Shown: positions 1 to 64,000 of the stretch, in pieces
How the letters are laid out: every line of letters begins with the position of its first letter
How positions within the stretch are numbered: the stretch's first letter is position 1
Source of the DNA: Arabidopsis thaliana
Lineage: Eukaryota > Streptophyta > Magnoliopsida > Brassicales > Brassicaceae
Length of the DNA: 64,000 nt
Direction: 5' to 3'
Assembly (NCBI RefSeq): GCF_000001735.4
Contig: NC_003074.8
Span: 2,294,101-2,358,100 of the forward strand
The notes under the pieces: model-generated
Database searches by the model: none
Told to the model about the DNA's origin: nothing
Seen by the model: only the letters and a program-made list of their open reading frames with translations
Translations under genes and position numbers: made by a program

Positions 1-1019
1 AACATCAAATCCAGCAGATCCAGGACTCCAAATCATTTCATCAGTTGAGAGTTTGATGAGATTGTCGGTAGCTACAACTAACTTTCCCTCGCCGATCTTG
101 AGTTCATTCTGATTGGCATAGCCTAAGAGGTACACCACACTCCCTAGATCCAGGTTTGGTTTGGAACATGTCTTCAGGTAATGTGGTTGTTGTTGAAGTT
201 GGCTCTGGGAACTTGAGTCTCCATCAACAAGGTCTAAGCCAACAATAGTGAGATCAATAACTGAACTCGTAATGAAAAACCTGCAAATGACACCATATAA
301 AGATAACACTCATTTTCTGATAGCTAAAGAACAGAAAACACCATCATTGACCAAACAAATCCACAATTCAGATTGGTTCTTATTATGTTTGATGCAATCA
401 AGACGTTTCCATTTTGGGAAATATCTGAACAAATGAATTTTCATGTTCCAATAATCACAAAATGATATATCAATGTTTTGGTTTAAAGTTTATGAAATTA
501 AAATGAAAACTTACCAAATTCAGCTACAGATCCAGAATCATTACCATATAACATAAGTACAGTATAAAGCTCTTTTCTTTTAAGTTCTTTTGGTTTGACG
601 AAAAGATATGGATTCATTTTTGAAAATTTGAACAAGAGCCAATTTTTTTGATGGCATTGCATCAAAATTTACCAGGATCGTGCAACCGACAACACAGGAA
701 AATGAAAAATCAAATTTTGAATCAAACTCAAGAGAGAGTAAAGAGAGAGGTGGGACCTGTGAGGGAAGAGAGCAGCAGCGACACCGTTCTGAAGGCGGAC
801 CTCGGCGGTTTCGGTGGCGGAGATGGAAGGAAGATTGAGGTGAGTGGTCAGAAGAAGATTCCGGTGAATGAGGAATCCAGTTCCAGAAGTAACACCATTT
901 GGTCCGGAGACAGAGATTCGAGCCATCGCCGGAGCTTTGCCGGTAAAAATGGAACCTTTCATCTTCTCGCTTTTGCCAACTCCTTTACAAAAGCACCATG
1001 AGTCCAATATCACTCCCAT
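1..1019 (-). CDS. Trypsin-like serine-protease-fold protein (partial, C-terminus outside the window)
   Basis: Two exons are visible: 757-1019 and 280 down to the left edge, joined across a GT..AG intron at 281-756. The join keeps the frame and gives 181 residues before the window ends. Motifs resembling a trypsin-2 fold are TSGTGFL then LLLTTHLNLP (candidate catalytic His60), VIDLTIVGLD (candidate Asp97 or Asp104) and PGSAGFDV (candidate Ser176). The last replaces the usual GDSGGP-like signature, so activity is doubtful. There is no obvious signal peptide. The ATG at 1019 is the first in-frame start after a pyrimidine-rich leader. The family is inferred from spacing of motifs only, and I do not recognise a named gene. 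By position it should be the neighbour preceding At3g07220. Confidence 0.6.
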
Positions 1020-2223
1020 TGTCTCTCTATCTCTTGATTATGCTCTCAGATGGGTTTTGTGTCAAATTCCCTAATTTGGCAATCTGGGTTTTGGAGGAGA
1101 GTGTTTTGGATCTGAAAAGGATGGGAATTTAGGAGAGAAGTGTGAATTGGATGCGAGTTAGTAATAATGGGATTAGGGAGACACAACACATGTATGTGTC
1201 TGTGTCTGTTTGTGCTGTAAAAACATCAACTTTCTCCGGATTTGGTCTCGATGAAGACCCAAGAATGGGAGAAAACTCGAGAAGAGGTAAGTGAGAGAGA
1301 AACAAGAGACAGGGGAATCGTGAAATGAGTAAAGAGATGTGCTTCTTTAAGGAGCTAGCTGGGGACTTCTTCTTCTTCTTTTATCACTTTTATTTTTTTC
1401 TTTAATTCAAAAGAAAATGTATAAAGATTGGGGGAAATGTTTTCTTTATTTGGTTTAAGTGTGTCATTTTGTAAGAAGAAGCAAACAGAGGAAAAGTCTA
1501 GAGTGACAGAGAGGATCTTTGTACATGTGATGAACATGGATGGACTTTTTGCTTATTATGATTAGTGTTTTTTGCTTAACGTTTTCTTTGCTTGTCGATT
1601 TGTCTAATCATGGTTTCATTAACTTATATCTCTCTTTGTTATCAAATAGATTTGGTCATTTAACCAAATTGTAATGTATATGATTACCAGTTTTAACCAT
1701 CTCGGCAAAAATGTAAAATTAAAACGACATTTCCATTTCAGAAATCTAGCTTATAATAAACTTGGAATAGTTACATGTTGTTAGATTGGTTCAGTTATGG
1801 TTGCAAGTCAATTTATTATCACTTATCAGCATTCAAGTCCAACTTTTTACTTCAAAACAAACAAAACTAGAAAATCCAATTCAATCAATTTTATTGGAGC
1901 ATTTAAGTTAATCTCAAGTAGTTTAAACTTGAAAGAGTTGGATTCACAACTTATTGTATACACGAGAAAAAATGTAACAAACGATATTCCAAAAAAAAAA
2001 GTCAATTAAAGTGAACTTATCAGAATAACATTGTTCTTCATCATGTTTAAAACCCCAAAACAAAATCCAATTGCAAACACCGGTTTCTCAATGTACATCT
2101 CTCAAAAAAACATAGTAAACGACTGTACATAATGAAAATGGGAACTCTTTCTATGAACCATCGAAGACTCCAAGTATTCTATTACACTGGTTAGGGAGTT
2201 GAAAAGAAGTAAACCATAATGTG
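1020..2223. other. Intergenic: 5' flank of the protease-like gene and AT-rich DNA
   Basis: Positions 1020-1330 read as promoter and leader of the minus-strand protease-like gene. A TGTGTCTGTGTCTG-type stretch lies near 1195-1212. From 1340 to 2223 there is only AT-rich DNA; the open frames there are short, unconserved in appearance and lack splice support. Confidence 0.5.
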
Positions 2224-2710
2224 TCAAATCCGATCCAACATCAATTCCGTTAGCGCTTAAGAAGTCTTTTTGCATCTGCAATATCCTGCAATATAACAAT
2301 AGCACCAAAACAAACTAGTACATAATCAACATTAACAACAGCTAGGAGCAAAAGCACTAGTCAAGAACTTAATTTAACCTTAATTAACAATTCGAGTTAA
2401 CAAAGAAAGAAAAGAGTACTGAAAGTACCCGCTGCAGAAAAACTGCTTCTTTAGGAGAGGTAGGGAACTGCACTAAACCGATTCCAACAATTAATAGCAA
2501 AGGACACTACAACGTATATAGGTAGCTGGTGCAAAGATATACATTATTAATATTGACTAACTGAGAATAGCAATAAGCAAAAATGAGCACAACAGACTCA
2601 TTACTAACCAACTATGTTTGGCTACGAGCCATAATTGCAGCCTGCAAGAGAGCAAACTAAAAGGCAGAGACAGCTACCAGCAGGCTCAAAATCTTGACCA
2701 CATGCTTCAT
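2224..2710 (-). pseudogene. Degenerate DPM3-like copy (dolichol-phosphate mannose synthase subunit 3)
   Basis: Read on the minus strand from the ATG at 2710, the sequence follows the layout of DPM3, a small two-helix ER membrane protein that anchors the catalytic DPM1 subunit. It gives MKHVVKILSLLVAVSAF, then LLQAAIMARSQT, then LPIY, then VGIGLVQFPTSPKEAVFLQR. An intron at 2286-2428 (GT..AG) follows, then DIADAK and DFLSANGIDVGSD. Damage is clear. TAG stands where Trp is expected after SAF and again after RSQT. The hydrophobic middle is shortened and scrambled. One extra A after DIADAK shifts the frame. The retained intron argues for a DNA-level duplicate rather than a processed retrocopy. 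Family assignment rests on recognition of the motif order. The intact parental gene is not in this window. Confidence 0.72.
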
Positions 2711-3867
2711 TGTCCTTGAAACAAAGTTTATGTAAGATTTGAGTATTGACAATATACCAGAAAAGAGGACTACACTAATGCATTTTCCGATTTCTTGCAT
2801 ATTTGGAGCTGACCATGAACGGGTGCCATTAAAGGATATCTATAGAAGTGAATTCCTTCAAATAACAAATTGCCAATTCTAAATCCATTACGCATAATTT
2901 CCACACATCTTAAGCAACTTATGTCCAGACCAGAATCTAGCATAGTCATGATAACTAAAAGAACAGTAAAATGCAACCCAAACCATCAAAATGGGAAAGG
3001 AAAAAAAAACGACTTTTCACATTTTCTTGGATCTCATAATACAAGCGGTCAGGAGCTCAAAGCCCTTTAAGCATAATTTGTAGAACCTGAATCTTAAAAA
3101 AAAAAAGAAACACAAATACATGATTTCCCACCGTTCCTCAGGATTTTAAACATTCTATAGTCAGATCCTCAGGAAATCAAAGCCATTACACAACACATTT
3201 CAGAACATTATAGGCTAAATGATTTGAAAACTTGAATCCTAAAATTCATTAAGCTGCCCCAAAACCAAGCTTCTACTAACAAAACAAACTACAATTAACC
3301 ATCCGAATCAAACCATGCACCCAAAACTCGAATTGAAATTTGATATATCTAACAATGATTGAGCTGCCATCAGAATGAATTATTAGAAAATAATTTTGTC
3401 ACGGTTCCTTCAGACCAGAGTAAACTCCAATCATCCGAAACTCAAAACCCTTGCGCAAAATTTTCAATCATCATTTGGCAACTTATTCAATCAAACCAAC
3501 AACGAAAATAAACAAAAGGTTACATAAAACTAACCAAGCCTATGTTCTAAAGCAAACGAAATCAAAAAATTCAAACAATCAATAAGATGCTCCACTATTT
3601 GCGGGAGAGATGGAACCTTTAAGCTCACAGATCTCGCCGCCATTCTCAATGTTTCTTCGGCTGTTTTAAATAGTTGTGTCATTAGGGTTTTTATTCAGGT
3701 CTTAAAATCATGGGTATAATCGTCAATTTCACAAAATAAGCCTTTGTCCTGGATAAGCTAAACCAGTTTCCAAACAAATCTTGCTTCGATTCACAAATTA
3801 TTACGATTGCAATCCCTAATTTGGAAGTCCCGGTTCCTCTTTCGATCAAATCGGAGAATTTCACGGC
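2711..3867. other. Intergenic and bidirectional-type promoter region of the first FHA gene
   Basis: Mostly AT-rich. A 37-codon minus-strand frame starts at 3643 (MAARSVSLKVPSLPQ) and ends at TAG near 3533. It could be a first exon or leader of a minus-strand transcript, but no downstream exon could be joined to it. An AGGGTTTTT telo-box-like element lies at about 3686. The stretch from about 3710 to 3867 resembles the flank before the second FHA gene (about 15452-15603), for example ATGGGTATAAT followed by TTTCCAAACA in both. Confidence 0.45.
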
Positions 3868-5307
3868 ATGGCTACGGCTGTTGGTGGCGGAAGCGATGTG
3901 GAGGTTGGATTTGCGAAGCTTCAAGGTGAGGATTTCGAGTACTATATGCAGTCTTACTCCATTATACTCGGCCGGAATTCTAAGAAAGCCACCGTCGACG
4001 TTGATCTCTCATCCCTCGGCGGTGGGATGAACATCTCGCGCAACCACGCTCGGATCTTCTATGACTTCACTAGACGACGCTTCTCTCTCGAGGTCCTTGG
4101 CAAAAATGGCTGCCTCGTTGAAGGTGTTCTTCATCTCCCTGGGAATCCTAACGTCAAGCTCGATTCACAAGACCTTTTGCAGATCGGAGACAAAGAGTTC
4201 TACTTTCTCCTACCGGTTCGGAGCATCTTAGGCGGGCCGTTGGGACCTAGGCACCACGTCTCTGGGCAAACAAGTGTTGTTCCATACCATAATTATCAGT
4301 CGGGTCCAGGTTCTGGGTCGGGTAAGAAGGGCGTCAGGAGTAGAGAGTTGTATGAGTACGATGATGAAGATGATGATGACGACGACGATGAGGAGGACGA
4401 TATGAGAGGAAGTGGAAAGAAAACAAGGAGAGATGGACATGAAGTAGTATATGCTTCCGGAGGTAAAACCAGATTGCTCATGATTGTTTGAGTTTTCATT
4501 GTGCAACTAGATATGTTTCAGATTATGATGCTTACTTGATCACATCAGGCTTGTTTCTTTAGACTTTGATTGTGGTGGTTGCTGATTGAACCTTGTTAGA
4601 CTTGGATTGAATTTGAATGCTAGTGACACCACGACATTGTATCTGCTTCATTTGTGCAGAGAAGAAGAGAGAGGGAAGATCAAAGGTAGATCGTGAAGCT
4701 GATGATCAACAATTTTTGCAGCTGGAGGAAAAAGATGTTGTATCGTCTGTTGCCACTGTGCTTTCCGATTTGTGTGGTCCGGGAGAGTGGATGCCTATGG
4801 AAAAACTTCATTCGGTGGTTAGTTTTTATGAGAAAGTTCCTTGCCTTTTTCTAATACAGAATGTAGTACGAGTAATCAATTGAAACAAGACTTGTATAAT
4901 GTCAAGGTGATAATTAGTGTGAAGCTAGGTCCTTAATTAGTTTTCCAATGGAAACGCGCTACGCTACTTATATGTGTCTAAGTCTAGAAAGTATGTCAGT
5001 TACTCCATAGATTTTGAATGACTAGTGTAGTCTGACTATGAACTTCTTTGTGATTCAATATGATGGCTAATGCATGGTAGTGGTTGGTCTGTGACAGATA
5101 TTAAAGGAGTATGGAAACGTATGGCATCACAGTCGAGTAAGAAGATACCTATCACAAGAAGACTGGGCTATCCCTGAAGCAAAAGGTAAACCATGGTACG
5201 GTTTGCTGATGCTGCTGAGAAAATACCCGGAGCATTTCGTCATCAACACGAGATCAAAGGGAAGAGTTACCCTTGAATTCGTTTCCCTCGTTACCCTACT
5301 CTCATGA
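3868..5307 (+). CDS. FHA2: Forkhead-associated (FHA) domain protein, full-length copy
   Basis: Three exons, 3868-4462, 4660-4817 and 5098-5307, total 963 nt (320 aa) with all junctions in frame. The FHA phosphopeptide-binding domain occupies about residues 30-115: YSIILGRNSKK carries the GR signature, ISRNHARIFYDF the SxxH signature, and LGKNGCLVEG the NG signature. A Gly/Ser linker, an Asp/Glu tract (about residues 165-180) and a Lys/Arg-rich stretch follow, consistent with a nuclear protein. Exon 3 encodes a conserved helical segment (HHSRVRRYLSQEDWAIPEAK ... RKYPEHFVIN) resembling a winged-helix-like module. Length and position match what I recall for At3g07220 (FHA2, related to tobacco NtFHA1, linked to stamen development). 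A second, damaged copy lies at 15604-16530. Confidence 0.9.
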
Positions 5308-5819
5308 GAACTTTACCTTAGTGACTCGGATTAAGATTTAAGAAGCTTTTCTCTCTTTTCTTTGTTTCATATGTAAAATATTTTGGCATTGATTAGTAAC
5401 ACGCTGTGTCGTTTTTCTGCACCCAAAAACGCCAACTTCTTGGTCCTTGCAGTTGAGAGATTTTGATTTTCTTTTTCTTGATTCTTATTTTTGATAAACC
5501 CATCGAGATTTTTCTTTCATCAAAGGGCAAAAAATTCGTGCCAATTCAGAAATCGTTATGTTCGGTGGATTTGGGCCATAAAAAGAGAAAAGGCCGAAAC
5601 AGAGAATGATCCAAAGTGGCTCAAGTACGTATCCAGACAATATAAAAAGGTTGGAATGTGCAAACTTAGGGTTATACTCGTATCTTGTAGCAGCCACTAA
5701 AGCAAAATTCTGAGATCGAAAAAGCTATATAAAAAAAAAAAACTGCTTCCGTTTCATCGATTTTGTCCAGATCTTCCCCTTCTTCCGGTAATCGAAGCTT
5801 ACGAGATAGTTGAGTGAAG

Positions 5820-6083
5820 ATGATCTATGATGTGAACTCTGGTCTATTCAGATCCTTCCTGAGCCAGAAGGGTAGCTCGTCCGACAAAAGGTACAAAATC
5901 TTGTCTTGTCTGATCCAAATATGAGATTATCTCGATGTTGTTCCCAGATCTATCTATTGATGTGTCATTCTTCTCATCTTCTTAATTCTCATCATCTTTT
6001 TATGTTTAATCAGGAAAATGGAAGATAAGCCAAGAGAACAGAAGCCCAAAGCCAGCGACAACAAACCTGTTATGAATGAATGA
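5820..6083 (+). CDS. Wound-responsive-family small protein, 46 aa
   Basis: Two short exons, 5820-5890 and 6014-6083, are joined across a GT..AG intron with a split AG|G codon. They give 46 residues: MIYDVNSGLFRSFLSQKGSS at the N-terminus, then a Lys/Glu/Pro-rich hydrophilic tail ending PVMNE. No signal peptide or membrane segment is present. The sequence matches the very small wound-responsive-related proteins of plants (position of At3g07230). Biochemical function is unknown and the tail looks disordered. Its 3' end faces the converging minus-strand NTF2/RRM gene whose stop is at 6479, leaving about 400 bp for both 3' UTRs. It is easily missed because neither exon reaches 30 codons. Confidence 0.85.
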
Positions 6084-6478
6084 GAACAGATTACATCTTC
6101 TTGTAATTTCTCTTTACCTATTTCAGTTGTAAGGATCATTTTAATGAATTAAGTTTCTTTCCTATGGAATTGTCATTTGCCAATTGGCTTTGGGTTATTT
6201 ATCTTCTGAGATTGGTGGCCAGAGTCAAAAAATCCCAAAATTCGCATAAAAATCTTAACAAACATCCCATTCATTGATTCCTTTCGTAAGTTCTTCTATT
6301 GATCATAACGAGTGTCTGATTGCCGAAATCCAAAACACCTTAAAGAAAAGCTTCACAATGAATCCAAATATCTCTCAACGCTGTTGTCACTACCAATAAC
6401 CAAAACTGAACAGTCAGTTGGTAAAACCCATAATTTGTCTATGTAAATTGCAGGCTACATCTACAAAACTGGTCATGT

Positions 6479-8339
6479 TCAGTTCTGATTCTGCACTCGC
6501 TGATCAAGCTTCTTCTTCACTTTAAGTTTTCGCCGACCAATCAACAGAGGAGACGCCTGAATAAGATTCATGCCAGGCAGCATTATCAATAACACTTGTG
6601 GCTTCAAGAGATCAAAGTGAATCCCAACTAAGAGACAGAGCAATAAGTATAAATAAGGTCCAGGTCCAAAGCACGTACATTTACTGCTCTCTCGGCAGCA
6701 GCTGCATGCACAAACTTCACATTACCAAACCAATTGCCCTACCAGTTTCATACAAGTACACAAATCAGTGTTTCCATTAATAAGAAAAATTGCTTGTTTT
6801 ATTAGATTACTTAATTACACTTACCACACCACGGTTAGAAACTTGAACTCCTCCTCTTTTGATTGGTCCAAACTGCTTAAATGCGTTCTCTACCCAGTCA
6901 GTGGTTACATTTGGAGGAAGGTTTTTAACGTGAACTGCAGCATATAACGCTGATACAAACAACAACAAAAATGTTAAATACAGTGATTCATCTATCTGCA
7001 GCTCACAAAAACAAATCATAAGTATTTCTTTTACCTCGAGGCTCTTGATTATTCTCATTTCCACCCTTATTACCATAATCTTTTGTTACGCTCATTCCCT
7101 CGCTTCTGTATATGATTCCTGGTCCAGTGGATGGAGTATCCCAGTATCCTGATTCTCAACCAAACAAAACCGGAGCCTTGAGCACAATTCTTTGACAAAT
7201 TAACAGAGACTATTATTTACTAATACTCCCACAAACTCACGTATATAGTCAGGTCGCTTCTTCTCCACGTAAACGCTACGCAAATCAATCGTTACAGGAG
7301 AAGCCTGCATAAGATTCATGCCAACATTATCAAAACCAATCAGACAGTTCTGAAATTGAACCCCCAAGTAGTCAGTCCGACCAAATGCTAGCGTTTACCT
7401 TTATTGCTCTCTGGGCGGCATTTTCTTCCTTAAACTCCACGAAGCCATAAGAAAAGCTCTACCAGTTTCATGAACACAATTTAGTGTTTTTGTTAACGAA
7501 GCTTGTTAGTATCTAGATTAGTTAACATTTACCCTTTTGTTTCTAACTTCAACTCCACCTCTTCTGATTTCTCCAAACTGCTTGAATGCATTCTCAACCA
7601 AGGCAATGGTTGCATTTAGAGGAAGATTTTTAACGCAAATTGCGGCTACACAGAAAGTTATAGAGCAATGTATAAATAAACAAATGGGATAGTGAACGAC
7701 ACATTTCCTTGCGAGCAAAATATGGAGGCTCCACTATTACTCACCATTATTAGCAGGAGGAATGGTTGCATTAGCCTCGGGTATGCCAACAAACTTGAAC
7801 ATGTCAGTCGAAACAAAGAGGCCTTTTTCTTGGGGAGCAAAAGTGAAGTTTTGTGTGAAGTTCCTTGCAGGCCTCTCGTTGAAAGTGAAGTAGCCATCAA
7901 CAGCAACGCGAATACCCTTGTCATGAGAGTCTTGGGACATGACACTGGTTACCTCAACCGAATCAAAACCACCAGGAGATAGCATATCAAGATCCTCGAT
8001 TATATCCTGCTCCAAGATTAGGAATCAGTAACAGACCAATGTTACTTAATGAACGACTCAGTCAAGAAAATTGTCTAACCGGTAGGGTAGAGGAACGCAT
8101 CGTTCCATCAAGTCCAGGCCGTGTAATCTTACTGACATCTTTATAGTAGCCAGGGAGAATCTCCGGGGAGTTTTGCAAGTTGTTATAGTAGTGCTCTGCA
8201 AATCCGTCCCCAATCTATACGTTTTATGGAGAGAGTTGCAAATTTACAATCACTGAAAAATGAAATCCGATGGAACAGAGCATACAATTGTTTGGATTGT
8301 ATATACCGCTTTAGCAGAAGGTCGTGCAGGAGGATGCAT
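6479..8339 (-). CDS. NTF2-domain plus two-RRM protein (G3BP-like), shorter tandem copy
   Basis: Ten exons on the minus strand: 8307-8339, 8080-8214, 7745-8006, 7533-7645, 7399-7458, 7241-7304, 7035-7148, 6825-6949, 6679-6738 and 6479-6556. They sum to 1044 nt (347 aa), all in frame with GT..AG borders. Residues 1-143 form an NTF2-like domain (GDGFAEHYYNNLQNSPE, then GLDGTMR, then VDGYFTFNERPARNFTQNF). RRM1 is about residues 144-222, with RNP2 AICVKNLPL and RNP1 FSYGFVEF. A short linker precedes RRM2 at about 261-347, with RNP2 AVHVKNLPP and a weak RNP1 NWFGNVKF. NTF2+RRM is the architecture of plant G3BP-like RNA-binding and stress-granule proteins, but those normally have one RRM. It is a tandem duplicate of the gene at 9079-12371. 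My recollection is that annotation may treat the two as one locus (At3g07250). Confidence 0.82.
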
Positions 8340-9078
8340 TGGTTCAGAGAGCTAAGCAATGCCCTGAATCTAAAGATCAAAATTCCAAACTCAAGATCCT
8401 TAAATCTAGCCAAGTACATAAGCATATAACCAAAGAATGCAGTCTTGAACAAAATAAATGGGCTACGTGTTAAGAATATCATGGAAGAAGCAAAGATTTT
8501 GCCTTTACGTTTAACTCGAAAAACCCCATTGCTGATCTAATCCCCAAACCAAAGATAAACCAAAACCGTGGAAAGAAGACTCACCTGAAATCGTAGCGAG
8601 AGAGAGAGGTTTGTGGTAGGGAAGAAAACCCTATTGAATATGAATATCTCCGAGGTCTGCGACACCACCTTCAATGGTGGTTTTGAGGGTTTATTCGCGA
8701 CAAGGAAGAAGCAGGTCAGAGACGAAGAGCGTGAGAGAAAAGTGCTGACACTCGCAGAGAGTCCTATTTATGCAATTTCGTAAGCTTTACATATTTACAT
8801 TTGTTGCCACTGAGTAGCGCGCTAAAACGGGTCTACGTCTAACCGTTGACCGTTTTATTTTCAAGGAATAGTTACGTTGTTGGTTGGTTATATATTTATG
8901 TGATAGTATATTTATGCTCACATGAATTTATCTCCTTTAAATGTCACACATCCAGATTTTCAGAACTTGTTTGGGCATTGATGCCACACTTTAAGAACCA
9001 ATATCTCTGGCTCTCTGCGTGTTCTTTTATCACAAATCAATGATTCTATCATTACAATTACATGGGAGCTAGTCAAAA
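8340..9078 (-). promoter_or_regulatory. Leader and promoter of the shorter NTF2/RRM gene
   Basis: On the minus strand, a TATA-like ATAAATAG lies at 8764-8771, about 120 bp above a probable 5' UTR intron donor (CAG|GTGAGT near 8584). That intron would run to an AG at about 8366, just above the ATG. The block from 8764 to about 8810 (TATTTATGCAATTTC, then ATTTACATTTGTTGCCACT) is repeated before the longer gene at 12806-12853. The duplication therefore carried its promoter with it. Confidence 0.55.
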
Positions 9079-12000
9079 TCATAAAACACCCGAAAAAAAA
9101 GCCGCAATATCTTCAATATAACTAGTCTGGTTCTGTTTTGATTCTTCCTCTTCTTGCTCCTCCATTATCTGCTCATAGTCCCAAGAATGATCAACTTGTG
9201 TTTCTACCGCTTCCTCCTGAAGCTTACTCTCTTCCTCCAGAACCTTGCTATGTTCCTCCTCCCAAGAATGATCAACTTGTATTTCTCCCTCTTCCTCCTG
9301 AAGCTTACTCTGTTCCTCCTTTGACTTCTGCCACTGCCAGTCCCAAAAGTCAAAAGCTTCTGTTCCTCTCACTTGCTCGCTTCCATATCTGTTTTGACTT
9401 CCCTGTTCCCTGTGACCTGATTCTGAAAAGTCAAACCAAAAGAAGCCTATTCAGCACCCTTCTTTGCACGTTTTTGAGTTTAGCCAATGAAAGTTACCTG
9501 CACCTAGCGGCACCGAGGTGTCTCTGCAGGTTGGTCTTGTGTAACGCTTCCCTGCACCTGCACTTAGCTTCTTCTGCACGTTAACGTTTTTCTCACAAAT
9601 CCTCACAGGAGACGCCTGAATAAGAGATTCATGCCAGCATTATCAAGAGATCAAATCGAATCCCACAAAACATTTAAGAATAGTCCAGTTTCAAAGCGTG
9701 TAGTGTACCATTATTGCCCTGTTGGCGACATCTGCTTTCTCGAAGTCCACAAAAGCAAATTTATAGAGCTAACAGTTTCATCATACAAGTAGACAAATTA
9801 GTGTTTCCATGAAGAATAAGAAGAAGGGTTCAGAAAAATGCTTGTTAATATATTACTTGAACACTTACCGGACCAGATTTTATAATTGAAATGGCATTAA
9901 TTGGTCCAAACTTCTTCAATGCATCCTCAATCAAGGCAAAGGTTACATCTAGAGGAAGACGTTTAAGGAAAACGGACGCTGATAGATAAACAAAGAGATA
10001 TGTCAAAAGTAGAGTTGATAAAAACAGAGTTGATACCATTGTTACCCACCATTATTACCTTCGTGAGATTCTGTTCCTTCTTCCTCCTGAATCTTCCTCT
10101 GTTCCTCCCAGTTTTGGTTCTCTTCTTCTTCTTCTTCTTCCTCCAGACCAACTCCTTCTGTTCCTCTCACTTCCTCGCTTGTATATCTGTTTTGATTGTA
10201 TTGTCGCCCTTCTTCCTCCTGAAACTTCATCTGCTCCTCCGATTGATTCATAATCTTTTGCCAGTTTTGCAAGTCATAAACATCTGTTCCTCTCACTTCC
10301 TCCATCTTCTGCCAGTTACAAATGGGATTACCTAGTGATCCTCTCACTCCCTCGCCTCTCTTTATGTTTCCTGGTCCATCGGATGGACTTTCATAGTAAC
10401 CTGATTCCAAAACCAAACAAAACTAGACCCTTCAGGAATTTCTTTGATCGTTACATTGACTAACTAATAACTCCCACATACTCACCTTCATAGTATGGTT
10501 GCTTCTGCTCCACGTAAGTTGTGTGGCCATCAACATTTAGAGGAGACGCCTGAATAAGATCATGCCAGCATTGTCAAAGTCAATCTAACACTTAAGGCTT
10601 CAAGAGATCAAAGTGAATCCTAACCAAGATTCAGAACAAATGTATAAAAAAGGTCCAGGTCCAGGTCCAAAGCAAGTACCTGTATTGCTCTCTTGGCAGC
10701 ATCTGCTTCCTCAAACTCCACAAAAGCATACCAATAGTTCTACCAGTTTCACACAAATGTAACCAAATTAGCCTTTCCATTAATAAGAAAAATGCTTGTT
10801 AGTAGATCACTCAACACTTACCGAATTAGCAGGGTTTATAACTCGAATTCGTCCCTTTTTAATTGGTCCAAACTGCTTAAATACACTCTCAACCAAGGCA
10901 ACGGTTGCATTTGGAGGAAGGTCTTTTACACGAATGTGTGCATCTTCAGTTATAGCTGGTAAATAAACACACAAAAGGTTACGGAAATTGAGACTCCTCA
11001 CTGTATACATAAACGGGAAGGAGAAAAGACAAACTTTTTACCTTGAGAGTCCTGACTGTTCCCATTTCCAGTATCAGCACCTGCATCAGCTTTTATATCT
11101 GTTGAGTGATCACAAGACTAAACCAAACAAAACTAAAGCCTTTAACACAATTCCTTGACAGTTACAGTGACTAACTAATACTCACTTTTATTGTAAGCGT
11201 ACTTCTTCTCCACGTAAGTTCTGTACCCATCAATACTTATAGGAGACGCCTGAATAAGATTCATGCCAGCATTATCAAAACACCGATCAAATAATTAAAC
11301 AAGGGTCATCAAGGTCCAAAGCGCCGACCATTATTGCCCTGTTAGCGGCCTCTGCTTCTTCAAACTCCACATAAGCATATTTCCCAGTACAGTGCTACCA
11401 GTTTTATACAAGTAGACAAATTAGTGTTTCCATGAAGAAGAAAGTGTTCAAAAAATAAAAAAGGTTGTTAGTGGAATAACATTTTACCCAGTTGATTCTA
11501 ACTTCAACTCCACCTCTTCTAATTTCTCCAAACTGCTTAAATGCATTCTCAACAAAGGCAATGGTTGCATCTAGAGGAAGTTTTTTAGCGCAAATGGCTG
11601 CACCCTCAGAAGCACAAGATAGCTTGGGAACATTATCAAAACCATGATTTGGTTCAGAAACTCTCAGAGCAGCTCCCTCCGTTTCTGGAACTTTCTCCTC
11701 TATGACTGAACCATTCGCATTAAACCAAGATCTTAGACACTTACTTCCTCGCAAAGCAAAATATGGAGGCTGCTTATAATTGAACTGTTACTCACCATCA
11801 TTAGCAGGAGGAATGGCTGCATTGGCCTCGGGTATATCAACAAACCTGAACATGTCGGTGCAAACAATGTAGCCTTTTTCTTGGGGAACAAGAAAGAAAA
11901 CTTGTGTGAAGTGCCTTGCAGGTCTCTCGTTGAAAGTGAGGTAGCCATAAACAACGACGAGGATACCCTGCTTAAGAGAGTCTTGGGACGTGACGCTGGT

Positions 12001-12371
12001 TATCTTAACCGAATCAAAACTACCAGGAGATCGCCATTTAAGATCTTTCTGTTCCAAGATTAGGAATCATTCAAGAGAACAAAGATTTCACCAAAGTTAC
12101 TAAGTCAATCAGGAAAAGTATCTTTACCGATAAAGTGAAGACACGCATCGTTCCATCTAGTCCAGGCCGTGAAATCGTACTCTTATCTTTATAAAGCTTA
12201 TAGAGATTCTCCGGGGCGTTTTGCAAGGTGTTATAGTACTGCCTTGCAAACTCATCCCCCACCTACGTTTATACAGAGAGTTACAATCACAGGACAATGA
12301 AATCCGAAGAACAGAGCATACAGTTGTTGGATCCTATATACCACCTTTGCAGTATTTGGACGAGGATCCAT
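9079..12371 (-). CDS. NTF2-domain plus three-RRM protein with Glu-rich linker and tail
   Basis: Fifteen exons on the minus strand: 12345-12371, 12128-12262, 11796-12048, 11488-11705, 11329-11394, 11186-11249, 11042-11098, 10822-10955, 10680-10739, 10486-10549, 10059-10400, 9869-9978, 9709-9768, 9498-9615 and 9079-9422. They total 2052 nt (683 aa), every junction in frame. Residues 1-138 are NTF2-like. RRM1 is about 165-254 (RNP1 GKYAYVEF), RRM2 about 274-359 (RNP1 YWYAFVEF), and RRM3 about 474-550 (RNP1 YKFAFVDF). A Glu-rich linker (360-473) follows RRM2 and a Glu/Gln-rich coiled tail (570-683) follows RRM3. The likely role is RNA binding with NTF2-mediated dimerisation or partner binding in the cytoplasm or RNP granules. 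The exon-4 acceptor is uncertain: an in-frame alternative (GTGCAG|CCATTTGC, near 11603) would drop about 34 residues. Confidence 0.8.
9180..9341 (-). repeat. Two copies of an 81-bp in-frame repeat in the Glu-rich tail
   Basis: Two adjacent copies, 9180-9260 and 9261-9341, share CCCAAGAATGATCAACTTGT and TTCCTCCTGAAGCTTACTCT on the plus strand. In the protein this is a 27-residue unit beginning SKLQEE and containing QVDHSW. The period is an exact multiple of three, so the copies stay in frame and lengthen the acidic tail. Confidence 0.8.
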
Positions 12372-13188
12372 CGATACAGAGAATATGCAATGCCCTGTAT
12401 CTCAAATCAAGTTCCAAACGCAAAATCGTTAGATCTTGCGAACATAATCATAAAAGAAATGGTGAGAAGCAGCGGCTAACACAAAAGAAATGACTTATTT
12501 GTTAAGAAATGACGAAAGAAGTATAGAGATTGTCTTCACGTTTCACTAAATCAAAAGCAAAAGATGCATCGCTGATCTAATCCTCGAACCAACGATAAAC
12601 CGGAATCGCTGAAAGAAGACTCACCTGAAATTACAGCGAAGTAGTGAAGAAGATTGAATATGAGTATTGAGTAGCTCCGAGTTCTTCCACACCCACTCCA
12701 ATGGCGGTTCCTACGGTTATTCACCAGAAGGAAGAACAGAGGAAGAGACGAAGAGCGCGAGAGAAAGAAGGTGCTGAGAATTTCTTTTTATTTGGATTTT
12801 TCGTCCTATTTATGCAATTTCATAAAATGTTTATATTTACATTTGTTGCCACTAATCGTTGAGCGTTTTCGTTTGTTTGTTAGTAAAATCTGTTACTTTT
12901 TAACTGCTTTATTACTAGAGAATATTTGTTGACGAATTCAAACCATATGAAATTGCATAAATAAACAAATATATATACAACTACACGAATTCTTCACTTT
13001 TACTGATACGTTAATAAGAGAGACAATGCAACAAATTAAGTGTAAAATTAGTTGAAAAATGTCAAGGAAAAACAAAACTCTAAGAAAATCATGGATGGAG
13101 AGTCCCTTCGAACTCAAAACGTCCATCGGTGAAACTTATATACACAAAAACGAGACAAAAAGAGTAACAAAATATGTAAATTTGTAGT
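12372..13188 (-). promoter_or_regulatory. Leader and promoter of the longer NTF2/RRM gene, then spacer
   Basis: A TATA-like ATAAATAG lies at 12806-12813 on the minus strand. A probable leader-intron donor (TTTCAG|GTGAGT) follows near 12624, with its acceptor (ATACAG|GG) close above the ATG at 12371. This arrangement matches the shorter paralogue. From about 12860 to 13188 there is only AT-rich spacer, including the 3' flank of the AFP-like gene. Confidence 0.55.
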
Positions 13189-14226
13189 TCACAAAGTTGA
13201 GGGAACAACGGTTATATGCCTCAACGGATGCGACACATTAGTCCCACCGGCGTGAACGATGAACTCAGCCGGCGAGAAAGACGTTCCATGGCAGACGCAG
13301 ATTATACTGATCTCTGATTTTGAGTAACGGTATAGAAAACCATTTACGGTTTTGCCCTCGGGACCGTTACCGGTGCTAGTCACGCAAGGCATCTGAGCAA
13401 ACGGAAGCAAACTGCCGTTACCGTTACTGTTGGTATGCGGTTTTGGCGGCTTCCCACTCTCTTTGGTTACAGAAGAGTTGGACCATTCTTGGGTCTCCGC
13501 GTCTTTTGAACCGTCTGTGTTATGCACGGTTTGCTCTGTACCGGTCAGAATGTTGTTAACCGGAGATCTAACCTGTTTGGTTTGGCCAGATTGTGCCCCA
13601 ATGTCGCCACTTCCACCTGAACATTAACCATAATTCAAAATCATCTACATGCAAATAGCATAATTTTCGTGATTCTTTAACAGAATCAACACATCGAATT
13701 ATATACTAAAAAAAAACTATATACATATACCAACCAATTTTAGTTTATTTTTAAAAGAAGGTTGTTATATACCTTCTTGGCGAGAAGAGCTGCTAGGATC
13801 GGATACGGAGGAGGAGGTGCAAATGGGTGACCCAATCGTAACGTCTTTACTGCTTTCCTTGAGTCGACCCGACCCGTAACCGTTACACATGTTGATAGAG
13901 CTCAAATCCATATCATCGCCGTTACTAACTCCGTTATATTCTGTTCTGATCCTCTTGCACTCTCCTTCTTCTCCGCTTCTCTGCTGCTGCTTCGCCTCCC
14001 GCTTCTTCCGTGTTTCCTTTATCCTCGTCACATTCGTCGTTCTGCCGTCAAGATTAACGCCGTTATCCTTCTCGAATCCGACGGCGTTAGATTGTCCAAA
14101 TGTTTTAGATTTCTCCGTTTTCTTGAAAGGACCTCCCAGGGAAAGACATAGCTCGAGCTCGAGCTCGACCTCCACATTCTCATCTTCTACAAACTTTTCT
14201 GCCATTGATAAAGATTCAACAAACAT
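13189..14226 (-). CDS. AFP/NINJA-family transcriptional co-repressor adaptor
   Basis: Two exons, 13773-14226 and 13189-13616, give 293 aa from the ATG at 14226, or 286 aa from an in-frame ATG at 14205. The shorter form begins [20 protein letters not shown]. An EAR-type LxLxL motif ([14 protein letters not shown]) lies near the N-terminus, followed by a basic [14 protein letters not shown] stretch like the family's conserved middle motif. The C-terminus carries the JAZ/ABI5-binding domain: [19 protein letters not shown], then [12 protein letters not shown], then [10 protein letters not shown]. Family members bind ABI5-type bZIPs or JAZ proteins and recruit TOPLESS through the EAR motif in the nucleus. 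The upstream CACGTG cluster fits ABA-responsive expression. I cannot place it among the named AFP1-4 genes, which I recall at other loci, so no symbol is given. Confidence 0.82.
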
Positions 14227-14553
14227 ATAATGTCAAAAAGATGGTCTCTTGTCTTCCGCAAAATTTTCCTCTTGAAGGGTTTTGAAGCTTCGCCAACTTT
14301 GTTGTATGAGAAAGGAATATTATAAGGGGCGGAGATAATTAAAAAGAGAATGGTAAAGGCTTCGGAACATGACACATGTCCGATAAGGATAGTGGACATG
14401 GGCGGTTTCAAAATTCACTAAGAGAAAGGTTAAGAAACTTTATTAGCGCTACAATTTCGGATTATCGATAAACGCTTTCCATTTATTTTGTTGGTTTCTA
14501 TTTCCATTGGTTGTAAAAATCAAGTAAAATTTTGACGAAAAGTACCGAGACGC

Positions 14554-14827
14554 CACGTGTAACACGTGCATGGAAACAGTTAACACGTGTACACTGAGAT
14601 CCTGCTGGCTTTGACGAGGACACGTTGGGTGTTTTGAATTCTTGTGTTCGTATCTGACTCCGCGAATCTCGAGCATAAACACGACCCCGGGATTGACATG
14701 TGGCGACCATCTTCGAGAGACAGTGCAATAGGTTAGACAGTCCAGGTCAGCAAATGACGCCGTAACGGTTATTCTCATCTGATGTGTGTCGACGTGGTTC
14801 ATGTTTGGCTGGCTTCATGGGCACGTG
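14554..14827 (-). promoter_or_regulatory. CACGTG (ABRE/G-box) cluster upstream of the AFP-like gene
   Basis: Four perfect CACGTG palindromes occur at 14554-14559, 14563-14568, 14584-14589 and 14822-14827. Related ACGT cores lie near 14621 (GACACGTTGG) and 14790 (CGACGTGG). They sit about 330-600 bp above the start codon. A TATA-like CTTATAATAT is at about 14317-14326 on the minus strand. ACGTG elements in tandem are the known signature of ABA-responsive promoters bound by ABF/ABI5 bZIPs; bHLH and HY5-type factors also bind CACGTG. Confidence 0.7.
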
Positions 14828-15603
14828 CTAGATGACAAATGGCTGTAAAGAATTATGTTGAGTAGATAGATGACTCGTGTCTTTATTCGAATAGTGGAAT
14901 AGCTTGTTGAAGTTGCTTTATTATAGCTTGGCTATCACAAGTTCCAGCCTTACTCTTGCATGAATTGCACCTGGAAAGTGGAAAGAGGATTGAGACTATT
15001 TGAATTGTTGACAAGAAAAACAAAGGAAGATTCTGCGAATACACTGTGGAATATAGCAAATGTTCTTTTCTCGTTGTGATTTTTTCGGTTGATTAAATGT
15101 TTAACAAAATGTAAAGCAAAGATTCTAGAAAAAGAAAACCATTCTTGACTTTGCTATTTCTTTGACAAAAATGTGACGATATTCTTATGAACTTTTCATC
15201 ATATTTTATCATCATAATTTCAAGCCTTACGGTTATCACATGATCCATATTCATGTCAATGTCATGCTTATCCCCGAATATTACATACTACTGGGTTTAT
15301 GTACATAAGATCCGGTTCACGTTAATGGGCTGATGCTTTTTAGATAAGGCCCAACTAAAGCTGTTTCTTTTGTTAGCCGTGGAAACAAACTGCCCGTTTT
15401 GATTTGATCGCCGTAAGGCCCGTAACATTGACAGTGGAGAGGCTGAAAACATGATGGGTATAATAGTCATTTACTTGAGAAGCCTTTATATTTTTCATTG
15501 TACGGTTTAACCACAACATATCTAAACCGGTTTCCAAACACATTCTATTACTATGTAACCCCAAATTTGATCTCCGACTTCAAAATCGGAGAAATTTCAC
15601 GGC
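14828..15603. other. Intergenic, ending in the promoter of the second FHA gene
   Basis: No open frame of note. From about 15452 the sequence resembles the flank of the first FHA gene (ATGGGTATAAT near 15453 and CCGGTTTCCAAACA near 15528), marking the 5' edge of the duplicated FHA unit. Confidence 0.5.
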
Positions 15604-16530
15604 ATGGCTACAGCCGTTGGAAGCGGGAGCGATGTAGAGGTTGGATTTGCGAAGCTCCAAGGTGAGGATTTCGAGTACTATATGCAGTCTTACTCCATTA
15701 TTCTCGGCCGGAATTCTAAGAAATCGACCGTCGACGTCGACCTCTCATCTCTCGGCGGTGGGATGAACATTTCTCGCAACCACGCTCGGATCTTCTATGA
15801 CTTCACTAGACGACGCTTCTCTCTCGAGGTACTTGGCAAAAATGGCTGCTTCGTTGAAGGTGTCCTCCATCTCCCTGGGAACCCCAACGTCAAGCTCGAT
15901 TCACAGGACCTTTTGCAGATTGGTGACAAGGAGTTCTACTTCCTGCTTCCGGTTTGGAGTATCCTAGGCGGTCCATTGGGACCCAGGCACCACGTCTTAG
16001 GGAAGGCTACTGTTGTTCCGTACCATAATTATCATTCGGGTCCAGGTTCCGGGTCGGGTAAGAATGGCGTCCGGAGTAGAGAGTTGTATGAGTACGATGA
16101 TGAAGACGACGATGAAGAGGAGGATATCAGAGGCAGTGGAAAGAAAACATGGAGAGATGGACATGAAGGAGTATATGCCTCTGGAGGTAAAACCAAATTG
16201 CTCATGATAGCTTAACTTCATTGTGTCACTAAATAGATTTCAGGCTTGTTCTAGACTTTGAGTATAAGTTTTACTGTGGTGGTTGATGATTGAACCTTGT
16301 TAGACTTAGATTGAATGATAGTGACACCACGACATTGTATCTGCTTCATTTGTGCAGAGAAGAAGAGAGAGGGAAGATCAAAGGCAGATCGTGAAGCTGA
16401 TGATCAACAATTTTTGCAGCTAATGCATGGTAGTGGTTGGTCTGTGACAGATATTAAAGGAGTATGGAAACGTATGGCATCACAGTCGAGTAAGAAGATA
16501 CCTATCACAAGAAGACTGGGCTATCCCTGA
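15604..16530 (+). CDS. FHA domain protein, C-terminally altered duplicate
   Basis: Two exons, 15604-16186 and 16358-16530, give 756 nt (251 aa), the length I recall for At3g07260. Residues 1-115 are almost identical to the copy at 3868, with intact FHA signatures (ILGRNSKK, ISRNHARIF, LGKNGCFVEG). The acidic tract is four residues shorter. Exon 2 begins normally (EKKREGRSK). After QQFLQL it runs directly into what is intron 2 in the other copy, because a 344-bp segment equivalent to 4725-5068 is missing. Translation then continues through the former exon 3 in a different frame (ending RRLGYP) and stops at 16528-16530. The protein should therefore bind phosphopeptides but lacks the conserved helical C-terminal domain. 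It could be a shortened regulator or a decaying gene. Confidence 0.85.
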
Positions 16531-16660
16531 AGCAAAAGGTAAACCATGGTACGGTTTGCTGATGCTGCTGAGAAAATACCCGGAGCATTTCGTCATCAAC
16601 ACGAGATCAAAGGGAAGAGTTACCCTTGAATTCGTTTCCCTCGTTACCCTACTCTCATAA
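16531..16660 (+). pseudogene. Untranslated remnant of the FHA C-terminal exon
   Basis: After the new stop codon the sequence still matches exon 3 of the intact FHA gene: CCATGGTACGGTTTGCTGAT, then CCCGGAGCATTTCGTCATCA, up to the point equivalent to its stop (CTCATAATCATC here, CTCATGAGAAC there). It is the fossil of the C-terminal domain, left outside the frame by the deletion upstream. Confidence 0.85.
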
Positions 16661-17758
16661 TCATCGAGATGATTGTTAGTGCAGGAGCAGGATGATTGGT
16701 AGTATATCTTTTATGTTTCCACGTAATGAGTGTATAAGTGGGTGTTAGGTGTTTTGACCTTGGTGACTCGTCGGATTAAGTTTTTCTCGCTTTTCTTTGT
16801 TACGTTGTATATGTAGAATGACAATGACATTGATGAGTAAAACACTCTCGGATTTAACCTTTTCTCTCTCTTCAAGAAATCGCATAAGCTATTTTCAGCC
16901 ATATACATACTATAGCCTATATGGCTATTCAACATTAATACACTCTCGGGTAAATTTAACCTTTTAGTTGTTTTCTTATGGCGAAAGCGGATTTGGTTTG
17001 CATATTATTTAGTTGAAAAGAAAAATCAAACGAGAAAATATATCACAACCCAAAAGTATACTATACAAAATTCAGATAAAGTTGTCTCAAAAGTACTATG
17101 CATAGTACAGATAAAGTTGTCGGAAGGAAATATTAGTATGATTTTCCCCGTCTCATTACTGTACATCACTTAGTCAACGCATACACTGTTAAAAGTCAAC
17201 ACATACAATCATTCAAAAACGTTTGGAGTTTAACACATAACACATCACAAGAGTGATCATCACAAATTAGAAGTTTATTTTACAAACTTGAGCCTATTAA
17301 GTTTTTACTTTTTGGCCTAATGAAAATTGAAACCACTTTATTCAAACCCAAAAATCAACTTTCTTCTCTTGTTTTATCGGTGGTCAAGATCTAGGCTGTT
17401 CGCAATAACATTTATTATTTTTTTTTCCAATAATTTCGTCTTTAGTACCAACTTTCGTTTTATATATTGCTGCCGTACAACTTGCACTTGCTTACATGTT
17501 TATTTGTCTACAAATTATTACTTAAAAGTTAAAACAATATACAGAGAAATCTCCCTAAGTTATTGAGTGATAGTTTTAAGTTTTTTTTGTGAGATAAATT
17601 AATTACTATTTAGTATTTTACGTAGGTTTTGGTAAGATTCTTCGATTTTTTTTTTACTTACAAAAACAATAGAAAAAGACTGATGCATGACAAAATTCTT
17701 AGAAAAAAAAACTGATGCATATGATAACGTGAGTGAAGTTGGTGCTTAGAGTTGCTAA

Positions 17759-17763
<5 letters not shown>

Positions 17764-17799
<36 letters not shown>
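17764..17799. repeat. (AT)n microsatellite
   Basis: Uninterrupted alternating AT for about 36 bp, followed by a run of about 18 T residues. Such runs are length-variable between accessions. Confidence 0.9.
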
Positions 17800-18317
17800 A
17801 GTGAAGTTTTTTTTTTTTTTTTTTCAATCATTGAGTGAAGTTTTTTTCTTCTTTTCTTTTCTTTTTTAATCTTCTGCTGCAGTCACAAACTCACAGTGAT
17901 TGTAAAGCTGAAGTTTGTTTCCAGGCTCATTAGTCATTACCCTTGCTACAAAATTAGATTAGCATCAAAATTAATTAGTAAGTATTTAACCTAGGTTTTG
18001 ATAAGATTCTTGTATTTGGTTTTCTTATCACCTCGAAATTTCCAATTTTGTTTGATTAAAAAGGATATAAGAAACAATAGGAAAACGTGCTTGTGGCATG
18101 CAACGTTGTTTTTTTTTTAGATACAGATACAAGGCTATTTTCTAAATTCAAAATCTTAATCCGACCAAATTTAAATCTATAAAAGTGATTGGTTACAGAC
18201 ACTATTTTACTTTTTTGTCTTTTTCAAGAAGTTATTTGGATTTTCAAAATTACAGCATTAATTAAAATAGTAAACATATGTTAAAAGCCTAGGCGGATAA
18301 GTGAAAATATGATTTAA

Positions 18318-18539
18318 AACATTTCTAATGCATATTTTATTTTATTTTAAAGGAGATTTTAAAATATAGAGAATAATTCAATGTGCCTTTATTTTATTTT
18401 AGAGAAAATTCTATTTTAGATATATATAATGGACTAAAATTTTTTATATAAAAAAAAATTTCTTAAATAAAAAATAATATAAAAATGAACATTGGAGATG
18501 GTCCGTAAAAAAAATGGAATATTGGAGATGATCTTGTTT
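18318..18539. mobile_element. Candidate MITE-like patch
   Basis: The stretch is bounded by AACATTTCTAATGCAT on the left and by TATTGGAGATGATCTTG on the right (CATCTCCAAT in reverse). An internal CATTGGAGATGGTC sits at 18490-18503. These ends are loosely inverted and enclose very AT-rich DNA, as in small non-autonomous DNA elements of Arabidopsis. No target-site duplication could be fixed with certainty. Confidence 0.3.
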
Positions 18540-21350
18540 AAATACTAATTACGGAACTACCTACTTTAGAGATATCTATGTGTTAATAATTGTGGTATGT
18601 GCTAATGATATGGCTATGTCATCCTCTTATGTTATATTGCAAGTTGTTTCAAAACGAAAAGTATTTGAAAATGGTCGATTATTATACGTATATACGAGTA
18701 AAAACATATTTCAGTCCGAACTAATATAATTATACTCTCTAACTACTTTCTTTTTTTGGTGAAGTACTCTCTAACTACCTTACGACAACAATTATTACCT
18801 GAACATTGAACAATGAATTTATTACGAAATACAACATGATCTACAAGATATATCGTGAAACACATTTAAATAGTCCTTATTTGGCGTTAAAAATTGTGTT
18901 CATGGTAAGTTTAATTAGCGTATAAATATGTACGATAGATATAGTTTGGGTTGAAATCGTATATTTTCCCCTTTTCTCCGTTATATGATTAAAAAAAAAA
19001 CAATTTGAGGCATAGAATAAGCCCATTTAACTCCTACTAGCCTCACTCACTTCCCCAAATTTCTTAATCACCACTGGATACTATGGGCTATCTAATTTAT
19101 TTTAAAATAATAAATAATAACTACTTAATTTTTTATAACATTTTTGGGGGCAACAACTTAATTTTTAATGGACCTTATAATTAATGGAAAACTGAAATAA
19201 TTAAAATAATTATTACTAGATGACTAACTTTTTTATACAAATTACCAAAAGTGAATATGGAAGATTTTTTTGTTTTTTTGTTTTTTTTTGCAACATACCC
19301 TCAATAGTTTAAAACTATGCACTTTTATTTTTTACATTTAATGTTATTTCTAATGATACTGTATTACATTTTAAAAAAAAAATTTATTTTAAATATAGCA
19401 CATTATTTTAACATATTCATTATGCACTTTAGTTATGATTTTGTCACATATTTTTGTTATCTATCTAATTAGCTCAATAATTAATTACTCTTATATTTGC
19501 TTAGGATGTAAAATGGAAACTTATCATAAAATAACATGTAAATATTATTAAAAATAATTTATTTTCTTATTTGTCAAAGATAATGTACTTATTATAAACA
19601 CTAAAACAAAAATAAGTAATCACCATTAAACTTATTTTTATGTAAATGATATCTAATGATTAAATGGTATATATTGGTGGATAATGATGTAGATATATTC
19701 AAAGATTAAATACTATTTTTATGTCTGTACATATATGGTTATTTTAAAATTTTTATTTATGTCTATATGTCTCCTTATATATGAATGATTCCACCAAAAC
19801 TCTTTTTTTTTCTCAACACATTCCTTATGAACTTTGTATACTTTGGCTATATATATCAAATTAAACACAAAGAACAAGAATGTACAATAAACCATTCTTC
19901 TGCCATGGATACAAAAGGTACTTTCCTTGTCCTATCTTTCTTCAATTATATTACACAGCCCTTATTTTACATTTGATATCTACAAATTAACATACATTTG
20001 TATATGTAAATCAGTTATCAATGCTCTTCCACTATCGATTTGGTAGTCTTTCTTCTCCAAAGTCCAAACCATGTTGCATTGAGAGGATCATCTCTATTAA
20101 TGTCTGAAAATCTGTTTTTTTTTTCTTCATACATCATGTTTTCTCAGTCGGCTTGAGGAAGGCAACGCTTTCCACTTGATCTAATAAGATATTCATCTCA
20201 AGCTAACAAGAGAAAGCTTTTTTTGTTCTCTTTCTGAAACTAAAACTTATAAAAAAATCTCTAATGTTTTCTTATCCTTTCACTCGTAAACGTATTACGT
20301 ATAACAGTAGAAACTTATCATGATACAAATAGTTCGTTTCTTTGATTACTTTTTAAAAATGACTTTGTAATTTCATTGATTCTGCTTTACGAATGCTGAA
20401 TCTGGAATTTTGTTTTGCTTTTGTTTAGATTATATATATTTTAGATACATATAATATAGTTAGTTTCAGTTAGAGTATATACTAATAAAGAGCGACCGAT
20501 CTAATAAAATTAGTCTACTAGATTGGTTAGGTAGAGTCTTTAAATATAATCTTGCAATTGATATTCCCTATCAGAGCATATTATAAGAAAAGTTCCGGTG
20601 ACGTATTCAACCATTAAACCAAGAGATAGAGAATATGATTTTAAAAAGTTGATTTGGAGATTATCATCTATAGTTTTTTCTGCCATCTCTGGTAATGTAG
20701 ATTTTTTATTTCCACAAATAGGTGAAAAAAAAGAAGGAAAAGAATCAAGTGGGTTACTAGCTAGGTTGGTCGGTAACATTATTATTTTGGGACAGAACAT
20801 GTTGAAAGGTTTGGTGCATTCGAAAAGTCTTCGCCGCCTTGCCTTTTTAAATAATTTTTGTTTTAAACATCACTAAAAAGACTATAGTCTATAGAAAAAG
20901 AAAAGAAAAAAAGTCATTAGTTTTAATCGCATTACGCTTTCGGATAACACGAAAGGTTAAATTATAAAATGAACGATTTTACGAATCCACATATTCCTGG
21001 ATCAACGGGAACCCTTCGTTTCTTTCCCACCCGCGTGTTATCCCGTTTCTCAAATTTCTCATCTTTCCGGGAAAATTCACTTTTTTTTTTTCCTGGGAAG
21101 ATTCGTTGTGTTGTGAATTTTAGTGGGCACCTTCAAATTTTCGATTTTTTTTTTATTTTCCTTGTCTCTTACCTGATTTGGTGATTTATTATTACATCAA
21201 CCACTCGATTCGTTAGATTTCCGGATTTGAAAAAGAGTCACCAACTTGTACGGATTCTCGTTTTGGGGATCGAGTATTGCTGATTTGTGATTTTGTTGTT
21301 TTTGGGTACTTTCCCTTTGTGGATTCGGATCTGGTTGGTGGCTTTGTCAA

Positions 21351-22959
21351 ATGGGCGCATTAGATGAGGGATGTTTGAATCTGGAGCTCGACATTGGAAT
21401 GAAAAATGGCTGCATTGAGCTTGCTTTCGAGCACCAACCTGAGACTTTAGCAATCCAAGACGCTGTCAAACTTCTCTTGCAAGGTCTTCATGAAGATGTC
21501 AATCGGGAAGGCATCAAAAAGACTCCTTTCCGTGTCGCCAAGGCCCTTCGTGAAGGGACCAGAGGTAACTATGAATCTCTTGCTCTTTTCTTCATCTTAT
21601 AAGTAACTCTGTTCTTGAGCTATTGACCCTGGTTAGTTTATGTCCCGTGTAGTAGCTTGTTACTTGGCTTATTTGTTGTTATGATCTATTAGGATCTCCC
21701 TTTTTTTTTGTTTCCATTGGTGAAATAAGTTAGAATGTGGAAAGTATCAATCTTGGTGGCTTTTTTTCTCAGGTTATAAGCAAAAGGTGAAGGACTATGT
21801 ACAGAGTGCTCTGTTTCCAGAAGCAGGGTTGGATGAAGGAGTTGGGCAAGCAGGAGGAGTCGGAGGACTTGTTGTTGTCAGAGACCTCGATCATTACTCT
21901 TACTGTGAATCTTGCTTGCTTCCTTTTCATGTCAAGTGTCACATAGGTTATGTCCCATCGGGCCAGAGAGTGTTAGGACTGAGCAAGTTCTCTAGAGTCA
22001 CTGATGTTTTCGCCAAGCGGCTCCAAGACCCTCAGCGTTTGGCTGATGATATTTGTTCAGCTCTCCAACATTGGGTCAAACCAGCTGGAGTCGCTGTTGT
22101 TCTTGAATGCTCTCACATTCACTTCCCCAGTTTGGACTTGGACTCTCTGAACTTGTCTAGCCACCGTGGATTTGTGAAGCTACTGGTTTCCTCGGGGTCA
22201 GGAGTTTTCGAGGATGAAAGCTCGAATCTTTGGGGTGAATTTCAGAGTTTCTTGATGTTCAAAGGTGTAAAAACGCAAGCTTTGTGCAGAAATGGCAGCT
22301 CTGTGAAAGAGTGGTGCCCAAGCGTTAAAAGCTCGTCTAAATTATCACCTGAAGTTGACCCGGAAATGGTTTCTGCTGTTGTTTCCATCCTGAAATCACT
22401 GGGAGAAGATCCGTTGAGGAAAGAACTCATTGCTACACCAACTCGATTCCTCAAATGGATGTTGAACTTCCAAAGAACCAACCTCGAAATGAAGCTAAAC
22501 AGCTTTAACCCTGCCAAAGTCAATGGCGAGGTCAAAGAGAAAAGGCTGCACTGTGAGCTGAACATGCCCTTCTGGTCAATGTGTGAACATCATTTGCTTC
22601 CTTTCTATGGAGTTGTTCATATTGGCTACTTTTGTGCTGAAGGATCCAACCCCAACCCTGTTGGAAGTTCACTCATGAAAGCGATTGTACACTTTTATGG
22701 GTTCAAGCTTCAAGTGCAAGAGAGGATGACTCGACAGATCGCTGAAACGCTATCGCCTCTTGTTGGCGGGGATGTGATTGTTGTGGCGGAAGCTGGGCAT
22801 ACTTGTATGATCTCTAGAGGAATTGAGAAGTTTGGAAGCAGCACCGCGACAATCGCAGTTTTGGGTCGGTTTTCGAGTGACAATTCCGCAAGAGCGATGT
22901 TTCTAGACAAGATCCATACAACTAATGCCTTGAAGACAGAGTCAAGCTCTCCATTTTGA
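21351..22959 (+). CDS. GCH1: GTP cyclohydrolase I, plant two-domain form
   Basis: Two exons, 21351-21564 and 21773-22959, give 1401 nt (466 aa). The enzyme converts GTP to 7,8-dihydroneopterin triphosphate and formate, the first step of the pterin branch of folate synthesis, in the cytosol. Two tandem GCYH-I domains are seen. The N-terminal one (about residues 40-190) has CESC at 116-119 where zinc-binding CEHH is expected, but keeps GLSKFSR at 140-146. The C-terminal one (about 260-440) keeps CEHH at 342-345 and HTC at 414-416, but lacks the GLSKxxR segment. Each half therefore lacks residues the other retains, as described for plant GCHI, where both domains are needed. No transit peptide is evident. 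Corresponds to At3g07270. Confidence 0.95.
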
Positions 22960-23838
22960 GATGGTTTCATGTCTGTTTGTTGTCTTTTTTTTATGCTTCT
23001 GCTTGTCTTCTCTTTTTTTTGTTATATGATAAATACTTCGGAAGTTGCTAAACTTCGGAAGCAAACCAATGATTTCTTGGTTTTGATTCTTCTTCATGGG
23101 TTTGTTTGTTTCTACATGGAAAATGAATATTTATCTTTATGTTAGGTGTGACATTCTCTTAATATAGATAGATTTTGTTAGCCATACTATTACTACATTG
23201 GACTTTGTTTAGAATGAAAAGAGATATTGAAATTTGAAAGTTTATAAAGCATTACTCAATCCTGTTATGTTTCCAGAGCTTGAGTGTAAACATCTCTCTT
23301 TCCAAAAATGGTACTAAGAGAAAAAGGATGAAGACAAAGTTATCTGTACACAAGAGACGATCAAGATTTTGTATGGATTCCAAGAATAACTTTGACCCAG
23401 AAAAGGGGAAACAAAGTAGATACAATTGTAATGTATTAGTGGGTAATTTATAAGATCTCTCCCCTATTCTCTCTATATCCTCTCTAATATACAACTTAAT
23501 GCTAAACCCATCTTCTGATGATGACACAGCCGAATCAAAACTGAACCAAAAGTCTATCAGATGCTTACCGCAAATCTCATTTCCAACAATCACACTCTCG
23601 AAAAGATTTTACTCTAACCTACACATACCTTACTGACTTGAATTGTTCTACTAGGGAAGCCTTTCTCATTATGAAGCCAACCAGTCATACCGCAACATCT
23701 CCCATTCCAATGGTGACGGGCTATCAGTGTATCAACAACGTCATTGGGATGTTGTTTAACCGAGTAAAGAGTCACAACAATGGAGATGTGAGGGAGGACC
23801 TTTCTCGTGTTGAAATCAATGAACATCTCCAATCAAAA
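22960..23838. other. Convergent 3' regions of GCH1 and the Lys-rich gene
   Basis: T-rich 3' UTR-type sequence follows the GCH1 stop codon up to about 23160. The remainder is non-coding and likely holds the 3' UTR of the minus-strand gene ending at 23839. Open frames here are short and unsupported. Confidence 0.5.
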
Positions 23839-26301
23839 CTAGAATGGGACAACGTATGGAAGAGCTATAATATCAGCAGATTCTATCCTAAGAGCTTGGT
23901 TCCAAACTTGCGGATTCTCAACCAATGAAGTAGATTCAGCAGAATCTGCTCTTTGCTTTTTTAATAATTTACCTGACTGACCAAATAGCCATTCTTGTTC
24001 AACATCATCAACCTCATGCAATACCTCCCTTTTTGGTACATTCAAAATCTTATCCAAATATTTCAAGTCTGAATGAGGCCGCTTCTTTGCAGATGCTTCA
24101 TCGTTTTCTTTAACTTTCACTGAAGAAACCGGTGGATGGCTTTTGGGTTCTTGAGAATAAATGAATCCGTTAATCTTGTGCTCCTTAACCTCTGGATTAG
24201 ACACTGTTTCGTGCAACTCAGAAACAAGCTTTGGATGTGTTTGGCATGCTCCAAACTTTCTTCCGTTTTCCACGGATGATATAGGAGAAACAACTGGCTT
24301 ATGTATCTTGTTTTTCGTAGATCCATTCTCTGCATGACAATTAAAGAAACTCATGCTAAGAGACAAACAGTAATAACACAAGTAAAACACATTCCCATTT
24401 CACATTTAGCACGAAAACCAAAATCTAATCCATTAATAACACTTAGTGAAAATGAATATACTAATAATATATAAAGACATCAATGAGTTATCAAGAGTAA
24501 GACATAAGGTACATCACATATAACTTTTTTCTTTTTTTGGACGACAAGACATATATATTATCTATTTCAACTGAAAAAAGAGTTCGGTCAGGGAAGGACT
24601 CACCATACAGCAATCCATTTGTCTCAAGATCCTTCCGTTTGCCAAGAATTCTCTCAGCAGTAAGGTTCTTGACGCCTGCTGTTGAAAAGTCTTGCACTCT
24701 AAAATCCCTAGTACCCACAACGTCTTGTTCTCTCTCTAATCTGGGTCCTCCCTCTACAAACTTTGGTTTCTCCTGACCATTTTTCTTTATCACCTCAGTT
24801 TTCTCCTCTTTCTTCTCTTTACTACTTCCATTTGTTATGTTTTTTGGTTCACTTTTCTTTATCCCTTCATTACCCAATGGCTTATCACTCTTTGTCACAC
24901 TGTCCCTGCGGTGATTCTTCTCTTGTAGTTCCCGTTTCTTTGCCTTATCATTTTTCTCCACTGGTTTAACTTTAACCTCAGCTCCTTTCTGATCCATGCA
25001 AGGTGATACTCGGAGAACCGCACTTTCAGACTTTTTTGACATAGCAGAGTTTCTATGGGTACTGTTTCTCTTCTCGTCAACTTTTGTACGGTTGGTTTGA
25101 GGTATTGAGCAGGAATTGTTATTCTCTGTAACTCCACAAGGAAAATCAATCTTTCGTGGACTTTGACTTTCTGTAGCTTCTTCATTTCCGAACCTTCTTG
25201 CCAGGTCCTGTATAAACTTAGACTCTCCGTTACCATTACTCTGCAAGGTATTTGTTACAAGTTTTTCTCTGTCCCCGGTGTTTGACAAAACACCAGCAGC
25301 TTTTCTGTCCTCTGAAGTTCTGCTTTTTTCTTTATCTCGATCTTTGTCTTTCCTATCTTTATGTTTCTCTTTTCTCTCCTTCCGTTCCTTATGTTTGTCT
25401 TTGCTTTTTTCTTTTTCCCTTTTCTCTTTTCCTTCTTTCTTTTCTTTATCCTTCTTGTGCTTCTTCTCCTTGTGCTTTTCCTGCAGTTTAAATCCCACGA
25501 GAAAAAGACCACACGTATATAAGTGATGATTAGAAGAAAGGCATACAAAGATTTAGTTACCTTTACTTGTCAACTCTTGGGTTACCTTTACTTGTCAATT
25601 CTTGGGTCAACTTATATAAGTTTTCAGAGAAGAAACCAGGTTAATCATCAAATTCAATGAGTATGCGTCTACATTCATTCAAGGATAAAGGATCACACTA
25701 GTGATATTACTAAGTTTGGCATCAATGGAATACAATTATCTAACATCCAAAACCACCAGCTACAGAAACCCATACACTTCAATATGTCAGCATCTCAGCA
25801 TTCTAAGTTAGTCAAGGATCCTGCAATGCTTGCTGTGTACTAAGAAAAACAAGTGGAAGGACAATTGGGGCAGAAGCTAATATTGGGGTACTTATGGTTC
25901 TCTCATATGAGGTAGTTTAAGTCCATCAGCATCATTACAGGTATCAATTCCTCTATCACTACTTAACTGTTTGGGTGACAATATCTCAGACTCGACCAAC
26001 TCTTAACAGTAATGCTACATTTATACAAGAAACTTATCCTGAAACAGTCTCTATGACCCTTACTCAACACAAAGGCACCCACAAATCCGTCCATTTATCA
26101 AAACCTTTAGACTATGCTAAGAGCCTAGAGGCAAAACGTGTTACCAAAGTTCTCTAGTCATTCTCCAACAAAATCAATCTTAGAAACACCAGAAAAGAAC
26201 ATGATTATCAAAGAATGTAGAACCTTTATCAAAGAGTCTGATGCCTCGGTTCTAATCTTCTTCTCATATCCTGGAGGTGGAAATGGGAAGCAACGAGACA
26301 T
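23839..26301 (-). CDS. Lys/Glu-rich nuclear-type protein of unknown function (481 aa)
   Basis: Three exons, 26224-26301, 24604-25480 and 23839-24329, give 1446 nt (481 aa). The small first exon encodes MSRCFPFPPPGYEKKIRTEA, an N-terminal signature shared by a plant protein family. It joins in frame to a highly charged region (residues about 27-75) of alternating Lys/Glu/Arg, predicted to be helical or disordered and suitable for nuclear localisation. The middle is Ser/Asn/Lys-rich. The C-terminus is better conserved in appearance: KKRPHSDLKYLDKILNVPKR, then EQEWLFGQSG, then ADIIALPYVVPF. No enzyme domain is visible. Function is unknown; chromatin or RNA-associated roles would be guesses. The first exon is 744 bp from the second and easy to overlook. 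Confidence 0.78.
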
Positions 26302-27639
26302 GACCACTTATCCGTTAAAAGTGGTATACTTTAAACCACTCTCTAGTTACTTTGTCGCTCCTAAGTCCCAGCACCTGACCAGATCAGAATCTATGATCCA
26401 GTCCACCATATCCAATAATATCACTTAGAAGCTCCAAACATTTCTTTATGATCTCCCAAATTTCACTTCAATTATCCTTAAGTATACACTATAAAATTAG
26501 TAATTTTGCACCTGGGGACCTCAAGATTTGTAGCTAACCTGCCAAACCCATGATGAGCAGAGAAAATCAAAATCGGAACCATTCGTCTCTCAATTTCGTT
26601 GGAGTTAAATAAGATATATGAGCAGAGCTCAAAAGCACCTTTATATCGGAAGCCGCCAACAAGTTGGCCTCTTTCCGATTGAATGTGAATTCCGCCAATC
26701 AAAAAAAGATAACACTTTATTCCAATTCAATCCTCCCACAGACTCTTTTGACCGCAATTAGGTTCTAAATCAGGGCCACGATCCAATCAAACCCTAAAAA
26801 AAAAAAACAATCGCAAACCAAATCACCAGCCCAGAAGAGGAATTGCTAAGTGCACCAATTGCACACGCAAGAGGTTAACTAAGAAATTTAGAAGAAAAAA
26901 AAAACGAAATCTTTGAGGAAATCGAAATAGCACTAATAACGTAAATCAGCTCAAGTATCGTCGGATCAAAATTTCAAACCTTTTGGTGGGCAACACAAAA
27001 ATTTAGTTTTTTTTTCAGCTTATGGGAAAATAGAATTCAACGGTGTTCTTTAAACCAGCTTCCGTTATTTTATTTTATTTGAAAAAATCATATATAAGAG
27101 AGAGAGAGAGAGATTGGAAGATCTCAAAAGAGAGAGAGAAGAAGAAGATATACAAACGAAGAAACTGAGAAATATCTTCTCTTCTCTCTCTCTCTATCAA
27201 TCTCCATGTGTTGGCATATGGGTGCGTGTTTATATATATATATATACCTTCTCTTTCTGTATATAACTGTAATGTTTCTTCTGTGTCTTTTTCTTTTCTT
27301 TTTTTTATTACAACTATTACTCTTTTACGAGACGAAGAAGAATCTCTCTCTCTCTCTCTCTCAAAACCCCAGCCAATGAAACTGAAACTTTGGTCTCAAT
27401 TTCGCAAAAGTGGAATTTATATTTGAGAGACGAAAGAGAAAGGGCTTTTAATGCCACAATTTAACATTTGGGCTAAAAGCCCATTCGTAGATTTATTTTA
27501 ATATCTTCCAGGCCCAGCCCAACTAGGATCCTTGGTATTACTCAAGGTATGATCTCCACACGCTGTACTTCAAAAGGATTCTCTTCTTGCTACTACAAAC
27601 AAACAAAAAAGCTACACAAAATCATGTGTAATAATAATT
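26302..27639. other. 5' region of the Lys-rich gene and 3' flank of the PPR gene
   Basis: The minus strand carries a plausible leader from about 27400 down. It has TATAAATTCC near 27415, GA-rich stretches and AG/GT borders suited to 5' UTR introns. Plus-strand frames here begin at non-ATG codons or run through CT repeats and are not genes. The final 200 bp is the 3' flank of the PPR gene. Confidence 0.45.
27099..27362. repeat. GA/CT microsatellites flanking a short AT run
   Basis: A (GA)n tract at about 27099-27114, a second GA-rich patch at about 27130-27140, TATATATATATA at about 27233-27246 and a (CT)n tract at about 27343-27362. On the minus strand both outer tracts read as GA in the leader of the Lys-rich gene, as is common in plant 5' UTRs. 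Confidence 0.8.
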
Positions 27640-30282
27640 TTAGAAGGTGGGTCTTTCTCTGCAGTGCAATTGATCAACCAAATCTATGACTTCACTGCAA
27701 TCACCAGTTTCATCTCCTTCCATGAGACACTCAACATAAGTCAACACTCCACTTTTCTCTACAACTCCATTTGAGGTAAGAAGCTCCATTACAAGCTCCC
27801 GCGCCCGCTCTGCATCTCCTTCCTTCTTCAAACCTTGAATCACTAGGCAGAAGGATTTGAAACTCGGGACAAATCCGGATTTGAGAACAAGTGTTATCAG
27901 CTCCATACACTTGGTGTGTTTCTTCTTGCTGCAATAAGATTCCATAATGATGTCCATGGCCTTCTCAAGAAAAACACCTCTCTCGAGTACATTTTGGACT
28001 AGATCGTTGGACTCATCCGTTCTTCCCTCTTTGCATAACCGTGTGACCAAGAAAATACATAACCCGCTGATACACCCACCAAGTTGTTCAACCACAGATA
28101 TGAGTTCGTTGATACATTCAGGATCGGTTTCTCTAAGAGCAATATCGGAAACTGTACTCTCTTCTGAATTATCAATACCCTTTTGAGATAAGACAAATCC
28201 CTGTAACAATGAAGAATAGATACGGTCATTTAGTTCATATCCTCTTTCAACCATTGCTCTTACTGTTTCAAGAGCACGGTCTAGTTTTCCATTGTTGACA
28301 TATCCTTTCACCATAACGGTATAAGTGACATGGTTTGGTGAAACTCCTGAATCTTGCATAGCAGAAAGAAGCTTCTCTGCTTCCTCGACTCTTCCAAATT
28401 GACAAAGACCATTTATGATGATTGTGTATGGATAGACATTCGGCAAACACCCACTTAACTTCATCAGTTCTAGGATCCTGAAGGAACCAGTAATATCACC
28501 TGATCGAATCAACCCATCAACCAATGTTGTGTATGTCACCACAGAAGGAACTAAACCAAGCTTATTGATTTTCCCAAGCATTGCTAATTCCTCCTTCACT
28601 TTACAACCTTTACTGAGCATATCAAGAATCACATTCAGGGAGTGAGGAGTTGTCAAAATTCTCATTTTAACCAATGTCTCCAGGATAAACAATGCGTCAC
28701 GGGTTTTACCGACTTTACAGACACCATCGATAAGAGTTGTACCTGTTACTTCATCTAGGCTTATTCCTTTTCTAAGCATCAAACCTAAAAACGCGCTAGC
28801 AACGTCAGCCTTCCCTTGTTTGCAGAAAGCATTTATTATAGCGGTGAATGTAAGACAATCAGGCTCAATGTCAAAGCAGTTCATCGAGCTAAGTAGCTTG
28901 TAAGCCGTATTCATATGGCCTTCTCTACAAAGCCCATCGATCAAAACATTATAGCTCACAATGTCAGGTGACAGGCCATTGTCCAGCATTCTCTTCAAAA
29001 GGTGCACAGCCTTGTACGGTTTCCCGACTCTACACAACCCTTCCATAAGCTCGTTAAAAGTTCTTACATTTGGTTTGCAAGCCCTCTTCTCCATTACAGT
29101 AAGAAGCTCAAAAGCGGGAACAACCCGTCCATCTTTGCAGTAGCCATTTATCAACGCATTGTAAGTTATTACACTAGGAAATATCCTGTCTTTAACCATC
29201 TTTCGACAAACCCCATTAGCCTCTTCAATCTTTCCGTCTCTACACAACCCATCAATCAAAACAGTGTAAGTGTGGACGTTTGGTTTACACCCTCTAGGAA
29301 TCATCTCATCAAACAAGTTAAAAGCTTTATCAATCAAACCTCTATCGCACAAGGCTTTAATAAGCACAGTATATGTACGTGTGCTTGGTTGGCAACCTTT
29401 CTCACCCATTTGATCTTTTAGGCCAAATGCTTCTTCAAGTCTCCCTACTTCACACAACCCGTGAATCAAAATGGAGTAACTAACAGAGTTCGGTGCACAA
29501 GTTACCTCCTTAGACATTACATCAAACACCTTGAGTGCATCTCTGAGATTCAATCCACGGCAAAAACCCAGTAACAAAGAAGTGCCTATATGGGAATCTA
29601 ACACAAACCCAATTTTAAGAATCTTAGACATGAACATCTCAGCGGCTTCCGTGTATCCATTCTTACACAGAGCATTGACAATGGTTCTGTAATCAATCAT
29701 ACCAACAACAAATCCGTCAGCTTCCATTCTTCTATAAGTCACGTAAGCCAAAAATCCTAAATCAAGTTTAGCTAAGGACATCAAAAGAGAGCTGTAACAA
29801 GGGTAATTTAACCGGAACCCAAAAACTTCTCTCAGCTCATCAAAACAATACATTAGTTTCAACATCTCTTTCTCGCATCTACTACATTCCTTGATCAACG
29901 CAACAATAACAGCATGCGCAACTCGATACAATCCGGAAGAAACAATCAGTTTCAAAAGCTGATTTTTCTGAGTTGGGTCGAAACAATACGACGAATGCTT
30001 GCAGACCCACATGAAAAAGCGAACGCAAATATCGTTGTCACTGCGTTGAAGCGAAATGACCTGTGAAGCGACATTTGGATTCATGTGAGAGACTAGAGAT
30101 TTAAGAGAACTGTTCTTCTCCCAATTGGGGGTTTTTAGCAAAGATGCGACATCATGAGCCGCCACTTCGTCCGAGGAAGACAGAGAAGGTCGAGAAGAGA
30201 CGGAGAAGAAGGCATTAGAAGGAAAAACATGACGCCCCAAAGCTAAGATCTTTCGAGTACTTCTGATATGTATCAGCAGCAT
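27640..30282 (-). CDS. P-class pentatricopeptide repeat protein, mitochondrial type (880 aa)
   Basis: One uninterrupted frame of 880 codons, typical of the intronless plant PPR family. The first 20 residues are basic and hydrophobic (MLLIHIRSTRKILALGRHVF), fitting a mitochondrial presequence. From about residue 150 onward, 35-residue PPR motifs follow one another, with hallmarks such as YTVLIDGLCRDGKIEEA, YNALINGYCKDGRVVPAFEL and YNVLIDGLCREGHMNTAYKL. No E, E+ or DYW extension is seen, so this is a P-class protein. Such proteins bind organellar RNA one nucleotide per repeat and stabilise, splice or process it. A specific RNA target cannot be read here. Corresponds to At3g07290 by length and order. 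The 5' flank (30283-30866) is shared with the 3' end of eIF2B. Confidence 0.93.
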   Translation of the reverse strand: MLLIHIRSTRKILALGRHVFPSNAFFSVSSRPSLSSSDEVAAHDVASLLKTPNWEKNSSLKSLVSHMNPNVASQVISLQRSDNDICVRFFMWVCKHSSYCFDPTQKNQLLKLIVSSGLYRVAHAVIVALIKECSRCEKEMLKLMYCFDELREVFGFRLNYPCYSSLLMSLAKLDLGFLAYVTYRRMEADGFVVGMIDYRTIVNALCKNGYTEAAEMFMSKILKIGFVLDSHIGTSLLLGFCRGLNLRDALKVFDVMSKEVTCAPNSVSYSILIHGLCEVGRLEEAFGLKDQMGEKGCQPSTRTYTVLIKALCDRGLIDKAFNLFDEMIPRGCKPNVHTYTVLIDGLCRDGKIEEANGVCRKMVKDRIFPSVITYNALINGYCKDGRVVPAFELLTVMEKRACKPNVRTFNELMEGLCRVGKPYKAVHLLKRMLDNGLSPDIVSYNVLIDGLCREGHMNTAYKLLSSMNCFDIEPDCLTFTAIINAFCKQGKADVASAFLGLMLRKGISLDEVTGTTLIDGVCKVGKTRDALFILETLVKMRILTTPHSLNVILDMLSKGCKVKEELAMLGKINKLGLVPSVVTYTTLVDGLIRSGDITGSFRILELMKLSGCLPNVYPYTIIINGLCQFGRVEEAEKLLSAMQDSGVSPNHVTYTVMVKGYVNNGKLDRALETVRAMVERGYELNDRIYSSLLQGFVLSQKGIDNSEESTVSDIALRETDPECINELISVVEQLGGCISGLCIFLVTRLCKEGRTDESNDLVQNVLERGVFLEKAMDIIMESYCSKKKHTKCMELITLVLKSGFVPSFKSFCLVIQGLKKEGDAERARELVMELLTSNGVVEKSGVLTYVECLMEGDETGDCSEVIDLVDQLHCRERPTF

Positions 30283-30866
30283 ACACAGTACACAGATTGA
30301 AAGGAGCCGGAGAGAAACAATAAAAATGTTAACTTTAACTAGTGGGGTTTAGGGTTTTACTTTTATCTCTCTGGCTATTTTGAACAATGGTGTTTATGCA
30401 GGTGTTGTCGTCTGTCTGAATATTTTCACGGCGAAGATATAGTGATCCGGTTATGAGGTAATTGAAATTGAACCGTACCGAACCAATGCATCGCCTCACA
30501 CTTATCAAGTAAAATTGCACCCAAAACTTTAATTAGTTAAAATAAGATGTCCTGTCCACCTCCAGTGGTAATTCTCGTATTAGCAAATACAAAAGCCAAC
30601 CAAAGAAAAACGTTGTGTTGAAAGAGAAGTATACTATCAAGTAACAATAGACACCATTGAGACTGAGCTAAAGGAATTACCCAAGACACGGCAAAAATAA
30701 ACTTGGCCTGACAATTTCAGACACTAAGATGTTTCTCTTTTTCATTCACAATCCTTGAGCAACTGTTTTTGTGCAATGTACATATATTCTTCAATTGTGA
30801 ATGACCGACTATCCGACTGAATGTTGTATAGTTCCCACCAAGTGACCGAAAACTAGTCCTTTATCG

Positions 30867-33280
30867 CTACATCACCAAATCATCAGCAGAGTAGTAGTCC
30901 GCAATAAGACGGTACATGTAGGATGGATTGTGTCCTCCCCTGTAACCAAAAAGGTAACGCTATCACCAACCCTTTATCCAAAAAAGTAATGCCATGAAAA
31001 TGGACCAACCTAAGAATATAGCAAAGATTATATATAGGAGACTTACGTGTCTGTTATAAAGAGACTAACAAGGTTTGGTGGGACATAATCGAATGTTGGG
31101 TTGACAACTTGAAGAGACCCGGAACCTGCTCCAAAATCCAGGCAATCAGAGAATTCACCAAAATCCAACAGTTCAGATGGAGATCTCAGCTCATTTAGTA
31201 ATACTTCCGGATTGTGAGGATAGAGGGGACACAACTGTTATTACATTGGAAACCCTAAGTCAAGTTTTGAGAGCAAAAAACAGTTTGAGAAATTAAATAC
31301 AACTCGAAACCAACCTTGTGACTACCAGCAAGAACCACGAATGGGACTGCGTGCTTTTGTGCTGCAAGAGCAGCCATGTTGACACCAACTGGCCCTATAA
31401 CTCCACCATTAGCCATCACTGCATGAGCTCCAATTATAACCTGTGCATTTTCACATCATTGCAAATTATTTAGAAGACAAGGACAAGAAAACATAAAGTT
31501 GGGTAGGAATGAATTGTACCATATTCACTCGAGATATCATAGCAAACACTGCAGAGTCGGTGATCACAGTTGTCTGCAAACCTCTAGCTACCAATTCTTT
31601 TGCTAATAGATGGCCCTGATATCTAATATAATAGAATAGAAATGGAAGAAAATTTGATACAGCTGAGTTAGATGGACAAATCAGAGAGAATATAAAAATG
31701 TTGAGAGAAAACACTAACAATGGTAATGATGAAACATATAGTAAAGGGAGAAACCAAACCTTGGAGCACCTTCGGCAACAAATACACGAAAAGATCTTTT
31801 TTTCTCCTTTGCAGCACACAGAAACTCAAGCACTGTTCTTGAGCTACCCAGGGTTAGGATCACCTCACTGAAAAAATAGAATTTAGGCAATACAAAAGTG
31901 ATCATCACGAAAAGACACTGAGAAACGACCATTTTAGTTCTCCATGTATAACATGTTAAAGATAAATAATGCTATAGAAAAGAAAAGTACTTTTGATGTA
32001 TATGCTCTATAGCTTGTTCAGCGATCTGCTCATGACAACCAGCAATCTCTTGAATAAGTTGATTCACTCCTTCGATAACATCATGCTTCAGCTTCCGAGT
32101 TAACGAACTTTTATCGGCAGCTAAACAAAAGGGTATATTAGACCATTAATATCAACCAAAAACAGTAAAATATTCTTGCTGCCATATAAAATTTTGATCT
32201 ATGGTTCATTTATGATATAATCCCAATAAAGTGAGACGAACCACCTAAAAAAGTAGACTGATAAGAACATATATGATTCTCATTTATCTCTATAACTCAG
32301 CAACACAACACAAACTCACAGGTAATTCCAGCAACAAAACTACAGGAACCAGTAAAATAGGGTTTGCTTAAACTCTCCCAAGCCTAAATGCCCTAAAGCA
32401 AAACCAAAACCACTGAGACCTAAATCTGTCTACGATAGCTAAAAAGAAAACCTTATATATCAGCTTGTAAAAGAGAATATGAGCCAACATTATTAAATTC
32501 CAGCGATAACACTTATCTTCAATGGTTTATCAAAGACATCAGTAAAACAGACGGCATAAGGACCTACTGAAAAAAAAACAGTATGTGCAAAGGAGAGCCA
32601 AAGGCATGAAAAAGGTACATTTACTTTTGCTTTCGGAATCAGCACCAGATGAAGATGTGTATGGAACAGTTGCAGATTCAGGAGTGCCCTCGAGAAGCGT
32701 TTGCAAAGATGGAGGGCGTAATGTACTCCTAGCTGCAGCTGCAACAACTGCTGCAGACATTGCAGGAAACCCAATTCCTTTGCAATTGTCTACATCATCA
32801 TCATCACTTGCATCCAACAAGTCCAAACCACCCATAGCTGCTGTAGTTAGAGAAAGATCTTCCTCCCTTATAATATGCAAAACCCGTCTAACTACATTTC
32901 CCACCGCAAGCTCTACAAAAATCATATCCGTATATATCAATTCCTTTCACAGACTAAGAGAGAAGAAGCAAAAAGAGAGTTTAAGAAGACATACCAACAG
33001 GATTAGCAGCGATCAATTGCTCACCAACAGCTTTCACAGCATCGATAAGAGCGGCAGCTTGGTTAGCGTGAGGCACCCGCTGATGCGAAATTACTGACCT
33101 AAGTAGCTCTACGGTGTATTTGGCTGTAGCCTGTGAGCCCTCAATCTTACTGTATGAGATAATGATCCAATCAGCAACTATATTCACAAAGGGTTTTACG
33201 AAATTAAGCCAGAAAGAAAGAATTTACCGCTTTCTGAGCTTGTTAACAAATTCCACCACCGTTGATTGAACGTCTGGCAT
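30867..33280 (-). CDS. Translation initiation factor eIF2B, beta subunit (407 aa)
   Basis: Nine exons: 33228-33280, 32995-33149, 32625-32912, 31991-32120, 31760-31867, 31520-31622, 31315-31440, 31047-31234 and 30867-30939. They total 1224 nt (407 aa), all in frame. The N-terminal half is helical (MPDVQSTVVEFVNKLRKRK, then TAKYTVELLRSVI). The C-terminal half is the NagB/RpiA/CoA-transferase-like Rossmann fold of eIF2B alpha/beta/delta: ILTLGSSRTVLEFL, VFVAEGAP, TTVITDSAVFAMISRVNM, IIGAHAVMANGGVIGPVG, FDYVPPNLVSLFITDTG. The beta subunit belongs to the regulatory core of the GDP/GTP exchange factor for eIF2 in the cytosol. A plant-specific insertion with an Asp run (DASDDDDVDNC) precedes the fold. 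Corresponds to At3g07300. Confidence 0.92.
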
Positions 33281-33956
33281 CTTCTTTAACCGAAATTAAC
33301 GAGAAACTTGAGAAAATGCGAAACCTGAGGCGTTAGATTTCATAAACCCTAATCACGCGCGATTCGCGGCGGGAGGAAGAAGAAAATGGGAGAAGCCTAA
33401 TGTGGAAGATGAGGAAGCAAAATGGATATGCTTACCAGTGAATATGTGACGGTGGTGGGGCGATAAGGAGATGAAGTAGCAAAAATCTTCCGGCGAGAGA
33501 GAAACGGAATTGATAATAGGAGACCAGATTTTTACATTCATTCGCTCTAGTGACAATTGAAGGTTTTTTGGTAGGTCTAACTTTTGGGCCGAAATAAGGT
33601 GCTATTTGGGCCTAAAATAAGCCCAAAAATACAAGCATTATCAAAGTATCTCCTTCCCTTTGCATAGCTTCTTTGGGACCCAAATTTTAGTTTTGTTTTT
33701 GAGGTTTTGAGTCTTTTGACAAAAGGAGAAAGATCAAATTGAACAAGGAAACTTAACACATAACATAAAATTGAACCCAACTACAGTATCTCTTATTCCT
33801 TATAACCACACCACATTCTTATTCAGAAATCAAAATATTTCTAAGCAAGATCTATACATTGAACTGAACAACTGCCTGAGAGATTCGGCAGAAACATTTC
33901 TCTATATATACACTACCAGAAGATCATGAAGCTTTTCTTCTAACCAGACTTGTTCA

Positions 33957-35577
33957 TCATATGCTTTTCTTTCCTTCTTGTTCTTCTGCATTCCCATTCT
34001 CCTTCAGCTTATATGCACCATCTACATACAATTCCGTGTCCCACAGGAATGTCCCAAACGCCACAGCCTCGAGAACCAACCGCTTCAGACTCGAAAACGA
34101 TGTCACTATGGTCTCATCACTCTCTTCCGTGCCAAAAAGAGCCAAACTTTGCTTCTCTATCAGATTCCTTGCCTCCTCTGTCCTTGGTTTTGCGCATCTC
34201 TGCAATGTCTCGGGATCAAAGTCTGAGATGTAATGTCTCAGCTGCTGCTTGTTGGAGATCTGTGCAGTGCCCGTTGTGAATGAGCATCCAAAGATGGGAC
34301 TTTTCAGATATCCGCTTCCATGAATATCTGATAAGGAACACTCAAGCTGGTGCCTTAGGGAAGCTGATTTCAAGAAGTAACCGTACAAGATCGAGGCAGC
34401 ATATACTTTCCTGAGATGCAGTTTCTGTATCTGCGTTGTTGCCCAATTGTCAGTCACACATGAGTTGACCCGTAATCCGATGACTGCGCTAACGTGTTCT
34501 TTGATGATCTCAAGGGTATCGCAGCTGTAAATTGACTCTAACTCCCAGTCTTTTGAAGGCCAGATCTCGAGTCTTCCATTATAGATGCATCTGGATAGCT
34601 TTGGAACAAGAGGGACTCTTATCTCGGAGTATTTGTAAAAGATTAACATGTACATTATGTCTTGGACTGCAGTTTTACAGTAGCGTTCCTTGAGTTCAGC
34701 TATCCTTCTGCCAACCATGGAATCAGAGTGTTAGTGTTCGTAAAAGAGCAGAAGATAGTTGAGAAAATGTTCACAAACAGAGCATAAAATGGCCTGAGCA
34801 AGTCAGAGAGTTTAACACAGGCAAGAAACTAAAATATACGGAAACTATTTAACGAACTAAGCAACAATGAAATGTAAAAAAGCAAAACCAGCCCTTATCA
34901 AACACTAAAACAAAACTTGCTTCACAAGGCAGAGTATGAGAAAGCACCTGAAGATCATAACTACAGAATTCTCTTGTTTCAATTCAACCATATCATTAGT
35001 GTGATTCTCAAATCATCATAAACTGATAAACACCATCAAACAACTTATAATCAAACTTTACAAGCTTATGTGATAAATACTAATAAAATACTGATTTGTG
35101 GTCGATTAAATAAGAGTATGTAAGTAATGATTTACACATATTTCTTTGTATGTTTATAATTCTACAGCTGTTTACGGATCTTTGAATTGTGAGAGATTAG
35201 ATAAGGAAAGGTTTCACGGACCTGTGGAGAGAAGCCTCATCGGAACCAGAGCTGAGAGACATACGAGCTAAAGCAGCTTCCCTATCATCAGCCAGTTGCT
35301 TTAGCTCATCAGCGGCGGCGTAATGAAATAGCTGCCGTTTGTTTAGCAACACGCTTCTCAGAAACCTCCCCTGCGCCGATCGTGGCTCAAGCGGCGCGTT
35401 TAGACTGCTTCCAGGCTCACACCGACTCTGTCCCGCCGCCGCAACCACAACCATCGAACTATACTGGATCTTCCTCTTCGCCGGAATAACAAAACCACCG
35501 CCTCCATCGCCGCTCTGTCTCCTGGAACGCGACGGGAGAAACTGAAGCGCCGTTTGATTAGAGAGACAACTATCCAT
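33957..35577 (-). CDS. DUF760 protein, probably plastid-targeted (368 aa)
   Basis: Two exons, 35222-35577 and 33957-34707, give 1107 nt (368 aa) with a split AG|A codon. The first about 50 residues are rich in Ser/Arg/Gly and poor in acidic residues (MDSCLSNQTALQFLPSRSRR), like a chloroplast transit peptide. Exon 2 encodes the conserved body: DIMYMLIFYKYSEIRVPLVP, WELESIYSCDTLEIIKEHVS, LRKVYAASILYGYFLKSASL and a C-terminal DTELYVDGAYKL. The DUF760 family is found across photosynthetic organisms and some members associate with plastid stroma. No catalytic motif is visible and I assign no reaction. The flank to eIF2B (33281-33956) is divergent/tandem spacer with no gene. Position of At3g07310. 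Confidence 0.85.
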
Positions 35578-38223
35578 TGATCAGATTTGAGCAATAAAAA
35601 AAACCTAGAAACAGTGGAAAAACCCTAAAAGGATCTGTGATTTGAGAGAATTTCGGGAATTGTGAATGAGAGAGAGATGAAGAAGAATGATTTAGCGGAT
35701 TAGTGGGAGAAGTGGCGAAGAATGGATAAGGTTGAAGAGAGTATCTTTTTGTTACTATATTATTCCGTTTCTATTTTTACATAAAAATATATTTGCTTCT
35801 GTTTTTTCCAATGGGCTCCTCAATTCGGTGTGTGGTTATTGTTTAACTCCAACTTGACAAGTGCATATATGTCATTGGCTATTATGTAAATCTTATTTTC
35901 GTTGAAATCATTTCTCATTCACATTTTCTTTAGCTTTGAGCCACCTGGAAATTTCAAAAATCCTAGATTCAAACGGACTCGGCTAAAGTCTAATTTTACA
36001 GGATTAGTAAAACATAAAACTTGGAAGTTTAGTAAACCACAATTAATAGTATAAGAGAATTTGATGAATAATTGTTTCAAAGTAGTATAGTTTACGTAAA
36101 TTAGTTTAGTCGTATGATTTTCATATTCATTATAGTTAGGTGGTTGATGTTCACAGATATTTGTATATTTTATACACATGGGTTATAGTTTATGTATGGT
36201 ACACACAGTCTAGCTAGATTGATGAATCATGATACCTTATCTCAATTATTGGCAATTTTATAAACAAATATAAGATGACCCATCGTGTTCTCTGCCTCAG
36301 GCTCTGAGTGTTAAAGGATTGGACCGATTGGTGGTCCTCTAAAGCCATCTTAGCTTATTTGTAAAAAACACCCCTACTTTTCGTCAATCATGCATCGGCT
36401 AACAATTTGATTATTTATTTCCTTCCCTTGACAAAAGAGTTGCAAATTTGAACCCTTATTACTCCTGAACAAGGGTTCATTGTGTGTTGATTGGTATATT
36501 TATTAGGTTTAGTGTAACACTAGTCTATCAAACTACAATGATACTTGAAATGTAGTTGTCATCGCTTGGATCTAAATTAGAAGTTCAAATTTGTATTTTA
36601 GACAGAAGTTGATACTAATTACAAATTTCATCGGCAGTATTTTGGATTGATGTGTGGTAAAAAAAAAAGTTAGAATGAAAAAGCAGATTCAAGATTTAAC
36701 TACTTTGGTTATAATCAACTTCTGGCCGTAACAAATACATATATAGTTTCCGGCTATCAAATAATTTATGTTTGTTTTGTTATTTTACAATTGCTTTAAA
36801 AAATGTTTTCCTGCTTTTGAAACATATACAAAGTACAACCGCGGAGCGGGTAAGCCATGAGCCCATGACTCGTGCGAGGTTTTGACTTTGGATGACTTCT
36901 GAATCGTGGTATTGAATACTTTAATTATTAGGATAAGTGGAAGCTCCTATCATAGCGGCGTGTACATTGTTTGCTATCACTTGGGTGGTCCACAGCCTAA
37001 TCTAGAGTTTTAACCCATCGTTCTAAAAGATTTCAAATGTGAATAGATGAGACAATGGCATAGATGTAAGTCTAAGTGTATGTTCGATATAGTTGTTAAA
37101 TATAGTTGTTAAACTAAACTCTTTTTTTAAAAATATATATATATTTTGATAAATCTCCATGGTGATATAACAATGGTACAAACACAAGTTAAACCACTAA
37201 TTTACGTGTCATAGTCTAGTTATTACTATGTTTTTTTCATAAATGTGTTTTTACTTTTTTAGTAGATGTAATTAAAGCTAATTAGCAGAAGAAAAAAAGG
37301 GAAGCAAAAGCGAACATATATATGAGGGCACTATGGAGCACAACACATGTCGCCATATATATATACCAGATATTGAATGAAATGATACAATAGAGAGTAG
37401 AAGGTGTACGAACGCATGGTTAAAATGAAAATTTCGACATTTGAAAACATGGTCAAAACGATCAAATAAATAACAATCTCATCACTAATTACATCCAAAG
37501 TTGTACTTGGTAACAAGAAAGAAGAGCAATCAATCAACCAAGAGAGAATTGTGTAACAAGTTTTTACCGCTTATGAAGTTGAAATGGAGTTGTGAATGTA
37601 TTGACCACATACGAATCCTTTATACATGCAGAAGAGTAAAGTAGAGACAACTTCATGGTTTGTACTTTTTAGCTGCAAAAGGTCAAACATTTTCTTTGCA
37701 AAGTGAGAAAGAAAGCTATGACGACATCCTATTCTCACGAGTCACGATGCAGAGAAGAGAATCATGGCATCCGATTCTCAATAGTTACATGTGCTTTTTC
37801 AAAAGTAAGATCAATTTTGCAAACGTTTCTTTTTGTTAACAAAAGAAGATCATATATTTTTGTTCCTCTAATAATTTTAGCAATAAAAACAAGGAAACAG
37901 TCTGAAACTTGCAAACTTTTTCCCATTAGAACATTAGTAATTTTATTGTTTTGTTCAGCTTAACACACATAAGAGACCGATTGGCGATTGCATTACCCGA
38001 AAACGAATTAATTATTTCATGAGTTTTCATTATTCGCGGGAAAAGAAAAATAAAATAAATAAACAGCAAGTTAAACACTAATCACGTGCCGTTTCTAAAT
38101 AATCAAGCTACGTAACATCGTACAGAGAGTCACGTGCTGTTTCCATTAATGAAAGCCGTAACATCGTGCGGTTTTCCCTCGTGCGTCTCTTCTCGACCAT
38201 GCATTTTCGTAACTCGTAAGTCT
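35578..38223. other. Intergenic, no gene seen
   Basis: Leader and promoter of the DUF760 gene up to about 35760 (minus strand), then AT-rich DNA. The longest frames (35919-36179, 37331-37537, 37703-37963) have low-complexity composition and no recognisable domain. I looked for tRNA-like cloverleaf arms on both strands and found none convincing. Confidence 0.5.
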
Positions 38224-39825
38224 TCACAATGTCACGCTCGGAAACTCACATCGTCCGTAACCTGGTTTCAAGCGACAACAGAGTACAAAAATTTAGCAAA
38301 CCCAAAATCCACCACCGGTTTTAACATCCTGATATCACTGAACCGGAACTAATTTACGAATCGGTTTAATTATGATTTGGATTTTGGAATTTAACTTACT
38401 TGGATCTTTGATGGTTTGTGTAGCTAAGCCGTTGAAGGAGCAAGTTCCCCCGATCTTACGAAATTGGGCCCAATAAGAGCTAAAGGCGTAACTGGCGTGC
38501 AAAACGGTCAAATCAGGTTTCTGACATGGGCCTCCGCGTTGAATCGGGTCACAGGTATTATTCCCCTGTGAGCAAGCGTACGATAGAGCATCACCTAGCT
38601 GAGTCCAATTCGCTCCTTTAGCCACCACGCACCAAATCTTCCCTTTGTACAGGTCGTTATTCTCCGGCGCCGGCAATGATTCCTTGTACTCCGTCTTCCC
38701 CGACAAATCAATCCCGTAAACCTGAGTCCCATTCGGATGTAAAAGTCCGAAATGCCGCTCCGTACCCGGACCCGTTTTCTGATTTTCGTTGTAAAGTGCG
38801 AATACAAACGCCGGTAGAACCTTTCCGGGTCGGGCGGGCGTACCTACGGGCGGGTCAGCGGCGAGTTTCTTGACAACATTGCGATTGTAAGTAGCGGCGT
38901 TGTAAATATTCGCTCCAATTTGGTCGTAGTCACCGTTATTGGGCCAACCCGTTTCCGCGACCCAGATCCGAATATCCGGATACCCGACTCGTTTCATGGC
39001 GAAGACGAAAGCGTCAATCATCTGATCGAATAGGTTGTGGTATGTCAGATTCGAAACCGGATCCGTGACGGTGACGTTGGTAGATTCGAAAATCGCGTAA
39101 TCGAGATCCACATGGGTCGGATCTTGTGCCCACGCGAAATACGGGTAAACATCAACGAATAGGAAAGATTTGGTCCGGTTTAAGAATTGGAGCATCGGTT
39201 TCATAATTAAACCGGAGATATCCTCCCGAAACTCGCCGCTAGACGGAGGAAACGAAGATTGGAGAACGTCGGTGGCGAGTGTAGTACCGACTTTGACTTT
39301 TTTAACGCCGAGAGACTTTAAGGAGCGTTGGATCTTGCGCATTGCGGGAACGAGTGAAGATTTGAGCTCAGAGTCTGGTAAAGAGAGGATCTCGTTGCCG
39401 ACGAGGAGGTAACGGATCTTGGTGGTTGGGTAAAACGGGAGGATGTTGGATCGGATCCAGTCGTCGGAGAGTGATGCGGATTTGGAGATGTTGACGAGGA
39501 GCTCGTTTGGGACCATGACGGAGACGGTAATGTCGGTGCCGTTTAACGCGGCGAGGATTTTTGGGTTAGCGTCGTAGAGTTTGACGCGTTTCGCGTTTAG
39601 GGACTTGATGAGGTTGACTGAGTCGGACGGTGACGGGAGGTTGTTTCCGAGCTGGCCATAGTTGATTCCTGGCCGGCCGGAGAACTTTGCTCCTGTGGAA
39701 AAAAAAACACAGAGAGGATTAACATTTTGAAGGAAATAGTAAGCCGCCATTAATGTAGGTGATTCGAGCTTACCTGAAACAGAGATGAGCAGAGACAGAG
39801 CAAAGAGATGTAGAAGAAGACTCAT
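38224..39825 (-). CDS. GH17 beta-1,3-glucanase with C-terminal X8 (CBM43) domain (460 aa)
   Basis: Three exons, 39774-39825, 38400-39692 and 38224-38261, give 1383 nt (460 aa). Residues 1-18 are a hydrophobic signal peptide (LLLHLFALSLLISVSG). The GH17 domain covers about 25-340, with acid/base Glu118 in VGNEIL and nucleophile Glu264 in WVAETGWP, both present. The X8 domain covers about 360-456, with Cys residues in KIWCVVAKG, YACSQGNNTCDP, GGPCQKP and GGTCSFNG. The last 38-nt exon supplies SYGRCEFPS, completing the final X8 Cys. Reading on past the GTAAGT donor at 38399 would instead add a low-complexity tail. No long hydrophobic GPI signal is seen, so secretion to the wall is expected. Several NxT/NxS sites occur. 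Corresponds to At3g07320. Confidence 0.9.
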
Positions 39826-42020
39826 GTTGATAACTCTTCTAGGTCTCTCTGAAGCAAGAAAAGAGAGAAGCTTTGGTTTGTTGTTTGGAGAAGGAGAAGA
39901 AGAGAGGGAGATGGATTGAGTAATTTGGTAAGAAGAAAGAAGAGTGGAGATATTTAATGGCTAGTGTTACGTGTTCCTGTACAAAAGCCTGTTTTTGAGT
40001 ATTAAATCAACAAAAGATACAATGTATTACTAACTTTTGTATTTACTAGTTATATTCAATTTTTTAAGTGTACGATTACTACGACGTCTTCTCTTTTTTT
40101 TTTTTTTGGTTAGTCTGAATGGTTATATTAATTGAAAAACTCTGTTTCTAGCCAATTCTTAAAGGTTGTTTTAAAATAAATTATGTTTTAGTGAAAAATA
40201 TTCTTTCTGTTTTTGGTGTTAAATATAATTTTAAATCTTAAATGATATAAACTATTGCTAAAAACATTTCTCACATTTTGTCTACAAAGGTTAATAATTA
40301 AAGAAATTTTCATGGTCTAATAATTAACATGTCGTTGAGATTATTTATGGACCCTTATGCTTCGTGGGAAATGAAGTAGGTGGATAAATGAAGAATTGTT
40401 CTCTATGGATTTTTTTAGTTCAACTCTCGTTGTTAATGAACGGAACAAAATATTGACAGATTCTCAGGAAACTCTCGTTGACTGTTCATTGTAGTACTAT
40501 AAACGTTGATTCTTAGAAAAAGTATTAAAAGTGTGATTGTCGGGGCTCTAAACGAGTTGGCACGAAGAGATTTATGTGATGAAAAGGTTATGTAAGTTAA
40601 GTAGTACAAGACTGTTTATTGGTGTCTTAATTCTGAACAAATCTCAACGGTCGTCTTGTAATAAAGAAACTAAAAAAGCTTTAATGAGCGTTGAGAAAAA
40701 CGAAAAAGTAACGTTCTCATGCTTTAATGATGTGACGTGACATTATGCTCTAGATCCCATTTTTCTTATAATAATGATTAAAAAATCATAAATTTCTGGT
40801 CCGGTAAACCGACCAACCTATATTCAACCGGAATAATCTAAAATTTATAGGTATGATAGTTTCGATTTCTGCGGGTATAGATACGTGTACCATGTACGAG
40901 TCGGATAGAGATATGAATATCTGAGAGAAGATTTCCATAATTATTCGGAAACAAAAAAAACGCCATTATTAGTCCTTCTCGGACAAGCTCTCTCTTTCTT
41001 CTTCCTTTTATCCTTTTATCCTTTTTTCTTTGTCTCTGAGATTTCCACTTTGTTAGATATTTTCTCTGCTGGAGTACATTAATATTAGGTCTGGGTTTAT
41101 ATCTGTCAGGAAATATTTAATTTAGCATATCGTCTTCAATGTAAATTGTTTGATAAGTTGTTTTCAACAGTGTTTTTTATCAACGATTTTCTTTCAAGCC
41201 TGCAATGATTTATCTGGGTTTACGCCCTCCGAGGCAGGAATACATGCAATAGACTTGTTAGGTCGAAACATATGTCATATGTTTGTACATTATACATTTT
41301 GCAGTCGGACAATTTTTAACATCTGTGTTTTGACTTTTTATGGAAAAAAAGTTCCTCGTATAAATTCAATCACAAAACTCGAATCATTTGTGCTTGATCT
41401 AAGAGAGCTGAGGGAAATTGGGCCTTAAATCATACAAGAGATTGTCAAACAGATTCTGGTCCTTATAACTTAAGATAGAAGAGGCCCAAAATTAGCATAA
41501 CAAATACTAAAAGATGAAGACAACAGATTTAAAAAAGAAATGGTACATTTCAATTCAGAAGTGTGTATATAAATAAATGAACCCTTAGGAGAGAAACAAC
41601 AACAACAAAGAATTTGAGAGTGGCATTAGAGCAAAGCTTAAAATATGTTTCTGCCACATCATCCGAAACAAAAAACCAACAACCTAACAACAATTTTTGC
41701 ACAACAAAAAAACCAAGGTTTGGCTTAATACCACAACAAAGACAGGTAGGCAAGTCTTTGGAATCCTCTCCGACGGTTGTTTCTGCCATTCTCTAATACT
41801 ATCCGTAAAAAAAGGAAGAATCTAAACCAACCCAAGTAGAGTATAAAATCATGTTCCCAAGACAGAAACTTTAAATGAATTGTTTTTATGTATCTATCTG
41901 TAACGAAAAGACCTGCGAGTGAGTTGGTTCGTTCCTTCCTGACTTGATCTTTGGGTCTTGTTCGTTCTTCTGGTGGTATGGTTCAATGTAGTTTTAAACT
42001 GAGAAAAAGGGTTATATAAA
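39826..42020. other. Intergenic between the GH17 gene and CSLC6
   Basis: 39826-39960 is the leader of the GH17 gene (GA-rich). CSLC6 3' UTR probably extends to about 41850. A plus-strand open stretch at 41150-41428 has no ATG-supported, family-like sequence. A direct TCCTTTTA repeat lies near 41006-41022. Nothing else is identifiable. Confidence 0.45.
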
Positions 42021-44842
42021 CTAACTGACCTGTTCCCCGATCAAATCTAGACCGACAATAACGAACGTGATTCCTTGGAACAAGAGGAAGTAGAAATGGA
42101 TCCCTTGCGCAGACAACAAGCTTCTCACCGAGGCTGCCAAGAGGATAAACGCGAGTGCGATTTCCGTTCTGTACAGACGGTTTCTTTTGGTTTTGCCAGC
42201 TTTCTTTGCTGCTCCTAGTTTGCTAAGCTCGGTCAGACCTGAATCAGAGGATGATCGTTGGATGGTTGTGGACTCAACCAAAGAGCCGGACTCTGCGTAT
42301 GCAACCAGATCCGCCTCAGAGGATCTCCCTAGCTTTTTGGTGACTACCCACTCGTAAGAACTATCAAACTTGAACAAACCAGAGATCATGGCTCCAAATT
42401 TGGTAACTGACATGGTGTTTTCGAAAAGGAGATACGGAACTATGAAAGGGAAGGATCTTGGGGCTGGGATGATGTTTAAGATGGACATGATCCCAGGGAT
42501 ATAGCAAACAACCCAAGATGGTAAGTTAGCCTCTGGGAAGAACATCGTTAATGGAAGAATGACGCAGAAGAGCGTGAATGAGTAGAATGGCAAGATAAGC
42601 TTCCGTAGCAAGAAGAAGAGAAATATCATATTTGCTTTCTTGGCAGCACTCACCTGTAGTAGAGAAAAAAAAATGCCAGATTAAGATCAGACCGAGCTAT
42701 CAATATGAAAACTTCATAAACATAAAATATTCTCAAGGAAGAGCAAGAGGAAAACAGTCTCAATATAATTCTCAATTTCACCTTTGACCGAAGAATGTCA
42801 AAGAAGCACAAACGGAACAGTTGCATTGGACCCGAATGCCAGCGGTATTGCTGTTTTTTATATGCCTCATAGGACTCCGGAAGTTCACAGAGACACTGAG
42901 GAAGGAAAATACAGCTGGATGATATCAAAAAGTTCTGTTTTCTAACATCTGGTAAATAACAGGAAACTTCTGAGCAATTTAGTTAACATAAGTACCTTAA
43001 CATCATTCAGATAAATGAACTTCCATCCACAAAGATGCGCACGAACGGCAATATCCATGTCCTCAACAGTTGTTCGCTCCAACCATCCCCCGCAATCCTC
43101 GAGGGCTTTGATTCTCCAAACACCAGCAGTTCCATTAAAGCCAAAGAAGTTAATAAAAACACCATTGACCTGCTGTTCAACTTCAAAGTGGAAAGACAAA
43201 TTTATGTTCTGGAGTCTTGTAAGCAAGTTTTCGTCTTTGTTCACAAAAGCCCACCGTGTTTGGACCAAGGCTAATTCTTCATTACCCTGAAAAAACACAG
43301 AAACTGTCGGGTGAGATAGGCTAGTGTGGCAAGCATATTGTATCACTGTTCTCAGTATGTGGTTTTCATCAGATTTTCATCATAGAACATTAGAACCACT
43401 GCAATCAAGACACACATATGTAGTGGAAGACACGCTATGCCATATATGTCATTTTTCCCACTGCCAACTTCTAACCGAATACCATTAAGCTCAGGGTATA
43501 ACCACTTTCTAAAGCCAACTGGTCACCTAACATTCTCCTATGAACATGAGACAAAAAGACATGATTGTTTACCTTAAAATGAGGCACAGTTTTCTTCAAG
43601 AAATCCGCAGGTGGCTGGAAATCTGCATCAAATATGGCGACAAACTCGTAGTCTTTGACATATTCACAGTTCATTGCAGCTTTAAGGTTTCCAGCCTTGT
43701 AACCAGTACGTATGAGACGATGTCTATACACTATCCGAACACCCCTTTGTTGCCATTTTTGTACTTCCGCTTTTATAAGCTGCTGAACATCCAATTCACT
43801 GGAGTCATCAAGAACCTGAACTAGCATTCTTTCCCTTGGCCAGTCAAGCATACACACAGCTCCTATAGATTGTTGGTAAACCTGCAAGTGCCACAAACCA
43901 AAATCAACGAGATGAGATAACAGAACCGGAACTGCAAGGATTTAAATACGAATAAGCAGGCAGATCAAAGTAAACATATTTAAAACTATCAATAAGTTTC
44001 AGATATGAAACCGCATAAGAAACACTTAGAGATTACGGGTCAACATAGCAACAAATCCTACCTAGAGATGCTTGATTCCCAATTCAACTTCAAACAGCTA
44101 GATACAACTACGGATTAGAGACCTACATACATGTTCTTACCTCCTTTTCATTGCACATAGGAATCTGAACAATCACCATTGGATAATCTTCCAATCTAAC
44201 TCCCTCTCCAACCAATTTAGTCGGGTACTCCATAGATGCAACAGGCTTAATACGGCGGAGCTTGATCCAGAAGCATCCAAGCACAAGCACCAGACGGTCA
44301 ACCGATTGAATCAAGAAGAGAACTATACATACATTGGTCAAGCTCTGAAGCGGTGGCGCAAGGTAAGACGCCCTGATCTCCAACCACCAAGCGTAAACCA
44401 CCTCCACAGCGACCTCGGCGGAGGCAACAGAGGGAGGTGTGAAGTGCCATCCCTTGAAATAAGCGGCAAGCTCGAAACAGAGAAGAAGCACAACAACAAC
44501 GAGAAATCCCTTGATTAAACGGTACAATCTAGCGGAGGAAGACACGGATGGAGGATTATCGTTGGCAATGCGGCGATTGGCGGTGCGAACAAGGTAAAGG
44601 AAAGAGTTACCGATCCAGAGGAAGGAAGATGCGAGTTGCTTGAACTTGAGGAGGTAGAGACGAGAGAGCTGACGAACGGTACGAGTCCGGATCCGATCCT
44701 TATCAGGGTCAACGGTGGCCGGAGTACGGATTTCAACGGTGAGGAATGCTTCATCGTCGCCGGCGTAAAGAACGTCGTGATTGTTCCTATCTCGTTGCTT
44801 GTTCCACCATTGTTGAAACTCCTCGTTCTGGGAGCGAGACAT
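42021..44842 (-). CDS. CSLC6: Cellulose synthase-like C glycosyltransferase (xyloglucan backbone type)
   Basis: Five exons, 44141-44842, 43573-43881, 42996-43286, 42782-42895 and 42021-42653, give 2049 nt (682 aa). It is a GT2-family processive transferase. Catalytic residues seen are DD in VLDDSS (259-260), DxD in FDADFQPP (319-321), ED and D in TVEDMDIA (412-415), and QxxRW in QQYRWHSG (449-453). Two N-terminal membrane segments lie at about 110-135 and 165-200 ([36 protein letters not shown]). A cluster follows the QxxRW motif ([20 protein letters not shown] and onward), as usual for Golgi CSLC proteins. CSLC enzymes make the beta-1,4-glucan backbone of xyloglucan from UDP-glucose. Length and order match At3g07330. 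Confidence 0.94.
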
Positions 44843-47087
44843 TCAACGAAGAACAAAAGAAGGATCTCTCTCGAAGCTGATGAAATCAGGAATCGTCGAT
44901 CTGATTAGATCTGAGAATTTGGGAGACAAGCGCAGAGAGAACACGATTGGGCTAAACTTACTAACAATAGATGACGTCGTCTTTCGTCCCAGTGTCTTCC
45001 TCCCATTTCTTTTCTTTTTTCTCTTTTTTAAAATATACATCTATAAAATTAATATTTATAAGTGATTTAATTTTTTTTGTCCTCTTGATTTAATTAATAT
45101 CAATTAGGGGATATAATTAGAGTTAAATGGTTGTCTAGACGAATCATGTGTTAGATGCTTAAGAGGGTCTTCCATTGACAAAGAGAGTAGTTATGTGTTT
45201 TAAGTTTCTTACTCACCCGCTGATTGCGGTATTAATCTCAAATGATCCTTTAAGCATATATGATAATAAACATAGCATCGCGATCTGCACGATGATTTTA
45301 CTTGCTTACATTTTCATCAACTCTCCAATCATACATACCACTACAATAGAGACAGAAAAATAGTATTTTCTAATTATTTAATCTAATATGATGAATAGAA
45401 AATGGGAACAATCTAATATCCTCCATGAAATTAAAATATATGATATAACCATGCCGTAACATTTATTTTTTTTATTATTAAAAAAATAAAATGTGAGAGA
45501 AAAAAAAAAAGGAATTGTTAGCGTGTGTTTAGTTGGGCCGACAAATAAAGCACCACACAAAGAGCTCACTAAAATTCTACAGATTAAAAAGTTTTAGAAC
45601 TAGCCCATAGCATATTTAAGATTCGTAAATTTAGCTTTCACAGTGCGTATTGATTGTGTGGCCCATTCTAACGAATATTTTTTCAAGCAGGATTAAACGA
45701 CCAACGCAGAAGAAGATAAGTGTGAAACGGCTATTTTTTTTTCTTTCAAGTATGTGATCCACTCAACCCCGTCAGGACCAATGTATTTGCAATTTTTCGA
45801 GTATCCGGCCGGTCTGCGGTATAATTGTTTATGATCATGTAAGATATTATCAACAACTTGAGATAGATGGTTTTTGATTAGACATTAATTTTTGCTTGAT
45901 TGATAACTTGTTGCGGGTTCTCTTTGCTATAGTAGGTAAATAGAAAGAGACGCTTCTCTGTTCTATATAGTTTCCATCAATCACGGCGTGATCCCTACAT
46001 CATAATCCTAATTAATCAAATTTGGTTTTTTGCTCATAACCACTCATATTAGACTTTCTAATGTATCTTTGTTTTCTGAATAACTCCCACAAAGACAATG
46101 GAGAAAATGACAGAACACCTTACACAGCTGGTTAACACTAGCAACGATCAAATCATATATCAAATATGATCTAACATTGAAACTGACGTTAACGAGTTAT
46201 TAAGACTTGAGAGTGTATATTGAAAAAGTCAAGCTTAGCTAAGATTTGATGTTTGTGAATATGCTGTAGTACCTATTATATTTGTTGGAAATAGTACATT
46301 TGAGCAAATTACACACATGTAATTTAGCACAAAGATAGTTGTCACGCTATGTAACTCCTGCCGAAAAAAACTCAATACCAACTTTTTGGTTTCAATGTTA
46401 AATCGTATTCCAACCAAAAACTGCATACTAACATTTCATACGCTTTAACAAATAATTAAATACCTTTTCCAAAAATAAATAAGGAAATAATACACATAAA
46501 TAAACTACAAAATCTCACCTAACATGCAGAAGCTATATAGTTTTGATAATTGAAATAAGAAAATTTACTTAGTATCTATCAATTTTTGCAACACACTGTT
46601 GTTTTTCCTTCACCAAAAATGTGTATTTTCTAGGAATGATCTGTCCTTGTTAGCTTCTTATCACATACAAACTCTTTATAAGAAAACCGAATTATTTTTT
46701 CGTTTTCAAGAGTTTGATGTTTTTTTGTTACAAGAACTGAATGGGTTTGATAAAAACAGTCTTGTTGTTCGGAAGAATTATAGCTATAGTACTTATAGTG
46801 GGGTTAAAACATACAATGATATTAAATCCAAACAAGAAAAGTTTAAAGAATCTGATAAGAAGAAGAATAGCGGATAACAACATGACAATACAATTGAGCA
46901 CCACAAATGAATCGGAAGGATAAAAAGAAGAAGTTATGTATATGAAGATGATTATAGAAATGAATTCGCATATGGTGTGGTCCAATTCAAATTTCTTGTT
47001 ATGTACACCCATCAATCCTTTTCTTACTTTCTATCCTCGAGACCTTTAAAACGCCAATATTTTTGTAAAAATGCATATAGTGGTTGA
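44843..47087. other. Intergenic, no gene seen
   Basis: The first about 180 bp is the CSLC6 leader. The rest is AT-rich. Overlapping 90-codon frames at 46599-46877 (plus) and 46728-47015 (minus) are low in complexity and match nothing I know. Confidence 0.5.
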
Positions 47088-49188
47088 TCAAAGTTCAGCT
47101 TTCATGTGCGATGGTACTTGGTTTGATGAACCTGCATATATAATAGTACAATTTATACATATCATATCTAAACGGTCCTGCCTATATAATGAAATGGAAA
47201 GAAAAAATATGATTTAAATATTCTTACCTTGGTTCAATTCTTGGAGACGGTTTTGCGCAAAACCCATATGAATAATGCTATGTAAATCATCTTCGGAAAA
47301 TGTTGAATACTAAAAACAAAACCAAAAAGGGTTAAGACCGCTTCAAATTGAAGAGAAAAAGAAAAGAAAAGTGATAGAAGAATGTTTTAGAAAAGGAAAC
47401 CTGAGAAATAGAGTCAGTGAAATGAGCAAGTGTTGGTAAGTGAGAAATGAAGCTTCTAGTTTCAGAAGTTTCCAAAGGGTTTATTACGTTATTAGAAGAA
47501 ATATCAGGGTTCAATTGCAAATTTTTGTTGTGATGATCACCCAATAACGTTTCTGCTGAAGAATCTAATTGAAGTACTTGTTGATGATGCATTAGATTGT
47601 TGCTTGAAGGAAATATCTGTCAGAAAACAAAAGAAATTAGTTTAAACAAACACACGATTGGTTCACAAAGACAAAAAAGTAATTATTATTACAATAATTG
47701 TCAATTAAAATTACTATAAATGTTGTGACGGTGACTTACATCCTTAGACAAGAGAGCGTCCATGTTAAAGTCCAGCCTGGTGTTCACTGACGATAACTTC
47801 ATCGACAAGAACTGCACCATATTTGAAATTAAAATTAAGAAACAAAAATTATTCGAAGTCGTGTAGTTGTTTTAAAAAGTGATTATGAAATAATGGAAAG
47901 AGTTTAAAGTAGACCAATAATCTAATGAGTAATTACCTCAACTTGTCGTTGCAATGATTGGACATAGTTTATAATTTCATCCAACATCAGTGCTTTTCCA
48001 GTAACCTTTAAAAAGTAAATTTGTTATTGCTCTAATCACAACTATATTAGTACAACTAAAAACGAGTTAATTAGTTGTTTAATCAAACTCTCACCTTGTT
48101 GCATCCAGGGACAAGATCTTGAAGCAGCTTCATTCTTTCGCTTATTTTCTCTCTTCGAACCTTTTTAATATCGAAATCACAACAACACATTGAATACAAA
48201 GCATGATTAATTCAACTAATCAGGACGTAATTAAACATTAAGATTAAAATCAATAAATTTGGTAAGAAAATAGGAAATTGACTGACTCGTTCGGCGAGAC
48301 TGTGACTATCGGTGGCTTGGCCTCGTCGAGCTCTAACATGAATGTAATCTTTGTAAGGATCAATTGATTTAGTTTTGTCTCCATTTTCTTCTGATTTTTT
48401 GCATCTCTTTGGATCAGAATCTTCCTTCTCTTCAATCTCCTGATAATCAAACTAAAATTAGTATTTGTTTAAACCAAACAAAAAATGGGTTTATTCGAAT
48501 GTGAAGCTTCATTATGAACCTTTGATGATGAAACTGCAGAAGGAGAATTCTGCTTGGATTTAGTTTTTCTTTTCCGGGAAAGTTCACCGGACGATTCGCC
48601 GGCGGGAACATGAGACGCAAGAGGCTTAAAAACTGGGCTGCTTGATACACGTGGCATTTTCTCATTGGTTGTGATGGGTGGTTCGTTATTAATCGGAAAC
48701 GGCGAGTTTGTTCTGCTGTTAAAACTCCGGCTACCAAAACACGAGAACCTCGCCGCTCTCTCAGCGAATCCCGGGTCGCCGGACAGTTCTGCCATCGGCG
48801 TCGTCGTTTTCGTCTCCATCATACTTCCAGGCGGTGGAGAGCTCATCGGAGTTGCGTAACACGAGTTTCCATTGCTCGCCGTAATTCCATAGATATCGCC
48901 GATATTACCCAGTTTCCCGATGAGCTCTCTCATAATGACATTTTCTCCACCTACTCCGCCAACCGAAAAGTTTGAATTTGACGGCGTAGGAGAAGAGACG
49001 AGTGAGCTCAGAGCCGAATCAAAAATGCTCTGTTCCGTTGACTTTTCCCAAAACAGATTGCGACTGAGACTTGGATCCACTGGCTGAGTCTCCATTGAAA
49101 CCCACTTAAGCATCGCCGACGAAGAAGACGGTGACGTCATCACCGGCGGATGCGAAACTCCTGCATTCATAAACAGCTCGTTCTCCAT
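47088..49188 (-). CDS. BHLH62: bHLH transcription factor of the CIB group
   Basis: Eight exons: 48520-49188, 48287-48439, 48095-48160, 47937-48005, 47740-47811, 47616 down to 47401, 47228-47309 and 47088-47131. They give 1371 nt (456 aa). The N-terminal 220 residues are Ser/Pro/Asn-rich. The bHLH domain is at about 262-325: [20 protein letters not shown] then [20 protein letters not shown] then [20 protein letters not shown]. The basic region has His269, Glu273 and Arg277, the H-E-R pattern of E-box/G-box binders. [16 protein letters not shown] is the hallmark of the CIB/BEE subgroup, some of which interact with cryptochrome 2 and promote flowering. Length and order match At3g07340 (bHLH62, also called CIB3). 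The start is the ATG at 49188; no upstream ATG lies in the leader, and a TATA box (CTATATAAAC) is at about 49391-49400. Confidence 0.93.
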
Positions 49189-52100
49189 GAAGCTCCTCAA
49201 TTCTACGGTACGGACTACGGAAGATGAAAATCAAAAGTATATATTCGAATTCAGGTAAAAAAATCCTAAAGTAAGCGTGTGATTAATTAAAACCAGATCA
49301 AAGATTCGTCCAATAGAAGATAAAAGTTTGTAATTTTCTTAAAGTGAAGAACAGAGGAAAAGGGAAGCTCGTTAATGGGCAGTAATGAGGAGTTTATATA
49401 GTTGTTTAATAAATTTATATTAATAAATTGCACCAATCAATGACTTTCTTTCTAATAAATGGACAAAAAATAAAGTAAATATTAAATAAAAATTTCTGTG
49501 TCGGACCGGACCGTAACGAGAGGAGGACTTTCGACGTTAACACGATATCGCTAATGAAACGTCTTTACCAAATGAGATAATTGGAGAAACAAGCTTCTAA
49601 ATACAGTATAAAATAAGTGTGAAACTATTAAATAGTACGAAACAATCTTAACGTTCTTTAAGATGTCAAAAACAAATCTGGTACTAATATCAAAAACCGG
49701 TAAACGAATAACAAACTACTTTTGACGAATGGGTTCCCTTGTCGAAGTTCCTTAACCATCGCCGGTTCTTTTGTTGATTTGTATGTCAACATGTTTAACT
49801 CTTTCTTTGTTCGAATCAAGAAAAAGACAAGGAAAAATCTTGATTTTATAACATGTTTCAAGTAGGCAGTTTCAATGAGGCAATTTGGTTTGTTCATGCA
49901 TGTAAGTGAGCTAAATTTTTAGTTAGATGGTTTTATGTTCGTTCTTGCATCATGATAGTCTCTTGGAAATTACTCTCATATGGTCATGTGGATCATACGG
50001 TTTGGTTAGAAGTAGAACTTAGAAGGATTTGCCGTTCTGTATAGATTAGTGCTTGACTTGGTGAGATTTCTAAATTTCTAATTGACCATATTACGTATAT
50101 TGCTAGTCGTCTAAGAATAAGAAAATCAACATAATACATCAATAGATATATCTAATATTTAAGTTTACAGAAAGATACAAATAGATGTCCGAGTTTAATT
50201 GAAAAGTTCATTGGTTTCAAACATGTCCCAGATCATAGGTTTACGTTTGTGGTGACACGTTTCAATAACATATCACCGACTTTTTACGTAAGAAAAATAT
50301 GACATATACTAGTATAAGATAACCTTAAGCGCCGTCAAAAGGATAATATACACGTTCGGCTTTTCTCCCATACAGCTACATTCAAATTCGGATCAGATCT
50401 CGGATCACACAAATAATACTTCCCACGCCTACGTCACGCATGATGAAAATAGTGGTCAATAGCCCAACATCGACTATAAACACTACAGAGATTATTATTT
50501 AGCTGGGCTTTTAACTTCTAACATAAGTATGGGCTTTCAACTTATAAGCCCACTTACGAATTTAAACGGGATCCATCCTCGGGAGAGAATTGGAATGGGC
50601 TCCCCTATAATATCAATTATCTACAACTTTTTTTTGCTAAAAATTATCTACAACTTATAACATCGATTTAGAATTTGATAAATAGTTAAATACTTATAAA
50701 TCTCTGGATCGGGTAATTTAATGATGAATAGATAACATCGATATTTTCATATTTTGGTGACAATATTCGCATAATTGTTCGAAAGAATAAAATATATACA
50801 TCACCACTTACACAAACAATTATGTAGGTGATGCATAATTGTTTGCCAAAATTCCTGTTTGTAATACATTATGTACAACATATGTTATTTTCTTTACCCA
50901 AAAAAAAAAAAATACATTATATATAACATGGTTTAGGAAAGATGCTTGATTTTCGTTTAAACCGGCTTTTTGGCATTTTATCCCAAGTACTTTGTTCTAA
51001 GACGAGCAGAACTTTCACGTATTCATTAGAATTATGAATAATCCATTGACTCTTCGCGTTCAGATAAAATTTCAATAGCATACAAAAAAACGGATTTGGG
51101 TCTTTTATTAATAATACTACTACTATACTGCATGGGGCGACGAGCATAAATAGACACCAAACAACAAAACCCACTTGTCATGTTCTTGTTCTTACAAAAG
51201 ATTATTAGATATTGTCACTTGTTCGTTACCTCATTCTAAAGAACTCTTCACACCTCCCAAATCCCAACTTTTCCTTCCATTAAATTAAGAAAAGTTGTTC
51301 GGTCAGGTTCTGTTTCACTCGAATATGAGTTTCAGTTGGTGTATTTTATCCCCTCTTCACTTTTGATGTTGGAAAAAAAAACTCGAAACCTTCCAAGTAA
51401 GGAAAAACTTATGATCATTAGTCTAAATCAATGATGATTGTCTTATAATACAACACAAATGTTAGCCTTCTTGTTTGCTTGAGCTGATGAGCTCTATGAT
51501 GTTCCAATTAATTGATTTTGTTTCGAAAACAGCAATTGCAATGGAAGACGATTTATGTTTGAGACTAACAAAATTGGAAAAACTCCGTCATCGGTTAAAA
51601 TACCATTTGAAGTAAGTTTTGGTGCATGCTTAGTCGACAATGACTTTATTATATAGTACTTGTTGTTCTCTCACTCTCCCACGAAATTGCTTGTTTCATA
51701 ATATCGTGGACCTGGACTGGAGAGTATACCTCATTCATATCTTAAGTTCAACCACCAATTAGGACCGAGTCTTTAATGGACTTGTTCTCCATTTCAGCCA
51801 CAATTTTCTTGTATCACAAAACGGATCATTAATTATGCTTGGCATAAAACAAGATTATTGGTAATTTTAAAAAGAATTTTAAAAATTACAGAGACGCTGC
51901 TACACCTTTCCCTTTCATGAAGAGCCAAAAGAAATGGATTAAATCAAGAAAAGAACAGGATAGGGAGACAAAGGTGAAAGGCTCTTTGGTTGGTTCTTGG
52001 CCCTACGCTTCCTTTCGCAATCATCTATCTCTCGACCTATTTGGCCCCCACCATAAATCATATATATTCCCATTGTGTTTCCTCTCTGTCACGTGTCCTC

Positions 52101-53573
52101 TTTTCATGTAAATTCTATCTTTATCTTTCTTTCCTTGTTCATGGATAACCCTTGTTTTTCTTGACAAAAAAAAAAGAAGAAGGATAACCCTTATTTCCTA
52201 TCATCCAAATCTGTTTGCAAGACAAACTGATAAATTACTTCTGGTTGAGTTTTTTTAAAAAAAATAAAAAATTAATCTAGAAATAAATTATATAGTTTTT
52301 AACCATTTAAAAGTTTTACATTGCTTGACATAAATATCCGGTTTCTAAAAATCAATAGAAGTAATTGATTAGTGTAAATCTTGAATATTGTTTTCAAAAT
52401 TGAAGTCAAATAAATCAATGCATTGTTTTCAAATAAACCAGAAGATATTGATGTTTTGGGTCAAATGGAACCATGCTACGCCTGGGTCATGGAGTTGGTA
52501 GTTTTTATTAATAAAGAAAAAACACATATCTCCATCTATATCTTTTAAATAAGTTTTGTACAGTTGTATAATCAAGATTGTATTCGTTTAATGTTCTTTA
52601 AAACGAAATGCTTACAAGAAACCAAAGAAAAAAATTATTTGCAAGAAATTTCTATCATGCAAATTATAGTACATAAAATCATAGTAAAATATTAGGACTG
52701 TAAAATTTAAATGAAAGCATGTAAGACTTTAACTTTGTATGTGTTTACAGCCCATCTCATGACACGTGGATGTCACATCTATCTTCTATGAGAAACCTCA
52801 AACCTTCCTGGGCCAGCAGCATCCAGAAACTACTCCAACTAGTAAACAAGAGAGAGTGTAGTGCATGCAGTTGTTAGATGAACATTGAATGTATGCCACG
52901 AAATGACATGTACATTTACTTAGAGATAGTACGAAATATCATTAACCATACATTTTTGAACTTAGCTAATATATTGTTAATTGATATCACGTTATACATT
53001 CGTTAGCCATGCTAAACCTGCAATTGTTTTATGGTCCCTTTGAAGGGTCGTCGGTGGTTGGTCTATCCAGCCCAAAATCCAGCAATCCGCTATGTAAAAA
53101 GGTAATCTCTTATTTAAGTGAACAGTTTATATTATACGTACGACTATGTTCCTACGTATTAAATTCTAAAGAATGAAAGCGTAGAAACTGTAAAATGCGA
53201 ATAAAAACCCGTTGCCTGTTGGGATATATATGCCTTTGTTTGCCTAACCCATCGGGCCAAAAGTCGTCATGATCATTAGTAACCAAGAAGTGGTATATCC
53301 TCCGGTTCTACTTTTCCCCATTATTACGTGTCTTTTTATAATATGTACTTACATTCGAGATTTATTTAATTATTTTATTCATATTAACAATATAAATAAC
53401 TTAAGCTTCTCTTCGAATATTCGGAGCCCAACTCCTCTCTCTTCACGCATTTCTCGTTGTCAAAGACAAAGTTCTCTCCTTTTATAAACACCCATCTCCA
53501 CCTCCTCTCTCTTATTCAAACTTCTTTGAGAAAATTCGAGCTAAGTGTTTTTATAATATATACATTCTCTGAT
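49189..53573. other. Intergenic, no gene seen
   Basis: The left 200 bp is the bHLH62 leader and promoter. The right about 150 bp is the leader of the DUF506 gene, with CT-rich stretches. The interior is AT-rich with frames of up to 85 codons lacking domains or plausible splice partners. No RNA gene was recognised. Confidence 0.5.
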
Positions 53574-54470
53574 ATGGGTTTCTCTAGAGCAAAACGTGTC
53601 ACTGATCCACTTGCAGAAGAGGTTAGGGCTCGTCTCGTTGGATGCAGCTTTAGCAGCGGCAGCGAACATACCGGCGACGGAATTGAAGACTACGAAGACG
53701 ACGACTCGCCTTGTCTCTCTGATCTAGTACAAGGGTTCTTGGAAGATGAAGTTGATACAGTTGATGATGAGTCATGCTGGTGTGATCAAGATTCTGGTTC
53801 CGACTCGGATTCTGACTCGGAACTTGGCGAGCTCCCTGACTTTGCCGACGATATCGCCAAGCTTCTGAGGAACTCTCTCAGGGAAGATTCATACGGACGA
53901 ACGGTGCTGGTACATGTGGCGAGAGCGATGGAAATGTTGTCGTCTCTCGGATCTCAGCCCGAACAGCGTGCCGTTTTCCAGCGTAAGGTCATGTCTCTTC
54001 TTAGAGAACTCGGCCACAATGCGGCCATCTGCAAAACTAAATGGAAATCCTCCGGCGGACTCACCGCCGGTAACCATGAGTTCATCGACGTCGTGTATAC
54101 ACCTTCCGCCTCGTCTCAGTCCGTCCGTTTCATCGTCGATTTAGATTTCTCGTCGCGGTTTCAAATCGCGAGGCCAACTTCACAGTACGCGCGTGTGCTT
54201 CAATCGCTTCCGGCGGTTTTCGTCGGAAAGGGGGATGATCTGAAGCGGATCTTGCGTCTCGTGTGTGACGCCGCGAGGATTTCTCTTAGGAACCGCGGGC
54301 TGACGCTTCCGCCGTGGAGGAAGAATCGTTATATGCAGACGCGGTGGCTTGGTCCTTACAAACGCACCACCAACTTAACGCCGTCAACTTCCGGTGTAGA
54401 CACCGTCATGTGTCGTGCCATCGGTTTCGATAATGCCGTCGGAGGCCGTCTATTTGTGCGAACACGATAA
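53574..54470 (+). CDS. DUF506 (PDDEXK-like) family protein, 298 aa
   Basis: A single exon of 299 codons from the ATG at 53574; the frame is open further upstream but without an ATG in a suitable leader. The N-terminal third has an acidic Asp/Ser/Glu stretch (DYEDDDSPCLSDLVQGFLED, then SDSDSDSELGELPDF). The conserved C-terminal domain, classed as PDDEXK-like, contains LRELGHNAAICKTKWKSSGG, HEFIDVVYT, RFIVDLDFSSRFQIARPT, LPAVFVGKGDDLKRIL and LPPWRKNRYMQTRWLGPYKR. The domain suggests a nuclease-derived fold, but the catalytic reading is not secure and no reaction has been fixed for this family. Some members are stress- or hormone-induced. No signal peptide. Position of At3g07350. Confidence 0.88.
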   Translation: MGFSRAKRVTDPLAEEVRARLVGCSFSSGSEHTGDGIEDYEDDDSPCLSDLVQGFLEDEVDTVDDESCWCDQDSGSDSDSDSELGELPDFADDIAKLLRNSLREDSYGRTVLVHVARAMEMLSSLGSQPEQRAVFQRKVMSLLRELGHNAAICKTKWKSSGGLTAGNHEFIDVVYTPSASSQSVRFIVDLDFSSRFQIARPTSQYARVLQSLPAVFVGKGDDLKRILRLVCDAARISLRNRGLTLPPWRKNRYMQTRWLGPYKRTTNLTPSTSGVDTVMCRAIGFDNAVGGRLFVRTR

Positions 54471-57400
54471 AAACTAGACCAAAAAGACCACGTGTCATTT
54501 TTAACTTGATTTTTTCCATATACGTTCTAGAGAATAATAATTCATTATTTACATTTCTCATTTGAAATTATTAAAATAAAAAAATCTGATAACAAAAACA
54601 AACAAATTAAAGCCAAGAAAAATCCAGATTTTACGATGAAGAAAGAATTCTACGCGGAAAATGAACATCGTCAAGAAAACACACAAGGTTCAGAGAAATT
54701 ATCGAGTGCGACAGGAATATAGATAAGACTTTAATTTACAGCCGTTCGATATGATCCAAGAGTAAGATCCAAAGGTTAAAAACTTGAGAAGACAGATCAA
54801 ATGGACGTGAAGATTTGAAGTAGAGGATAATGTTTTATATACAAATTGTTATGTGTCGACGTGGAAGTAACACGTAACGTAGTTCTCTCTCGCGTGCATT
54901 GAATGTGACTTGGCGTAACAAGTCAGGTCCAGGCCTAGGTGCATGGGTTTGTCGTCTAGTTTCGACCACACCTGATAAAAGCCTTTAGGAGAGAGAATAA
55001 ACAAAAATTGGAGCACGTGGTCTAGATAAGGTTTATTAATATTTCTACATTTGTTTTTCTCTTTTGGTTTTATGCGAATATTCGGTTTTTCTTTTTCAGA
55101 CCAGATTTTGCTATCCACAACTGACCTAATCCTTACTGTCTTTGATTTTATTAACTTCGATTTATATCCATCGTTAATTATAATTAAAATAAAGTTATTC
55201 CTGCTTGTATTTAATTAATGATTCTATTACGACGGTCCAGTTATGCATTAATTAATCATGTGATGCTGCAAATCGAATGGTATAATTCCCGAGAAAGATA
55301 TTATAAGTAGGTCTCAAAGATCACGACTCATGAGTCGAACGAGTCATTGCATAAAGTTAGTCGGCATTGATCTCATCTACTACTATATGATAATAATTTG
55401 TTTATTGACCTAGCTAGTCAAATTTTCAAACGTTGCCGAGGCCTATTTTTATATTACTATACTACACTTTACCGAGAACTAATTTTATATTACTACTAAA
55501 CCAAAACAGGTTATGTATAATCTCGTTGATAAACACAAATAAAAAATCCAAGTTGATAGAATTATGGATGAAATTATTGTTTTCGATGATACAAACGATG
55601 GAAATATATAAATTATTCTTTAACTAATGAAATTCGATCGTTTTTCAGATTTACTTCTTGTACTGTACAATGCTGATTGTATAACTATGTAAATGTTTGG
55701 TGTAGTGTAGAGATCGTAGTGCGTGCACATGTACGTATAGAAAACTAAGGTCGTATTTCTGATCTTTAATCGCTGATTTCAGATCGATTATTTCTTTTGT
55801 TTATCTATTTGTTCTCTCTATGGCGAACACGCAACATGACGAATAAAAGAGGAAAAATCAGAGTTAGAGAATCGTCTTACGATCTCAGAGCATATCAATC
55901 AAGTTAATTTATTCCCATATATGACAAATCTTGTGTCAACACCAAATCAAATGTGTTTTCGATAGGACTTAACTAGTTTTCTCAACAGTTCTTTATTTTA
56001 GTTTTTGTATATGCAGATTTTATTTCGCAGCGTTAAAAGTCTTTTTGTTCAAACACTCTTCAGACCACTTGAGGTTTGCATATTGTTTTGTGAAATGAAC
56101 GAAGCAATTATGTAAACTCCCTCATTACTCTTTTGAAGAATAATAATAATAATAAAAAGATATTGATTCCTCGGTTATCTACCTCTTAAAAGACCTAAAC
56201 AGCAAAATACGATAGGTTGGGTGTGTGACCAAAAAAGGAAAAGACGAACGAAGAAGTAAGAAAGGAATATTAAAAAAAGAAGGAAAAATTAAAGAAATGG
56301 CCTTTGAGAGAATTGAAGTGGCCCAATGAGGGATGGAGCAGTCAAGTGTGGGGTCTCTCTCACCTCTCCACGTTTTTCGTCTCTTCGCTTCCCTTCGCCT
56401 TCTTTGCTCTTTAGTACGTGATTTTTTGGGACTCTTTTTTTTTTTCGTTTATTCATAATTTAATATTATTCTACTTATAATGATTCTCTTAGGAAACAAA
56501 CGAAAGAGCGATGGATATACTATTTATTTTATTAAATATTCTATGTAAATTAAGTTGCATGCACTCAACACTATTCAAGGCCAGCCAAAGCGGATTAGGA
56601 TATATTTGTTGTCTTCAAAGGGAGAAATAAAATAAATTGGATCTTAATTTATAGTTCTATTTGCTAAGATTGGCTAGTGGCTTCAACGAACTGTGCCCAT
56701 GCCTGCAATTGGCCACGGACTGAGCAGATGTTGTGGACGTAACGTATACCACTTTTAAACCACAAAATAAATTAATGTGAGCATCGGTTACTAAACGAAA
56801 TCAAATGGGAGATTAGGATACATCTTTACAAAATTAAAAGATGATTTGAAGTTCCTTTTTATTGCGTTTACTGCTTTAGGCATTCCTAGTATAGATGAAG
56901 ATGTTCAGACTTGATAAATTATTCAAGTTCTAAAACATTTTATGCATACAATTAACGACAATCACGCCCATCTATACATGCAAACAATGGTTTATTTCTA
57001 CTAGATTTTCGATTTTTAAGTTACATATTTAGAGAAATTGTGTGTGTATAAATATATGAATTGAAAGCCACGTTTTCCTATTTCACAACGCTGATTACGT
57101 AAGGTACAAGGTGAAGATGATATAGAAAGCATAACACGAAGGATGACTGGATGAGATTTGATCGTTCAGACTTGAGGCTTTTTTCTTTCATTTCATTGAA
57201 GTAGATATGTGGCTTTCAATAACCAAAGTATGGGATCCCCATTCTCTAGGGCTTGCTTTGACAAGAAACTGGGCCTCATGGTCAAGTTTTTATCCTATTT
57301 AAGGGTTCAAAGTCCCCCATACTCAACGGATCTCACCTTTTGGATTTACATCTATTGGTTTTATTAGGCTTTACACGTTTTTGTTTTCAATGGGCCTATT

Positions 57401-60400
57401 GAATTCATTCATAAAAGGATTCATGAGAGGAGAATCTTTATCCTCACTAATGAATAGAAGCATAAACATTCGCATCTTTGTTTTGTTAAATTGAGAACTC
57501 TCTATCTCTAGTACATTGTTCTTATGCTACAGAGTTACCATTTGATTATACATTTAAGATGATATATAAAATTCTATTGAATATTCAATGTCAACTAAGT
57601 TGCATACACTCAACATTTTCAAGCAAGCCAAAGTAAAGTTTATCCAACCATCTATATGGAGTATGATAAAATAAAGTTTTTTGTGTACGTTTAATTAAAT
57701 GAGAAACTTTAGTTTTATTTGGAACAATATCATAAACGTACTAAGTAGTAAGATTAAGAACATATAAAGGTTGCTAATTAGTAAAACAAAACATATCGGT
57801 TGTGTGTGACAAAAGAAACATACGTGTCAAATGGGCCTCTTTCATATATGTTCCACATAACATGATAACATTAATATGATAATTATTTTATTTCTTTCAA
57901 TTATTGGTCTTGTCTTCTATCTTACAACACTTTAATTGGCTTCCAAATACGTCCAAACCCCATTAATGATCTTCTGTACTCTATATATATGTTTTTTTTA
58001 ATCGAAAAAGTCTTTAATGTATGAACTAAAACTGAAAGATACGAACCAAGAATGGTTATTGTTTCATATTCAGAAATTTTTATCAGAAATATTTTCGATT
58101 CTCATGTATATATGGACTGAAAAATCACTATACACCAAAAAATAGCTTGTACCCATGAATTTCGACGTACATTCAACATTATTTCAAATTGAATCTTCCA
58201 TCATTTTGAACTGCATGTTGGAATATCAACATTACGTTTTTTTCAAAAAAGAAAAGAATATCAACATTCCGCCGACAAAACAATAGGGCGAGAGGAAGTG
58301 GAGAAGTTTGAGAATTCAAACACATACATATATAACATCAAGGATATTTCGCTATAAAAAACACTAAAAATATCCCAAGCATAAATATATAATATGTCCA
58401 GTTTAGTGTCCACATATATGTTTTATGTTAATATATTTTGACAATTTGACATTTCTTTTTAATGTTAACGTACACCACACCTTACATGCCAACAACTCAT
58501 AATTTCATGAATTTTCTCTGTGTAATTTCATCTGTAGATTACCAAACTCACTGCATTGTGAAGAAAATAACAAAGATTCATCAATTTTCTCTTGAATTTA
58601 ACCTTGTACCAAAAAAAAAAATATTTTCTTTCAGAAGATTCAGTTTGTTTTTTTCAAACTTTTGGAAATGACATGTTCAAGATAAGAGTGTTATTATCAC
58701 ACAATCAAAACTTAAAGGAAAAAAAAACAGAAACAAAGATAATAATTTGAGAAAGCAGAGATGTCTAGCAAGCAGAGAAAAAAAACGACAGTTCGAAGAT
58801 AACGAGGGCATTAGAAAGGGACACGTGGGTTAGAGGGTGGTCCTACGTAAACTGATTTTTTATCAGCAGTCCAGCTTGGCACTTGTGAGATTCTCTTCTG
58901 TGTTTGCAGATGAGTGGTGCCCACTTCTCAGAAATAATAGATATTATTCATACACGTGTCTATTTCAAAATGCCACTCAATAATAGTTGGTCTACTAACA
59001 ACTTCAAATTTGAGAATTGAGTTGACACTATTCTAACCTCAACACTTTGTATCGTTGTATATGAACATCGATCACCCACTCTTATGGATGGTGGTTAAAT
59101 AAACCGAAGTACAATAGTATTTTTTTTTATAAAAAAAATCCATACAAATTTAAACAAATTCAATAAATGTACTAATAATTTTAGTTTGAAGTTCTAACAA
59201 TTAACAATGTAGACAAAGTGCCAAGACAAATTCCGTGGCCAATATATATAACTTGGTTTAGTTAAAACATTTGTTGGAATTAAAACATATTTTCAAAATT
59301 TCATGTTTTGGTGGAAGAAGTCGTTTTCACCTTTTAAATTTGTTTCAGACATGGAGTGATGTGTCATCTTGTTTAATATTATTGTCTACAGAATGTTACT
59401 AAAAGGTGAAAACCAAATCTTGATAAAGAAGTTAATTATAAAACAAAATCTTCCGGTTACATTTTTTTGGTTTTTTTGAATGTTATAGATTTGGTCAACT
59501 CTCTTAATTCATCCAATCACGCGTCGAAAGCTATAATAACACTTGGTTGCTTTTTTTTTTTTAATACAATTTTGTTTTTAAAACGTTTAGAACAAAAATA
59601 AAAAGAAGAAAAAGAAAGAGTGAAAAACGGCAGGGGTAAAAACGTCAAAGAAGAAATAGAGAGAGAGAGTGAAGAGGAGTACAACAGAATCCACGCGGAA
59701 AGACAGCTGTTCCCATGTTGGAATAACTGTGCGGGTCCCACTTTCATTACACTCACTCCTCTCGCACATCTTCTAATTTTCGCCGCCGTTACCGTCTTTG
59801 GAATTTTTTTTGGTTTACCACACTAATGTTACATTTTTCGTTAGAGATGATTTTGTTTTTTGATTACAACCTCCTACGACGTTTGAGTTATTGAGATTAC
59901 TTTTATAAATTTCCTTACTCTGTTTCTTTGGGTCAACAATTCAAACAATGATGGTAATGGAGTGATCAATTGACAAAAAAAAAACACGAATCAAACAATG
60001 ATCGATTATATAAAGCTGTTATGGTCTAATAACTGAATAATAAAATCATCATAAGTAAGGAACCAAATTCGAATACTCGCAATAAACCAATAATAGTAAT
60101 TTAGTGGATAAAATAATAGTTATGGGTTCGGTGTCTTAAAGATTTGAGTTTGATCATCGTAATTCGTAAACCTTTGAAACATTTTCTGTTTTTTTCACAA
60201 ACTTTTGGGAATATTTGTTTTGGCTTGACAAACTCTCCAAATAGCTCTTTCGTCGTTTAAAATCTCTTAGTTACAAAACAATGTATTGAGGTTTCGAACT
60301 CCCAAAACCAAACACAAGGGAAAGATGAAAACCATTAGGCCGATCAATTACTATTAAGTTATAACTAGCTAAATTACCAATAACGTGTATGGATTTATAC

Positions 60401-60600
60401 CCAAAAAAATAAGTAAACGTGTATGAGTCTACGAGACAAATCGTGTCGGCTGTATTTTGACACCTTAGTCGCGAGGTAGGTCATACGTGCTGCATTATTA
60501 AATTCTTAATTTTGGTCGAATTAATTAGTAAATACTCCTAAATAATGACGTGGCAAATTCGGTGCAGGCCACAATTCTATTATAGTGAAGCACTAGAGTA
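54471..60600. other. Large intergenic region, no gene seen
   Basis: About 6.1 kb of AT-rich DNA. I saw a CACGTG near 58822, T tracts and scattered short frames. The stretch at 59620-59826 is open for 68 codons with a hydrophobic end but has no ATG. A CT-rich patch at about 56355-56410 could be a promoter for an unannotated transcript. No tRNA, snoRNA or hairpin precursor could be supported by eye. Confidence 0.45.
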
Positions 60601-60694
60601 CAACAACAACACTTGTGCCTCTTCTTCTCTCTTCCTCATATTTATTACTCTCTCTTTCACAAACACACAGAAAATAAATAAATAAAATTAATTA

Positions 60695-60700
60695 ATGTGA
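60695..60700 (+). promoter_or_regulatory. AUG-stop minimal upstream ORF in the PUB9 leader
   Basis: ATGTGA, a start codon followed directly by a stop, lies 84 nt above the PUB9 start codon and is the only upstream ATG I find in the probable leader. A TATA-like CTATTATAG near 60577 suggests transcription starts near 60605, so the element would be transcribed. AUG-stop elements, chiefly AUGUAA, are known in Arabidopsis to stall ribosomes; effect here is inference. Confidence 0.55.
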
Positions 60701-60783
60701 GAAAATCAATTCAAAAATTTGGACATACGTATCATCTGAGAGAAGAAGGGTTTGGTGAATACCGGCGGGTGGAACCGACGGCG

Positions 60784-62513
60784 ATGGCGAAGACCGGTGT
60801 TTTCGATTCGGATCCGACGGCGATTGCTAAAGCCAAGGAACTGAAGCGTGAGATGAAGAAGTTGCTGATTAAGATCGATGACGAAGATGATTTGGGTGTT
60901 CAGACGATTGATCAGTTACAGGACGCTTTGTCTGCGTTGAGAGAAGCGACGATGAGGAAGATGGCGAAATCTTCCTCGTTAGAGATGCTCGAGACTGTGT
61001 CTTGTCCTGAGGAGTTTCGTTGTCCTCTCTCTAATGAGCTTATGAGGGATCCCGTCGTTTTGGCTTCTGGTCAGGTTTGTGAACGTCGCATTTCGATTCA
61101 ATTCTTCTTCTTCTAGGGTTTTGAATTTTGCTGTTTCTGTGTTAGGTGACTGAAAATTTTGGATTTTTGGGGGAATTTTGATTGGCTTGAAACTTTTTCA
61201 TCTGTTTTCTCGACCCGACTGAGAGAATCCGACTCAGGTTTCATAAAGTTCTTGTTTTGTCGGTAGTTTCGGTAATGATTTTCGAAACGATGAAATCTGG
61301 AGATTTTATCATGTAAATGAAAAAAGTGATTTTTAGAGGATAATTATGTGTTCCTTAGCTTGTTTAATAAATCTGGAAAGCATATAACTAAAAATTTATA
61401 TATTTGTGTGTGATTTTGCAGACATACGACAAGTTATTTATCCAGAAATGGTTGAGCTCAGGGAACAGAACATGTCCCAAGACTCAGCAAGTTCTGCCTC
61501 ACACGGCTTTAACACCTAATCTCTTAATCCGTGAAATGATCTCGAAATGGTGCAAGAAGAACGGGCTTGAGACGAAGAGCCAATATCATCCCAACCTTGT
61601 AAATGAAGATGAAACTGTGACAAGATCAGATCGTGAGATTTTCAATTCCTTGCTCTGTAAAGTCTCTTCTTCGAACCTTCAAGATCAAAAATCAGCTGCC
61701 AAGGAGCTAAGACTTCTGACCAGGAAAGGCACTGAGTTCCGAGCTCTTTTTGGCGAATCTCCGGATGAGATCACCAGGTTGGTGAATCCCTTGTTACACG
61801 GGTCAAACCCAGATGAGAAGCTTCAAGAAGATGTGGTTACAACATTGTTGAACATATCAATACATGATGACAGCAACAAGAAGCTCGTCTGCGAAAATCC
61901 TAATGTGATTCCTCTCCTTATCGATGCATTGAGGCGTGGAACAGTCGCCACGAGAAGCAATGCAGCTGCAGCGATCTTCACTCTGTCAGCTCTCGATTCA
62001 AACAAAGTACTTATAGGGAAGTCCGGAATCCTGAAACCGCTTATCGATCTCCTAGAAGAAGGGAATCCATTAGCTATCAAAGACGTAGCTGCAGCGATCT
62101 TCACTCTTTGTATAGCCCATGAGAACAGGAGTAGAGCTGTGAGAGACGGAGCTGTTAGGGTTTTAGGTAAGAAAATCTCGAATGGGTTGTACGTTGATGA
62201 GCTTTTAGCTATATTGGCAATGCTTGTTACTCACTGGAAGGCTGTGGAGGAATTGGGTGAGCTCGGTGGGGTTTCATGGTTGCTGAAGATAACTCGAGAG
62301 AGCGAGTGCAAGCGAAACAAAGAGAATGCGATAGTGATACTGCATACTATATGTTTCAGCGACAGGACAAAGTGGAAGGAGATCAAAGAAGAGGAGAATG
62401 CTCATGGAACGATAACAAAGCTTTCGCGTGAAGGAACTTCAAGGGCGCAGAGGAAAGCAAACGGGATATTGGACAGACTGAGAAAAGCTATGAATCTCAC
62501 TCATACAGCCTGA
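60784..62513 (+). CDS. PUB9: Plant U-box E3 ubiquitin ligase with ARM repeats
   Basis: Two exons, 60784-61074 and 61422-62513, give 1383 nt (460 aa). The U-box spans about residues 74-147 (CPEEFRCPLSNELMRDPVVL, then ASGQTYDKLFIQKWL, then TCPKTQQVL, ending LIREMISKWCKKNG). The intron splits it after SGQ. The C-terminal half is an armadillo repeat array with NAAAAIFTLSALDSNKVLIG and DVAAAIFTLCIAHENRSRAV type units. The protein transfers ubiquitin from an E2 to substrates bound by the ARM region. PUB9 has been linked to ARK-type receptor kinases and ABA-dependent relocalisation. No N-terminal UND domain is present, fitting the short PUB class. The ATG at 60784 is preferred over the open frame upstream, which begins with GTG. 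Corresponds to At3g07360. Confidence 0.93.
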
Positions 62514-64000
62514 GAAAAGCCTTGAAATCTGCAATGTAAATTACCTAAAATCTTGTTTCTTTTTTTTACTTTATTTGGCTGTAAGAATTTTTGTAAATTA
62601 TTCATATCTTTAGGATCTGAATGGTTATTGGTTTTCGTATGTGAGATGTAAGTAGAAATCTGTGTGAATAGTTTTTGCGTTTGATGTTTCTGGAGAAATC
62701 AATCAATAAAATCAATGTTGGTGGCTTTATTCAGCTGTGAAAGCCTTGGTCAACAAGTAACAGTGTGTAGCTTTTCGTCTGTTTCTGTGTATAAATAAGT
62801 AGATTATTAAAAATACATAGAAAGGCTGTCATGTCGTGTTCCTCACATCACTGATAAACCACAAAGCAAATCAATCTAATTCCACTCTCTCTGGAAAAAG
62901 AGTTTATTACAGAGTCACGAGTTTTCCATTGATGTGATTTTTTCTCTATGTAATGTAACGTGACGATGTGATTCCTATTGTCGTGTTAGAAAAAAACAGT
63001 ACTTTTAAGTTTATTTATATATAAATAAATACTCATCAAAGCTTATAAATAAATTTCGACTATCACTGATGAATTATAAGTTTTGTTAGAAAACATAACG
63101 GAGTAGTTTTGTAATATATTTCTAAAAAATGTTCTAGACAAGGCAAGAAGCATGTAAGTAATGATAAAAATCACATGTATTTGGTTGGTTGGATTGCTTG
63201 GAAGTTAGAATTGAATCACGAAATTGCTAAAACTCGTGATTCGTAATAATTACAGGTCAACATATCGTGAGAAAGTTGAAAAAATGGAATATTTAATAGA
63301 GAGGATAGAATATGGATTCGTCCTAAACCACTCTTTGGTGTTATTCCTCACCAAACTTTCACAGAAAAGCCAAGAAAAGAAAGAATTTGATGCTTTCTTT
63401 TTAACTTTTTATCCCCAAGAAGTAACGTTTACAATTCATTGGATACAAAAAAAGAAATAAATCCCATAAAGGAAGAAAAAGAATCGTAATAATCCACAAC
63501 CACAATGGTGGGTTTACCTTTTATGTGTCCCCAGTGGAAATCATATAGATAAAGAAAATAGTAGTTTTATTTCTATTTAAAAGACCCCAAGATTTACGCC
63601 TTATTAGGCAGAATTCATTCAATACTTTGAATACCTTATGATGGCCCATGTCTTTTGCTTTCTTTCAACTTTGATGAACATTCAACTAAATCATTGTTTT
63701 TCTACACTATTGCATGACAACTTTTTGTTTTTATATTGAATTTTCAGGCTTTCAGTTTTATTTTAGATGATTAATCACACAATCCAGATTTTTTTCATGG
63801 CACAGAACCGGAGTGGTCCAAGAAGGTTTCAAAAAATACTTAAGCATGCCTTGGACTACATCCTAATGAGATACAATTCATCAATCTTGTTGACGTCAGA
63901 GAACTGCATCTAAATCTGTCTGTTATTGGGCTTTTCTCAATGATAAACAATATCTGTATGTATGTTATTGGGCTTTCCTCAATAGTAAATAAATTCTGTA
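62514..64000. other. 3' flank of PUB9 and intergenic DNA
   Basis: PUB9 3' UTR with AATAAA-like signals (CAATAAAATC near 62704). The remainder is AT-rich; the 78-codon frame at 63224-63460 has no recognisable domain and no promoter features. Confidence 0.5.

Follow-up and report, generated by a model that had tools for sequence, protein, structure and literature searches.

A 345-bp deletion in a duplicated FHA gene of Arabidopsis thaliana probably arose with, or soon after, a recent gene conversion

The DNA analysed here, referred to as the window, is a stretch of 64,000 nucleotides of the Arabidopsis thaliana genome (contig NC_003074.8, positions 2,294,101 to 2,358,100), and it carries two related FHA genes, an intact one and a truncated second copy (Table 1). 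From position we take the intact gene to be At3g07220 (AtFHA2) and the truncated one, on the same grounds, to be At3g07260. The PF00498 (FHA) profile of Pfam matches the predicted proteins of both, with E values of 1e-9 in the intact protein and 1.2e-10 in the short one and with a profile score of 42 bits against a gathering cut-off of 20.7; apart from FHA, there are zero Pfam domains in either protein at E up to 1. The residues GR, SRNH and NG, which we assume to be the phosphopeptide-site residues of the FHA domain, are the same in the intact and the short copy when the proteins are compared. The acidic linker of the second copy is shorter by 12 nt (4 codons), approximately positions 4369-4380 of the intact copy being absent near 16104. 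An AlphaFold2 model of the FHA part encoded by exon 1, made with a two-row alignment only, has a mean pLDDT of 36.6, too low to rely on, and a search of the PDB with the 251-aa protein gave 0 matches at E up to 0.001. In the literature, At3g07220 is called AtFHA2 (PMC13159116) and At3g07260 is entered as an FHA gene (PMC3485569).

Table 1. Features of the two FHA genes, in window coordinates.
Feature	Position	Strand	Remarks
Intact FHA gene	3868..5307	+	Exons 3868-4462, 4660-4817 and 5098-5307; conceptual splicing, GT-AG introns, single open 320-aa frame (predicted)
Segment of the intact gene without counterpart in the second copy	4724..5068	+	345 bp; equivalent placements down to 4721-5065
Truncated FHA gene	15604..16530	+	Exons 15604-16186 and 16358-16530; predicted product of 251 aa
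Probable left part of the tract	16319..16385	+	67 bp, single difference at 16385; intron 1 ends within it
Run identical to the intact copy but for the gap	16386..16658	+	273 bp; would form the core of the conversion tract
GCT at the deletion junction	16419..16421	+	Common to both edges, 4721-4723 and 5066-5068 of the intact gene
Intron 2 remnant	16422..16450	+	29 nt; predicted to be exonic (read through) in the second copy; ends at the old acceptor
Rest of the original exon 3 sequence	16531..16658	+	Past the new stop, predicted to be untranslated; module protein match with one TGA inside

The two FHA genes are separated by a cluster of paralogous repeated units at 6500-12850, whose longer blastn matches show about 66-77% identity and which, in four comparisons, show no strikingly long identity runs. 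These units were presumed to be RRM/NTF2 genes; this label was dropped when five open reading frames of the cluster gave no Pfam RRM match, and none of the best 150 of 455 RRM candidates in the genome lies at 6500-12850. Two adjoining copies of an 81-bp repeat, 79% alike, are found at 9148-9309.

When the two genes are aligned, the second copy shows one large gap, and across this gap the copy-to-copy coordinate spacing shifts from 11698 to 11353. The truncation of the second FHA gene, as proposed in the original prediction, is borne out by this alignment, though the shift in spacing makes the deletion 345 bp long and not 344. Similarly, the GCT said to stand at both of its edges is present at the right edge exactly where it had been placed, 5066-5068, but at the left edge it occupies 4721-4723 rather than 4722-4724. 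The second copy lacks 31 codons and one base of exon 2 (94 nt) as well as donor 2, and its intron 2 is shorter by 251 nt, in agreement with the loss of the 3' part of exon 2, its donor and most of intron 2 that had been foreseen; the old acceptor of intron 2 is kept, its donor absent. If 4724-5068 is cut out of the intact gene, what remains matches 16386-16658 base for base along 273 bp. The 20-mer that spans the junction has a single occurrence in the genome, and a genome search found no extra copies of the deleted segment. Microhomology of at least 3 bp is available at 58 of the 1053 placements (5.5%) of a 345-bp deletion in this gene, and the 3-bp GCT is weak evidence of the mechanism by which the deletion formed.

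Outside their 3' ends the two copies have diverged considerably: in exon 1 dS is 0.38 and dN 0.033 by the Nei-Gojobori method, and the duplicate pair, judged from sequence, is old. Upstream of 4621, 67 of the 714 aligned columns differ, against just 1 of the 340 in 4621-5305 (Fisher 6e-11). The final 273 shared columns hold zero differences (P about 6e-10 under random placement, 0 of 20000 permutations). This run takes in 29 bp of intron 2 as well as approximately 48 synonymous sites of exon 3, at which 0 differences are seen where about 14 would be expected from exon 1. To the left of the junction, 103 columns contain 1 difference, which was equalled in 78 of 100000 permutations, a test that was picked post hoc and is to be read beside the 813 of 20000 permutations that gave a stretch of 104 columns with no more than one difference somewhere in the left part.

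Five control comparisons within the window gave no run comparable to 273. Over the remaining 713 columns of the FHA pair the longest identical run is 56, a length reached in 1076 of 5000 permutations, and in four comparisons of other repeated units the longest runs are 25, 28, 34 and 38, reached in 2665, 2602, 548 and 174 of 5000 permutations, respectively. The run of 38, between 9568-9958 and 11202-11580, is mildly unusual on that count and possibly marks a short conversion, but it is of another order. Immediately after the tract, about 95 bp of the second copy (16659-16753) have no clear counterpart in the 3' flank of the intact gene, and homology between the two flanks restarts at about 16754 and 5312. 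The 95-bp segment starts near a short perfect inverted repeat, AATCATC-GA-GATGATT, and a genome search with 16640-16800 as query returned itself alone.

We consider it likely that a recent non-allelic gene conversion, for which the sequence gives strong support, homogenised the 3' ends of the two genes, and that the 345-bp gap most likely arose during this conversion or soon after it. The second copy goes back to an old duplication of the FHA2-type gene (3868-5307); the stretch from roughly 16319 or 16386 as far as 16658, its 3' end, would have been made identical to the counterpart in that paralog, which lies 11.7 kb away. A genome search (E up to 10) found the C-terminal module, the product of exons 2-3, at these two loci only, which makes the intact gene the only visible donor. 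Copying would most likely have run from the intact gene into the short gene, a direction that we infer from parsimony. The gap lies between the GCT triplets, inside the proposed tract or at its left edge, and it would most likely have been made in the course of the conversion, by slipped or microhomology-joined repair, or soon afterwards, although this order, too, is one that we infer. Its effect is to strip the gene of donor 2 and 31 residues and to throw exon 3 out of frame.

The position of the gap relative to the tract bears on the order of events. As the right flank of the gap lies firmly in the tract and the left flank probably does, either the deletion would have formed with or after the conversion or an older gap would have stayed unpaired, and the former is favoured over an older gap kept as an unconverted loop. 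The difference at 16385 may reflect a later mutation; alternatively, the left edge may be 16386, with 36 bp of the tract left of the junction. The mutation rate is 7e-9 per site and generation, and with this rate zero differences in 273 bp correspond to a 95% limit of about 0.8 million generations. Because the conversion would be recent, the present 3' end of the short gene would be young, however old the duplication itself.

The identity is symmetrical between the copies and would equally be seen if the second copy, prior to its deletion, had given its 3' end to the now-intact gene; such a reversal is unlikely, as it requires a separate later deletion and is less parsimonious. A plain 345-bp microhomology deletion with no conversion at all, in which strong constraint accounts for the 3' identity, is scarcely credible: GCT does stand at both edges and the gap itself is real in the alignment, but the identity extends to the intron 2 remnant and to silent sites (0 against about 14 expected), and also to bases that the second copy reads in another frame or that follow its stop. 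A microhomology deletion was the event originally proposed, and what stands of it is a deletion with GCT edges; it fails to explain a right flank that is identical to the intact paralog, and a left flank that is nearly so, beside an exon 1 with a dS of 0.38. Such a pattern requires a recent gene conversion.

As to the product, the second gene most likely specifies an FHA protein of 251 aa that lacks the C-terminal module. In the predicted frame the old acceptor is read through, exon 3 is translated in another frame, and the frameshifted tail runs to a new stop that ends at 16530. The original frame of exon 3 survives past that stop, where a match to the module is seen at 16531-16658. PF00498 still matches the short protein, while 31 residues of the module are deleted and exon 3 is out of frame. 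On all these points, from the read-through of the acceptor to an FHA domain deprived of its C-terminal module, the original prediction agrees with what the gene models give. Exon-junction-dependent mRNA decay is escaped by transcripts that have their stop in the last exon; because intron 2 is gone and the new stop is in the last predicted exon, decay of this kind is not expected.

Splicing could, in principle, bring the end of exon 3 back into frame. We enumerated 1559 hypothetical GT-AG combinations, consisting of one intron or of intron 1 and a second intron, within limited ranges of donor, acceptor and length, and in 139 of them the end of exon 3 is read in frame again; in the subset of these that was inspected, the acceptors are inside exon 3. 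Because the locus no longer contains the DNA for the 31 deleted residues, the module cannot be restored in full by any splice form. A frame-restoring splice form, which had been put forward as a refutation of the loss, would accordingly be a weaker one than was stated.

Scans of viral contigs and of prokaryote contigs for the module gave 0 relatives each, and against solved structures it has two PDB matches, neither of them significant (E 0.84 and 1.2). Assignment of the module as a winged-helix/LOTUS domain was considered and is unsupported, Pfam reporting FHA alone and the PDB giving no significant match; the 9 genomic OST-HTH matches all lie away from both FHA genes.

The two genes share little sequence upstream. 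Between 13000-15603 and 1-6400 there is one 22-bp match (blastn, E up to 0.01), and the main alignment of both genes starts about 20 bp before the ATG; the global alignment adds short, scattered matches further up. Because the upstream DNA shares so little, the regulation of the two genes can differ. A survey of the response to chloroplast H2O2 lists At3g07260 at 22.7-fold GO/WT, from two replicates, 0.5 h after the shift that starts H2O2 production, and it lists At3g07220 at log2 values of 0.37 and 0.45 (PMC3485569). For FHA2, binding to 4-PP-InsP5 is given with a Kd of 4.90 uM (PMC13159116).

What the short gene does is a separate question from how it arose, and the two readings of its function, decay and competition, are both compatible with the conversion history. 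We put at about even the chance that the second copy is in decay and that its product serves no function. This reading accommodates the lost module and the frameshifted tail, a dN/dS of 0.24 in the linker against 0.03 in residues 1-125, and the substitutions R118W and R183W (numbered on the second copy), two of those that separate the copies; it is less easily reconciled with an FHA frame that is open and has retained its Pfam match, or with the reported induction of the transcript (PMC3485569).

The competitor originally envisaged is a conceivable role for the predicted short protein. In its fuller form the proposal is that the protein is a selected competitor, induced in oxidative stress, which takes the phosphorylated partners of FHA2 or its inositol pyrophosphate ligand without performing the function of the module, and this we regard as improbable. 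The FHA domain has been kept, with GR, SRNH and NG unchanged between the copies; At3g07260 is strongly induced and At3g07220 hardly at all in one survey (PMC3485569); the small upstream likeness leaves room for different regulation; and FHA2 does bind 4-PP-InsP5 (PMC13159116). The low dN/dS of residues 1-125, however, is not creditable to a young truncated form, and the expression figures come from two replicates and from genes that have 240 bp of 3' sequence in common. This dN/dS averages over the whole time since the duplication, and the constraint on exon 1 therefore mostly predates the truncation. The present state is most likely that of a transcribed loss-of-module allele rather than of an established competitor.

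One could go further and suppose that overwriting and truncation came from one repair event: after a break in the second copy, FHA2 would have served as the repair template, with a template jump from one GCT triplet to the other, and a full-length paralog that already had a stress-responsive promoter of its own would at once have become an FHA-only decoy damping FHA2 signalling (ISWI or inositol pyrophosphate) in oxidative stress. We think this very unlikely. A fairly ordinary conversion-plus-deletion event is our preferred account, and a young stress-induced decoy has an outside chance.

Intergenic gene conversion between duplicated genes is known in A. thaliana, RPP8 being an example (PMC6771003). 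The FHA pair resembles RPP8 in that sequence has probably been exchanged between paralogous loci of the same species; it differs in that RPP8 is of the NLR family, whereas here one pair of FHA genes in one genome shows one abrupt tract and a 345-bp gap that truncates one copy. In its product the short gene is reminiscent of trans-microProteins, being a shortened relative of a larger protein in which one domain is kept and another part lost. The size differs: known trans-microProteins are given as under 120 aa and were searched for up to a limit of 140 aa, and the short FHA protein, at a predicted 251 aa, lies above both (PMC5381583). Compared with FHA2 itself, the short gene is a direct paralog with the same FHA domain and linker, but it is without the C-terminal module encoded by exons 2-3. 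Among the listed titles and abstract openings of mostly open-access papers on At3g07260, At3g07220, FHA2 (also with ISWI) and AtFHA2, we found no description of the 345-bp deletion or of the conversion.

The case illustrates that a deletion in a diverged duplicate can fall within a gene-conversion patch, and that its age and meaning then change. With such a patch, the truncated form can hardly be judged by a low dN/dS of the remaining gene. In practical terms, the two genes are identical over 240 bp at their 3' ends: reads or primers confined to this stretch cannot separate FHA2 from the short gene, while discrimination is possible at the junction, in exon 1 or in the 3' flank where the two differ. 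If the short form is active, it would offer a natural test of the role of the C-terminal module of FHA2.
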